From: a virus
DNA length: 45,942 nt
Reading direction: 5' to 3' (one strand)
IMG/VR virus record: IMGVR_UViG_3300020020_000068
Location: 1-45,942 of that record
Each line of letters opens with the position of its first letter. Within the stretch, counting starts at the first letter, position 1. Both the position numbers and the translations under genes were made by a program. Shown here piece by piece: positions 1 through 45,942 of this stretch. The notes beneath the pieces are model-generated. The model was given only the letters and a program-made list of their open reading frames with translations. It was not told the DNA's origin and ran no database searches.

Positions 1-1
1 A

Positions 2-127
2 GACTATTTTTAATGACAGCTATCGTATTTCCGACCTCGTCTAGTCCAGGTCTCTACCCACAGGAATCTGCGGGTCGATTGATCAATGCCTTTGTCGAAA
101 AGGCCGAGGTCGGTGCCCCTGGAGCCA
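2..127. repeat. Terminal direct repeat, left copy
   Basis: These 126 bases are identical to the last 126 bases of the window. The flanking base differs (A at position 1, G at 45816), and that difference is a synonymous third codon position in the upstream adaptor gene. The repeat begins and ends inside coding sequence, so it is most simply the overlap left when a circular or circularly permuted genome is assembled into a linear contig. It is not a good candidate for a biological terminus. Confidence 0.9.
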
Positions 128-1554
128 CTCTGTGGCGGCGATCACCTGGGCTTTTTTATCTTGGTGCCGGCACGAGCATTCATACGAGAGGCTTTCAAGA
201 GTACATTAGTGCTGGTGATACAGTCGCTGGTGGATGGATATTTGCCTTTTGGGCGCTTAATGGTAACTTGGTCGGGTTAGTCAAGGACCTAATTACAGGC
301 ATTTATACTGCTAATTTCATCGGAACCCTTCCTGGAGACGACCCAGTAACTATGGCGCGAAATAATAAAGCCCCTATTCGCGAGGCCGTTGCAGTTACAA
401 GTGAAGGCTGCTTCATAATAGCCGACGCTGTTACTGGAGCGATCCAGCCAATCGCATTCCTTGACACTGATTTACCGATAAAACCAACCAGTGTCTGTAG
501 TCACGATGGCTATTTCGTTTGGTCCTATTTAGACGGAAAAGTCTATGCCAGCGAGCTTAACTCACTCGATGTAAACGCGTTGTCCTTCAATACCGAACAG
601 GGACAGGCGGTGTTGCGGGTAGTGAGTTTCTCTGGTCGTCTCTATGCGTTCGGGGATAAATGGACAGGGGTGTACCGAGACGCTGGGACAGTACCTTTTC
701 CGTTTCTTCGTGAGGCTACTATTCCACGCGGTCTCCTCAACACTCACGCTATTGCTGGGTGGGAGCCGGGTTGGTCTAACGAGCTTATCTGGGTTGGGGA
801 TGACTGTGTAGTGTATAAATTGAATGGGTATACGCCTGTACCGATTTCAAACGACGCTGTTACAAGAACAATACAACGATCAGTCTTCTTTCGCGGGAAG
901 GAGCATGTAGAAGCGTTTGTGTATATGTACGGTAAGAATCCTTTCTGGGTACTCAGCGGGTTTTCAACGACGAGTCAAGATGCCAACTGGACCTGGGAAT
1001 ACAATATGTCAACCGGCCAGTGGAATGAACGAGTATCATTCGGCTTCACAAACTGGCGAGGGCATCGAAGCATTAGATCTGGAACTGAATGGATTCTCGG
1101 GGATCAATTTAATTCAAGTTTCTATCTAATAAAAGAGGAGATGTTCGCAGAGTATGTCTCACCCGAGAGTACAGTCCCTCACGTGTGGACAGTCGAGAGT
1201 GGAGTGATGTCGGGATTCCCATTAAGAATGGTTATTCCACGTGCAAGCTTCAATCTCACAGCGGGTGTTAGCAGATCTGACGCTATCCCAGGAATCCCAG
1301 AGCCGGTACCTAATCCAGTGGTATACATCTCTTGGTCTCTCGATGGCGGAGCCACCTGGGGAGTGCCTGTTACCAGATCACTTGGAAGTATTATAGCGGG
1401 CTCTGGTGGAGGACCTGATAACCGATTCTATCCCTCTGTAATCAACAGTGGTCTCTCCCGCGGTCAAGGTATTCGATACCGACTCGAGGTCGTGGATGCA
1501 GTCCATGTGGGACTATCTGGCGGCGAAATAGACGTACAACCGAGGGCGCCCTAA
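13..1554 (+). CDS. P22 gp10-like tail hub / packaged-DNA stabilization protein
   Basis: The 513-residue product probably forms the hub that closes the portal and adaptor ring and receives tailspikes or fibres, as gp10 does in P22-like podoviruses. The assignment rests on length, on the N-terminal pattern that starts with a list of polyprotein-like segments and a P-G-L motif near residue 45, and on position: directly after a gp4-like adaptor and before ejection proteins. The product is beta-rich with many Gly and Trp residues and has no signal peptide or membrane segment. Its ATG overlaps the adaptor stop codon as TAATG when the circle is closed (the same start is seen at 45828). The stop overlaps the next start in the same way. 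The fold was not tested, so another tail-tube role is possible. Confidence 0.65.
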   Translation: MTAIVFPTSSSPGLYPQESAGRLINAFVEKAEVGAPGATLWRRSPGLFYLGAGTSIHTRGFQEYISAGDTVAGGWIFAFWALNGNLVGLVKDLITGIYTANFIGTLPGDDPVTMARNNKAPIREAVAVTSEGCFIIADAVTGAIQPIAFLDTDLPIKPTSVCSHDGYFVWSYLDGKVYASELNSLDVNALSFNTEQGQAVLRVVSFSGRLYAFGDKWTGVYRDAGTVPFPFLREATIPRGLLNTHAIAGWEPGWSNELIWVGDDCVVYKLNGYTPVPISNDAVTRTIQRSVFFRGKEHVEAFVYMYGKNPFWVLSGFSTTSQDANWTWEYNMSTGQWNERVSFGFTNWRGHRSIRSGTEWILGDQFNSSFYLIKEEMFAEYVSPESTVPHVWTVESGVMSGFPLRMVIPRASFNLTAGVSRSDAIPGIPEPVPNPVVYISWSLDGGATWGVPVTRSLGSIIAGSGGGPDNRFYPSVINSGLSRGQGIRYRLEVVDAVHVGLSGGEIDVQPRAP

Positions 1555-1700
1555 TGGTAGAAGCAATCGCACCCCGTGACCAGTATCAAGCACTGGTAGA
1601 CGAAAACGGTCGAGTGACTTTAGAATGGTACTCGTGGTTCATTGAGATTACTAAAAAGCTCAATGAGCTAGAGACCAGGCTAGAGGCACTCGAGCCTTAA
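1554..1700 (+). CDS. Small coiled-coil structural protein
   Basis: A 48-residue product begins at an ATG that overlaps the stop of the hub gene (TAATG) and ends 11 bases before the next gene. The middle carries the pattern V-T-L-E-W-Y-x-W-F, followed by a Leu/Glu heptad helix to the C-terminus. Small proteins with a D-x-x-G-x-V-T-x-x-W-Y core are common beside tail genes of many phages. I take it as a virion or tail-assembly component of unknown role. The tight coupling on both sides supports a real gene. Confidence 0.7.
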   Translation: MVEAIAPRDQYQALVDENGRVTLEWYSWFIEITKKLNELETRLEALEP

Positions 1701-1711
1701 AGGAGACTGAT

Positions 1712-2548
1712 ATGGCAAGTTTTCTTGATTCATTGTTCGGTAGCTTCACCGGACAGCCCGCGATCGATGCCGCGAATGCAGCTAGAGGCACTCTTCAAGG
1801 CGTCTACGGCGGACTGATTGACGAGAATCGAGGTCAACGAAATACCAGTCTCGGTGAACTCGAGGATTATGGTGCCGTTGGAAGGGACGCGGCCTCTACA
1901 GGCTTCCAGAACGCGCGGGGCGATCTTATTGGTGGTGCTAGTAGCGCTATCGATATGATCGGTAACAACTATCTTGATCCTCTTCAAGACACTCAGGGTA
2001 TGTTATCTGACGCTCAGGGGCTTAATGGCGCGGAAGGTGTCGGCCGGGCTCGGGGCGCTTTCCAAGCCGGACCCGGCTACGAATTTATGCTGGATCAAGG
2101 TCTCGACGCTATTACTCGTAACGCCAACGCTGGTGGAATGTTGGCGAGTGGAAACATGCTTCGAGAGTCCCAACAATTCGGATCGGGTCTTGCCAATCAA
2201 GAATGGCAAAACTGGATGAAGAACCTTCAGGGCCGTGAAAGTCTCTACGCCCCGTTGGGAGAACGCCAAGCTGATTTCATGGGCGAGCTTGGTCGTAACT
2301 TGGGTACGCTCGATACTGCGGAAGGTCAGCTCTATCATTCGTCCTTCAACGACGAGGCTCAACGAAGGGCCAATCTGCGACTTGGTCACGTTGGTCAGGA
2401 GACCGGCGCAGCTGGTATCTTCGGGCCTGCATTGGCCTCGACTAATCTGGCTATTGGTGCGGCTCAACAAACTGCTGGTGCGAATACATTAGGTACGATT
2501 GGTGGTATCGTAGGCGGTCTCGGCAACCTCTTTAGCCCCGGACTCTAG
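1712..2548 (+). CDS. DNA ejection (pilot) protein candidate
   Basis: This 278-residue protein resembles the P22-type DNA transfer proteins that are packed in the capsid and ejected with the genome. Residues 105-175 have the typical glycine-rich then helical pattern, with a 'GGMLASGNML' segment followed by a Gln-rich helix ending in NQEWQNWM. The C-terminus (about 225-278) is rich in Ala and Gly and could insert in membrane. A clear ribosome-binding site (AAAGGAGACTGAT) precedes the ATG. It stands first of three consecutive large genes between the tail hub and the lysis genes, the usual place for ejection proteins. Function is inferred from pattern and context. Confidence 0.6.
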   Translation: MASFLDSLFGSFTGQPAIDAANAARGTLQGVYGGLIDENRGQRNTSLGELEDYGAVGRDAASTGFQNARGDLIGGASSAIDMIGNNYLDPLQDTQGMLSDAQGLNGAEGVGRARGAFQAGPGYEFMLDQGLDAITRNANAGGMLASGNMLRESQQFGSGLANQEWQNWMKNLQGRESLYAPLGERQADFMGELGRNLGTLDTAEGQLYHSSFNDEAQRRANLRLGHVGQETGAAGIFGPALASTNLAIGAAQQTAGANTLGTIGGIVGGLGNLFSPGL

Positions 2549-2559
2549 GGAGATCAGTT

Positions 2560-4290
2560 ATGGCTGGATTGACAGTTCCACAGATGGTTCCGGCGACCAA
2601 TACAGACTTCATTGGTAAGATTTTTCAGGGCATTAAACAGGGGCGAGAGGACGCGGCGCTCAAAAATGCTCTTCAGGATATCGATCCGAGCGATCCAAAT
2701 TCACTCGCGAGGGCAACTAGCAGTCTCTACAGACTCGGTCGTCCTGGGATCGAGATGGCTGATAGACTGAATGCGTTCTATCAGAAACGAGACGTAGTTG
2801 TCGAGGGCCGCAAGGAAGCCGCGGCAGATCGTGATGCAGAGGATAAAGCGTTCCGAGCCGCCAGCGGAGTAATTGGACAGCCTAGGCAGCCGGACGATGA
2901 CAGATCTACAGCGCCAGCACCAGCGTCGCTAGTGGAGCAGCCTGCAGCCCCAGTCGGACAGCGGGCTGGAGGTGCTGTTCAACCGACCAACCGAGTATGG
3001 GGTGATGCCGAGGCCGAGGCTGCTGGACTGTATGAGACCCCAAAGCCTCAGGCTGCCCCCGCACCAGCACAGATGGTGCCGATGGGCGGACCTGGAGGCG
3101 TCACTATGCGGCCGCTTCCACCCCCGCCACAGAGAACAGGTGCTGTACCAGCGGCACCTACCGAGCCACCCGCCGTTCCTGTTGCAACCGCCGCGCCCGT
3201 CCTCCCGGCTAGCGGCCCTGTGGGCACTGGGGCGGTGGGTGGACCTCTTCCAGCTGCTCCAGCCCCGTTAAGGGCTGCTCCAGCCCCTGCGGCTGGCCCA
3301 GCGGCTGGACCAATTAGCTTTGCTGATCTTCTAGTACAGTCGCCGGAAGTGCGACGACCTACTGCGACCAGGACTGAGGCGCAGATTGTCAATGAACTAA
3401 ACCAACTCAATATACACAAAAGCAATCCTAGATTGAAAAACAAAGAGGGAGTGGGGGCGGCAATCAAACAGAGAGAGGAAGAATTAAAAACTATAAGAGA
3501 GCGTCAGAACAAACAATTCGAGGCCGAGATCAAGAGTCGTGAGGGACGATTGACTGAGGACGCCAAGGAGGCCATTAAGACGAGCAGCAAGGTCTACGAG
3601 CAGATGCAAAGCGACAATCAATCATCTCGTAATCTAACTCGGGCACAACAAATTATTGATGACGGAGTTAAAACTGGAGCACTTTCCAGTGCTATGCGAT
3701 GGACTACAAGAGCAGCTGATGTTGCTGGAGAGGTTTTGGAGGCGTTTGGTGCTCCAAGAAATTCTATAGGGGTAGTGAAGAAAGCCAGAGACACTGCCGC
3801 TGCGATGGAAGAGTTTAATGGAATTGCCGCTAAGAGTCTGTTTGACATTCTTGGCGGGTTTGGGCGTCAGATTTCTGACACCGATAGGAAAACAATGGAA
3901 GGGATTGTTGCGGGTGTACCAAAAACCTTGGAAGGCAATATTCGTCTTATAGGCTACGGCAAGGCGCTCATCGACGATCGACTCGAGAGTGGTCGGGCTG
4001 TTCAAGCCTATATGAATGAGTCACGGACGAGGGGGATCGATCCCAGCGCTTCTCATATCGCTACTATTCAACAGCGATACGCGGATCGAGCCATAGAGAA
4101 AATGAGTCTTGCGGCTGGCCCCATAGAGACTAAGAAAGAAACAGAGACCAAGAAAGCTCCAGCCGAGCCCGCTGGACCCTCGATCCCTTCTGGTGCGGTA
4201 AAGCACCTTAGAGATAATCCAAAGCTTCGAGATCAGTTTGACGCCAAGTATGGAAAAGGGGCCGCTGGAAGAGTACTCGGAGACATCTAA
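2560..4290 (+). CDS. Internal virion / ejection protein candidate, Pro-Ala rich
   Basis: The 576-residue product has three visible parts: a helical N-terminus (1-100), a long Pro/Ala/Gly-rich linker (about 105-265), and a helical second half with a charged coiled coil near 280-350. The short C-terminal stretch carries Lys/Glu repeats (TKKETETKK). A GGGAGATCAG ribosome-binding site precedes the ATG, and the stop codon abuts the next ATG. Its length, disordered linker and position between two other large late genes fit a protein stored inside the capsid for ejection. No enzymatic motif is visible, in particular no obvious transglycosylase active site. Confidence 0.5.
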   Translation: MAGLTVPQMVPATNTDFIGKIFQGIKQGREDAALKNALQDIDPSDPNSLARATSSLYRLGRPGIEMADRLNAFYQKRDVVVEGRKEAAADRDAEDKAFRAASGVIGQPRQPDDDRSTAPAPASLVEQPAAPVGQRAGGAVQPTNRVWGDAEAEAAGLYETPKPQAAPAPAQMVPMGGPGGVTMRPLPPPPQRTGAVPAAPTEPPAVPVATAAPVLPASGPVGTGAVGGPLPAAPAPLRAAPAPAAGPAAGPISFADLLVQSPEVRRPTATRTEAQIVNELNQLNIHKSNPRLKNKEGVGAAIKQREEELKTIRERQNKQFEAEIKSREGRLTEDAKEAIKTSSKVYEQMQSDNQSSRNLTRAQQIIDDGVKTGALSSAMRWTTRAADVAGEVLEAFGAPRNSIGVVKKARDTAAAMEEFNGIAAKSLFDILGGFGRQISDTDRKTMEGIVAGVPKTLEGNIRLIGYGKALIDDRLESGRAVQAYMNESRTRGIDPSASHIATIQQRYADRAIEKMSLAAGPIETKKETETKKAPAEPAGPSIPSGAVKHLRDNPKLRDQFDAKYGKGAAGRVLGDI

Positions 4291-5985
4291 ATGGCTAACG
4301 TCTTTGATCAGTTCGACAAGCCGATTCCCGCTGCAAAAGGGGGAGGGAATGTCTTTGATCGATTTGATCCAGCGCCCCCTCAAGAGCACAAGAAAGAGGC
4401 TGTTCCAGCCGTGCTACCTGAGGACCCATCTGAGCGAGCGGCGCTGCGGATGCGCCGACAGGTCTCAACTCCCAGGGACCCCAATTCGCCACTGGCACAG
4501 CTTCCAGCGGCTACCGGCCGTGCGCTTGAGTCGGCTGGTAAGACCGCACATGACTTGATGACGGGCGAATTAGAGCCCACACCCGAGAATGTTATACCTG
4601 CGGTGGCATCTACCATTACTCCAGTTGCTCGTGGTGCAGCAACTGCAGCAAAGGCCGCTACAGGTACAGTCATGCCTCGGTTTACTGAAAGTGCTGCCGG
4701 TCAAAGGGCTGCCGAGGGGCTGGCAGGTATACCATATGTCGGTAAGCCTATTCGAGAGGCCGCGGATAAGGGCCTGGCTGCCTTTGAGGAACGTGCGGTC
4801 ACTGCTGGTTCGCGGTCGACCGGAGGCATCCCGAGCCAAACACAGGCCGGGAAAACTATTATCCAAGGGGTCAAGGACGAAAGAGCCTTCGTGCCTAAGA
4901 CAGGAGATATAATTGAGGACACCGGAAACTACTCTCTTACCAGGGGCAAAGCGAGTAAGCCAAATACTGACGCGGATTTGTCTTGGCAGCTTAGATCTGT
5001 GCTTAAAACCAATCCGGAGAATGCCACTGGCCATCTGATTAATATGGGTGGACAGACAGCAAACGCCGATATTAAAAGTCTCGCCTCGCTCCGAGCCAAT
5101 GTCGACGGAGAGAGCTGGAAAGTAGTTCAAGGGGCAACTTTTAATAAACTTGGAGAGGTTGCGGATGCCACCCGAAAAACAGTCACCTTCGATGCCATGC
5201 TGGCGTTAGAGAACTACGAGACCAAGCTCTCGCCGGCCGGGAAGAACATAATCTTCGGGAAGCCCAACACAGATTATCGACGGTATCTCGACTCGCTCGT
5301 GGCGGACAACAAGCGGATGGATGCGCTGCGACGCATTCCAGAGAGAGCAACTGTTGGGGGCTTTGCAAAGGTGGCTGGGATGGCTGGATGGGCTATGGCC
5401 GAGCCAGTGTCAGCGCTGGCCGCGGCCGTAGGGGCAAGGGCCCTGGCTAAGATAATGTCCAAGCCCCATACCACTGCGGCCCTTGCTCAGTGGTCTAAGG
5501 CCTATGTCAGGTTCTTCCAAAGTGGTGGTGCTCCGGGAGGTCTTGCGGCGCTGAAGATCGCCACAAATAATTTGAGAAACACAGCTGATGTAGAGATTGA
5601 TGAGAGCAAGCTTGTTGGGGCTATGCGAGGGCCGAAAGCCCAAAAAGCCTTGGACTTCGATTCACAAGAGGGTATTATCAATCTAACTACAAAGATGGCT
5701 CCTAATGGAATTCCCTGGGAGAAAATGAGACAATCGGAGAACGTCGATAATCGCCCGCAGCCAAATATGAAGGCAAGGCCCTTTACACCTGCGGAAGATA
5801 TAGCAGTGGGTACAGAATACAACCGCACTGTTTCTCAGATTGTACCTGGCCGCTTAGGTCAAGAGGCAGGTTTTAATGATATACTAGCATCAAAAGGGTC
5901 AGGTGGTGGGAGGCTGGACGTACCGATACCACCAGTTTTACCACCACTACCTCGTCCAAGGCCCAAAAAGGAGGCCAGAAGATGA
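4291..5985 (+). CDS. Internal virion protein candidate with repeated NVFD-x-FD motif
   Basis: The 564-residue protein starts immediately after the stop of its neighbour. The N-terminus contains two copies of N-V-F-D-x-F-D (residues 3-9 and 20-26), a short repeated motif seen at the start of many large internal virion proteins of podoviruses, often followed by a disordered linker as here. An Ala-rich segment near 365-395 (MAGWAMAEPVSALAAAVGAR) could be a membrane-interacting helix. The C-terminus is Pro-rich and basic. I infer a DNA-ejection or internal core role from motif and context only. Confidence 0.5.
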   Translation: MANVFDQFDKPIPAAKGGGNVFDRFDPAPPQEHKKEAVPAVLPEDPSERAALRMRRQVSTPRDPNSPLAQLPAATGRALESAGKTAHDLMTGELEPTPENVIPAVASTITPVARGAATAAKAATGTVMPRFTESAAGQRAAEGLAGIPYVGKPIREAADKGLAAFEERAVTAGSRSTGGIPSQTQAGKTIIQGVKDERAFVPKTGDIIEDTGNYSLTRGKASKPNTDADLSWQLRSVLKTNPENATGHLINMGGQTANADIKSLASLRANVDGESWKVVQGATFNKLGEVADATRKTVTFDAMLALENYETKLSPAGKNIIFGKPNTDYRRYLDSLVADNKRMDALRRIPERATVGGFAKVAGMAGWAMAEPVSALAAAVGARALAKIMSKPHTTAALAQWSKAYVRFFQSGGAPGGLAALKIATNNLRNTADVEIDESKLVGAMRGPKAQKALDFDSQEGIINLTTKMAPNGIPWEKMRQSENVDNRPQPNMKARPFTPAEDIAVGTEYNRTVSQIVPGRLGQEAGFNDILASKGSGGGRLDVPIPPVLPPLPRPRPKKEARR

Positions 5986-6329
5986 TCATAGATACCCTTC
6001 GACCGACCACTAATTATGGTGCCTGGGATGTGACGGTTGAGTTTACTGACATGGAGGACAACTCTCCGATTGACTTCTCAGCCTATCCGAACATAGTGCT
6101 AGAGGTGTTCGATGCTTTTTCGGACTCTCTTATGATGACATTAAGCAGAACCAATGGGGTTACTACTCCAGCACCTGGAATAATCGAGTGGCACGCCAGT
6201 CGCGGGCAAATGAACGGGCTTCGTCCAGGGACTTATAGAGTCCGAATGGCTGCCTGGCAGACTGACCAGGACGATGCAATCCCTTTGATAGATTCTTCTA
6301 TCTCAGTGGTCGGGGACAGGAACGTATAG
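5982..6329 (+). CDS. Small beta-sandwich virion protein, unknown role
   Basis: The start codon overlaps the stop of the preceding gene (ATGA). The 115-residue product has alternating hydrophobic strands and short turns, for example W-D-V-T-V-E-F and T-Y-R-V-R-M-A-A-W, and looks like a small Ig-like or BppU-type domain as found in phage baseplate or fibre-attachment proteins. It has no signal peptide. Its position between the internal proteins and the lysis module suggests a virion part. I do not recognise a precise family. Confidence 0.55.
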   Translation: MIIDTLRPTTNYGAWDVTVEFTDMEDNSPIDFSAYPNIVLEVFDAFSDSLMMTLSRTNGVTTPAPGIIEWHASRGQMNGLRPGTYRVRMAAWQTDQDDAIPLIDSSISVVGDRNV

Positions 6330-6341
6330 GGAGGCACTGTC

Positions 6342-7151
6342 ATGGTCAGTTCAGTTTATCCAGAGGCGGTCCGCCGAGTGCTGCTGCACGAAGGTGGCTA
6401 CAGCAATCACCCATCTGATCCAGGTGGTCCGACGAACTTTGGTATTACGCTCAATGACTACAAACGATTCATCGATCAGAGCGGGACAGCAATTAATGTC
6501 CAGCGAATGAAAGTTGATCAAGCAAAGGTTATCTACAAATCAAAATATTGGGACGCGACGAAGGGCGACCAGCTTCCCCCTGGGGTGGACTATACAGTAT
6601 TCGATTACGGAGTCAACTCGGGCACCGGCCGCGCGGGTAAGGTGCTGCGGAGGTGTTGTGGTATCCCCGCGGACAGCAGCGTGATTAACTCGGCAGTGAT
6701 CGAGGCTGTAAATAAGCGCGATCCGCTGGCACTTACTATAGCAATCAACGAAGAACGGCTTCGTTTCCTCCATAATCTTAAGACGTGGCCAGTGTTCGGA
6801 GTTGGCTGGAACCGAAGGGTTGCTGAGGTTCGCGCGTATTCGGTTGCACTCGCGAGCGGTAAAAAACCCTTTCCACCTAAACCACTTCCAGCCCCCGGCA
6901 AAGGGGAGATTCCAAAGCCGCCAGTCGGGAAGGTTGGTGGTGGAGTTGCAACAGGGACCGCTGCTATTAGTGGCGGCCTCTGGGAATGGATCTATCTGCA
7001 TCCGATTACAGCGGGTGCATTGATCGCGGCCGTTCTCGCGGCGACAGTCACACTCATCGTTCACTTGAAGAAGCGAAGAGATAGACTACAAGAGGAACCT
7101 CTTCCAGTCATGGTTGTACCTGAGAATACAGTGCTAGTACAGGACAATTGA
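6342..7151 (+). CDS. GH108-like endolysin with C-terminal membrane anchor
   Basis: Residues 1-175 match the glycosyl hydrolase 108 (TtsA/ZliS-like) pattern: an early H-E-G-G-Y with the likely catalytic Glu17, then S-D-P-G-G-P-T-N-F-G-I-T at 25-36, and a downstream segment with F-D-Y-G-V-N-S-G at about 87-95. These enzymes cut the glycan of peptidoglycan. The unusual part is the tail: a Pro/Lys linker (about 180-200), a single hydrophobic helix around 216-240 and a basic stretch H-L-K-K-R-R. That arrangement would leave the enzyme anchored in the inner membrane, not soluble. It heads the lysis genes, followed directly by membrane proteins. A GGGAGGCACTGTC ribosome-binding site supports the start. 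Confidence 0.85.
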   Translation: MVSSVYPEAVRRVLLHEGGYSNHPSDPGGPTNFGITLNDYKRFIDQSGTAINVQRMKVDQAKVIYKSKYWDATKGDQLPPGVDYTVFDYGVNSGTGRAGKVLRRCCGIPADSSVINSAVIEAVNKRDPLALTIAINEERLRFLHNLKTWPVFGVGWNRRVAEVRAYSVALASGKKPFPPKPLPAPGKGEIPKPPVGKVGGGVATGTAAISGGLWEWIYLHPITAGALIAAVLAATVTLIVHLKKRRDRLQEEPLPVMVVPENTVLVQDN

Positions 7152-7153
7152 AA

Positions 7154-7660
7154 ATGATTTACATCTGGACCTTCATAATACTGTTGACGGCCGGGCTCGC
7201 ATACTTTGTATGGGGCGGCCGTGAGATTGCGAGAGCGAGGTTCCCAAAGTTCTTTGCCTGGATCGAGCCGCTCGAGATTGTGGGATGGAAGAAGAGTGTC
7301 ACGGTTCTCTGGGCCAGGTTCAAAGTGGTACTTGGAGCGATCCTTACTCTATTGACGCAAATGGGACAGATCGATATTACCCCACTTCTACCTGTAATGT
7401 CGGAGAAATGGCAAGGCATTGTTCAGTTCGCTTTCAACTGTATTCCTCTTGTGATTTCTATGTCCGGGATAGTTGAAGAGAAGGCGCGACGTGATACAGG
7501 TACACCTCTTGATATCGTAGCGCTGCCGGAGGCAGCCATAGCTGAGTCACCGCTACTACAAAAGATTGTTAAGGATGCAGAGAAAGTAAAGACTGTCTCT
7601 GCTCCAGTGGCCAAACTTGAGGCACAGATTGTTGAAGCCAAGATAAAAGAGGCAGCGTAA
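7154..7660 (+). CDS. Membrane protein of the lysis module
   Basis: This product of about 168 residues has an N-terminal hydrophobic helix (IYIWTFIILLTAGLAYFVW), then one or two further hydrophobic segments (around residues 55-75 and 90-110) and a soluble charged C-terminus rich in Ala, Lys and Val. I prefer the ATG at 7154. An upstream in-frame TTG at 7148 would add only two residues and overlaps the endolysin stop. The gene lies between endolysin and 3TM holin and overlaps the latter by TAATG. A lysis role such as a second holin or pinholin is possible but rests on position. Confidence 0.65.
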   Translation: MIYIWTFIILLTAGLAYFVWGGREIARARFPKFFAWIEPLEIVGWKKSVTVLWARFKVVLGAILTLLTQMGQIDITPLLPVMSEKWQGIVQFAFNCIPLVISMSGIVEEKARRDTGTPLDIVALPEAAIAESPLLQKIVKDAEKVKTVSAPVAKLEAQIVEAKIKEAA

Positions 7661-8088
7661 TGGGCTGGCTCCTACAGCTTCTCGGAACGCCGATCATTGG
7701 AGCAATCCTTGGTCCGGTTATCAACGGCTTCTTGACAGCGCAAAAACAGAAGCTTGACGCGGCCGGATCGCACGAGGCCCGTGAAACCGAGATCGCTATA
7801 AAGGCTTTGGACGTTGACAAACGAGAGGCCGAGGTCAATGCCTCGGTTGTTATAGCTGAACAGGGCAACGTACTCACTCGAATGGTCCGGCCACTGTTCG
7901 CTATCCCATTCATTCTATTCACTTGGAAGGTGATAGTGTGGGATAAACTACTGGGTTGGGGCGTTACTGATGCGCTCGATCCAAAGATGTGGGGAGTGTT
8001 TATGGCTATAGTAATTGCCTATTTCGGTGGGCGATCGGCCGAGCGGGTGGCATCGACCGTGGCTAGTATCTTTGAAAAGCGGAGGTGA
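7660..8088 (+). CDS. Holin, 3TM family (GTA-type)
   Basis: The 142-residue product resembles the 'holin of 3TMs' family, known from gene transfer agents and alphaproteobacterial phages. It has an N-terminal hydrophobic segment (GTPIIGAILGPVINGFL), a charged amphipathic stretch ending in a basic/acidic run near residues 30-65, then two hydrophobic helices around 70-90 and 108-125, with R-P-L-F-A-I-P-F at the start of the second helix as is usual for the family. Holins form the inner-membrane lesion that lets endolysin reach peptidoglycan. The start overlaps the upstream stop as TAATG. Confidence 0.75.
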   Translation: MGWLLQLLGTPIIGAILGPVINGFLTAQKQKLDAAGSHEARETEIAIKALDVDKREAEVNASVVIAEQGNVLTRMVRPLFAIPFILFTWKVIVWDKLLGWGVTDALDPKMWGVFMAIVIAYFGGRSAERVASTVASIFEKRR

Positions 8089-8094
8089 CGTGTT

Positions 8095-8763
8095 GTGGTT
8101 ACTCGCCTGCTTACGCTTGTGCTGACTGTGTTTTGGTCGTCTCCAGTGTTCGCACAGACCGTTACTCCTACGTTCGCACAGGCCGCCCAGACACCGTCGT
8201 TCGCACAGTCATCACCGCCATTTCTACCTGCACAATCTGCCAGTAATCTGGATCAAATACTCTCGCTTATTGCAGAGCGCGATAAGCAATACGCCCAACG
8301 GTTTGAGGCCCAGGAAAAGGCCCTTGCCTTTGCTGTCACGAACGTCAATCAAAAGTTCGAGGCGCTGGAAAAGGCCATTGCTATTCGATTTGAGCAACAG
8401 GAAAAGTCTACGACAGTCGCTCTCTCGGCGGCAGAAAAGGCCGTCCAGGCGGCTCTCGTCGCGGCCAAAGAGGCCGTTGCAAAGGCGGAGAGCGCAGCTG
8501 AAAAGCGGTTTGAGTCCGTGAACGAGTTTCGCAACACGTTGAAGGACCAGCAATTGCTGTTGCAAACACGAACCGAGGCTTCGTCGACAGCCAATGCACT
8601 AGACCGTCGTATTAGCGAAGTCGCGTCAAAGGTCAACGAGATTAGTAACAAGGCGGAAGGCGCAAGCAACCTGTGGGCCTATCTCGTAGGGGGCGGGGGC
8701 TTCTTTGTGGCTCTCGCGGCGCTGCTTTTCGCCGTAAGTAAACGACCAGCAGTTGTTAAGTAA
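8095..8763 (+). CDS. Exported coiled-coil protein with C-terminal membrane helix
   Basis: The predicted 222 residues begin at GTG (8095), behind a good GGAGGTGA site. A signal peptide is visible (hydrophobic core LLTLVLTVFW, likely cleavage after P-V-F-A). A Pro/Ser/Gln-rich segment with repeated F-A-Q units follows, then a long Ala/Glu/Lys coiled coil (about 55-185) including A-E-K-R-F-E-S-V-N-E-F-R, and a hydrophobic helix near 200-216. That E-K-R-F-E-S-V-N-E-F-R core recurs in a widespread family of phage proteins of unknown function next to lysis genes. With one end exported and one in the membrane it could act like a spanin, but no lipobox is seen. Confidence 0.65.
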   Translation: MVTRLLTLVLTVFWSSPVFAQTVTPTFAQAAQTPSFAQSSPPFLPAQSASNLDQILSLIAERDKQYAQRFEAQEKALAFAVTNVNQKFEALEKAIAIRFEQQEKSTTVALSAAEKAVQAALVAAKEAVAKAESAAEKRFESVNEFRNTLKDQQLLLQTRTEASSTANALDRRISEVASKVNEISNKAEGASNLWAYLVGGGGFFVALAALLFAVSKRPAVVK

Positions 8764-8779
8764 CTGAAAGGAGACTACC

Positions 8780-8953
8780 ATGCCTCTAGGTATCGTATTC
8801 TGGGTTCTGTTCATCATCTGGTTACTGTTCTATGGAACATGGAGGTTCGGCGGCGGCGCTTGGCCGCACGGAGAGAATGCAAACGGGTTTCTCTTAGCTC
8901 TCCTAGTTTTCATTCTGGGGTGGCATTCCTTCGGCTTTATCATCCGAGGGTAG
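8780..8953 (+). CDS. Small two-helix membrane protein
   Basis: A 57-residue product follows a strong AAAGGAGACTACC site. It has two hydrophobic helices (FWVLFIIWLLFYGTW and FLLALLVFILGWHSFGF) separated by a Gly-rich turn. It is the last gene of the rightward block and stops 38 bases before the convergent early operon ends. A lysis-associated role is plausible by position, but the family is not recognised. Confidence 0.65.
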   Translation: MPLGIVFWVLFIIWLLFYGTWRFGGGAWPHGENANGFLLALLVFILGWHSFGFIIRG

Positions 8954-8960
8954 TTCCCCG

Positions 8961-8983
8961 GTTCGAAAAAATTCAAGTCGAAC
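8961..8983. terminator. Possible bidirectional hairpin between convergent operons
   Basis: GTTCGA and TCGAAC form a 6-bp stem around an A/T-rich loop in the 37-base gap between the converging late and early operons. The position suits a bidirectional terminator, but the stem is short and lacks a clean T-run, so the call is weak. Confidence 0.25.
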
Positions 8984-8990
8984 ATACGTA

Positions 8991-9209
8991 TCAAACACTA
9001 GAATAGATCGGGTCGATCCTCACCCGGATCTCTAACTCTATTCTATCGTCAGCTTTGACTGTAACATCGGTGTTCCAGGGCTGATGAACTCCGTTTATAA
9101 TCAAGCGCCGATCGAGGTCCTTGGTCGGCTTCATATGAAATGTTGCCGTTTCCTGGAATCCGTTCTCGGATGAGCACTCTATCGCATACATCTTGTATTC
9201 TATATTCAT
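8991..9209 (-). CDS. Small hypothetical protein, end of early operon
   Basis: A 72-residue product begins next to the stop of the helicase-like gene (TAGATG). The sequence is beta-rich, with alternating hydrophobic strands such as R-R-L-I-I-N-G-V and R-I-E-L-E-I-R-V-R-I, and no membrane segment. It is the last leftward gene; its stop codon overlaps a TACGTAT motif at 8985-8991. Function unknown. Confidence 0.6.
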   Translation of the reverse strand: MNIEYKMYAIECSSENGFQETATFHMKPTKDLDRRLIINGVHQPWNTDVTVKADDRIELEIRVRIDPIYSSV

Positions 9210-10439
9210 CTAACCCTCCAGTCTGATCTGTCGTGTGGTCGGCTTATAGCCTTGGAAGTTGTTGTCGGTTACGACAATCTCGAACATTCTTGACTTTACC
9301 ATGATCTCGATAATTTTCATGACTGCGTGTGCTGGGACCCGCTCGCGGAGAAAGTGAACCACGCGGTGCTCTGCAATAGGTTTCTTTTCTTTGGAATAGA
9401 GTGTCCATACGTAGTTCCAGGCCTCTTCCATCGCGGAGGAATCGCCCCCGCTGGTCATGGCCTTAAAGATGTCGGGCATGGAGGCCTCGGCCTCGATTAA
9501 CCAGTTGAGGGCTTCGCTGTAATCCTCGATCGTTATAATCTTGTCGCTGCGTCGCGACAAGGACGCAACCATGCACAGCTTCAACAGATGACTTATTCGC
9601 CGAGCATTGTACGATCGGAGCTTTATATGTTCCGGCTCCGGGCGACAGCCACCTGAAATCCAGGCCTTGATCGCGGTCGCGGCCGGAGTAGTAAAAGCCA
9701 ATCGACCAAACTCACTAGAAATGGTCTTAAGATCATGCAACAGATCAGTCTCCATTCGCTTCATAAAGCTAGACAGAGCCTCTTCTGCGAACGGATCTGG
9801 AACGACCTTATCGCCAGAATAGATAAGGATTGACCGCGAAATAAACCCTTGGTCCCAAGCGCCCGAGGGCATAACGTCGTGCAGATACGAAGGTGTGCAC
9901 GCCCCCAAGAGATTGACCTGAGGGTTCTTGATTTTGATCTTCAGGTCGCGCCCGCGACGCTTTTGCTCGATTGTAAAACCGTCGTATATGTCGGTCAAGT
10001 TGTTCATCAAGGTCGTTTCCCATGCTGGCACCAATACTCCAAGCTCACGAGAGAGGATGGTCAAAGAGTTGAACTCTGCGAAAGGTATTTCGCCGCGAAG
10101 GATAACGCGCCGGACTGCTTCGTGTAGGGCGTCGATCAGTGACGCCGCGGTCATATCAGTCGGGCCGATCATTAGATCAGGGACCTCCCGAATGATCCGT
10201 TCCCCTGCGTTAATGGCTACACCCTTTCCGACTCCAGGTGGACCCACTAAAAACACGTAAAGATTTGGATAAAGGTCCGAACCCATACTCCGGACCCATA
10301 TTTTTCGTTCCATTGCGGCAGCTACAAACGAGATTGCTGCCCACTTGCGCATAAGCGGCGGAGAAGGCAGAATCTCAGTGTATTCCAGGAACGATTCTAT
10401 CCAGCTGCCGAGTCTACGGGCTCCTCCCACCACGGTCAT
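9210..10439 (-). CDS. P-loop replication helicase-like ATPase (DUF3987-like)
   Basis: The 409-residue protein has a Walker A motif V-G-P-P-G-V-G-K-G (65-73) preceded by a conserved N-terminal region (E-S-F-L-E-Y-T near 15-21 and P-S-P-P-L-M-R-K-W near 25-33). A typical Asp/Glu second box follows (about 110-150). The C-terminal third is helical and winged-helix-like. This layout is seen in phage and plasmid replication ATPases often annotated DUF3987 or helicase, which lie beside polymerases. It overlaps the polymerase gene by 26 bases, so the two are probably co-translated. I infer that it loads or acts as the replicative helicase. No separate primase is seen in the genome. Confidence 0.65.
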   Translation of the reverse strand: MTVVGGARRLGSWIESFLEYTEILPSPPLMRKWAAISFVAAAMERKIWVRSMGSDLYPNLYVFLVGPPGVGKGVAINAGERIIREVPDLMIGPTDMTAASLIDALHEAVRRVILRGEIPFAEFNSLTILSRELGVLVPAWETTLMNNLTDIYDGFTIEQKRRGRDLKIKIKNPQVNLLGACTPSYLHDVMPSGAWDQGFISRSILIYSGDKVVPDPFAEEALSSFMKRMETDLLHDLKTISSEFGRLAFTTPAATAIKAWISGGCRPEPEHIKLRSYNARRISHLLKLCMVASLSRRSDKIITIEDYSEALNWLIEAEASMPDIFKAMTSGGDSSAMEEAWNYVWTLYSKEKKPIAEHRVVHFLRERVPAHAVMKIIEIMVKSRMFEIVVTDNNFQGYKPTTRQIRLEG

Positions 10440-11904
10440 CTGGATACTTCGCTAACCCGTTGGGATTGTCTTCTGTTTTATTTGCCCAGTTCCAGCCCAC
10501 TTTAACATCGACCGGAACACAGAAGACTCGTCCCCCCTCCAGTTCGATTGGGACTCGCATTGCCTCGAGCACTTGAGGAATGATCTCATTCTCTTTCTCC
10601 TCGGGGTATTGAATTAACAAAGAGTCGTGCCCTTGCATTAACAGCTGAGCGACACCAAGGTTCCATGTCTTGACCATAGCGTGGTTCATCTCGTCCGCGG
10701 TCATAGACTGGCCTAAAAAGGCTACGGCCTGTTTAAGAGTATCGTTCTCGTCGCGCTTGCCAAAGAACCAGCGCTTACGCAAGAGTGGCGTAACGAGATG
10801 GCCAGTCTCTATTAACTGGGTTTTAACCCACTCGTGGAGCTTGGGGATTGCTGGGAAGGTTCTGAAATAGAGTTCTTGGAACTCTTTGATGACCCCTTGC
10901 TCGATTTTAGTTTGTCGAGACATTTCGAAGGCTGAGCCCATGTAATTAGTACCATGTCCGAGCATCTTGCACATATGCCGTAGACTATGGTGCCGATAGT
11001 ATGGCTGTTCTGCGAGATCTCGATCGCCTTTGCGGTCCCCCGGCCAGGACAAACTGGGTCTCGACATCTTTGCAACTGTCGTGTGAAGGTCTCCCGACTC
11101 ACACGCATTGAGATAAAGGTCATCCCTGTAGACATTCCAACACAAAGCTCCTATGTTGCGGCTGTCAGCCTGTTCGAGGTCGATATTGGCGAATTTCATA
11201 CCAGGATCGGAGATAAATACTCGCCGAAGTCTTTCTTCAATATTCTGGAGATTTCCTCCAGATCCAAAATCGTTAAGGCTAGAAGAGAATCTGCCTGTTG
11301 TAGTGCCAGCAATGTTATAGCTCGTCCTGACTCGGCCGTCGGAGTCAACTTCTGTCTCAAGGACTGATATCTTTTTGCCGATGTCTCTAAGAGCGAGGAT
11401 ATGACTAATAATTGGGTAAGCGATAAAGTGAGATTGGAGTCGTTCGAGGGCTTCGCGATTAACTGTTCTGACAAGCGCACCTCGTTCGTTTCTCTTTCGG
11501 ATTTCAGGCAATCTAATGACATCATATAGAAGAGTCGCGACCAGATTATTGGATCGCCAAGCTTTAGTTTTTCCAGAGTCTTTGAAGGCAGTATAACCTG
11601 CCCCTTCCCAAACGATATTTCGAAGTTGCTCTTCAAGTCTTTCAGTGTCGTTTCGATAGTCAACGATGGCTCTTTGACGTTCTCGTTCATCGATTAGGAC
11701 TCCTCTCATGTTCATCTCAAGCACGGGCGCTTGAAGCGCCCGGCTGAGGTTGTAAGTGCCGCCAGTCAGATTATCCAACTGGGGCAGGGTGGCCTCGAGA
11801 ACCTCCAACGTGACGCAGCAATCGAGGCCATTGTATATCCAGAGCTTCTCCGTCTCAGACTTTAACGTGTCCGGACGGAGAAGATCTGTACGGGTGGTTT
11901 TCAC
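10414..11904 (-). CDS. Family A DNA polymerase, C-terminal part (Exo III plus palm/fingers)
   Basis: This 496-residue protein starts at GTG, overlapping the upstream stop (GTGA). Motif A (I-D-L-E-Q-A-D, Asp242), T-G-R-F-S-S near 203, N-L-Q-N-I (218-222), motif B (R309, K313, Y321) and motif C (Q-G-H-D-S, Asp427) are present and in family A order. Motif C has Ser where many members have Glu. The first 30 residues hold Y24-x3-D28 (W-I-Y-N-G-L-D-C-C), the Exo III motif that normally closes the 3'-5' exonuclease. Exo I and Exo II are absent here; they are in the upstream gene at 12732-13757. So this is the second half of a split polymerase. The two proteins probably associate to give a proofreading enzyme. 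Confidence 0.9.
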   Translation of the reverse strand: MKTTRTDLLRPDTLKSETEKLWIYNGLDCCVTLEVLEATLPQLDNLTGGTYNLSRALQAPVLEMNMRGVLIDERERQRAIVDYRNDTERLEEQLRNIVWEGAGYTAFKDSGKTKAWRSNNLVATLLYDVIRLPEIRKRNERGALVRTVNREALERLQSHFIAYPIISHILALRDIGKKISVLETEVDSDGRVRTSYNIAGTTTGRFSSSLNDFGSGGNLQNIEERLRRVFISDPGMKFANIDLEQADSRNIGALCWNVYRDDLYLNACESGDLHTTVAKMSRPSLSWPGDRKGDRDLAEQPYYRHHSLRHMCKMLGHGTNYMGSAFEMSRQTKIEQGVIKEFQELYFRTFPAIPKLHEWVKTQLIETGHLVTPLLRKRWFFGKRDENDTLKQAVAFLGQSMTADEMNHAMVKTWNLGVAQLLMQGHDSLLIQYPEEKENEIIPQVLEAMRVPIELEGGRVFCVPVDVKVGWNWANKTEDNPNGLAKYPDDRGGRSP

Positions 11905-12155
11905 TTGGTATGCTCTACCTGAGACGCGAGAAGCGTCAGTTGTTTCGCGACGTTATCGTAGTAGTTGGCCAATGCCTGGGCCTCTTGAATAGCACTGGCC
12001 AGGGCCAAGTTGAGTTGGCCTTTGGCCGCAACCACTCCAGGGGACTGGCTACGGGTCCCTCTGACCTGTTCCACTGCCAGCTCTCTGTAGGGATATTGCT
12101 CTTCGGCCCGAGGTGTGTTTGTTACATAGTCTCTCTCGCTAGAAACATCGTTCAT
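11901..12155 (-). CDS. Small hypothetical protein within the split polymerase locus
   Basis: The 84-residue product has a polar N-terminus and a long Ala/Leu/Gln helix (about residues 40-80, containing L-A-L-A-S-A-I-Q-E-A), so a helical bundle or coiled coil is likely. The ribosome-binding site is the recurrent GGAGAGTCCA motif, one base from the ATG. The stop overlaps the GTG start of the polymerase half (GTGA), which supports translational coupling. No known domain is recognised. Confidence 0.65.
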   Translation of the reverse strand: MNDVSSERDYVTNTPRAEEQYPYRELAVEQVRGTRSQSPGVVAAKGQLNLALASAIQEAQALANYYDNVAKQLTLLASQVEHTK

Positions 12156-12156
12156 T

Positions 12157-12166
12157 TGGACTCTCC
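12157..12166 (-). promoter_or_regulatory. Extended ribosome-binding motif GGAGAGTCCA
   Basis: One of eight leftward sites with GGAG(AG)TCCA directly before a start codon; here one base before the 84-residue gene. The part after GGAG is conserved beyond what Shine-Dalgarno pairing needs. Confidence 0.6.
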
Positions 12167-12429
12167 TATTTGATGTGTTCGTTGAAGTACTTACCTATCG
12201 AAGGCGCGCTGATGAAGTCTTTATAGAGTTCCTTACTTCCAGGATAGTCGTGGGTTGTTCCGTCTCTCCGAAACGTGACAGTGATAACCTCGTCTTTCCA
12301 AGCGATGTTGGAAATCGCCGAGCTTGAGACGTTGGTGGACTCGGGCTGTTCGCCCTCTTCGTCCGGGCTGAGAGCCCGCTTGACAGCGGCCGTGCCCGCG
12401 ATACGGGCTATGCTGGGACCTATGGTCAT
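12166..12429 (-). CDS. KTSC-domain protein
   Basis: The 87-residue product ends in a KTSC-like domain: S-S-S-A-I-S-N-I-A-W near residues 34-43, strands V-I-T-V-T-F and T-H-D-Y-P-G, then S-A-P-S-I-G-K-Y-F-N-E-H-I-K at the C-terminus, which matches the K-[G/Y]-x-Y-F-N-x-x-I family signature. KTSC domains are small and occur alone or fused to lysyl-tRNA synthetase, with no settled role; RNA or nucleotide binding has been suggested. Here the gene sits between the two polymerase halves, which makes a link to the polymerase worth testing. Confidence 0.75.
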   Translation of the reverse strand: MTIGPSIARIAGTAAVKRALSPDEEGEQPESTNVSSSAISNIAWKDEVITVTFRRDGTTHDYPGSKELYKDFISAPSIGKYFNEHIK

Positions 12430-12431
12430 TA

Positions 12432-12731
12432 TTACCTCTCATTGTCTAATTCAGCGGAACGCTCATCATAGCCGCGCATAAGGGCATTTGCGAACCATGT
12501 TAGCATCTCACCTTCCGGTACACTACAGTCTGTGTGGATTTTGCAGAACGCCTCGGCCCAATCACGGGCGTCGAAGGATGGCAGCGGCCAGTCTGCGCGT
12601 TCCCTTAGTTCCAAGTCGGCATGGACAGCCTCGTAGTCCGCGTGATCACTGTTCATGATGATCGGATAGCCTTTCGTCGGCGGGTTCAGCCTGACCCAAG
12701 TCTGTCCGTCGATAACTCTCTGTTCACTCAT
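12432..12731 (-). CDS. Hypothetical protein within the split polymerase locus
   Basis: A 99-residue acidic protein with several Trp residues (W12, W43, W58, W78) and no recognised domain. The start has an AAGGAGGACTAA site and lies directly after the stop of the UDG-exonuclease gene. It is the first of three small genes that separate the two polymerase halves. Compact spacing with neighbours argues for a real gene, not intronic filler. Confidence 0.6.
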   Translation of the reverse strand: MSEQRVIDGQTWVRLNPPTKGYPIIMNSDHADYEAVHADLELRERADWPLPSFDARDWAEAFCKIHTDCSVPEGEMLTWFANALMRGYDERSAELDNER

Positions 12732-13757
12732 TTAGTCCTCCTTCTTGATGGTTGTCTTGTGTTTCATTCTCACTGTGAGCTTCCACGCCGCCTCGTCTGT
12801 ATAGACCGTACCCAGATAAGCGAGTCCTTTAGGGCTTTCTGGTTGGAGGGCATGGTGGAGTAACATGGTGTCGTGCAGGGCACTCCGTACTGGTATGCCA
12901 TAACCACGCCACAGTCGATGTATATCGAAAAGCCCATTCTGGAACACTTTGGGAACGTCGGAGTCAAGAACATTTCTCACCCAGCTCCATGCTTCAATCT
13001 CGGCCTCGAGCGAGCCCCAATAGGAGGCATGGGGCTTGCGCAAGTCCTCGAAAGGGACAACTAGGGCCACATCCGTGGCCGGTGCAAAGCCAATGCAGGT
13101 TATCTGGTTGTCTCTGGTTTCGATGTCAACTGCCATCATCCGCGAGCGGCGGATGAACTTTTCCTCGAACCAAGCCAGTTCATGGAGAAGCGGCTCGGTG
13201 TAGACTACCCGTATGGGCCTTCGGACCTCTGGGAACTCCGCTTCTCGCTTGGCTTTTTGGAGGTCGAGGACGGTGACGTGTCGGGACTCATATCCTCCCT
13301 GGAGGATGTAACTAGGGTGGTAGGTTGGGAGGACCTTAAGTCCTGGGATAACTGGAGATTCAGAAACGGCACCCCGAAGCTTCGATACTCGACCGTCCCG
13401 AAGTAGAGCCCAGGAGGCAGTTCCCCCAAGAGCGACCGCAATGTTTGGCTTAACCGCTCTAAGTTCTGCGTAGAGTCGTTCGAGTTCTCCGAGATACTCA
13501 TCTCGAATGTATTTACCACTTGATAGGGATGGTAGGACATGACGAACCTCTTTCTTGGTTGCACATAGATTGTCGATCTTGTTTGTAGGCTTTGGACGCA
13601 GGTTGAACACATTCGTCAAGAAACATTCGTGCCGGGCGATACCAGCGTCTTTAAGCATCGAGTTCAGCTGCCATCCCGCCGGGCCTACAAAGGGCATACG
13701 CTCACGTTCTTCGTGCTCGCCCCAGGCCTCGCCGACGAGGGCGATCTTTATGGCCAT
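12732..13757 (-). CDS. UDG-like domain fused to first part of 3'-5' exonuclease (split polymerase, N-terminal half)
   Basis: Residues 1-170 resemble the uracil-DNA glycosylase superfamily, family 4/UdgX-like: G-E-A-W-G with P-F-V-G-P-A-G (9-28), L-T-N-V-F-N-L-R-P (48-56), A-V-A-L-G-G (107-112) and Y-H-P-S-Y (146-150). The N-terminal C-x-x-C of classical iron-sulfur family 4 enzymes is missing. Residues 200-341 are a DnaQ-like exonuclease fragment with Exo I (D211-x-E213) and Exo II (N274, D278), then H-D-T-M-L-L-H-H. The chain ends at D341, before Exo III, which is found at the start of the gene at 10414-11904. The expected role is uracil recognition or excision plus proofreading in replication. 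The 10-base overlap with the upstream HTH gene and its ATG support the start. Confidence 0.85.
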   Translation of the reverse strand: MAIKIALVGEAWGEHEERERMPFVGPAGWQLNSMLKDAGIARHECFLTNVFNLRPKPTNKIDNLCATKKEVRHVLPSLSSGKYIRDEYLGELERLYAELRAVKPNIAVALGGTASWALLRDGRVSKLRGAVSESPVIPGLKVLPTYHPSYILQGGYESRHVTVLDLQKAKREAEFPEVRRPIRVVYTEPLLHELAWFEEKFIRRSRMMAVDIETRDNQITCIGFAPATDVALVVPFEDLRKPHASYWGSLEAEIEAWSWVRNVLDSDVPKVFQNGLFDIHRLWRGYGIPVRSALHDTMLLHHALQPESPKGLAYLGTVYTDEAAWKLTVRMKHKTTIKKED

Positions 13758-13948
13758 TTAGGTAGACTCTCAATGAACCGCTTCATACTTGCGGTGGTTA
13801 TACGAGACTGTTTAGGTCCAGTCTTAACAAGATGGAGCTTGCCCTCACGGACTAACTCATAGAGTTTGGTGTGTCTAATACTGAGTTTGGCACATGCCTT
13901 TGCGGTTGACATAAGTGCTGGTTCAAGTTCCTGTTCGATCTTGCGCAT
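13748..13948 (-). CDS. Excisionase/MerR-type helix-turn-helix protein
   Basis: This 66-residue protein has the pattern of the excisionase family winged-helix domains: T-A-K-A-C-A-K-L-S-I-R-H-T-K-L-Y-E-L-V near 15-33, then G-K-L-x-x-V-K-T-G-x-x-x-S-R-I. Such proteins bind DNA as regulators or recombination directionality factors. No integrase is present, so a regulatory role is more likely than excision. The start has a GAGGAG site; it overlaps the stop of the methyltransferase gene and the start of the polymerase half. Confidence 0.75.
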   Translation of the reverse strand: MRKIEQELEPALMSTAKACAKLSIRHTKLYELVREGKLHLVKTGPKQSRITTASMKRFIESLPKWP

Positions 13949-15251
13949 GATTGATCAACTCCTCTGCTTTTCTTAGGCTGCGGAATTTGGTGAGGGCTTC
14001 TCGGGCTCGGTCGGCAAACTCCATCTTAAGTTCGAGCCCCAGGACATGCTTAGCACCGAGGCTTTCTGCCGCTCGCAACGCACTTCCAGAACCACAGGTG
14101 GGGTCAAGCATAACTGTATTCGAGTCAACCAGCATCGAGAAGAAATGCCGCAGCATAGGTTCCGGTTTTTCAGACATGTGGCGTTCTCTAACTGTTGGAG
14201 CCGCATAAGCATTTGCAACAGCTCGGACAATCTTTCGATCTCCTCTAGCTCCAATAAAACAGGTCTCGTACACTTGACGCGGACCGCGCTCGGGGTCAGG
14301 GATAATTCCAGCGCCATCTGATTTCATCCATATGAGAGGTTGAGGGTTGATGTCCCAGCCCATCTTCTCAAGGGCTCGGGCGGTCGGTTCGTAGAGTCGA
14401 TTGTCACCTTTCCGCATGGCAAACCAGAACATTAAGTGTGCCGATGGAGTGCAAATCTTCTTCGTTGCCGTGTGGAGCGCTTCGATGAGCGCTTCCCACG
14501 TTTCTTTTGTATCTTCGTAGCCTCCATGCGCTGTTGCACCACCTTGGTTAAAGGTGTCAGCACCGACTCCGTAGGGGAAATCACAGTGTATAAAGTTAAA
14601 TCGGGGCGCAATATGACCGTGTACCCATTGCTTAAAGTCCACATTAAGGACGGAGTCTGGAGGCGCGGCCTCCTCGTTCCCTTCTCGGACACCGATCGTC
14701 TCCTTCATTTTGCTGAGGGCCTGCTCGTCCTGACGTTCTCGGGCGCGCCTTACGATACCCTCGGCGGTTGAGAACTTGGGGGCCTCGGTAACCATTTTGT
14801 TGCCCTTGGCAAGCTCCTCGGCGACGTAGAGCATGTCGCGAGTTTGCCGCTCTGATAGACCAATGGCAGTGCCGGTATCGGCAGCTATCCACTCGAATTC
14901 TTGGCCCTGCCGTAGAAGATGATACTCTCGAACGGCTCGACATTGGTCCTGCCAAGTGATGTCCTTCCGCTTGATGTTCTCTTCGAGTTCTATTGCCTGG
15001 AGTCGTTCAGGCTCGACCTCATCGACATACTGCGCGGCAATCGAGGTCCACCCAAGGCGCTGACAAGCGCTGAGTCGTCGTTCGCCCGCAACGAGTTCGT
15101 GCTTTCGTGTTATAACGATCGGGTGAATGAGGCCGAGCCGGCTGATTGACTCGGCCAGTTCAGAGATCGCAACGAGATCACGCCGCTGTCGGTTCTCTCG
15201 ATCAACGAGGATCGAGGATACTAAGACATGGTGGAAGCTGCCAGAGGTCAT
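13923..15251 (-). CDS. ParB-like domain fused to DNA adenine/cytosine-N4 methyltransferase
   Basis: The start at 15251 is preferred because its ATG follows the upstream stop after one base; a longer form from 15296 is possible but has no ribosome-binding site. The product is about 442 residues. The first 110 form a ParB/Srx-like domain (L-V-A-G-E-R-R-L-S-A-C near 53-63). A short helical segment follows, then a methyltransferase with a catalytic motif C-D-F-P-Y-G (about 223-228) and an AdoMet motif L-D-P-T-C-G-S-G-S (near 388). This arrangement, in which the catalytic motif precedes the AdoMet motif, is that of beta-type enzymes. ParB-methyltransferase fusions are frequent in phages and protect DNA from restriction. 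The target site is not predictable. Confidence 0.85.
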   Translation of the reverse strand: MTSGSFHHVLVSSILVDRENRQRRDLVAISELAESISRLGLIHPIVITRKHELVAGERRLSACQRLGWTSIAAQYVDEVEPERLQAIELEENIKRKDITWQDQCRAVREYHLLRQGQEFEWIAADTGTAIGLSERQTRDMLYVAEELAKGNKMVTEAPKFSTAEGIVRRARERQDEQALSKMKETIGVREGNEEAAPPDSVLNVDFKQWVHGHIAPRFNFIHCDFPYGVGADTFNQGGATAHGGYEDTKETWEALIEALHTATKKICTPSAHLMFWFAMRKGDNRLYEPTARALEKMGWDINPQPLIWMKSDGAGIIPDPERGPRQVYETCFIGARGDRKIVRAVANAYAAPTVRERHMSEKPEPMLRHFFSMLVDSNTVMLDPTCGSGSALRAAESLGAKHVLGLELKMEFADRAREALTKFRSLRKAEELINHAQDRTGT

Positions 15252-15252
15252 T

Positions 15253-15609
15253 TCAGGGCGTCCGTGCGAGACTATGAAAGCGTATACGGTGCTCATCTGA
15301 ACAGAATTCAGCGTCTACCCGACGACCAGTTCCTGGTCCCGCTTCGAACCACTCATTACAGTGACGGCATTGCTTACCTTTGATTCCACCGTAAATCCGC
15401 ACTTCCCTCGGTGCAGTTAACGGTATGGTTGGCGGGGATTCCCCGTGAGCCATATGATTATCTGTCCATTCCCCACACCAGTCCTGATCTACATTTACAA
15501 GAGGGAAATGCGTCGTAGGGTGTGGCGGTCGCCTTCGACAAAGACCTCTGAACGGCGCAACAGGTCCATATAGCTCGACGTAGATGCATTCTCTACAGCG
15601 TTTAACCAT
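15253..15609 (-). CDS. Zinc-ribbon-like protein with two cysteine pairs
   Basis: The start at 15609 is chosen for its strong AAGGAGAG site; a longer reading from 15690 would place that site and a strong hairpin inside coding sequence. The resulting 118 residues contain C-R-E-C near the start, then C-R-R-R and a single C-G in the first half, and C-R-H-C with E-F-C-S-D-E-H in the second half, consistent with two zinc-binding units. The second unit resembles the C-x-x-C-...-F-C-S-x-x-C/H pattern of small zinc fingers. The gene also contains one copy of the 31-nt hairpin (15424-15454) in antisense. Function unknown. Confidence 0.65.
   Translation of the reverse strand: MVKRCRECIYVELYGPVAPFRGLCRRRPPHPTTHFPLVNVDQDWCGEWTDNHMAHGESPPTIPLTAPREVRIYGGIKGKQCRHCNEWFEAGPGTGRRVDAEFCSDEHRIRFHSLARTP
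15424..15454 (+). repeat. 31-nt hairpin repeat, copy A
   Basis: First of three related 31-nt elements with the shape stem-GG mismatch-stem-triloop. Here the loop is ATT and two pairs are G-U type if the plus strand is read as RNA. It lies inside the zinc-ribbon gene, antisense to it. Confidence 0.6.
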
Positions 15610-15628
15610 TTCACTCTCCTTGGGTTGT

Positions 15629-15662
15629 GGCCGGGAGGAAGGTCTCACACACCCTCCCGGCC
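15629..15662. other. Strong intergenic hairpin
   Basis: A perfect 10-bp stem (GGCCGGGAGG paired with CCTCCCGGCC) around a 14-base loop lies between the stop of the SSB-like gene and the ribosome-binding site of the zinc-ribbon gene. There is no T-run on the leftward side, so it is more likely an RNA-processing or attenuating structure than a classical terminator. Confidence 0.55.
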
Positions 15663-15692
15663 CTCTAACCATGTAGTCCAGGGAGTCCAAAC

Positions 15693-16145
15693 CTAGACCT
15701 TCATGGTCGAGTCGATCCGATGAAATACACGCTTGCCGTCTTGTGAAATCTCATGTCGGAGCTTCACAAGGACCTGTTTGCCGGGAGCCTCGGCCTCGAG
15801 TTCCCTAACGCCCTTCTCGCCCCCGTCATCAGAGATACCGAGGTGATCGACGAGGAACTCTTTATAACGATAGAGCGACTCCTCGGTCAGGTAGAAGGCA
15901 GCGCCTGCGCCCTGACCAGTGATGAGCTTACCAACCACCTGGGCTTCAGCCGCCTGTCCAGCATCTACATCCCCCATAGGGGCCATGATCTTGAACTTGT
16001 ACGTGCGGCACGGAGTCTTTTTCTGTGAGGACTCTTCGGGCGTCGGCGGACCGTCCACCAGACAGTGATAGGTGCCAACTGGATAGGGCTGGGGCGGTTT
16101 GATTTCGGATGACTTACGGTTCAAGAGTTCTTCGAAGTTAGCCAT
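15693..16145 (-). CDS. SSB-like / DUF2815-DUF669-type protein candidate
   Basis: A 150-residue protein with an N-terminal F-E-E-L-L motif, a strand-rich core (V-G-T-Y-H-C-L-V, R-T-Y-K-F-K-I-M, K-Q-V-L-V-K-L-R-H) and a loop with a charged middle. Phage proteins that start 'M-x-F-x-E-L' and have this layout often lie beside Sak4-type recombinases and are taken as single-strand-binding proteins. The neighbour two genes upstream is a Sak4-like ATPase, which supports that reading. It lacks the acidic tip typical of bacterial SSB, so the call is by context. Confidence 0.5.
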   Translation of the reverse strand: MANFEELLNRKSSEIKPPQPYPVGTYHCLVDGPPTPEESSQKKTPCRTYKFKIMAPMGDVDAGQAAEAQVVGKLITGQGAGAAFYLTEESLYRYKEFLVDHLGISDDGGEKGVRELEAEAPGKQVLVKLRHEISQDGKRVFHRIDSTMKV

Positions 16146-16147
16146 GA

Positions 16148-16372
16148 CTATTTCTCCTCCGTGAGACTGTTGATGCTGTCCTCGATCGATGAGATTTCTC
16201 CACTGATATTCTCAAGATCGTTTATTCGCTCTTGCAGAGCCTCGCCAGCGGCAGACTCTTGCCATTTCTCGGACTTTTCTTCTAAAATCTCTTGTTGTTT
16301 ATTTTGATGATCTTCGATCATCGATCGAGCCTCGGCGAGCAGAGCGTTCGCTCTCACAAGTGCTTTGTCCAT
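16148..16372 (-). CDS. Small coiled-coil protein
   Basis: The 74-residue product is almost entirely helical, rich in Glu, Gln, Ser and Leu with heptad spacing (for example L-L-A-E-A-R-S-M-I-E-D and I-N-D-L-E-N-I). It follows an extended ribosome-binding motif GGAGTCCA. The gene lies between the Sak4-like and SSB-like genes. No enzymatic feature is visible; it may bridge or regulate those partners. Confidence 0.6.
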   Translation of the reverse strand: MDKALVRANALLAEARSMIEDHQNKQQEILEEKSEKWQESAAGEALQERINDLENISGEISSIEDSINSLTEEK

Positions 16373-16375
16373 GTC

Positions 16376-16383
16376 TGGACTCC
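16376..16383 (-). promoter_or_regulatory. Extended ribosome-binding motif GGAGTCCA
   Basis: Second of eight leftward sites with this motif; it lies three bases before the start of the coiled-coil gene. Confidence 0.55.
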
Positions 16384-16384
16384 T

Positions 16385-17182
16385 TTATGACCGCAAAGTT
16401 GTGAAGAACGTTGCCAATCCGGTCTCAATTGGCAGCGTTGGAAGCATCTTGAAACTGACTGGATTGGCCAAGTCGATCATGGCCGTCGCCGCGGTCTGAA
16501 TTTGTCGCTTTCCTCCCGGACCGGTCTGGGTGAGTGCAACTGAATTGAAATACCTGGGTATCTCTGGCGAGAGCGCTGCACCCACCGCTGTAGGATAACC
16601 CTTCTTTGTGCCGTCTGGGTTATCAACGTAGCGTACATGACTGATAACAATAACATTCGTTCTAAAGCTTTCGGAGGTGAGGAGCGCCAAGACACCACTA
16701 ATCGCGTCCTGGGCGTCTTTATAGACAGCTCGTACATCATATTTTCCGTCCTTCGATTTTGGGACGAGCGGCTCCCGAAAGTTCCAAGCTGCGTCGGACA
16801 TAAATGTCAACGAGTCGATCACTACGATAACCTCGGGTCCCCATTCAGCGGGGACCCCCAGGTCTACGTTGCCATATTTCCAGCGATCGAGCATCTTGAG
16901 GCCTTCGATAAAGGCCGTCGCGGTGCCAGAAACAACTGGACCCATAGGAGTCGCAGTGTACTTGTCGCGAAGTGTGCGGAACTCGACGTTATCGAGTTTC
17001 TTTGGGTCTGCGTTGCGGACCATTGCTGCGAGGGCATCAAGCCCGTTGTCGAAATCAAGAACTCTCAGTTTGTACCCCGCCAGAACCAAGCTCGCTAGGG
17101 CCCCCGTTTTGCCGCTCTTCGAGTCCCCCATTAGTAGGAGTTTCGTGAACTCGCTCGATTGGTGGCTGCTTAAGCTTGTCAT
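16385..17182 (-). CDS. Sak4-like RecA-family recombinase ATPase
   Basis: The 265-residue protein has Walker A L-M-G-D-S-K-S-G-K-T (17-26), a conserved V-L-D-F-D-N-G-L-D (41-49) and Walker B V-I-V-V-I-D-S-L (118-125), followed by a short V-I-S-H-V motif. Size and motif spacing match Sak4-type phage single-strand annealing ATPases, a RecA-like family that works with a single-strand-binding protein. An SSB-like gene and a Cas4-like nuclease are close neighbours in the same operon, which makes a phage recombination set. The start follows an AAGGGG site and overlaps the preceding gene by 128 bases. Confidence 0.8.
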   Translation of the reverse strand: MTSLSSHQSSEFTKLLLMGDSKSGKTGALASLVLAGYKLRVLDFDNGLDALAAMVRNADPKKLDNVEFRTLRDKYTATPMGPVVSGTATAFIEGLKMLDRWKYGNVDLGVPAEWGPEVIVVIDSLTFMSDAAWNFREPLVPKSKDGKYDVRAVYKDAQDAISGVLALLTSESFRTNVIVISHVRYVDNPDGTKKGYPTAVGAALSPEIPRYFNSVALTQTGPGGKRQIQTAATAMIDLANPVSFKMLPTLPIETGLATFFTTLRS

Positions 17183-17357
17183 TAAAAGCCCCTTCCACTT
17201 GCATAACTACTTGAAGAACGATTGAGTTGATTCGCTCGATCCCTGGAGGAAGATTGGTCACAAGCGACACGCCCTCACCCAAGGCAACACTCAATTTGCG
17301 GCCGTCTAAGTGGGCCGCATCCTCTGGTAACTCAAACTGGATCGTTAGGGTGCTCAT
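17055..17357 (-). CDS. Small protein overlapping the Sak4-like gene
   Basis: A 100-residue product whose first 58 residues fill the gap between the Cas4-like gene (ATGA overlap) and the Sak4-like start. The N-terminal part is an ordinary mix of strands (L-T-I-Q-F-E-L-P) and helix. The last 42 residues overlap the Sak4 gene in another frame and are Gly/Ser/Glu-rich, as expected for a read-through tail. The first portion seems real; the C-terminal length is less certain. No known domain. Confidence 0.5.
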   Translation of the reverse strand: MSTLTIQFELPEDAAHLDGRKLSVALGEGVSLVTNLPPGIERINSIVLQVVMQVEGAFNDKLKQPPIERVHETPTNGGLEERQNGGPSELGSGGVQTESS

Positions 17358-18313
17358 ACTGGACCTCTAGGGATCAGTGGGTTCCATTCTCTTACGCTAT
17401 AGTTCGACTCGATGAACTTCTCTCGAATGACGTTGCTCTTTGTACAGACTGGCACGAATGGACAGCCCCCATATTTATGACAGGACTTATCGTTCATCGG
17501 CCAGTATTTTTTATCAGCGAACCGCTGGGCCGACTCGGCCCACAGGCTAAAGTCTTTTAACCACTCGTCGATCTGATCGTTCGTTCGAGAGGCAAAGCTG
17601 CGTCCGAAGCGACTAAAGCCGACGGCGATCTGAGCAGCGTCAACAATGACGCCCTTTACAGGCGTCTTGAAGGCTATCTGCGCCGCGACCGTGTAGAGAG
17701 ACATCTGGTTATCTGGATCGTACTGATCGTAGTAATAGCTCGACAGGGTTTGCGTTGTGGTCTTTCGATCCATCACGAAGTCTTGTTCCTGGAACGTCAC
17801 CACGCGGTCAAGGTAACCGCAAAGCATGTAAGGAGTTTGAAGGTCGATGCCGAATCCGGTCTCGAACTTGAAGTTCAACTCGACCATCGGGATACCGTCG
17901 GGCGCAGCCTTTGTTTTGGCTGGATCGTCCTTGTACTTGTCCAGATACCAGACGATTGTTCTTATCAGGTTCTCACGGCACTTGAGCGAGGTCTTATCCT
18001 CGGCTGGGAGGTCTTTGGACGCGCGCCATGGAGCACCATTGCGCCAGGTACGTTGAAGAGTTAACTCTACCGTTCGACAAACGGACTCCTCGTGATCGAC
18101 TCCAACGAAGCGGAGCCGGTCGAACGTCTCAAGAGCTTCGTGATACAGAATACCGAACTCAAGATGGACCGACTCACCTTTGCTGGTGAGGCCCCGAACC
18201 ATGTGATAGTAGTATTTTCGGGGGCACTCTTTAAGCCAACCGAGGCTGGTCGAGTCCCACGCCCATTGAACAGCGGTGCCGGAGACGAACGGACTGAGGG
18301 GTGCTTCTGTCAT
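17354..18313 (-). CDS. Cas4/RecB-like PD-(D/E)XK nuclease with Fe-S cysteines
   Basis: The 319-residue protein starts at 18313, where its ATG overlaps the stop of the small upstream gene. It shows the full Cas4/AddB-type layout: an N-terminal cysteine in L-K-E-C-P (C30), H58 in L-Y-H-E-A, then G-Y-L-D-R with D169, V-M-D-R-K-T (D182, K184) and a QhxxY-like segment N-Q-M-S-L-Y near 202-207, and three C-terminal cysteines (C278, C284, C290 in C-H-K-Y-G-G-C-P-F-V-P-V-C). The four cysteines would hold a 4Fe-4S cluster. Such enzymes resect DNA ends. With Sak4 and the SSB-like gene it forms a recombination module. Confidence 0.85.
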   Translation of the reverse strand: MTEAPLSPFVSGTAVQWAWDSTSLGWLKECPRKYYYHMVRGLTSKGESVHLEFGILYHEALETFDRLRFVGVDHEESVCRTVELTLQRTWRNGAPWRASKDLPAEDKTSLKCRENLIRTIVWYLDKYKDDPAKTKAAPDGIPMVELNFKFETGFGIDLQTPYMLCGYLDRVVTFQEQDFVMDRKTTTQTLSSYYYDQYDPDNQMSLYTVAAQIAFKTPVKGVIVDAAQIAVGFSRFGRSFASRTNDQIDEWLKDFSLWAESAQRFADKKYWPMNDKSCHKYGGCPFVPVCTKSNVIREKFIESNYSVREWNPLIPRGPV

Positions 18314-18438
18314 AGTATCCAACCTGATTTGACGACCACCCAATAGACAGCGACACAGAGCCACGCAAGTGCTATCCAAAGGATGAAAGCAAACACGTAT
18401 ATCCACCAGGGCGGACGATATACTGATTTGTTCCTCAT
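18310..18438 (-). CDS. Tiny single-pass membrane protein
   Basis: A 42-residue product overlaps the stop of the upstream gene by ATGA and its own stop overlaps the start of the Cas4-like gene in the same way. The N-terminus is basic, followed by one hydrophobic helix (W-W-I-Y-V-F-A-F-I-L-W-I-A-L-A-W-L). Overlap at both ends is the best evidence that it is translated. The function is unknown. Confidence 0.6.
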   Translation of the reverse strand: MRNKSVYRPPWWIYVFAFILWIALAWLCVAVYWVVVKSGWIL

Positions 18439-18629
18439 AGGCCCAAATCCTTCAAAAGGTCTTCGGAGGTCTTTTTGGTCTTGCTGGTCTTTCGCTCGGC
18501 CACCGGGGCGCGAAGCCCAAGCTCGAACGCTGCACGGGCCTCGCGCATCCGCTTGACGATGGCCTCGATGTCCTGTTTAGACATCTGAAGCGGGTCTTTC
18601 TCGAATAGCTGGGCGAGTTCACTGCTCAC
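18435..18629 (-). CDS. Small helical protein with Lys-rich tail
   Basis: The preferred start is GTG at 18629 behind a strong GGAGGAGAAGC site; an ATG-started longer form would run through the upstream gene in another frame. The 64-residue product has an amphipathic helix (D-I-E-A-I-V-K-R-M-R-E-A-R-A-A-F-E-L) and a Lys/Ser/Thr-rich C-terminus ending D-L-L-K-D-L-G-L. The gene overlaps its upstream neighbour by 11 bases. Function unknown. Confidence 0.55.
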   Translation of the reverse strand: MSSELAQLFEKDPLQMSKQDIEAIVKRMREARAAFELGLRAPVAERKTSKTKKTSEDLLKDLGL

Positions 18630-18843
18630 TTTGCTTCTCCTCCAGTGGGACGTTAAGGTCTCCAACCAGCCCCATTTTCTGTTCGGCCTCGTTCTGTATC
18701 TTTTTGATGTGAAAGTCAACCAAGTCCCTAATAACCTTTGCGGCGCCGATACGAGTTCCATGAATTTGCTGGAGCTTCTCGTAGTCGCCAGCGTAAAGGT
18801 TAAGGGTGTGTTTGGTAATCGCTCGATCTTCACGGCGCCGCAT
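18619..18843 (-). CDS. Ribbon-helix-helix (Arc/CopG-like) DNA-binding protein
   Basis: The 74-residue product starts at an ATG after an AAAGGA site. Residues 10-42 fit the ribbon-helix-helix pattern: a strand K-H-T-L-N-L-Y-A, then helix D-Y-E-K-L-Q-Q-I-H, a turn, and helix G-A-A-K-V-I-R-D-L-V. Such proteins dimerise through the strand and bind palindromic DNA. They commonly repress phage promoters. The TTGACA-TGTCAA palindrome at 19757-19770 is a possible target, but the pairing is my inference. Confidence 0.65.
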   Translation of the reverse strand: MRRREDRAITKHTLNLYAGDYEKLQQIHGTRIGAAKVIRDLVDFHIKKIQNEAEQKMGLVGDLNVPLEEKQSEQ

Positions 18844-19060
18844 TGTCTGGTTCCTTTTTAACGAGCCAGAGCCGCCCCGGATCGAACGGAGACTGGCAGA
18901 GTGCGATCTTCTTAAGATCAACATCTTTAACCTCGGCCCGAAGATTGTAGAGTTTGTTTCGGACCGCCTCGAAATCCGGCAAGCATTCAATCTCGATCCC
19001 GTAAGGGCTCGCGAGGGCTGCGTACCAGAGATTAAGAAGGGAGTCTTTAGTTTGCTTCAT
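18830..19060 (-). CDS. Small hypothetical protein
   Basis: A 76-residue product with a mixed alpha/beta pattern (L-L-N-L-W-Y-A-A-L, then G-I-E-I-E-C-L and R-L-W-L-V-K-K) and no membrane segment. Start and stop overlap or abut neighbours, and a 14-base overlap with the ribbon-helix-helix gene places it in the operon. A GAGGCC sequence may serve as ribosome-binding site. No domain recognised. Confidence 0.55.
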   Translation of the reverse strand: MKQTKDSLLNLWYAALASPYGIEIECLPDFEAVRNKLYNLRAEVKDVDLKKIALCQSPFDPGRLWLVKKEPDNAAP

Positions 19061-19168
19061 TATGGCCTCGTTTCTCGTGGGTCAGATCGCGGCCTTGCGG
19101 CTCGCCTGTGCCTGACATCTCCGGGGCAGCCGGTGACTTCGCCTTAGTCGACCACGAGAACTCAGGGT

Positions 19169-19684
19169 TTACTGCGCCGCTGGCGCTGCGTCGAGGATTT
19201 CGCCAACCGCGGTCAGTGCAGCCGCCCCGGCGGCCTTCTCGGCCTCGACCTGTTTCCGGGCGGTCTGAACGATCGAGCCGTCATCGCCCTGGGTGTCAAG
19301 CAGCTGCTTCGCCGCCTGGCTCACGCGCGAAGCGGGCCATGCGTCCGAGTCCAGTCCCTTGGACTTGATCGCGCTGCGAACCAGCTCCCGAGCAATGTTC
19401 ATCGCCAGAGTCATAACCGGATCGCCGCGGTAGCCTCCACCACCAGTGCGAACACCGAACTGGTAATCATTGGCATAGTCGTCGAGTTGCTGCTGGAGCA
19501 CCTCTACCGTAATATTGGCCTCCAGACCATCGCGGACCTTCGCAGCGAAGTTGTTGCGAAGGTTCTCATGGAAAGTCTGGTTCAGCGCCGCGGCCTCGTT
19601 GGGCTTGAGGGTGTCGCCCTCCTTGTAACGAAGCGGAACGCGGAAAGTCTGCCCTTGAATTGTGATCTGGTCGTATTCAGCCAT
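19169..19684 (-). CDS. Conserved-looking phage protein of unknown role
   Basis: A 171-residue protein beginning with beta strands (Q-I-T-I-Q-G-Q-T-F-R-V-P) and then long helices rich in Ala, Gln and Asn (Q-Q-Q-L-D-D-Y-A-N-D-Y near 65-75), ending in an Ala-rich tail. It is the first gene behind the strong leftward promoter at 19742-19770, so it is expected to be abundant early. A GGAGG site precedes the ATG. I do not recognise the family. Confidence 0.65.
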   Translation of the reverse strand: MAEYDQITIQGQTFRVPLRYKEGDTLKPNEAAALNQTFHENLRNNFAAKVRDGLEANITVEVLQQQLDDYANDYQFGVRTGGGGYRGDPVMTLAMNIARELVRSAIKSKGLDSDAWPASRVSQAAKQLLDTQGDDGSIVQTARKQVEAEKAAGAAALTAVGEILDAAPAAQ

Positions 19685-19741
19685 TATGGCCTCCTTTGGG
19701 ATTAAGGTGGAAAAACAACGGCGCGTCGGCCGTATGTACGT

Positions 19742-19770
19742 ATCGTTTCACATTTTTTGACAGGTGTCAA
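19742..19770 (-). promoter_or_regulatory. Leftward promoter with palindromic operator
   Basis: On the minus strand TTGACA (perfect -35, 19765-19770) is separated by 17 bases from AACGAT (weak -10, 19742-19747). The -35 is half of the palindrome TTGACA-GG-TGTCAA (19757-19770), and TACGTAT lies on both sides (19737-19743 and 19771-19777). A repressor bound there would block the -35. It drives the leftward gene at 19169-19684 and those after it. Confidence 0.65.
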
Positions 19771-19815
19771 TACGTATTTTCAAGATTTGCATCGAGAAAA
19801 CACGTTTATTTGTCA

Positions 19816-19914
19816 TCAGGCCATCCAATTGAGGAATCCCTGTATGGCTAGATGCCCGAGGTAGATGACGGCAACGACTAAAAACAGAATGCCGCCAAAT
19901 TCTCCGATGCTCAT
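19816..19914 (-). CDS. Tiny single-pass membrane protein
   Basis: A 32-residue product starts with ATGA overlap on the upstream stop. The bulk is one hydrophobic helix (G-G-I-L-F-L-V-V-A-V-I-Y-L-G-H-L-A-I). It ends about 45 bases before the promoter region. Tiny membrane proteins of this kind are typical of phage early regions. Role unknown. Confidence 0.55.
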   Translation of the reverse strand: MSIGEFGGILFLVVAVIYLGHLAIQGFLNWMA

Positions 19915-20231
19915 GCTAGTTCCTCTATCACCATGTTATCTGCGCTGCGTTTTTCGATGAAGATAACAGTATCATCAGGGTCCCCTTTAGGAGGAATCCT
20001 CAGAACGAGCCTGTCCCAGGCCGACCGCATGAACATAGGGTGATCGGACTGGTAAGTGATGGAGTTCTCTTTTCTGTCCATCTTTCGTAGATAGTTCATT
20101 CGCGACCGTGTGACGATCGCCTCCGAGCGAGTCTTACAGACGATTCGAATGCCCCTAGGCGACTCGATGGCCCGCTCGAAGACCGACCGAAGATCGTCGA
20201 AGGCAAGGGGCGATTTATTAAAGCCGGGCAC
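19911..20231 (-). CDS. Hypothetical protein, basic/acidic mix
   Basis: The product has 106 residues and starts at GTG 20231 behind an AAGGAGGATT site. The middle contains a run of arginines and lysines (T-R-S-R-M-N-Y-L-R-K-M-D-R-K) that could contact nucleic acid, with strands R-I-V-C-K-T and R-L-V-L-R-I around it. Its stop overlaps the tiny membrane gene. No known domain. Confidence 0.6.
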   Translation of the reverse strand: MPGFNKSPLAFDDLRSVFERAIESPRGIRIVCKTRSEAIVTRSRMNYLRKMDRKENSITYQSDHPMFMRSAWDRLVLRIPPKGDPDDTVIFIEKRSADNMVIEELA

Positions 20232-20234
20232 TGG

Positions 20235-20414
20235 TTAATCCTCCTTGATTACTGTCCGAAACTCTGCTCGTCGATTCTCTGTTTGTAGGGCTCGCTCTGC
20301 GTCAGGTGCTGGCGATACGTAGGAGTCGCAGGCGCCGTATATTTCCCGCCACTCGCCATAAGCATGGGCGGTCTCAAGATTATGGCAGCGCTTGCAGCGG
20401 AATCCATGGGCCAT
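20235..20414 (-). CDS. Small zinc-binding protein
   Basis: The start at 20414 overlaps the stop of the helicase (ATGA), giving 59 residues; a longer reading is less likely. An N-terminal C-K-R-C-H-N-L-E-T-A-H motif followed by a later cysteine (Y-G-A-C) suggests zinc coordination by C-x-x-C plus His/Cys. The rest is polar. The function is unknown. Confidence 0.6.
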   Translation of the reverse strand: MAHGFRCKRCHNLETAHAYGEWREIYGACDSYVSPAPDAERALQTENRRAEFRTVIKED

Positions 20415-21937
20415 CACTCCAATTCTCCAATCAGTCCATCCAGTCGGATAAAGTACAGTTCGCACTTCGCCCGCGTCTCGATCACGTATCGGACGTTGAG
20501 TTCTTGCTCATAGGCTTCACCCTCTTTCGCGAACGGAGAGGGGACTCGGTGGGGGTCCAAGTGATAGACAGTGTCCCACTCGAGCCCTTTAGATTTATGT
20601 CCTGAGAGCAGTTGAACGGGGCCTTTTGCTGCAAAGATATGCTCAGCAAATCCAATTGCTGCACCCAGGGTTGGCCCGAAACCGGCAAATACTCGCAGAC
20701 ATTCAGCTTTATCTGTAGCACTGGCGGCATTGCGAGTTTTGCGAAGTTTTTCAGCCTCCCACTGGTCGATCCTGGTAAAGACATCTTTCTGCTCCATGTT
20801 GGTGTCACCGAACTTTTTGAGAGCCTTGATTAGCTGCGGACCCAGATCAGTCCCAACAAGATTAACACCACGGCCAGCACGGAGTAGCGCCAGGGCGCAG
20901 CTAAGAAGAGGAGCATTGTTACGGCATATAATAGCGCTATTGTCGGGGATGTCACTGGGTGTCCACTCCTCTAAAGTTGTCACCGTGCCCTCAACGGCCC
21001 AGTCAGGCCACTTCATGTGATCGACGCGGCGCCAAGCATTGCGTACTATAGAACGTGCGCACCTGAACGAAATACTCAGTGTCATCTCGTGCATTGCGAA
21101 GCGGCTCTTAAGTAGGGCCATAGAGCCCGTGGCCGCGCCGCGGAAACCATAGATTGACTGCCAGGGGTCGCCCACTGCGATGAGCCGCGTCCGCGGGCCG
21201 ATGAGCTTGGCCACCATCGCGTGGTTGAGGGGCGATAGGTCCTGCACCTCGTCGAGCATGACCCGGTTGAACTGCGGGAACGCGCCACCAAACAGGGTGC
21301 TCATATAGATCTGATCATCGAAATCGATCAGCCCGGCGTAGGCCTGACGAATGCCCTCGGCTAGACAGCGATTGACTATCTCTATAAACCAGTCGTCGGG
21401 TTCCTCTTCGAGCCCACCAAAGAACTCATCCTGGGTCGTAAGTGACCGGCCGCCGGGCGTTCCAGCTGGCACATAGCCCTGAGTCTTGGCGGCCCCGATC
21501 GCCTTGGTCAGATCTCCAAAGATATCATAGGCGGCCATTCTATCCCCTCGCGAGGACATTTTGTCGATCGCGTCTTTGACGAGATTATAGTTCTTCCTGG
21601 TGTCGAGGGTCAACCGCTTGCCAACCGCCGCGCCCCAAACTCGATGACCGATGCTGTTCATAGTCGCGGCCTTAACGTGGCCCGGCAGAACCTTGGCCAT
21701 CTCGTCCGCGATGCGCTTGTTGAACGCCAACGACAGGGTTGGTTCGAGGGACATATACTTACAGAGGAACCTTAGTGTTGAGGTCTTGGCCGCGCCCGCA
21801 AGGGCGTTGATCAGAATGTTTGCGCTCGAAGAGAGCGCAAAGTTGATGATGTCGGCCTGTTCCTGTGTGGCCGTATGCTGGTCGAGAGTATATACAGGAG
21901 CGCGAGCCGCCCCCTCTGTTTCAGCTATCATGCTCAT
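20414..21937 (-). CDS. UvrD/Rep-like SF1 helicase
   Basis: The 507-residue protein shows superfamily 1 helicase motifs: motif I A-L-A-G-A-A-K-T-S (about 42-50), Walker B V-M-L-D-E-V-Q-D (near 223-230), motif III G-D-P-W-Q-S-I-Y-G-F-R-G and motif V H-K-S-K-G-L-E-W. In motif I the usual Gly before Lys is Ala, a variant I have seen in phage members, though its effect is not known. It is shorter than host UvrD. It unwinds or remodels DNA during replication or recombination. The start lies behind a GGAGTCCA site one base before the ATG. Confidence 0.85.
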   Translation of the reverse strand: MSMIAETEGAARAPVYTLDQHTATQEQADIINFALSSSANILINALAGAAKTSTLRFLCKYMSLEPTLSLAFNKRIADEMAKVLPGHVKAATMNSIGHRVWGAAVGKRLTLDTRKNYNLVKDAIDKMSSRGDRMAAYDIFGDLTKAIGAAKTQGYVPAGTPGGRSLTTQDEFFGGLEEEPDDWFIEIVNRCLAEGIRQAYAGLIDFDDQIYMSTLFGGAFPQFNRVMLDEVQDLSPLNHAMVAKLIGPRTRLIAVGDPWQSIYGFRGAATGSMALLKSRFAMHEMTLSISFRCARSIVRNAWRRVDHMKWPDWAVEGTVTTLEEWTPSDIPDNSAIICRNNAPLLSCALALLRAGRGVNLVGTDLGPQLIKALKKFGDTNMEQKDVFTRIDQWEAEKLRKTRNAASATDKAECLRVFAGFGPTLGAAIGFAEHIFAAKGPVQLLSGHKSKGLEWDTVYHLDPHRVPSPFAKEGEAYEQELNVRYVIETRAKCELYFIRLDGLIGELE

Positions 21938-22269
21938 TTGGACTCCTTTACGGCTTGTAGAGCGGCCTCGAGATCGGCCGCGCTGAACGTGAACGTGGTA
22001 GGGACAGTTTTTGCCACGGCCTTGTGGAGGGGCGTTCGAGTACTTGATCGAAAGGCCCTATCGTTGGCTGCATTGAAGCCGTGTTGAACCGCGTCCCTAA
22101 GTTTGAAGCCAAAGTCAATCATCTTAGTGGCGATGCCGAGGAACTCCTCGGGGCGCTGCTCATGAGAGGTGGCGTTCATCCACCGTCTAGCGAAGATGAA
22201 CGCCATCTGCATCTTCTCATATTCCTCGGGGCTTAACGGTGCCCCGAGGGTGGTTGTCTGTTCGGTCAT
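21934..22269 (-). CDS. Hypothetical helical protein
   Basis: A 111-residue product with a mostly helical pattern (E-E-Y-E-K-M-Q-M-A-F-I-F-A-R-R-W-M) and a Thr/Phe-rich middle (T-T-F-T-F-S-A-A). Its stop overlaps the helicase start by ATGA, so the two are probably co-translated. It may be an accessory factor for the helicase. No domain is recognised. Confidence 0.6.
   Translation of the reverse strand: MTEQTTTLGAPLSPEEYEKMQMAFIFARRWMNATSHEQRPEEFLGIATKMIDFGFKLRDAVQHGFNAANDRAFRSSTRTPLHKAVAKTVPTTFTFSAADLEAALQAVKESK
21939..21946 (-). promoter_or_regulatory. Extended ribosome-binding motif GGAGTCCA
   Basis: Third of eight such sites; it lies one base before the helicase start and inside the end of the upstream gene. 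Confidence 0.55.
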
Positions 22270-22272
22270 GTT

Positions 22273-22539
22273 TCAATCCCTGTAGTCGTCGGGCTTGGGC
22301 AGCACCGGACAAAGAACGTTACCGAGACCTTTAGAGATGCTTTTCTCAAACTTTGCCCACGCGTCCGTAACGGCAGTTGCAAAGTCTTCGTTTTTCACTT
22401 CGACAGAAACCTCGATGCCATTGCCTTTATAGGTAAAGTGGACACCCCAGGTGTTGCCTAAATAATAGCCACCGCGCTCGATCCCGACTGTGACATCTTC
22501 GAGGGTGGCGAGACGATTGAGAATTTCGATAGTCTTCAT
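22273..22539 (-). CDS. Hypothetical alpha/beta protein
   Basis: The product has 88 residues: helix T-I-E-I-L-N-R-L-A-T-L, strands around W-G-V-H-F-T-Y and I-E-V-S-V-E-V, then a helix rich in Ala/Lys. The start has a GGAGAGTCCA site. No membrane segment or known motif. It lies in the early gene run before the helicase. Confidence 0.6.
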   Translation of the reverse strand: MKTIEILNRLATLEDVTVGIERGGYYLGNTWGVHFTYKGNGIEVSVEVKNEDFATAVTDAWAKFEKSISKGLGNVLCPVLPKPDDYRD

Positions 22540-22913
22540 ATGGACTCTCCTTCGGAGGGAAGTTTGCGGAACTCGATTTTGAGCTTGTATCGGTACCTAC
22601 TGATCGCAAGATTGAGGGTTTCCAACATGCCCTCAGATACCCCTCTATCTACATAAACAGCGACAACGGCAGCACAGTTTGACGTTGCGGCTGCAGCAAG
22701 CCAGGCCTTTTCACATTCGAAGCCTATAGTACGTTCGCTCTCGGTGCTATCGTCAAGAAGCTGCGGATAGAGAAGATGCGAAGCGAAAGGGGCTTCGCCG
22801 CGCGACAACGAGTCTTTCATACAGGCTTTCGCGTAGTCTGTGTTGATGTATGTATGGCCCCTGTAGGGAGAGAGAATGAGGGTTGGCGGGCGATCTACTG
22901 AGTTATGGGTCAT
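22536..22913 (-). CDS. DUF7768 / nucleoside deoxyribosyltransferase-like protein
   Basis: The start at 22913 has a GGGAGGACCC site and overlaps the upstream stop (ATGA), giving 125 residues. The pattern L-I-L-S-P-Y-R-G near 13-20, then A-C-M-K-D-S-L near 31-37 and A-P-F-A-S-H-L-L-Y-P-Q-L near 43-54, followed by G-F-E-C-E and V-Y-V-D-R-G-V-S-E-G-M, resembles phage nucleoside 2-deoxyribosyltransferase-like (DUF4406/DUF7768) proteins. Those enzymes or their relatives process nucleosides or NAD-like molecules. The exact substrate cannot be inferred. Relatives of this fold occur in phage nucleotide metabolism and counter-defence. Confidence 0.65.
   Translation of the reverse strand: MTHNSVDRPPTLILSPYRGHTYINTDYAKACMKDSLSRGEAPFASHLLYPQLLDDSTESERTIGFECEKAWLAAAATSNCAAVVAVYVDRGVSEGMLETLNLAISRYRYKLKIEFRKLPSEGESI
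22541..22550 (-). promoter_or_regulatory. Extended ribosome-binding motif GGAGAGTCCA
   Basis: Fourth of eight such sites, one base before the start of the 88-residue protein. Confidence 0.55.
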
Positions 22914-23092
22914 CGAAGGGTCCTCCCTGCAGCTATCCACCGAAGAAATTTCAGATCCTCTCCGTTTTTGGGGTCGTGGTGGGTCCTGGTGCAACGCTCG
23001 ATAGGCCAGCGTTCCGCACGAAGGGCGATATGGACTCGAAGCTCTTTAGAGTTTTCGAAGAGCATTCCACAAGTACATTTCAACTTGGACAC
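22910..23092 (-). CDS. Small zinc-finger-like protein
   Basis: The product has 60 residues from a GTG start behind AGGAGGATAAA. C-T-C-G near the N-terminus, a later C in E-R-C-T-R-T-H-H and several His residues suggest a zinc-binding unit. It overlaps the next gene by ATGA, which supports expression. No family is recognised. Confidence 0.55.
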   Translation of the reverse strand: MSKLKCTCGMLFENSKELRVHIALRAERWPIERCTRTHHDPKNGEDLKFLRWIAAGRTLR

Positions 23093-23093
23093 T

Positions 23094-23279
23094 TTATCCT
23101 CCTAGCCACTCGATGAAAGCTATAATTGGTATCCACGAGGCGACCCATAGAATGATCGCCACGAACATTGGCCCGAGCCCGCCTATACATCCATACTGTC
23201 CCCAACGGACCCTCTGTACCGCAACGGCAATCAAGCTGCCAGATGCGATGGAGAGGATTATGAACAGGGCGGTTTTCAT
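23094..23279 (-). CDS. Two-helix membrane protein
   Basis: A 61-residue protein with two hydrophobic helices (A-L-F-I-I-L-S-I-A-S-G-S-L-I-A-V and M-F-V-A-I-I-L-W-V-A-S-W-I-P-I) joined by a short R-W-G-Q-Y-G turn. It overlaps the neighbouring stop at its 5' end. The function is unknown; superinfection exclusion proteins often look like this, but there is no direct evidence. Confidence 0.6.
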   Translation of the reverse strand: MKTALFIILSIASGSLIAVAVQRVRWGQYGCIGGLGPMFVAIILWVASWIPIIAFIEWLGG

Positions 23280-23533
23280 CCCTGTTCGATTCTTTCCCTG
23301 GCCGATTCTAAATGATCTGCGAGCATTTCACCGGCCTCCTGGTTAGTTATGCGGCTCTCTGAAAGAAGCAATGCTGCCAGTTCTATTATTATAATACTCA
23401 TATTAGCATAAATAGAGGCTCTTGGGATGCCAGAGATGCAATTTAAGCTGTCGAAATTCTGCAGCACCCGAACTAGATCCTCTTTTAGCTTCCTCTCGAG
23501 ATCGATCTCGATTTGACTGCGCTCTGGTTGCAT
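23276..23533 (-). CDS. Small helical protein with a hydrophobic segment
   Basis: The start at 23533 follows the beta-helix stop after one base and gives 85 residues; a longer in-frame reading would run through the beta-helix gene. The N-terminus is charged (E-I-D-L-E-R-K-L-K-E-D-L), then comes S-I-I-I-I-E-L-A-A-L-L-L, and the C-terminus is acidic. The hydrophobic stretch is short and may be a helix core, not a membrane anchor. Function unknown. Confidence 0.55.
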   Translation of the reverse strand: MQPERSQIEIDLERKLKEDLVRVLQNFDSLNCISGIPRASIYANMSIIIIELAALLLSESRITNQEAGEMLADHLESARERIEQG

Positions 23534-23534
23534 T

Positions 23535-24662
23535 TCAACCTCCCAGCCTGTGAGCCGATCCCCAATTGGACGCTGTGTGAAAGCGATCCCCGACTGAGTT
23601 CCAATCGGGGCAGTTGCCACCAATGTAGATGCGGCCGGTCCCAAAGTTGAAGGCCGACTTCGCCCCGTAGACAGCAAGAGCCAGGAACTGCTCCCAATCG
23701 TGCGGGACCCTTCCCCTAAAGCGATTGTCCCGGAAAACTGGACGGTGGATACCACCTCCGACCTGTCCATTGAATGACGTTACACAGCCGTTCTCGATCG
23801 TGTTGCCGACGAACAGCATGTCCTCATTGTCGCCCTCGACCTCGACCGCTGGTTGGTTCGTGCCGCCAACGATCCAGTTATTGGTGACTTTTAAGCCACT
23901 TATTCCCTTGCCCGCGCTCGGTACGAAAAGGCCTCGACGGCCGATTTGATCTATGACGTTGTTGGTTACATATATCTCAAGCCCGCCCTCGATTACAAGC
24001 CCGTCCCCATGCGGCGTCAAGATACCGTTATCGTTGATAATGGTCCCCTCGTTCTGCTGTCGGTTGGCGGGCTTGCCAATAAAGATACCTTGCCCACCAT
24101 TCACATCGTTCCCCTGGAGGATCGAGTTTGTCCCGTTGTACTTGCACTCGATCGCCCACACAGGCAAATGGATCAGAAACTCGTTGTCAAGGATTTGGAG
24201 GTTCCACGCCCCCTCGTTGACGATGTTCGAGGCGTTGAGACTGACCAGCTTCATGTCGCGGACGGAGTTCTGATGGAAACCATCGTTCTCGCAGGAGAAC
24301 GTCACGCCACGAACCACCTGGTTCTGGCCATCGAGCGTGAAGCCAGAGACCTTGCATCCCGAACCCTCGAAACGAAAGAGCGAGGCCTCACGCTCGCCAT
24401 CGTCGAACTGTGGAAATCCAAGAGCCGCGGTGATTGTCGCGCGACGACTCATGCCAAACAAGTGGACACCACTGTAATAGTTGACGAACGGCGGGACGAT
24501 GATCGGCTGGTCGATCTCGAACCGCTCATCCGGGATAAACATGCTGCCGCCATAGCGCGAACGCAGATAGGCGATGGCTTCGATGATGGCCTGTCGGTTC
24601 CCAGCCGGTGTATTGTCCGGCCGCGCGTTGAACGGCTCATCAGTGATTGATGGGCACTTCAT
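23535..24662 (-). CDS. Right-handed beta-helix protein encoded in the early operon
   Basis: The ATG at 24662 follows an AAGGAGGAAATCC site and overlaps the small upstream gene (ATGA). The 375-residue product has the repeated short-strand and Asn/Gly-turn pattern of a parallel beta-helix (for example L-Q-I-L-D-N-E-F, I-Y-V-T-N-N-V-I, L-K-V-T-N-N-W-I, L-F-V-G-N-T-I). The N-terminal I-A-Y-L-R-S-R-Y-G-G-S segment is like that of pectate-lyase or tailspike proteins. The family usually degrades polysaccharide or serves as a tailspike. There is no signal peptide and it lies on the strand opposite to virion genes, so it is either an intracellular early protein or an unusually placed virion spike. Confidence 0.75.
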   Translation of the reverse strand: MKCPSITDEPFNARPDNTPAGNRQAIIEAIAYLRSRYGGSMFIPDERFEIDQPIIVPPFVNYYSGVHLFGMSRRATITAALGFPQFDDGEREASLFRFEGSGCKVSGFTLDGQNQVVRGVTFSCENDGFHQNSVRDMKLVSLNASNIVNEGAWNLQILDNEFLIHLPVWAIECKYNGTNSILQGNDVNGGQGIFIGKPANRQQNEGTIINDNGILTPHGDGLVIEGGLEIYVTNNVIDQIGRRGLFVPSAGKGISGLKVTNNWIVGGTNQPAVEVEGDNEDMLFVGNTIENGCVTSFNGQVGGGIHRPVFRDNRFRGRVPHDWEQFLALAVYGAKSAFNFGTGRIYIGGNCPDWNSVGDRFHTASNWGSAHRLGG

Positions 24663-24826
24663 CGGATTTCCTCCTTCTGGGCCGCAGGATGCTTGGTGAC
24701 GATCTCGAGGCGGCGAATGGCCATCGAGACATAGGCCATGGCCTTGGCGTCCGCTGGCCACACCGAGCGGAGCATGGCCAGCGCGTCGTGGTCGGCCTGG
24801 AAGCCGTCGATGAGGATTGTTGCCAT
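24659..24826 (-). CDS. Small protein upstream of the beta-helix gene
   Basis: A 55-residue product starts at an ATG behind GGAGTCCAAGTG and ends in an ATGA overlap with the beta-helix gene. It is a simple helical sequence (D-H-D-A-L-A-M-L-R-S-V-W and A-Y-V-S-M-A-I-R-R-L-E) with no known motif. Coupled translation with the beta-helix suggests a shared role, such as a chaperone or partner, but this is inference. Confidence 0.6.
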   Translation of the reverse strand: MATILIDGFQADHDALAMLRSVWPADAKAMAYVSMAIRRLEIVTKHPAAQKEEIR

Positions 24827-25032
24827 CACTTGGACTCCACATAAATATCTTTGCGGTTGCGGTTGGCCCGGCGCTCGTCAGCGCGCCGTAGGATGGCCCG
24901 ATTGATGAAGTGGATTTTTTTGAACTCGTCGACGGCGGCTGGGCAGAGGCCGTGGCGTTGGGTCAACTCGATTACCTCGTTGATGTAAATGAGTTGTTTG
25001 CGGACGTTGAGTAACGTGAAAGGGCGAGACAT
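24826..25032 (-). CDS. Small basic helical protein
   Basis: The 68-residue product is helical with a basic C-terminal half (R-A-I-L-R-R-A-D-E-R-R-A-N-R-N-R-K) that could bind nucleic acid. Its ribosome-binding site is GGAGTCCA plus five bases. The stop overlaps the next gene by one base. Function unknown. Confidence 0.6.
   Translation of the reverse strand: MSRPFTLLNVRKQLIYINEVIELTQRHGLCPAAVDEFKKIHFINRAILRRADERRANRNRKDIYVESK
24831..24838 (-). promoter_or_regulatory. Extended ribosome-binding motif GGAGTCCA
   Basis: Fifth of eight such sites, four bases before the start of the 55-residue gene. Confidence 0.55.
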
Positions 25033-25037
25033 CAGGT

Positions 25038-25045
25038 TGGACTCC
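25038..25045 (-). promoter_or_regulatory. Extended ribosome-binding motif GGAGTCCA
   Basis: Sixth of eight such sites, five bases before the 68-residue gene. Confidence 0.55.
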
Positions 25046-25053
25046 TTTTGGTT

Positions 25054-25251
25054 TTAGCGAGAAGAACTGTTCAACGCGGTCGAAACGCTCAACCCAAGCA
25101 GTTCCAAGAGCCTGGAAACGTCGGGGTCTGGCTCAAAATAGCCTCGCAACTGCTGCTCAAGCACAAACTGCGCATACGCCGCAGTCACCGCCGAGGCCAA
25201 GTCGACGGGGATTCCAAGAGGGTCGACCTGTCGTCCGTCATTTAGGACCAT
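25054..25251 (-). CDS. Small hypothetical protein, first gene of the main leftward operon
   Basis: The start at 25251 is preferred, behind AAAGGTG; an in-frame start further upstream would extend through a hairpin. The product has 65 residues with an Ala/Leu/Val-rich middle helix (L-A-S-A-V-T-A-A-Y-A-Q-F-V-L-E-Q-Q-L). It follows promoter 25499-25527. No known domain. Confidence 0.55.
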   Translation of the reverse strand: MVLNDGRQVDPLGIPVDLASAVTAAYAQFVLEQQLRGYFEPDPDVSRLLELLGLSVSTALNSSSR

Positions 25252-25276
25252 ATTCGCACCTTTTGTCAAGTGGGGC

Positions 25277-25294
25277 GGGGCGAGGGTTCGCCCC
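25277..25294 (-). other. Leader hairpin upstream of the first early gene
   Basis: A perfect 7-bp stem (GGGGCGA paired with TCGCCCC) around a 4-base loop lies 25 bases upstream of the start of the 65-residue gene. It may stabilise or regulate the leader of the leftward transcript. Similar GC hairpins precede two other early starts (25994 and 26475). Confidence 0.4.
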
Positions 25295-25498
25295 TGGCCG
25301 CAACGAGCATTGTGGCATCCCATTGTGGCATGAATGTGGCCGCAACGCGGCCGTTTCGCGATTTGTTGGGCCGGTGCGCCTCTGGCGCCTTGGTTGGAAT
25401 GTTGGGGTATCTAGATGAGTGCGCTATGTGCGTCTACGCACAATGTCTGAGTAGGTCTATGTGGTCCTTGGTGGCCCGTTCGAACGTGTGTCGGACGG

Positions 25499-25527
25499 AC
25501 CATATAGCCATACCTTTCTAGGGTCAA
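25499..25527 (-). promoter_or_regulatory. Leftward early promoter candidate
   Basis: On the minus strand TTGACC (-35, 25522-25527) and TATGGT (-10, 25499-25504) are 17 bases apart, 5/6 and 4/6 to consensus. It points into the leftward operon whose first gene starts at 25251. The position in a hairpin-rich intergenic region suits an early promoter read by host RNA polymerase. Confidence 0.5.
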
Positions 25528-25528
25528 G

Positions 25529-25588
25529 CTCCCCCTCTCCCTCTTCTATATCAAGTATATATATAGGGTAAGAAAGAGAGAAGGGGAG
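25529..25588. repeat. Imperfect inverted repeat with AT-rich centre
   Basis: Arms 25529-25547 and 25570-25588 pair at about 15 of 19 positions (C/T-rich against A/G-rich). The 22-base centre is A/T-rich (ATATCAAGTATATATATAGGGT). Such an arrangement fits a DNA unwinding element or a cruciform, and so a replication origin candidate. Confidence 0.5.
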
Positions 25589-25595
25589 TGAATGG

Positions 25596-25626
25596 TATGG
25601 GTGATGGGGAAACCCCGCGAGCCATA
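25596..25626 (+). repeat. 31-nt hairpin repeat, copy B
   Basis: Second of the three elements (TATGGGTG, GGGG-AAA-CCCC, GAGCCATA). It keeps the central GGGG/CCCC stem and triloop but has two extra mismatches, so it is the least perfect copy. It is intergenic. Confidence 0.6.
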
Positions 25627-25744
25627 TCGTCACGGACACGGATGGGTCAACCACCAAGAGCCATGAAGGCCCACTAAGACGTTAAACGTAGGGCAATCAA
25701 GGGCCCCCTCCAAGACGGTCGGCGTTCCGACTAAGACAACAACG

Positions 25745-25767
25745 AAAAAGGGGACCTCTCGGTCCCC
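25745..25767 (-). terminator. Rho-independent terminator, leftward
   Basis: Read on the minus strand, a perfect 7-bp stem (GGGGACC/GGTCCCC with 4-base loop at 25750-25767) is followed by TTTTT. It follows the leftward gene at 25773-25973 by 5 bases and separates it from the main early operon. Confidence 0.8.
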
Positions 25768-25772
25768 CTCTC

Positions 25773-25973
25773 TCACTTGCCCAAAAAACCCTGGGCGATT
25801 TCGGCCCGCTCCCGTTCCGACAACGGCCAACGGTGCTGACGGGCAAAGAACGTCTCGGCACCCGTGCGAGCCAACCGACGCGGATCGGGGCGGGGAGCGG
25901 GCGGACATTTGGTGACCGTCCCACCGCGCGCGAGGAACTCAGCAACCAACGGATCGAGATCGAGTTTAGACAT
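25773..25973 (-). CDS. Small early protein, Pro/Arg-rich
   Basis: The ATG at 25973 directly follows GGAGAGTCCA, giving 66 residues; an upstream start is less likely. The sequence has a Pro/Arg-rich middle (C-P-P-A-P-R-P-D-P-R-R-L) and a helix with L-S-E-R-E-R-A-E-I-A. It has its own terminator. The function is unknown; small early phage proteins of this size often target host factors, but nothing here shows it. Confidence 0.6.
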   Translation of the reverse strand: MSKLDLDPLVAEFLARGGTVTKCPPAPRPDPRRLARTGAETFFARQHRWPLSERERAEIAQGFLGK

Positions 25974-25983
25974 TGGACTCTCC
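25974..25983 (-). promoter_or_regulatory. Extended ribosome-binding motif GGAGAGTCCA
   Basis: Seventh of eight such sites; its last base adjoins the start codon of the 66-residue gene. Confidence 0.55.
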
Positions 25984-26015
25984 AAAAGAAAGTGGGGCGG
26001 CATTCGCGCCGCCCC
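25984..26015 (-). terminator. Hairpin with T-rich tail after the first early gene
   Basis: On the minus strand a GC-rich stem (GGGGCGGC/GCCGCCCC, 25994-26015) is followed by ACTTTCTTTT. It lies 10 bases after the stop of the 143-residue gene and immediately before the ribosome-binding site of the next. It may terminate partly, lowering expression of the downstream gene. Confidence 0.55.
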
Positions 26016-26024
26016 CGTTGAGGT

Positions 26025-26456
26025 TCACGCCGCTTTCTTCCGCGGGGACTCGAGTTCAGCGATTCGGGCCATCGCGGCGGCCATCTGCGCCGCCAAGTTG
26101 GCGTTGGCGGCCTCGGCCGCGGCCAATTTGCGAACGGTCTCGGCGTTCACGTCGACCTTCGGAGTGCCCGGAAGGCCGAGGCCCGTGACGATCGCGGCGT
26201 GCCGCTCTCTGACGTGTTCGAGCACTTTTTGTGCCCAGGCCTCAGTGCCCGCCGCGCCCGTTGGGAACGAGTCCCGCTTGTCGCCCGCATGGGCGTCAGC
26301 GGCCCACTGCTTCCACCCGTAGTTGGCGAGGAAACGGCGGGAGGCGATCGGCAAGGCGTCGAAATCCTCGAATCCCATATCCTGCTCGATCTTCTTCACG
26401 CGAGCGAACACGCGCCCGACGGTCTCGACGGCGGTCTCGGTGGTTTCGGTTGTCAT
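26025..26456 (-). CDS. First leftward early gene, Ala-rich coiled coil C-terminus
   Basis: The ATG at 26456 lies behind GGAGTCCA; a longer form would include the leader hairpin and is rejected. The 143-residue product has a Thr/Glu N-terminus, a middle helix with F-D-A-L-P-I-A-S-R-R-F-L-A-N-Y-G-W-K near 32-50, and an Ala/Asn heptad C-terminus (A-A-A-E-A-A-N-A-N-L-A-A-Q-M-A-A). It is the first gene away from the divergent region, so it is likely expressed first. The function is not recognised. Confidence 0.65.
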   Translation of the reverse strand: MTTETTETAVETVGRVFARVKKIEQDMGFEDFDALPIASRRFLANYGWKQWAADAHAGDKRDSFPTGAAGTEAWAQKVLEHVRERHAAIVTGLGLPGTPKVDVNAETVRKLAAAEAANANLAAQMAAAMARIAELESPRKKAA

Positions 26457-26460
26457 CTCT

Positions 26461-26468
26461 TGGACTCC
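26461..26468 (-). promoter_or_regulatory. Extended ribosome-binding motif GGAGTCCA
   Basis: Eighth of the eight such sites, four bases before the start of the 143-residue gene. Confidence 0.55.
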
Positions 26469-26474
26469 GGTTTG

Positions 26475-26495
26475 GGGCGGGGCCAATCCCCGCCC
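26475..26495 (-). other. Leader hairpin upstream of the first early gene
   Basis: A perfect 8-bp GC stem (GGGCGGGG/CCCCGCCC) with a 5-base loop lies just upstream of the GGAGTCCA site. It might stabilise the 5' end of the leftward message. It is one of three GC hairpins in front of early starts. Confidence 0.4.
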
Positions 26496-26564
26496 ACAAC
26501 TCCACCATGACACGTCCCACGCTCGATGACCATACCCATTAGTGCATGATACGTATGTATGTAT

Positions 26565-26609
26565 CGCATACCTCTTGGCATGGTTATTGTAGGTTGTGTT
26601 TGGTATGCG
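26565..26609. promoter_or_regulatory. Possible operator (CGCATACC / GGTATGCG)
   Basis: An exact 8-base inverted repeat, CGCATACC at 26565-26572 and GGTATGCG at 26602-26609, flanks 29 bases including TTGGCATGGTTATTG. It lies just right of TACGTAT (26550-26556) in the divergent region. It may bind a regulator; no protein can be assigned. Confidence 0.35.
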
Positions 26610-26689
26610 TACCCAGCATGGCACATGTTGCGTTCTCTGGCCCGGAAACGAAAGAAAAGATCGGGGCGGGGGCTAAAAAAGAAATAAAA

Positions 26690-26718
26690 TTGCTTGACTG
26701 CATCACCCCCACTAGATT
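26690..26718 (+). promoter_or_regulatory. Rightward promoter candidate for late genes
   Basis: TTGCTT (26690-26695) and TAGATT (26713-26718) are 17 bases apart, a fair match to a sigma-70 promoter pointing to the small terminase at 26862. It is the only rightward candidate that I see in this gap, so it may drive the packaging and tail genes. Confidence 0.4.
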
Positions 26719-26861
26719 TTTTCCAGTTGAACAGCCATATCGTTCACTCGCATTTCCCGAGCGATCTAGCCACCCCATTCGGCTTTTTTCGCGGTTTACC
26801 GCGAAAAAGAGCTTGACGCGGGCGCAGAATGCGCCCAAGCTGGTTCGCGAAAGGGCGAACT

Positions 26862-27512
26862 ATGTCTCGCGACGACGCGGAAACTACCAATCTCATAGAC
26901 GAGATTCTTCTCGAGGAGCCCACGCTCCCCCGTATCAGTGGCGGCACGGTCAAAGCCACCGTGGGCACTCACGTGCGCGACTTGACCCAGGCCGACATGG
27001 CCGCGCTCGACGGCCATCGTGGTACCCAGCCCCGATCGATCCAGCGCATTCGATCGTCCCATCACGCCCTGGCAAGGTGTCTTGCCTCGGGGATGAATAA
27101 CAATCAGGCCTCCCTCGTAACGGGTTACGGCTATCAACGGGTCTGGACACTTCAACAGGACCCGACGTTCATCGCTCTCGTCGAGGAATATCGGGCCGAG
27201 GCGAAGGAAATTTTCGCCGACCTGAACGAGCGCATGACCAACGTCTCGTTGGACGCGATCGAGGAACTTCAAGAACGGCTCGACGCGAGCCCAGAAGGTT
27301 TCTCTATCAGTATGCTCTTGGACGTTGTCAAGACGTTCGCGGATCGAACCGGGCACGGGCCGGGCCAAGAGGTGAAACTTTCAGTTTCTTCTTCCATGAT
27401 CGACCGGCCTCCTAAGGAGAGTTATGAAGAATGGCAAAAAAGGCGGACGCGGGAACTCGAACCGACAGAAGACATCGATAGCTTGGAGTCCCCAACCGGG
27501 CCCCCAAACTGA
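26862..27512 (+). CDS. Small terminase subunit candidate
   Basis: I take the ATG at 26862 (GAAAGGGCGAACT before it), giving 216 residues; an ATG at 26829 would add 11. The first half contains a helix-turn-helix-like segment (L-A-S-G-M-N-N-N-Q-A-S-L-V-T-G-Y-G-Y near 75-92) followed by helices that could form the oligomer core. Position directly before the large terminase, with an 89-base overlap of genes, is the main evidence. Small terminases recognise the packaging start site. Confidence 0.75.
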   Translation: MSRDDAETTNLIDEILLEEPTLPRISGGTVKATVGTHVRDLTQADMAALDGHRGTQPRSIQRIRSSHHALARCLASGMNNNQASLVTGYGYQRVWTLQQDPTFIALVEEYRAEAKEIFADLNERMTNVSLDAIEELQERLDASPEGFSISMLLDVVKTFADRTGHGPGQEVKLSVSSSMIDRPPKESYEEWQKRRTRELEPTEDIDSLESPTGPPN

Positions 27513-28929
27513 GGCTATAACGGCCGATTGGTGTCAAGAGCTGTTCTACGGTGGAGCCGCGGGCGGAGGAAAGAGCGATTTCCTTCTGGGCGATTTTTTG
27601 CAGGACGTGCCGACCTACGCTGCGGCGTGGCAAGGGGTGCTCTTTCGGAGAACCTATAATGAACTCGAAGAGCTTCTGCGGCGCTCTCGTGACATTTTCC
27701 CGTCGACGGATGCCGTGTGGCACGAGCAGGCAAAGACGTGGACCTGGCCCAATGGCGCGACGCTTAAGATGCGATATATGGAGAGGGACGCGGATGCCAC
27801 GCGCTACCAAGGGCACCAGTACTCCTGGATCGGCTGGGACGAACTCACTCAATGGCCCTCCGACTACGGATATCGCTACCTTCGAGCCCGACTACGATCG
27901 GCCCACGATGTCCCAACAAAGCGAATCCGTGCGGCTGCGAATCCTGGTGGCGTTGGGCACGTTTGGGTTAAAGCGTACTTTGTGGACCCGGCTCCTCGGG
28001 GCCTGGTGCCACTTACTGATCCGGTTACTGGCCTTCAGCGTATGTTTGTACCAGCGCGCCTCCGAGACAACCTCATCCTCCTCAATGCCGACCCAAAGTA
28101 CGCCGACAGGCTAAGAGGCCTGTCCTCGGCCACTATGGTTCGAGCGTGGCTCGATGGAGACTGGACCGTTGTCGAGGGGGCGTTCTTTGACTGTTGGTCC
28201 TATCAAAAACACGTCGTAGAGCCCTTTACGATTCCTACGGGATGGACTCGCTTCAGGTCAATGGACTGGGGATCGGCCCGGCCGTTCTCAGTTGGATGGT
28301 GGGCAATAGTCCAAGACGATCACAAATTACCTGAGATCAAAGCGGGCCTCTTGGCCTCCCCCGCTCGGGTCCTGCCCCGTGGCGCCCTGGTGCGTTATCG
28401 CGAGTGGTACGGAGCGGCTGGAGTCAATCAAGGCCTCAAGCTCGATGCCAGCCAAGTCGCCGAAGGGATCGTCGACCGCGAAAAACAGGACAAGTTGCGC
28501 TATGGCGTGCTTGATCCAGCCTGTTTCCGAGAGGACGGAGGCCCTTCGATCGCTGAGCGAATTAACGCCGTCCTGGTCGGGGCGCACTTGCGCCCGTTCC
28601 ATGCCGCTGACAACGCCCGAGTCCCCCAACGCGGGTCGATGGGTGGCTGGGATCAGATGCGCGCCCGGCTCGTTGGCCAGGACGGCGTACCCATGATCTA
28701 CACGTTCTCAACGTGCGATGCCTCGTTGAGGACGATTCCAGCGCTTGCCCACGATCAGACCAAGCCCGAGGACGTCGATACCGAGGGCGAGGATCACGCG
28801 GGCGATGAGTGGCGCTATGCGTGTATGTCGAGGCCTTTTATTGCGATTCCCGAGAACACTAAGAAAAGCATCCCAAGTGGCTACGTTACACAAACCTCGC
28901 CGAACGCGGGCGACTGGGTGAGTTACTAG
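27424..28929 (+). CDS. Terminase large subunit
   Basis: The 501-residue protein is the packaging motor. Walker A is Y-G-G-A-A-G-G-G-K-S (42-51) and Walker B is S-W-I-G-W-D-E (134-140). A coupling-like N-P-G-G motif follows near 173. The nuclease domain has acidic residues in the usual places: M-D-W-G (D281), V-L-D-P (D364) and A-G-D-E (D461). Sequence type matches headful-packaging phages. The ATG is behind AAGGAGAGTT and lies within the end of the small terminase gene. Confidence 0.95.
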   Translation: MKNGKKGGRGNSNRQKTSIAWSPQPGPQTEAITADWCQELFYGGAAGGGKSDFLLGDFLQDVPTYAAAWQGVLFRRTYNELEELLRRSRDIFPSTDAVWHEQAKTWTWPNGATLKMRYMERDADATRYQGHQYSWIGWDELTQWPSDYGYRYLRARLRSAHDVPTKRIRAAANPGGVGHVWVKAYFVDPAPRGLVPLTDPVTGLQRMFVPARLRDNLILLNADPKYADRLRGLSSATMVRAWLDGDWTVVEGAFFDCWSYQKHVVEPFTIPTGWTRFRSMDWGSARPFSVGWWAIVQDDHKLPEIKAGLLASPARVLPRGALVRYREWYGAAGVNQGLKLDASQVAEGIVDREKQDKLRYGVLDPACFREDGGPSIAERINAVLVGAHLRPFHAADNARVPQRGSMGGWDQMRARLVGQDGVPMIYTFSTCDASLRTIPALAHDQTKPEDVDTEGEDHAGDEWRYACMSRPFIAIPENTKKSIPSGYVTQTSPNAGDWVSY

Positions 28930-28930
28930 C

Positions 28931-29146
28931 ATGTGGAACGAGTTCATGCAGATGAGTTCCCCGGCAGCCTTCGTGTTGGCGGTCTTTGTCGCCGCACCTT
29001 GCAGCGCGGCTGCTATCATTCTCAGTACGTGGTCGGTTAATCGCACGACGCGGCGCAGACAGGAGCTTGAGCACCTGATCAACCTGCGCAAGACCGCAGA
29101 TGGTGCGAAGATGATCGAGGAAAAGCGGCGCAGGGATGAAGATTAA
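28931..29146 (+). CDS. Small membrane protein with charged tail
   Basis: The product has 71 residues: a hydrophobic helix near 12-34 (F-V-L-A-V-F-V-A-A-P-C-S-A-A-A-I-I) then a strongly basic and acidic C-terminus (R-T-T-R-R-R-Q-E-L-E). It starts one base after the terminase stop and ends directly before the fibre gene. The layout resembles small phage membrane proteins such as Rz1-like or holin-like ones; the role is uncertain. Confidence 0.6.
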   Translation: MWNEFMQMSSPAAFVLAVFVAAPCSAAAIILSTWSVNRTTRRRQELEHLINLRKTADGAKMIEEKRRRDED

Positions 29147-32017
29147 ATGACCCAACCATCACTCCGCGGCCGAGTTGTAATTAAGTTTCCAGCGAACGTT
29201 GTCGCTGGGCATGCCATCGAAATCACTAAGGTCGGTCAGACCTATACCTTCGCGGTGGACGAGGCGGCACTAACTGCAGGTGCCGGTGGTATTCCTGAGG
29301 CCCCAATCGACGGTAATCAGTACGGGCGCGAGGACGGCACCTGGACTTTGATCACTGGTGGCGGGGGAGGGGGCGTTGAGGGCACAAATCCACTCCTTAT
29401 CGATAAGGACCTGTCCGGCGAAGACGCGACGATTATAGGCACTCTCGCGGGCGTGAATCGGTGGCGAGTCGTTCTAGGTGACGTTTCTCCGGAGAGCACC
29501 GGAGAACAGGGCTCCGATTTTCGTATCGACAGCTATAACGACGATGGCACCTTTCGCAATATCCCTATCCACATCGACCGCGACACCAGCGAGGTCACGA
29601 TCACTGCGGGCCCAGCCCCACATCACGCAATTTTATCCCTCAATAAGCTCCTTACCGGCCAGGCCTCGGCTCTTCAGGGTCGAACCAGTGGCTCTCTTCG
29701 ATGGCAGCTATCGCTAGGCGATGGCGTTGTTGAGAGCGGTGCTAACGCGGGCTCAGATTTCCGCCTTAATCGCTACGATGATGTAGGTACGTTCATCGAC
29801 GCCCCGTTGCTTATCTCTCGCAGCACGGGTCGAGTGCTTATAAGTGGAACTCCAGCTCCCAATACACCAATCTTGGCGATCAATAAGCTCGCTTCGGGCG
29901 TCGCGTCCTCGATCCAGGGTATGACCTCGGGCATTGTTCGATGGCAGATGGCACTCGGTGACGGGACGGTCGAAAGCGGGACTGTTACGGGCTCGGATTT
30001 CAGGCTTCAGCGGTACAACAATGCTGGAGCCCTTATCGATGTGCCACTCTGGATCAAGCGCGACACCGGCCAGGTGACGTTAACTGGCACTCCAGCACCC
30101 AATACGCCGATTCTTGCTATCAACAAGACCGTTGGTGGCGTCGCGTCCTCCATTCAGGGCCAAACAGCGACCAGCGTGCGTTGGCAAATGGCGCTTGGTG
30201 ACGGAACGGCCGAGAGCGGTGCTAATGCCGGCTCGGATTTCCGGTTACAGCGCTATAACGACGCTGGTGCGCTGATCGATGTGCCTGTTTGGATCAAACG
30301 TGCTACGGGTGTGGTGACTCTAACTGGGTCACCGCCCAGTCAGACGCCTATTTTGGCTATAAACAAGACCGCCTCCGGCCAGGCTGCTGGTATCCAGGGT
30401 CAAACAGCGACCAGCCCACGCTGGCAACTTAACTTAGGTGACGGTGATGTTGAGGCCGGTGGTAACACCGGCTCCAACTTCCGTCTTCACCGGCATAACG
30501 ACGCTGGCGCGTTCATTTCGAGCGTGTTTTATATTGTTCGAGCGAATTCTGAAGCCTATTTCTTCGCTTCTGTCTATAAGCCGGGTGGCGGGCCGTTCGC
30601 AGACTCTTCTGACACGAGAATTAAGAATACTTTGGGCAACTATACGTCCGGGCTCGCTGAAATCCTCCAATTGCAGCCTGTTCGATACACTTTTAAAGGA
30701 AATGATGTTCGCTTCGTCGATCCATCGGTGCCACTGACCGAGACTCCGCCGGGCGACCCTAATCCATCGAGTCCACACTACCAAATGGCGCTGGACGCGC
30801 AGGAATTTGTTGGTTTGATCGCTCAGGACACAGAAGTGATAATGCCAGAGCTGGTCAAACTGGACACAGCTAAAATCGACAACATTGAAGTGGCAGATTA
30901 TCGAACTATGGATAATACGCCACTAATCTACGCATTACTTAACTCTATCAAGGATCTGAATGCTCTTATTGCCGCGTTCGGCACGACTTCGTCACCAGAG
31001 TTTGCATCCGTTGGGCTTGGGCGCAGCGCCTCAGCTAACGCCTTTGCTTACATTGGGTCTGGAACAGGGTCGTTGACTGATAACCCTGTGATGGGGTTCA
31101 AGGTCAAGATTGATGGGACGGCTGATAAGTCTCCAGACGGAGGTCAAATCAACGTCAACATCGTTGATGGCACAGCCGTAGGCCCGGTACGTGGGCTTGT
31201 TAGTCGAGTTGACGTTAACGATACTACGAATGACGGCGATACGGTAGCACTTTGGGGTGATGTCTTTGTCTGGGAAGCCTCTCAGCGATCCGTCTTCGGG
31301 CTAAACACCTATATCAGTATTCAGGCCGGTAGCGGCTACACGGGTGTAGGGGTCGGGGCTGAGATCGCGTGTAATAATGATGAAATCGTCAGCCATCACG
31401 GTGGTGCGCTACATCTGGTAATAAATGGCACTCAGACATCACGATTCGGCCTTCTGATCGGCGGTTCGAGCGGAGATCATCAGGCTGAACACAATATTCT
31501 GATGTCGTCAACGACGCCGCCCGAGACAAATGCTTTCTATTACGGCCCAATGTCTGCGGACAACACGCCGTCGGGGACAGCTCTTTTTCGTGTAGATGCA
31601 GCTGGCGCCTTATTCGCCGGCCCGAAGGCGACGTTCGGCTGGTCGTTAGGGGCTGGTGCGGACGCGCTTTCGGTACAACGTTCGATCGAGGCTGCGGCGA
31701 GGCTGATTGTCAATACGGATGGCGTAATAGCCATTGGAAACGGGACTGATGCGCAAGATTGCTTCATTGGGCGCAGCGGTGTTGGTCTGCTTACAATTGG
31801 ATCGGGTCAGAGCAACGGTGGAAATACGGTGCTCAATCTAGGCACCGCGGCTGGTTCGGGTTCGCATTTTATTCAGATGTGGGAAATGACATCGGCCCCA
31901 GGTGCGGCAGCGGTAAACGCTGGTCGGTTGTATTTGAAGGATGTTTCTGGTAAGACAGGCTTGTTTATACGATTCAACACTGGTGCAGAGCAGCAGATCG
32001 CGATTGAGCCGCCATGA
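29147..32017 (+). CDS. Tail fibre with five 80-residue repeats and an internal S74 chaperone domain
   Basis: The 956-residue protein has an N-terminal part (1-84), five tandem repeats of 80 residues (about 85-484), a peptidase S74 intramolecular chaperone domain (about 485-611) and a further 345-residue C-terminal part. The S74 part is marked by S-S-D-T-R-I-K-N (near 487, the Ser-Lys region where such domains self-cleave), P-V-R-Y-T-F, E-F-V-G-L-I-A-Q and T-P-L-I-Y-A-L-L-N-S-I-K-D-L. S74 domains normally end the protein; here more than a third of the chain follows. The C-terminus (about 900-956) looks like a further head domain with L-Y-L-K-D and F-I-R-F-N-T-G. It likely trimerises as an adhesin. 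Confidence 0.85.
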   Translation: MTQPSLRGRVVIKFPANVVAGHAIEITKVGQTYTFAVDEAALTAGAGGIPEAPIDGNQYGREDGTWTLITGGGGGGVEGTNPLLIDKDLSGEDATIIGTLAGVNRWRVVLGDVSPESTGEQGSDFRIDSYNDDGTFRNIPIHIDRDTSEVTITAGPAPHHAILSLNKLLTGQASALQGRTSGSLRWQLSLGDGVVESGANAGSDFRLNRYDDVGTFIDAPLLISRSTGRVLISGTPAPNTPILAINKLASGVASSIQGMTSGIVRWQMALGDGTVESGTVTGSDFRLQRYNNAGALIDVPLWIKRDTGQVTLTGTPAPNTPILAINKTVGGVASSIQGQTATSVRWQMALGDGTAESGANAGSDFRLQRYNDAGALIDVPVWIKRATGVVTLTGSPPSQTPILAINKTASGQAAGIQGQTATSPRWQLNLGDGDVEAGGNTGSNFRLHRHNDAGAFISSVFYIVRANSEAYFFASVYKPGGGPFADSSDTRIKNTLGNYTSGLAEILQLQPVRYTFKGNDVRFVDPSVPLTETPPGDPNPSSPHYQMALDAQEFVGLIAQDTEVIMPELVKLDTAKIDNIEVADYRTMDNTPLIYALLNSIKDLNALIAAFGTTSSPEFASVGLGRSASANAFAYIGSGTGSLTDNPVMGFKVKIDGTADKSPDGGQINVNIVDGTAVGPVRGLVSRVDVNDTTNDGDTVALWGDVFVWEASQRSVFGLNTYISIQAGSGYTGVGVGAEIACNNDEIVSHHGGALHLVINGTQTSRFGLLIGGSSGDHQAEHNILMSSTTPPETNAFYYGPMSADNTPSGTALFRVDAAGALFAGPKATFGWSLGAGADALSVQRSIEAAARLIVNTDGVIAIGNGTDAQDCFIGRSGVGLLTIGSGQSNGGNTVLNLGTAAGSGSHFIQMWEMTSAPGAAAVNAGRLYLKDVSGKTGLFIRFNTGAEQQIAIEPP
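29401..30600 (+). repeat. Five tandem 240-nt repeats in the fibre gene
   Basis: Units of exactly 240 bases start at about 29401, 29641, 29881, 30121 and 30361, each encoding 80 residues with a core R-W-Q-x-x-L-G-D-G-x-x-E-S-G and D-F-R-L-x-R-Y-x-D-x-G. Neighbouring units are close, the first being most diverged. Repeat number could vary by recombination. Confidence 0.9.
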
Positions 32018-32181
32018 ACATTGATCCTAGTACAATTCTAGCTCTGCTTATCGACTTGTATGCGCAGCTTCTTACTGCGCAGAAAGAAAATGCGGTGTTG
32101 AAAGCAGAAATCGGCCGCCTTTCGCGACAAGTCGCTGATATCGCGGGCGAAATGAAGATAAACGGGGATGAGGATGACTAG
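32014..32181 (+). CDS. Small coiled-coil protein after the fibre gene
   Basis: A 55-residue protein overlaps the fibre stop (ATGA) and the next start. It begins with a Leu-rich helix (I-L-A-L-L-I-D-L-Y-A-Q-L-L) and continues as a coiled coil (E-I-G-R-L-S-R-Q-V-A-D-I). It is placed where fibre assembly chaperones are often found, so a role in fibre assembly is plausible, but not shown. Confidence 0.65.
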   Translation: MNIDPSTILALLIDLYAQLLTAQKENAVLKAEIGRLSRQVADIAGEMKINGDEDD

Positions 32182-32833
32182 TAGTCTTTTCAGACAAATT
32201 CTTTTAGGAGGACGGTATCCGTTCCGCGTCTGGGACGACTATCAGTTTTTGCGTAAACGGCGTGGAGGCGGTGGCGGGCTCATCGATCCAGCTTTTCCAT
32301 TGCCTCCAGTGGGCCCTGCTACAATAATCCCCGAGGCCGGCACATTTAACTTTGGTGGAGGGGAAGTTACATTCTCGATCGCTTTCAGCTACTCGATCGA
32401 TGCCGAACTGGGCGCGTTCGATTTCGAGGGCGACGACGCCGGTCTGCTCGCCGATCTTACACTTATGGCCGCTGCTGCTCAGTATAATTTCACTGGGGCA
32501 GGGACCACACTAGCGATTATCAGAAAGATCACGGCCGACGCGGGGGTTTTCCAGGTAGCGGGTACAAACGCGACACTGATAACAGTGGGTCAGTTTGCAA
32601 TTGTAGGCGAGCTGGGGGCGTTTATAGTTAGTGGTTCTGCGGCCGTACTCGATGTCTGGGAAGTTCGTATACTGCCAGCCAACGCCGGATCGTTTGCTGT
32701 AAGCGGTACGGCGGCCACACCAAAGGTCGGCTATCACACAGTGGCAGTTGCCGGCGCGTTTGTTATCAGTGGTACAAGCGTCGCACTGTCGACTACGGCT
32801 GATGGAACAACCTACCACTACTTGGGATTCTGA
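32168..32833 (+). CDS. Repeat-rich beta protein, adhesin candidate
   Basis: A 221-residue protein with an unusual basic N-terminus (R-R-G-G-G-G-G) and then tandem beta units of about 25 residues with the core A-G-x-F-x-V-x-G-T/S-x-A (near 60, 85, 110, 135, 160, 180, 205). Repeats of this type can form a beta-helix-like fibre or head decoration. The start overlaps the upstream gene. No catalytic residue is visible. Confidence 0.6.
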   Translation: MRMTSSLFRQILLGGRYPFRVWDDYQFLRKRRGGGGGLIDPAFPLPPVGPATIIPEAGTFNFGGGEVTFSIAFSYSIDAELGAFDFEGDDAGLLADLTLMAAAAQYNFTGAGTTLAIIRKITADAGVFQVAGTNATLITVGQFAIVGELGAFIVSGSAAVLDVWEVRILPANAGSFAVSGTAATPKVGYHTVAVAGAFVISGTSVALSTTADGTTYHYLGF

Positions 32834-32835
32834 CA

Positions 32836-33909
32836 ATGGCCGAACTTGATGAAATTGGCGTCGCAGATGGTCGACCGACCAGCGGAACTGGTGAGGTCCC
32901 AACACTCGCACCAGTTCGCGATGCGGTCACAGCGCTCGGCACGGCGATAGCTGCCGTCGAAACAGCTGTTGCGGCAGTCGAAACTGCGATATCTGGCAGC
33001 GGTTTCACTATGATCGCCCACGATGCTGTAGACAGTGGCGAACCGCTCAAGATTGGTGGTTACGCCAAGGCCACAGCGCCAACCGCTGTTGTCGACGGCG
33101 ACCGGGTAAATGCTTGGTTTCGCCTAGATGGTTCGCAGTCGGTCGCAGACAGTGCTGTTGCTACTGCAGTAGCCGCCGTTGAAGTTGCTGTTGACGCTGT
33201 TGAGACCGCTATAGCTGGTAGCGGCTTCACGATGGTTGCTCATGACGCCGTGGATAGTGGCGAGCCCCTTAAAATTGGTGGTTATGCCAAAGCGACAGCC
33301 CCGGCCAATGTCGCTGACGCAGACCGTGTCAATGCTTGGTTTCTCTTAAACGGCTCGAAGGTGGTTACTCTTAGCGCCGCTGGCGCGCTTATCGGCGGCG
33401 ATGCCACGACCGGCCTCTTTGTCGGCGGCGCTATAGCGCACGATGCTGCCGACACCGGCAATCCACAGAAGATCGGTGGGCGCGCTCGAAACGCTGAAAT
33501 TACTGCGGTCGCGAACAACGATAGGGTCGATGCTGTTTTCGACCTGGCCGGCAAGCAGATTGTACTACCCTACGCCAACCCGGAGAACTTTACTTCAGGT
33601 GTTACAGCGGCGATGACTGGAACGACCAGCACATCGCTGCTACCGGCCCCTGCAGCCGGTCTGCGCAACTACATCACCACGCTCATCGTCTCGAACTCAC
33701 ACGCGACGATCGGCACTGATATCGTTATCCAGGATGGTTCCGGTGGAACAACACTGGCGGTTATTCCTGCAGCAGCACTTTACGGCGGCGCGGCCATAAC
33801 CCTTCCTACGCCGTTGCGACAGCCAACTACCGCGACTGCGATCTTCTGCGCTAATGTGACGACGGGAGCGAGCACGAGAGTTTCCGCCGTGGGCTATAAG
33901 GGCGTCTAA
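32836..33909 (+). CDS. Repeat-containing structural protein
   Basis: The 357-residue protein has two nearly identical 74-residue units (H-D-A-V-D-S-G-E-P-L-K-I-G-G-Y-A-K-A, at DNA about 32992 and 33214) and a third, more diverged unit (H-D-A-A-D-T-G-N-P-Q-K-I-G-G-R-A), then a beta-rich C-terminus. The N-terminus has an Ala/Val helix (A-A-V-E-T-A-V-A-A-V-E-T-A-I). Related phage structural proteins carry such units, but I cannot name the role. It is probably a fibre or virion surface protein. Confidence 0.65.
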   Translation: MAELDEIGVADGRPTSGTGEVPTLAPVRDAVTALGTAIAAVETAVAAVETAISGSGFTMIAHDAVDSGEPLKIGGYAKATAPTAVVDGDRVNAWFRLDGSQSVADSAVATAVAAVEVAVDAVETAIAGSGFTMVAHDAVDSGEPLKIGGYAKATAPANVADADRVNAWFLLNGSKVVTLSAAGALIGGDATTGLFVGGAIAHDAADTGNPQKIGGRARNAEITAVANNDRVDAVFDLAGKQIVLPYANPENFTSGVTAAMTGTTSTSLLPAPAAGLRNYITTLIVSNSHATIGTDIVIQDGSGGTTLAVIPAAALYGGAAITLPTPLRQPTTATAIFCANVTTGASTRVSAVGYKGV

Positions 33910-35135
33910 TGCTAACGCCGGTCTTCAACGTTCTCTCTAGTACGGCGATGGTTAACAGCGCCGACCGATACTTTGCCTTTGCGGGCTCTGGCGCAGTCGG
34001 TCTGAGCAACGTAACCAGCAATACGATTCCGCAGACGCCTCTTTCTATTGCCGGGACGATCAGTGATATGATCATCCACGGCAGCACCCAGATAACGAAT
34101 GGTGGGACTTATACTGCTACGCTTCAAGTTAACGGCACTGACACCGCTCTGACCGCTCAATTGACATCAGCGGCCGATTTTGGGTCCGACCACGTCCACT
34201 CGGTCTCGGTTGCGGCTGGTGATACTCTCAATTGGAAAGTAGTGCCTACCGGCACGCCGGATGCGACTCCGAACGTGTCGATCTCTTGTGTTATAACTGG
34301 ATCGACGCCGGGGCAGAGCGTTCTCTTTGGTGGCACGGTTAGTGCGGTTACTGTGACCCATTATTCTGGGGTAGGTTGTCTGTTCCAGGACGCCGATGGA
34401 ACGGGCGTCGGCAGTGCTGCCATCGTCTCTACGCCTGGGACACTCAGGAACCTCCGTGTTCGAATACCTACGGCGTCGGGCGGCAGTGGTTCTTGGACCT
34501 TCACGCTGTTCAAGAACGGTGTCGCCACTGCGCTGACGTGCGTAGCGAACAATGTCAACGCAGCCAGTGATTTGACGCACTCTGTCGCGGTCGCTGCTGG
34601 GGATTATATCAGTCTTGAAGGCGCTGTTACTGGAACAGTCGCATCGAGCAATATTCGCCACTCCATGCAGTTTGATCCGACCACAGATGGTGAATCGCTG
34701 GTGTTCGGTCGCTGCAACGGTTCTCCATCTGCCTCCGCAGATACTTTTTACGGAATCAGTAGTGCATCTGCCTCAGGCGCAGGACCGGCCGGGATAAACA
34801 TAGTGTCTCGTGCCCCGGTTGATAGCACTTTTAAACGGCTGTTCGTGAAGGTTGGTACAGCCCCTGGGGGGACGGATACCAGGCAGACAGCGCTGCGTCG
34901 AGACGCTGCTACAACAGCCCTCAGTGTTACTTTGACAGGCGCCAACACTACTGGCAATAACGTCAGTGATACAGTAGGGATGCTTGAAGAAGAATGGGTT
35001 AACTGGATCAGCGTCCCCGCCAACACTCCGGCGGCCCCCGTTACCTATAGTTGGGGCGCTACAAACTTCATTGCTCCGGCTGGTGGCGGCGGTGGTACGC
35101 CTCGTCGAGGCATGTTAACAAAGGGAGTAGGATAA
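33909..35135 (+). CDS. Triple beta-domain structural protein
   Basis: The 408-residue protein shares its ATG with the upstream stop (TAATG). It has three similar domains of about 120 residues: near 45-110, 165-225 and 285-370. Each has a strand pattern leading to a short motif like H-S-V-S-V-A-A-G-D-T-L-N-W, H-S-V-A-V-A-A-G-D-Y-I-S-L or D-T-V-G-M-L-E-E-E-W-V-N-W. The domains resemble jelly-roll or C1q-like modules of fibre heads. The C-terminus is Gly/Arg-rich. Confidence 0.6.
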   Translation: MLTPVFNVLSSTAMVNSADRYFAFAGSGAVGLSNVTSNTIPQTPLSIAGTISDMIIHGSTQITNGGTYTATLQVNGTDTALTAQLTSAADFGSDHVHSVSVAAGDTLNWKVVPTGTPDATPNVSISCVITGSTPGQSVLFGGTVSAVTVTHYSGVGCLFQDADGTGVGSAAIVSTPGTLRNLRVRIPTASGGSGSWTFTLFKNGVATALTCVANNVNAASDLTHSVAVAAGDYISLEGAVTGTVASSNIRHSMQFDPTTDGESLVFGRCNGSPSASADTFYGISSASASGAGPAGINIVSRAPVDSTFKRLFVKVGTAPGGTDTRQTALRRDAATTALSVTLTGANTTGNNVSDTVGMLEEEWVNWISVPANTPAAPVTYSWGATNFIAPAGGGGGTPRRGMLTKGVG

Positions 35136-36868
35136 TGGCTTTCGCGATTCTACGGCGTCGCCAGTCGATCCAGGACCCACTGCGCCTCGCAATCAGTGTT
35201 GATTTCGATACCGCGCAGAACGGTGACACTGTCGAGTGGCGTATTACCAGGTCTGGTTATACGCTTCAGGCCGGTGAAAGTGTATCTATGACGGTCATCC
35301 CTACGGGCGGGCTGGCCTCGGATTTCAATGCTAATATCGCGACGACGATGACTAACCTCGTCAACGCGCTGAATGCCATTACGCCGGGCTGTTGCTCGTG
35401 GGACTCAGCCACCAAGATATTGACGATGAATTCAACTGCACCAAATCCATTCGTTATCGAGCGCACGTTCGTTGTGTACGGGCCACAAGTTTATACACTG
35501 TCGATCGGCAGCCCCAGCCAGGGTATTATAACTGTGTTCGGGGCGCAGGTTGAACTGGAGGCAGAAGCGCCGGGTGCAGGGACCGCGCCAACCATTCAGG
35601 TTATACCAAAGGCGGGCTTTGCAGGGAATACCATTCCAGATGGAACAACTGGTGGAACAGCTATCGCTGATGTGACGACGTTCGATCCTGAAGGTGCTGT
35701 GACTGTCACCGAGATCGCCGATCCCGACAACAAGTTTTCTTATGCTGCTGGAGTGGTGTCGCTCTCTGCCGCAGTAGACTACAGTGTAAAGACAACTCAT
35801 TCGCACACCCTCAACGCCGCGCAAGGTGGGGACGACACGCCGTTGTTGACCTTGTGGAACGTGCTAGCGCCTCCTGGTGGCGGGGGCAGTTACCCTGCTG
35901 TGATAGCGGCCAATGCCTGGTCGCAGCCTGTATGGGATCTGATCAACGGCACTGATGTTGGCTATCCGTCGATGCCGACAAAGATTCCTGGCGTTACTGC
36001 AACGCCCACTGGTATGACCGTTACCAACAGCTCTGGTGGTGGTGTGTCATGGAAAGTGGTTAATATCTACGGCCCCAATCTGACCTATGACGGCTGGGAC
36101 TTCCGCGGTTGTATCGTGCAGATCAGAGGGCCGGGTTGTACGCTAAACAATAACCTCTTCCAATCTCCGGCCGCGATTTACGCCAAGGGCGCGCTGACAT
36201 ACGCACCTTATTGTCTCTATATCGGTCTGCTTGCGACCGACAACGTGGCCGATACTACAGTCGAGTACAATACCTTCGATGCCGATTTCAGCAGCAAAGG
36301 TGCTACAGCAATCTTCTTCCATGCGCTCGCCGCGCGTGCCATAGTTCGGAACAACAAGTTCTTGGGCTGGGGCAGTGATGCTCTGAAAATCCTCAGCGCA
36401 CAAACATCTGTTGCCAATCGCCCCGAAGTGACGATGAATTACTTCAGCATCGGTGCTTGGAATAATCCGGCCGCTCACTACGACGCTATCACTGTTGGTC
36501 GAGGTGGGGCCAAGATTCACCTGAACCATTTCAATCACACTACCTTCCAGGGTAGTCCCGACGGGACGACCTATGGTCTCAACAACGCGGTGCGAATGCA
36601 GGCTGACGTCAGCGGGTACGTTGTTGGCAAGTGCCTGGTCGAGCGCAACATCATCTACGGCTACAATGGAAGTCCTCCGGGCGGTTACATCTTCCATCAC
36701 AGCATTCGGAGTGGTGTCACTTTCGATACCTGTGACTACAACGAGAATATCCTACACGGATTCTCGGACACCGGCGGATACTTCCATCCTCAGTCGTCGC
36801 CGCAGCCAACGTCGTTCACCAACCACAAGCGTTTCCCGGATGGCGCAGCTATCGCCAATCCTTTCTAG
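35135..36868 (+). CDS. Tailspike-like beta-helix protein
   Basis: The preferred ATG at 35135 overlaps the upstream stop and gives 577 residues. The first about 260 residues contain beta domains with an M-T-V-I-P-T-G segment and a Pro/Gly linker. The second half (about 300-540) is a right-handed beta-helix: repeated Asn-rich turns such as L-N-N-N-L-F, V-E-Y-N-T-F, V-R-N-N-K-F and V-E-R-N-I-I-Y. This is the layout of receptor-binding tailspikes with polysaccharide-degrading domains. It is a plausible receptor-binding protein. No catalytic residues can be assigned. Confidence 0.75.
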   Translation: MAFAILRRRQSIQDPLRLAISVDFDTAQNGDTVEWRITRSGYTLQAGESVSMTVIPTGGLASDFNANIATTMTNLVNALNAITPGCCSWDSATKILTMNSTAPNPFVIERTFVVYGPQVYTLSIGSPSQGIITVFGAQVELEAEAPGAGTAPTIQVIPKAGFAGNTIPDGTTGGTAIADVTTFDPEGAVTVTEIADPDNKFSYAAGVVSLSAAVDYSVKTTHSHTLNAAQGGDDTPLLTLWNVLAPPGGGGSYPAVIAANAWSQPVWDLINGTDVGYPSMPTKIPGVTATPTGMTVTNSSGGGVSWKVVNIYGPNLTYDGWDFRGCIVQIRGPGCTLNNNLFQSPAAIYAKGALTYAPYCLYIGLLATDNVADTTVEYNTFDADFSSKGATAIFFHALAARAIVRNNKFLGWGSDALKILSAQTSVANRPEVTMNYFSIGAWNNPAAHYDAITVGRGGAKIHLNHFNHTTFQGSPDGTTYGLNNAVRMQADVSGYVVGKCLVERNIIYGYNGSPPGGYIFHHSIRSGVTFDTCDYNENILHGFSDTGGYFHPQSSPQPTSFTNHKRFPDGAAIANPF

Positions 36869-36879
36869 GAGACTCGATC

Positions 36880-37302
36880 ATGGCAACCTTCACGAAATAT
36901 CAAGATACAGTTCAGCAGTTCTGGACCGCTATTCATAATCTTGTGGCCTCTGGACACGTCGTCAAAGCTGCTATTCATACCGACGCGCCGGTTGTTGCGT
37001 CGGATGACGAGCTGGCCGATCTGACGCAGGTGGTCGCTACCGGCTACACAGCTGGGGGCGAGGACATCCAGAACGACATGACAGAAACTGGTGGCGTTGC
37101 TACGATGACTGGTGTCGATGTCGTCTGGACAGCCGGTGCTGGCGGCTGGGGGGCGACAGTTGCCAGGTATGTGTCGATCTACAACGACACTTCAACAGGC
37201 GACAAGTTAATTGGTTCGTGGGACTACGGGGCCAATTTCTCGCTTGCTGCCACGGAAACGTTCACCCTCGATTTCGGCGCTTCGGTAGCGACTCTAACAT
37301 GA
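36880..37302 (+). CDS. Small structural protein beside the tailspike
   Basis: The product has 140 residues with a helical N-terminus (K-Y-Q-D-T-V-Q-Q-F-W-T-A-I-H-N-L) and a beta-rich C-terminus with Thr/Val strands and G-A-G-G-W-G. It starts after AGGAGACTCGATC. Proteins like this (about 140 residues, W-x-A-x-x-N-L, then two beta sheets) are common beside fibre genes in phages. A precise role is not known. Confidence 0.6.
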   Translation: MATFTKYQDTVQQFWTAIHNLVASGHVVKAAIHTDAPVVASDDELADLTQVVATGYTAGGEDIQNDMTETGGVATMTGVDVVWTAGAGGWGATVARYVSIYNDTSTGDKLIGSWDYGANFSLAATETFTLDFGASVATLT

Positions 37303-37685
37303 AACCTCACTCACTCAAGACAGTTAAACTTGTTGACGGCAGATCAGCTGCACAACGATTTGCTGATCTTGGACCGATCGCGGCTCGGTTTGGGCAGTTT
37401 CCAAAAGGAACAGTGTTGCCCGAGACTATTTCGACCGCTTGCCCGCGAGTAAAGGTTTCCGAGCTACCGGAAAATTTCCTAAAGAAGAGCCATATCGAAC
37501 ACTTGGAACACAATCAGAAGATCAGTTCGTGTTGCAGGCATCCAGAGAATCACGATGTTGAGGCGCTGAAAAGTCACCCCGAGGAACAGGCGCCTGACAT
37601 TTACGTTTTTCACTGTACGTGTGGGCGAAAGCATAGGTTCTTCTGTGTTGGAAGGACAGACGAACGGCCGACGTGGGACTTGTGA
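37299..37685 (+). CDS. Zinc-ribbon-like protein before the portal gene
   Basis: The start overlaps the upstream stop (ATGA). The 128-residue product contains cysteine pairs: C-C-R-H near 75-79 and C-T-C-G-R-K-H-R-F-F-C-V-G near 106-118, so zinc binding is likely. It ends 12 bases before the portal gene. No named family. Confidence 0.55.
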   Translation: MKPHSLKTVKLVDGRSAAQRFADLGPIAARFGQFPKGTVLPETISTACPRVKVSELPENFLKKSHIEHLEHNQKISSCCRHPENHDVEALKSHPEEQAPDIYVFHCTCGRKHRFFCVGRTDERPTWDL

Positions 37686-37697
37686 GGAACTAAGGTT

Positions 37698-39764
37698 ATG
37701 GCGCTAGAACAAAATTATATTGGTTCTTCTCCCAATAAGAAGTCGACTTCGTCTTTGACCGGCGAAGAGGACGAGGATGGATATTGGACACACGATAGAT
37801 GTAAACGTTGTTTTGATGACTATCTAGACAACAAGCGACTCGAGGTCGAGGAACAGAAAAACGCTCGTCGCTATCGCCACGCCGCTCAGTGGACCAGCGA
37901 TCAGATCAAGGTGTTCAATGCGCGGCGTCAGCCAGTCGTTACTTACAATCGAACAGGGCGTAAGATTGATTCTATTGTGGGATTGATCGAACGTCTGAAA
38001 CAAGACCCTAAGGCCTATCCTCGATCGCCTGGGCAGCCCGCGGAGGCCGGGGCGGAGCTTGCCACGTCCTGCATTCGCTATGTCACCGAGTCGGACTTGA
38101 AAGACTTTATCCTGCCATTCGTGGTCGAGAATCTGGCCGTCGATGGTATCGGTGGGATGGAAATGCTGTTGATCGAGGGGGATAAAGGTGATGTTGATAT
38201 TGGGTTTGCTTTGGTCGATACCGACAGTTTCTTTTACGATCCTCGATCGTTCCGCCACGATTTCGATGATGCTCGATATCGAGGGGTCGCTAAATGGCTT
38301 GACATTGAAGAGGTTATCCGACTCGCGCCGGATAAAGAAGATGAAATAGAACAGGCGTTGAACTCAGGGGACGATTTTACTACGAGCCCGGATCGAGAAC
38401 AAAAATGGTTTATGGACAACACTGATAAAGACAGTCGTAAGATTCGGGTGGTCGATCTCTGGTACAAGCACGACAACGGGTGGTGCTGGTGTCTGTTTAC
38501 TGGTTCGACTGTGCTTCAACAGGGGCGAGGATACTTCTATGATGAGAAGGGTAAGCAGATCTGTAAATATCTCATGCAGTCCTGCTTCGTCGATCATGAC
38601 GGCGATCGTTATGGCTTCATTCGAAACCTACGGTCCGCCCAGGACGAGATCAATCAACGCCGCTCCAAAGGACTGCATGAACTTAATTCTCGGCGGATTA
38701 AGGCTGAGGATGGAGCTTTTGCAGATGTTGAAATCACACGTCGAGAAGCGGTCCGTCCGGATGGTGTGGTGATCTATCAAAAAGGCTTCGAGATGGAGTT
38801 CGATGACGCCACTCGAATTGCCAATATGGAAGGCCAGTTGAAGTTCCTTGAGGACGCCAAAAACGAGATCGAAAACTTTGGACCCAACCCTGCCCTGATC
38901 GGGCAGGGGCTCGAATACAAGTCGGGGCGGGCGATTAACCTGTTGCAGCAGGCTGGAATCGCCGAACTCGGGCCGTTCATGATTGGGGTAAGAAACCTCA
39001 AGCTGCGTCTTTACCGCGCGATCTGGTGCGCAATACAGAGGTATTGGACTGCCGAGCGCTTTATTCGAGTGGTCTCAGCTGAGGGCGTTGATCAACTGGT
39101 CCAGGTTAATGGCATAGGAATAGACCCGGCAACCGGGTTGCCCCGGCTTATTAACGCGGTGGGCCAGCTCGATGTGAATATCATTCTGGACGAGGGGCCA
39201 GATGAGATTAACATGATGGGTGATGCCTACGACACGTTGATCGCGCTGTCGACGCAGGGCGCTAAGATTCCTCCGATGGTGCTGATCGAACTGGCCCCGC
39301 TGCATCCGAGCGTGAAACGGAAGCTGATGGCCATGATGTCCGATCCTATAGAGGAAGAGGGCAAGCAGATCGCCCTTGAAGGGGCGAAAGCCGAGGTCGG
39401 CAAGCTTCATTCTGAGATCGCCAAGAATCAGGCGCAGGCGCAGTCGGAAGCTCAGGGTGGTGCCCATGGGGTCGTCGAGCGTCAAATGGACGCTCAGATC
39501 AAGGTTGGCGAGCATCAAATGAAACAACAAGAGGGTGCCCAGAAAATCCAACTGGAGCGCGAAAAGGCTATGATCAAGGCCGCGTCGGAGCAACAAAAGG
39601 TTCAAATGGAGGCCATGAAGGGTCGACTAGCTCTACAACAGCAGGCCTCTCAGGGTGCACAGAAGATGCGTCAAGGAGAGGAACAGCATCGAATGCGGCT
39701 GGCACAGAGCGCCAAAGCACAGCAACTGAAGAACCAGCAGATTAAGAAAGGGCCCAAACCGTGA
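37698..39764 (+). CDS. Portal protein (P22-type)
   Basis: The 688-residue protein has the length and pattern of P22-type portals: an N-terminal E-E-Q-K-N-A-R-R-Y-R-H-A-A-Q-W region with R-Q-P-V-V-T-Y-N-R near 75-83, a central wing, a D-E-I-N-Q-R-R-S-K-G segment near 315-325 and a Q/A/K-rich C-terminal coiled coil from about 560 (G-A-H-G-V-V-E-R-Q-M and I-K-A-A-S-E-Q-Q-K-V-Q-M) that would form a barrel. The portal forms the ring through which DNA enters and leaves. Its position before the scaffold and capsid genes, on the same strand, supports this. Confidence 0.85.
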   Translation: MALEQNYIGSSPNKKSTSSLTGEEDEDGYWTHDRCKRCFDDYLDNKRLEVEEQKNARRYRHAAQWTSDQIKVFNARRQPVVTYNRTGRKIDSIVGLIERLKQDPKAYPRSPGQPAEAGAELATSCIRYVTESDLKDFILPFVVENLAVDGIGGMEMLLIEGDKGDVDIGFALVDTDSFFYDPRSFRHDFDDARYRGVAKWLDIEEVIRLAPDKEDEIEQALNSGDDFTTSPDREQKWFMDNTDKDSRKIRVVDLWYKHDNGWCWCLFTGSTVLQQGRGYFYDEKGKQICKYLMQSCFVDHDGDRYGFIRNLRSAQDEINQRRSKGLHELNSRRIKAEDGAFADVEITRREAVRPDGVVIYQKGFEMEFDDATRIANMEGQLKFLEDAKNEIENFGPNPALIGQGLEYKSGRAINLLQQAGIAELGPFMIGVRNLKLRLYRAIWCAIQRYWTAERFIRVVSAEGVDQLVQVNGIGIDPATGLPRLINAVGQLDVNIILDEGPDEINMMGDAYDTLIALSTQGAKIPPMVLIELAPLHPSVKRKLMAMMSDPIEEEGKQIALEGAKAEVGKLHSEIAKNQAQAQSEAQGGAHGVVERQMDAQIKVGEHQMKQQEGAQKIQLEREKAMIKAASEQQKVQMEAMKGRLALQQQASQGAQKMRQGEEQHRMRLAQSAKAQQLKNQQIKKGPKP

Positions 39765-40117
39765 CCGACGAGTTTGATCGGGCTTGGCAGTTCCTAGAGC
39801 CCTCTGCCATCCGAGACGGCGAGCATACCAAGGAGTCAGTTAAACTTGCTCTCGATCGGGGCTGTAGAAAGCTGTGGGTCACGGATGAATATGCTGTGAT
39901 TGCCGAAAGAGTCACCTTTCCTAGCGGGTTGGCTGTTGGGAGTGTATGGCTTGCCGGTGGTATGCTTCAACCCATGCTTAAGCTGCTTCCAACGGTAGAG
40001 GACTGGATGAGGTCTAATGGGGCTGTTGAGGCCCGCGTCAACGGTCGTCGTGGCTGGCTTCCTGTGACCGGCTATAAAGAGTTTCGTGTCGCGATAAGGA
40101 AAGACCTCCATGTTTGA
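39761..40117 (+). CDS. GNAT-like small phage protein
   Basis: The product has 118 residues from a GTG start that overlaps the portal stop (GTGA). The C-terminal half shows the pattern found in small phage proteins with a GNAT-like fold: V-E-D-W-M-R-S-N-G-A, then V-N-G-R-R-G-W, then F-R-V-A-I-R-K-D-L. Such proteins lie beside portals in podoviruses. The acetyl-CoA binding loop R/Q-x-x-G-x-A is not obvious, so enzymatic activity is uncertain. Confidence 0.6.
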   Translation: MTDEFDRAWQFLEPSAIRDGEHTKESVKLALDRGCRKLWVTDEYAVIAERVTFPSGLAVGSVWLAGGMLQPMLKLLPTVEDWMRSNGAVEARVNGRRGWLPVTGYKEFRVAIRKDLHV

Positions 40118-42188
40118 CGAACTCTGGTCATGGCGGCTTATCTGTTGGGACTCCAACGAGAACCCTTTCCTCTGCCACGGTGGTGGTGACGGAGGTGGAG
40201 GTGGTGGAGATGGAGGTGGAGGAGGCGATGGCGCTGGTGCAGGTGATGGAGGCGCTGACGGTGGCGGCTCTGCTGGTGATGGTGGCGCCAGCGGTGCTTC
40301 TGACGGGGGTTCAGAGGATTCCGAGGCTGCCGATGACTTCGCAGAAGATGCGGCTGCAGCAGAGGCCGCTGATGCTGAGGCAGCGGCGCAAGCAGCTGCA
40401 GCACAAGAGGCTGCCTCTGTAGAGGCATCTGAGGCTCTTGATGCATTGGCTGGGGCTTCCGCAGAGGATACTCTTGCGGAGACGAGTACATCAGCCCCGG
40501 CTGCACCAGCCGCGGTCGAACAAGATCCAGCGGAGACTCTTGCTGATATCTCTGCTGCTGCACCCGGAGTAACTGGGATTGAGGCTACTGCCCAGACCGG
40601 TCTTGCAGATCTTGAGTCAGGTCGTGGCGCACCGGCTGTGGCACCAGCGGCTGCACCGGGCCTAGAACTGGAAGAGCATGTAGACCTTCCTGAGATCGAA
40701 GTACTCGCCGATCCTCCGGACCCAACTGGACCGCCAAGTGGTCCAGCTCCTGGAGTAAATTCTGGACGAGGCGCAACAGAGGTCGGTGATCCTGTCGGTA
40801 ATCCTGGGACTACAAGTTCTGGTCCGATTGGTGGCCTGGGTGGTCTCGTCGATGCGATAACAGGTTCTATCGTTGGATCGGCGCAGGCCGCTCCAGCTGA
40901 GTCGGGTCGAGCCAATCTTCTCAGCGATCCGACGCTGAGTTTCGCTCCGATTAGAGAGGCTCCACGGGCGCCTCCAGTGCCTGTAAGCCCCAGTGGCTAC
41001 ACCGGGCAGGATCGTTCCGGTCTGACGGGACCCACTGCCGATACGGCCAGGGCCGCTTTCGAGGCTATTAGGGGTTTTCTGCAAGCTAATCCGATGACGT
41101 TCCAACAACCTCAATTGGCAAGTCGTAGTTCACCCTCACCTGCGCCTCCGAGCAGAGGCGTACCGCCGACTCAAGCTGAGACCATGGCTCGGGGACTGGC
41201 GGCTCTTGAACAGACCAGAAACATGCCTTCTATTCCAAGGGGAGATTTCGCGGCCAATACAGGTCTGCCGGGTGGGGGCACAGAACAAAACTCTCCTGGC
41301 TTTTTTGGACGTTTTGCTGCATCGTTCCCCGATTTGCCTCCTGGAGCACCACTACCCTCTACTTCCCCGCGAGCGACGGATTTAGAGGTGGCGGGTTTTC
41401 CATCGCCTTCAGCACCAGAGCCAATGGCAGCTGTGCCTGCAGCACCACGAAGTCCAGGGCTGCTATCTCAGCTTTCTTTACCGTCGGCTCCACCTGCCGC
41501 AGCCCCGGTCGCACCGACGGTCCCTGCGACCTTCGCCAGTCGATTTAATGCTGTTGGACCATCTCCCGCGCTCTCGCTTCCATCCCAGGATCCTAATTCG
41601 CCTTCGCTGGCTTCATTGCCTGCGATGCCAGCGATGCCTGGTTTCCCGGCACCGGCGCCACAAGCAGCTTTACCATCAGCACCTCCAGCACGTGGACCAG
41701 ATCTTACAGGGTTGATGGACCCGGCCCTTCTTGGTCCACCACAAAGTCTTAATAGGGCAACATCACTCAGCGCGCTACCTGAGCCACAACAGTTTACGTC
41801 TCCATCACCTATGTTGAGTCCTTCGTTGTCGCCCTCGTTGTTTGCGCCTCAAGTCACTTCGCGAGAATTTTCACCTACGCCAGGGCGTGCGCCAGCTGCG
41901 CCTCCAGCGGTCGCGGCGGTGCCGTCACCACAGCCTGCGCCACAGCCCATGCCTATGCCAGCACCGGCTCGGCCTGCACCGGCGCCACAGATAGCTATGC
42001 CAGCACCGCCACCCGCGCCAGCGCCACGAGCCCCAACACGAGCGCCTCCGGCACCAGCGCCCAGAGCGGCGCCGTCTCCTACACGAGCGGCCCCGCAGGC
42101 GGCGCCTCAATTCGCTATGTCGCCGAGGGACCAGGCCATGATGGCTGAATACTACAACAGAATTCTACAACAAATGGGAGCACGGTAA
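40110..42188 (+). CDS. Very Gly/Ala/Pro-rich virion protein
   Basis: The 692-residue protein is mostly low complexity: a Gly/Asp tract (about 24-75), an Ala/Glu stretch (80-165), Pro/Ala/Ser/Leu-rich remainder and a short helical C-terminus (M-M-A-E-Y-Y-N-R-I-L-Q-Q-M). Such a long disordered protein may be an internal virion component or a linker protein between portal and scaffold genes. Composition, with no recognised domain, prevents a firm call. A long reading frame on the other strand is a shadow of this composition. Confidence 0.6.
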   Translation: MFDELWSWRLICWDSNENPFLCHGGGDGGGGGGDGGGGGDGAGAGDGGADGGGSAGDGGASGASDGGSEDSEAADDFAEDAAAAEAADAEAAAQAAAAQEAASVEASEALDALAGASAEDTLAETSTSAPAAPAAVEQDPAETLADISAAAPGVTGIEATAQTGLADLESGRGAPAVAPAAAPGLELEEHVDLPEIEVLADPPDPTGPPSGPAPGVNSGRGATEVGDPVGNPGTTSSGPIGGLGGLVDAITGSIVGSAQAAPAESGRANLLSDPTLSFAPIREAPRAPPVPVSPSGYTGQDRSGLTGPTADTARAAFEAIRGFLQANPMTFQQPQLASRSSPSPAPPSRGVPPTQAETMARGLAALEQTRNMPSIPRGDFAANTGLPGGGTEQNSPGFFGRFAASFPDLPPGAPLPSTSPRATDLEVAGFPSPSAPEPMAAVPAAPRSPGLLSQLSLPSAPPAAAPVAPTVPATFASRFNAVGPSPALSLPSQDPNSPSLASLPAMPAMPGFPAPAPQAALPSAPPARGPDLTGLMDPALLGPPQSLNRATSLSALPEPQQFTSPSPMLSPSLSPSLFAPQVTSREFSPTPGRAPAAPPAVAAVPSPQPAPQPMPMPAPARPAPAPQIAMPAPPPAPAPRAPTRAPPAPAPRAAPSPTRAAPQAAPQFAMSPRDQAMMAEYYNRILQQMGAR

Positions 42189-42520
42189 TGTTTAATCAGC
42201 CACCGCCTTCAGGCACCTTTCCTATGAATGGAAGGTCTCCGATGCAGGCAAACGCCGGTACGATGCCACAAGGGCCAATGGCCCAGCCCCAGCAAGCACA
42301 AGGCTCTGGCTTTATGGGTCTTCAGCCTGGAGGTTATCGGGGCGGTCCTGGCATCGGCCGAGGCGCGATCGACTTCAGCAGCTTTCCTGGGGCACAGAAT
42401 GGGGCCGCCCCAATGATGACTGGACAGACTTCGATGGCGCCGGGACAGCAATTGCCGTCTCTGGGCGCCGCGCCGCTGGGCGCTGCATCAGTTAACCCGT
42501 TTATGGCGGGTAGAAGGTAA
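42188..42520 (+). CDS. Gly/Pro/Gln-rich small protein
   Basis: The product has 110 residues with a similar low-complexity composition: Pro/Gly/Met/Gln-rich with G-G-Y-R-G-G-P-G-I-G-R-G. Its ATG overlaps the upstream stop by TAATG. It might be a partner of the long disordered protein or part of the same system. The function is unknown. Confidence 0.55.
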   Translation: MFNQPPPSGTFPMNGRSPMQANAGTMPQGPMAQPQQAQGSGFMGLQPGGYRGGPGIGRGAIDFSSFPGAQNGAAPMMTGQTSMAPGQQLPSLGAAPLGAASVNPFMAGRR

Positions 42521-42522
42521 AC

Positions 42523-42597
42523 ATGGAGATCATCTTAGTGTTGTTGATCTTTCTTCCGTGGATCGTGTCACGGATGATTAACAGCAACCGTTCGTAG
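42523..42597 (+). CDS. Tiny hydrophobic peptide
   Basis: An ATG two bases after the previous stop opens a 24-residue peptide that is one hydrophobic helix (I-I-L-V-L-L-I-F-L-P-W-I-V) and a short polar tail. An AGAAGGTAA sequence gives a fair ribosome-binding site. Expression is likely but not certain. Confidence 0.4.
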   Translation: MEIILVLLIFLPWIVSRMINSNRS

Positions 42598-42679
42598 GTA
42601 CCACGATACGGGCCAGCGCTTGGTAGGAGCGAGATCCTATCTACGTAGCCACAACGAAACTGTGGAAGGATGAGGAAAA

Positions 42680-43516
42680 ATGGCAACGACTGAAGAATTG
42701 GTACAGCAAGAACTCTTCGACGCGGCGAAATCGCCAGAGTCTTCGGAGCCATCACCGGCCCCAGAGCCTGTGGAGACGCCGGAGCCAGAAGCACCGACGG
42801 AAGCAGCTGCACCCTCTACGGAGGACCCTGCAAAAGCGCCGGCGAAAGAGGCTGGATCGGAACCCTCTGAGCATATTCCAGCGTGGAGGCTTAGAGAGGA
42901 ATCCGAGGCTCGAAGATTGGCCGAGGACCGGGCGAGACAACTCGAAGCCCGGTTAACCGAAGCCCGTACACATTGGGAACAGCAACAGAAGCAGACCCCT
43001 AAGCCCGCTCCGGATTTCTTTCAAGATCCGGGCGCGGCTATGCAGGCTGCTATCGAACAGGCCCTTGCTCCGGTTAGAGCCGAATATCAGCGATCCGTGA
43101 TGCAGCTGTCTCGAGATTCAGCTGAGAACCGTCACGGTGCTGAGGCTGTTTCCCTTGCTGAATCAGTCTTCATGGAGGCTCGTAATAAGCGGATGCTCGA
43201 TCCTGCTGATTACGAGCGTGTGGTGCGGGCACCTAATCGCTTTGACGCGGTGGTGCAGTGGTACAAACGTGTATACGCACTCCACACTGTCGGCGACGAT
43301 CCTAGTGCTTGGTGGGAAAAGGAATTTGAAACCAAGATGGCTGATCCAGACTTTCAAACGAAAGTGATGGAGAAGATCAGAGGGTCTGCTGCCACTCGTC
43401 CTGCTGTCACTAAGCTGCCTCCGTCACTCTCGAGAAGCACTGCTGCGGCCCCGAGTGGAGCCGACAGACAGGGCGATCTGAGTCATGAGAGTCTGTGGGC
43501 AAGTACAATGAAGTAA
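42680..43516 (+). CDS. Scaffolding protein
   Basis: The 278-residue protein has a disordered Pro/Glu/Ala N-terminal third, a charged coiled coil (about 75-125, R-A-R-Q-L-E-A-R-L-T-E-A-R) and helical C-terminal half. This layout and the position directly before the capsid gene are typical of scaffolding proteins, which guide procapsid assembly and then leave. GGATGAGGA precedes the ATG. Its C-terminus could bind coat protein, but that is not seen directly. Confidence 0.8.
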   Translation: MATTEELVQQELFDAAKSPESSEPSPAPEPVETPEPEAPTEAAAPSTEDPAKAPAKEAGSEPSEHIPAWRLREESEARRLAEDRARQLEARLTEARTHWEQQQKQTPKPAPDFFQDPGAAMQAAIEQALAPVRAEYQRSVMQLSRDSAENRHGAEAVSLAESVFMEARNKRMLDPADYERVVRAPNRFDAVVQWYKRVYALHTVGDDPSAWWEKEFETKMADPDFQTKVMEKIRGSAATRPAVTKLPPSLSRSTAAAPSGADRQGDLSHESLWASTMK

Positions 43517-43520
43517 TCGA

Positions 43521-43551
43521 TATGGTTGACGGGGAAACCCCGTGAACCGTA
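43521..43551 (+). repeat. 31-nt hairpin repeat, copy C, in the capsid leader
   Basis: Third and best-paired copy: 7 pairs (one G-U), a G-G mismatch, 6 pairs and an AAA loop. It lies in the 62-base gap between scaffold and major capsid genes, 27 bases before the capsid ATG, so on the message it would form a hairpin in the leader of the most abundant structural protein. Confidence 0.65.
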
Positions 43552-43578
43552 TCATCCACTGAAAAGGAGTCATAGCCG

Positions 43579-44724
43579 ATGGCTACGACAGTAACTGATA
43601 CCAATAATAAGCTGATCAAGTTTACTCAGCAGATCAATCGGGAGTACGTGCGTGAGAATATGTTCTCGCCCTATATGAGCGAGGACTTCAACGCGATCAT
43701 CCGGTTGCGGAGTGAACTGAAGTCGGGCGGGGAAGATATGAATATTCCGCTCGTCACTCGTCTTGACGGCCCCGGTGTCGCCACTGGAACGCTGGTCGGG
43801 AACGAAGAGAAGATCGACAACTACGGTATGCGGGTCCGCATCGAGTGGTCTCGTAACGCGGTTGTCACTACGAAAGCAGAAGAGCACAAGGACTCGGCGG
43901 ACATCTTCGGCGAGGCCAAGCCTCTTCTGTCTGATTGGGGCAAGGAGTTGCAGCGAGACGAACTTATCGCCGCGATGATGGCCCTGCCGTCGGAGACTCT
44001 TCCGGCCTCTAGCACGGGAGTCCGGGTCAACGGCATCCAGTACGATCTGGCTACCGCGGCGCAGAAGGATACGTGGCAGGCTCAAAACCTCGATCGTATC
44101 GTTTACGGCGGGGCAACTGGTAACACGAAGGCGACTCATGCTCTGTCGCTGACTGAACTGGATACGACCGCGGATAAGTTCACTGCGACCAATTTGGCGC
44201 TTCTCAAGCGTCGGGCCAAGTTGGCCAATCCTCGTATTCGTCCCTACAAGACTAAAAACGGATACGAGTATTTCATCGCGTTCGCCGGAACGAATACCTT
44301 CAGAGATCTCAAGTTGTCCCTGGAGACGATCAACAAGGACGCACGGTCGCGTGAGGGTAACGGTATGGAGAAGAACCCTATCTTCCAAGATGGGGATCAG
44401 ATCTATGACGGCGTGATCGTCCGTGAGGTTCCAGAGATTTCCATGTTCGTGGATACTGTCTGGACCACTCTACTGTTGGCCGGAGCAGGTGCAGCGGTTC
44501 GTGTTGAGCCGGTGTTCCTCTGCGGGCAGCAGGCCGTCGTTTTCGCCTGGGGTCAGATGGCAAAGCCCACGTTCCGTAAAGAGGACGATTATGGCTTCCT
44601 CACTGGCGTTGGTGTTGAGATGGCCTACGGCATCGCCAAGATGTTCAAGAAGCACCCGATGGACGGTACCTTCCTCAAGCAGTGGGGAATGCTCACCGGG
44701 TTCTTTGCAACGGTCACGGATTGA
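43579..44724 (+). CDS. Major capsid protein, N4-gp56-like
   Basis: The 381-residue protein fits the N4-gp56 family of HK97-fold capsid proteins: F-S-P-Y-M near 31-35, a central L-V-G-N-E-E motif near 74-79, V-R-I-E-W-S-R-N-A-V at 88-97 and L-S-D-W-G-K near 114-119. It has a strong ribosome-binding site (AAAGGAGT) and sits after the scaffold. Its leader contains the 31-nt hairpin. The capsid shell is formed of this protein. Confidence 0.85.
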   Translation: MATTVTDTNNKLIKFTQQINREYVRENMFSPYMSEDFNAIIRLRSELKSGGEDMNIPLVTRLDGPGVATGTLVGNEEKIDNYGMRVRIEWSRNAVVTTKAEEHKDSADIFGEAKPLLSDWGKELQRDELIAAMMALPSETLPASSTGVRVNGIQYDLATAAQKDTWQAQNLDRIVYGGATGNTKATHALSLTELDTTADKFTATNLALLKRRAKLANPRIRPYKTKNGYEYFIAFAGTNTFRDLKLSLETINKDARSREGNGMEKNPIFQDGDQIYDGVIVREVPEISMFVDTVWTTLLLAGAGAAVRVEPVFLCGQQAVVFAWGQMAKPTFRKEDDYGFLTGVGVEMAYGIAKMFKKHPMDGTFLKQWGMLTGFFATVTD

Positions 44725-44739
44725 GAGGAGTAACGAACA

Positions 44740-45168
44740 ATGGTCACAAGCCTTTTCAACCAGACCCCAGCGGCTCGTGATGCTCCGTATCAGAGCCTTA
44801 CTATCCTTCGCAAGAAGATCCTCTTCTCCGCCGGCGCTTCAGCTGTTGTTGTCGTCGGTGTAGTTCCTCCGAAGGGCATCATCGTTGGAGGTGGTATATT
44901 CGTTCATATCGCCTCTAATGCAGGCACCAACAATCTTATGAATGTTGGACATGCCGACGCGACTCCAGACCCTGATGCTTTTGCAACGCTGCTTTCGACA
45001 GCAGCTAAAGGGTTCATTCCGCTCGATGAGCTGGCCGCTGTGACTAACACACGGCTTGATGTCGAGCGTACCGTGACCGCCTCGTGGGCATTGACTGGAA
45101 CTGCGGCCACAGCCGGTGAGGTTGAGGTCATCGTTCATGTCGCGACTGACCACGAGGGCGGTGCCTAG
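44740..45168 (+). CDS. Capsid-associated protein (possible decoration or stabilising protein)
   Basis: The product has 142 residues, starts 15 bases after the capsid stop, behind GAGAGGAGTAACG. It is beta-rich, with V-V-V-V-G-V-V-P-P-K-G and T-V-T-A-S-W-A-L-T-G strands. Position and size fit a head decoration protein, but no family is recognised. It is followed by a terminator, so it belongs to the capsid transcript. Confidence 0.55.
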   Translation: MVTSLFNQTPAARDAPYQSLTILRKKILFSAGASAVVVVGVVPPKGIIVGGGIFVHIASNAGTNNLMNVGHADATPDPDAFATLLSTAAKGFIPLDELAAVTNTRLDVERTVTASWALTGTAATAGEVEVIVHVATDHEGGA

Positions 45169-45196
45169 CCTTGACGTGATTCCCTGTCCTGTGACT

Positions 45197-45225
45197 GGTG
45201 GGGGACGGCTTCCCCCACCCCTTTT
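45197..45225 (+). terminator. Rho-independent terminator after the capsid genes
   Basis: A 9-bp stem (GGTGGGGGA/TCCCCCACC, loop CGGCT) is followed by CCTTTT. It lies 28 bases after the stop of the capsid-associated gene and just before the next ribosome-binding site. It may reduce transcription of the tail genes relative to capsid. Confidence 0.65.
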
Positions 45226-45239
45226 CAAAGGAGAGAACG

Positions 45240-45479
45240 ATGACAAACGAAGCTGAGGTATTTCTTCCCCCTTCACAGCAAGCTCCTCCGCAGTATCCTG
45301 CGGTGAAACCGGGCGAACCTATTCCAGTCGGGACGCGTCCAGTCGAGTCACATCGCGTTCAGGTTCCAGAGAAGTCCAAAGAAAAGCTGGAGGAACAGAA
45401 GGTACAGCTGGAGCCTCCAACTGTACCGCCGCCACGACCGTTATCCAGGCCTTTGGACACCATGAAACCTAAGGGGTGA
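45240..45479 (+). CDS. Pro/Glu-rich small protein between capsid and adaptor
   Basis: The ATG at 45240 lies behind AAAGGAGAGAACG, giving 79 residues. The sequence is disordered and Pro/Glu/Lys-rich (P-P-S-Q-Q-A-P-P-Q-Y-P). It lies four bases before the adaptor gene. A virion connector role is possible, with no direct evidence. Confidence 0.55.
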   Translation: MTNEAEVFLPPSQQAPPQYPAVKPGEPIPVGTRPVESHRVQVPEKSKEKLEEQKVQLEPPTVPPPRPLSRPLDTMKPKG

Positions 45480-45483
45480 TCCA

Positions 45484-45828
45484 GTGCAGATCACTATGAC
45501 ACGAACGCAGCTTATCCGCGAGGCCGCGGATAAGCTGAATATCGTCGCGACTGGGCAGCCTCTTGAGCCCGAATACTCTGCGAGGATCGATCAAAACGTC
45601 GATCCGCTGCTGCTGCAACTGTCGATGGATGCTATTTGCGAGGTCGCAAATGACAGTGCCATTCCAAGTGAATGGTTCGACTCTATCGCAGGTCTGTTGG
45701 CCAATGTGTGTGCCCCATACGCTGGGAAGATGTTCGATCCACAGGTGAAAGAGTACTACGAATCCCGTCTGCGGCGACTCACATCACACGGACCGTTCTA
45801 TTCGGTCCTTGAAACGGACTATTTTTAA
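45484..45828 (+). CDS. gp4-like head-to-tail adaptor
   Basis: The 114-residue product begins at GTG (45484) or at ATG (45496). It has the typical small helical adaptor pattern: an N-terminal L-I-R-E-A-A-D-K-L helix, a P-S-E-W-F motif near 60-64, and L-L-A-N-V-C-A-P-Y-A-G-K-M-F at 70-83. Proteins like it join portal to tail in podoviruses such as P22 gp4. Its stop overlaps the start of the gp10-like gene (TAATG). Confidence 0.7.
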   Translation: MQITMTRTQLIREAADKLNIVATGQPLEPEYSARIDQNVDPLLLQLSMDAICEVANDSAIPSEWFDSIAGLLANVCAPYAGKMFDPQVKEYYESRLRRLTSHGPFYSVLETDYF

Positions 45829-45942
45829 TGACAGCTATCGTATTTCCGACCTCGTCTAGTCCAGGTCTCTACCCACAGGAATCTGCGGGTCGATTGATCA
45901 ATGCCTTTGTCGAAAAGGCCGAGGTCGGTGCCCCTGGAGCCA
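45817..45942. repeat. Terminal direct repeat, right copy
   Basis: These 126 bases equal bases 2-127. Joining at this overlap closes the adaptor and hub genes into one continuous late operon. Confidence 0.9.
45828..45942 (+). CDS. 5' end of the gp10-like hub gene (duplicate, cut at window end)
   Basis: This is the first 38 codons of the gene listed at 13-1554, repeated because the circle was opened inside it. It is not a second gene copy. Confidence 0.85.
   Translation, partial: MTAIVFPTSSSPGLYPQESAGRLINAFVEKAEVGAPGA

Follow-up and report, generated by a model that had tools for sequence, protein, structure and literature searches.

A family A polymerase gene cut between Exo II and Exo III

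Two genes of the virus record IMGVR_UViG_3300020020_000068 probably encode a single replicative DNA polymerase of family A in two subunits, with a proofreading site that would be composed of both chains and a split that would have been made by an endonuclease. This reading draws on sequence comparisons and structure models. The DNA analyzed, hereafter the window, is the whole stretch of 45,942 nucleotides (positions 1 to 45,942 of the record), and the features discussed are listed in Table 1.

Table 1 Features of the polymerase region of the window and, in the last four rows, relatives with a split in the palm
Feature	Position	Strand	Remark
DUF3987/phage primase-like gene immediately downstream of the polymerase	9210..10439	-	PF13148, phrog_14296
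P0002, polymerase gene, 496 aa: Exo III helix at the N-terminus (Y24, N25, D28), followed by thumb, palm and fingers	10414..11904	-	
P0003, gap gene, 84 aa, function unknown	11901..12155	-	Stop overlaps polymerase start (GTGA)
P0004, gap gene, 87 aa, KTSC domain	12166..12429	-	PF13619, E=1.4e-8
P0005, gap gene, 99 aa, function unknown	12432..12731	-	No hits in Pfam or PHROG
Shine-Dalgarno of the following gene, in-frame C-terminal K-K-E-D of the UDG-Exo protein, AAGAAGGAGGACTAAATG	12732..12752	-	
P0001, 341 aa: UDG-like domain and exonuclease core (Exo I D211/E213, Exo II D278)	12732..13757	-	
Palm-split locus, L003	5662-6216		
Palm-split locus, L128	5648-5779		
Palm-split locus, L133	5252-5497		
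Palm-split locus, L139	5729-6572		

In Pfam, P0001 matches UDG (PF03167, E=2.4e-21) over residues 4-154, where the motifs GEAWG and H147-P148 are retained, and DNA_pol_A_exo1 (PF01612, E=1e-5) over residues 208-321. P0002 matches DNA_pol_A (PF00476, E=1.8e-32), and its polymerase motifs are intact (A, D242; B, R309/K313/H317; C, H426/D427). Exo I, II and III and Pol motifs A, B and C are all present and conserved, spread over two chains that together follow the UDG, exonuclease, family A polymerase order of phage UDG-Exo-Pol polymerases. The pair also spans, in order, a single PHROG polymerase profile, phrog_17 (P0001 at 481-796 and P0002 at 804-1240), on which the cut falls in the linker between Exo II and Exo III. 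The original prediction had assigned the UDG-like domain, Exo I and Exo II to the first gene and Exo III and the polymerase to the second, with the cut between Exo II and Exo III. The residues are as it claimed, the ORFs together with the Pfam and phrog_17 matches bear out both reading frames and both preserved gene ends, and phrog_17 coverage and motif positions agree on the place of the cut. The first half does not carry an Exo III of its own, as no conserved Y-x3-D was found in P0001 C-terminal of Exo II. The two ORFs are in different frames with three genes between them and so do not read as a single polypeptide; P0002 starts with GTG.

Residue H317 of P0002 (about 10954-10956, minus strand) aligns by eye with Phe762 in the O helix of E. 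coli Pol I; it is invariant across the split clade and is also found in 23 of 24 continuous groups. Immediately upstream of the polymerase operon, the window encodes a ParB-like domain fused to an N4/N6 DNA methyltransferase (13923-15296, minus strand). Continuous relatives also have ParB-like or methyltransferase genes upstream of the polymerase and, like the window, a primase or DUF3987 gene downstream of it.

Breadth and phylogeny of the split

Scans of IMG/VR returned 99 loci of the split arrangement in a first parse; removal of repeated contigs left 85 that share the cut, and these fall into 47 groups at 90% identity. Bacterial genomes were scanned as well and yielded one metagenome-bin contig. 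The isolated Caulobacter phage Kuura, found by tblastn, is cut at this place too and has other small genes in its gap; a BamHI digest had served to check its assembly (PMC9959647). An assembly or sequencing error at 11904-12731, which would have undone the original prediction, is excluded, because the gaps of relatives differ in content and an isolate shares the cut. One relative (L026, 4532-6003) has even its polymerase half spread over two frames, probably through a sequencing error or mutation.

Unsplit UDG-Exo-Pol homologs with the same domain order, for which the original prediction had proposed a search, do exist (780-860 aa). They are frequent elsewhere in the tree, a quick tree built on 75 groups, where 24 continuous groups are uninterrupted at the same site. 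Placing the split on this tree requires three changes, each forced by well-supported branches. One clade (support 99) holds 45 groups, including the window and Kuura, and has no continuous members; two further split loci, L079 and L155, are nested in a continuous clade (support 100), and the closest relatives of L155, namely L209 (60% identical), L210 and L211, are continuous. By sequence comparison, most split pairs thus belong to one ancient, lineage-wide clade, the deepest order of the tree being unsure given the long branches of L005, L006 and L078. The L079 and L155 splits may represent one or two insertion events.

Conservation and modeling of the divided proofreading site

The residues D211, E213 and D278 of the first protein and Y24, N25 and D28 of the second show no variation across the 100 split rows, and the five catalytic ones (all but N25) are identical in all continuous rows as well. 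Invariance is otherwise rare: across 45 non-redundant pairs, only 30 of 341 positions in P0001 and 50 of 496 in P0002 are invariant, the site residues being among them. Chance can be excluded, since the arrangement recurs in 85 dereplicated contigs and 100 rows show no change at any of the five catalytic positions. Short elements at the new ends, a C-terminal R...TIK in the first protein and an N-terminal MKxIxT in the second, also look to be kept at the amino-acid level. In the C-terminal tail of the UDG-Exo protein, synonymous variation was seen only at T336-I337, which is why conservation of these two residues looks to be at the protein level.

Structure models were obtained with AlphaFold2. 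In one relative, L062, the halves share a frame and are 141 nt apart, and we read through the stops to produce one chain with a nonsense joint; the alignment had 87 rows from split genes only, ten of them read-throughs, with no continuous homologs. The model reached a pLDDT of 88.2 and a pTM of 0.85, values to be read with the facts that the halves are linked by a peptide and that AlphaFold2 is familiar with Klenow folds. The 53-residue joint (332-384) is disordered in the model and the Exo III region is a confident helix. Foldseek alignments of the model to structures of E. coli Klenow spanned about 700 columns, and the target TM scores were 0.73-0.76. As the polymerase part amounts to about two thirds of Klenow, such scores would need the exonuclease part to be in place, and the model supports docking of the halves into a Klenow-like fold. 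P0001 modeled alone gave a pLDDT of 87.9 and was confident until about residue 300; residues 301-330 scored 54-61 in lone P0001 versus 78-91 in the joined L062 model, a comparison between different proteins.

Conservation and models together support the view that a working exonuclease site would require both products. We consider it improbable that the halves instead act apart, the first as a UDG-type repair protein or one that binds ssDNA, the second as a polymerase that does not proofread, with the exonuclease remnants inactive. The retained UDG motifs and the prediction that each half folds alone at least partly would suit such a division of labor. A dead exonuclease would, however, lose residues, and all catalytic residues on both chains are invariant among sequences as far apart as those of Kuura and the window, which are about 36% identical; moreover, no use of the Exo III helix outside an exonuclease is known.

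One chain or two

Phage polymerase genes often carry group I introns, and for MEP401/402 an intron has been put forward to explain the split polymerases (PMC10580990), so the gap could be imagined as a self-splicing intron or another removable element, with a single continuous polymerase as the product. This seems very unlikely. No Rfam match was obtained in the window, its gap or eight relatives, even at E values up to 1, and in five relatives (L029/L030, L050, L054 and L158) no gene lies between the halves, the gap being zero or negative with stop and start overlapping as TAATG, ATGA or GTGA; the combination of such gap-free relatives with the lack of an Rfam intron leaves little room for splicing or bypass. 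In addition, the gap genes possess start sites of their own, and both halves run beyond the linker with conserved ends of their own. Pfam scans of P0001-P0005 detected no intein domain, and only short tails of the halves extend beyond homology, which does not fit a split intein.

Cargo genes and a Shine-Dalgarno in the gap

The gap of the window is 827 nt long and holds three coupled ORFs (Table 1). In tblastn, Streptomyces phage proteins matched P0005 weakly and over only part of the sequence (E 2e-4), and no homolog was found in the gaps of the fetched relatives; for P0003, a single relative was found, in the gap of L008. The KTSC gene is the commonest gap gene among relatives (35/85 contigs, 14/47 groups), and DUF7768 occurs in 14 contigs (10 groups); DUF3102, DUF1937/4406 and unknowns make up other gap content, and six contigs have a gap without any ORF of at least 38 aa. 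The KTSC protein was considered as an obligatory third subunit and rejected, as only 14 of the 47 groups have the gene. The window also encodes a DUF7768-type relative (phrog_24212) at 22536-22994 (minus strand), away from the polymerase; as the same family occupies the gaps of other phages, this cargo appears to move between places.

Whatever gene comes next, its start is mostly at most 4 nt from the UDG-Exo stop. At the end of the UDG-Exo gene in 44 relatives, the median anti-Shine-Dalgarno energy is -8.55, with values of -5 or below in 91%, and about 5% of same-gene sequence windows match this strength. We had regarded the conserved C-terminal tail as purely a docking motif, a proposal that was scaled down because its last four residues encode the Shine-Dalgarno.

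Origin of the split

Endonuclease genes lie in the gaps of 9 of the 85 contigs (HNH_3 in five, LAGLIDADG-like in two, a second HNH type in two). The window gap has none. Both splits inside continuous clades, L155 and L079, contain a free-standing HNH gene, and in the case of L155 the nearest relative, L209, is uninterrupted. The linker of continuous polymerases is purine-rich (WKDEGKEW) and often resembles a ribosome-binding site, with a median anti-Shine-Dalgarno energy of -7.5 (about the best 13% of sequence windows), a weak hint that it might have been strongly pre-adapted for that role.

The composite enzyme could also have been split by an ordinary insertion or frameshift, with homing endonucleases arriving later. 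We regard this as the less likely course, although one to take seriously: the majority of gaps contain unrelated small genes and that of the window lacks an endonuclease, the linker WKDEGKEW is often already ribosome-binding-site-like before any split, and the same ambiguity is raised for gene 43 of phage 25 (PMC2988022). The HNH genes of L155 and L079, in splits that lie within continuous clades, argue the other way, as does the recurrence of endonuclease genes in main-clade gaps.

Other breaks were seen in this polymerase family. A second split position is in the palm, after NLQN(I/L)P and before motif A, with cargo that varies (Table 1); in L139 it is a methyltransferase-like ORF, read by eye. 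A third break, between UDG and Exo I, is found in L137 (4697-4950) and L131 (1414-1667) with an HNH_3 endonuclease-like ORF. L079 has a second HNH gene (8888-9319), of the same type as its gap gene, just downstream of the polymerase.

Proposed model and significance

In the two-subunit, endonuclease-split model that we favor, a free-standing homing-endonuclease gene would have inserted into the exposed, tolerant linker between Exo II and Exo III, splitting the gene, after which coupled translation of the halves would be followed by assembly of the composite exonuclease site. Of the two subunits, the first would provide the exonuclease beta-sheet, which holds Exo I and Exo II, along with the UDG-like domain; the second would bring the entire polymerase, preceded at the extreme N-terminus of that subunit by the Exo III helix. 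The subunits would dock and build a proofreading site from both chains, like that of the one-chain homologs. In the lineage of the window, the endonuclease gene would mostly have been lost or replaced, turning the gap into a slot for changing cargo (KTSC, DUF7768 and others) expressed from the Shine-Dalgarno hidden in the final codons of the UDG-Exo gene. Physical assembly, exonuclease activity and an endonuclease origin of the window's own lineage are what we infer from this evidence. More tentatively, with somewhat less than an even chance, the enzyme could be an obligate two-subunit family A replicase that proofreads only when both proteins are present, with R...TIK and MKxIxT as docking parts evolved after the split; the Pol subunit could then act alone, free of exonuclease, and the subunit ratio could set fidelity.

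If correct, this would be a natural example, long-lived and widespread, of an active site that two genes encode between them, and the enzyme would be a replicative polymerase. It would account for the annotation of such phages as encoding a hypothetical protein and a polymerase lacking proofreading, and a two-part polymerase could have its proofreading added or omitted. Comparison is possible with continuous relatives and with L155 and L079, whose splits interrupt the same linker and seem younger, and this makes the survival and adaptation of split enzymes directly testable.

Comparison with known systems

The continuous UDG-Exo-Pol polymerases (phrog_17; Microcystis phage Mel-JY34, Desulfofustis phage, ctMlz233) share with the window the domain order, the Exo and Pol motifs and the downstream primase/DUF3987 gene. 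They are, however, single chains, and the place of their linker of about 19 residues is taken in the window by a stop codon, three genes and another start. The original prediction had called a split in this place joined to a UDG-like domain unusual; since the continuous relatives have an N-terminal UDG as well, that domain is the ordinary part. We found no earlier report of an Exo II/Exo III cut in the open-access literature searched. Kuura genes 029 and 026 (36% and 37% identity) are cut as in the window, with two small genes in the gap that are unrelated to those of the window. They are annotated apart, as a hypothetical protein and a DNA polymerase, and the split goes unremarked in the annotation and in the consulted passages of the paper.

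Proven precedents for assembly in trans come from T4-type phages, in which the split halves of Aeh1 nrdA and phage 25 gene 43 yield active enzyme (PMC2988022). Gene 43A/43B of Aeromonas phages 25 and 44RR and Aeh1 nrdA resemble the window in being replication genes whose two parts act together and are separated by an endonuclease gene or a spacer (PMC2988022), but 43A/43B is a family B polymerase and nrdA a ribonucleotide reductase, both cut elsewhere, whereas the window encodes a family A polymerase. Closer in family is the split PolA of the OM43 phages MEP401/402 (PMC10580990), which, like that of the window, is a family A polymerase divided into two ORFs that flank a small one. According to the description in that paper, the cut there is inside the polymerase domain, and the first ORF, unlike that of the window, comprises the whole exonuclease and part of Pol; the split type of L003, L128 and L139 appears similar to it. 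Split phage polymerases were already known, and it is the position of the cut, the UDG partner and the breadth that appear to be new here.
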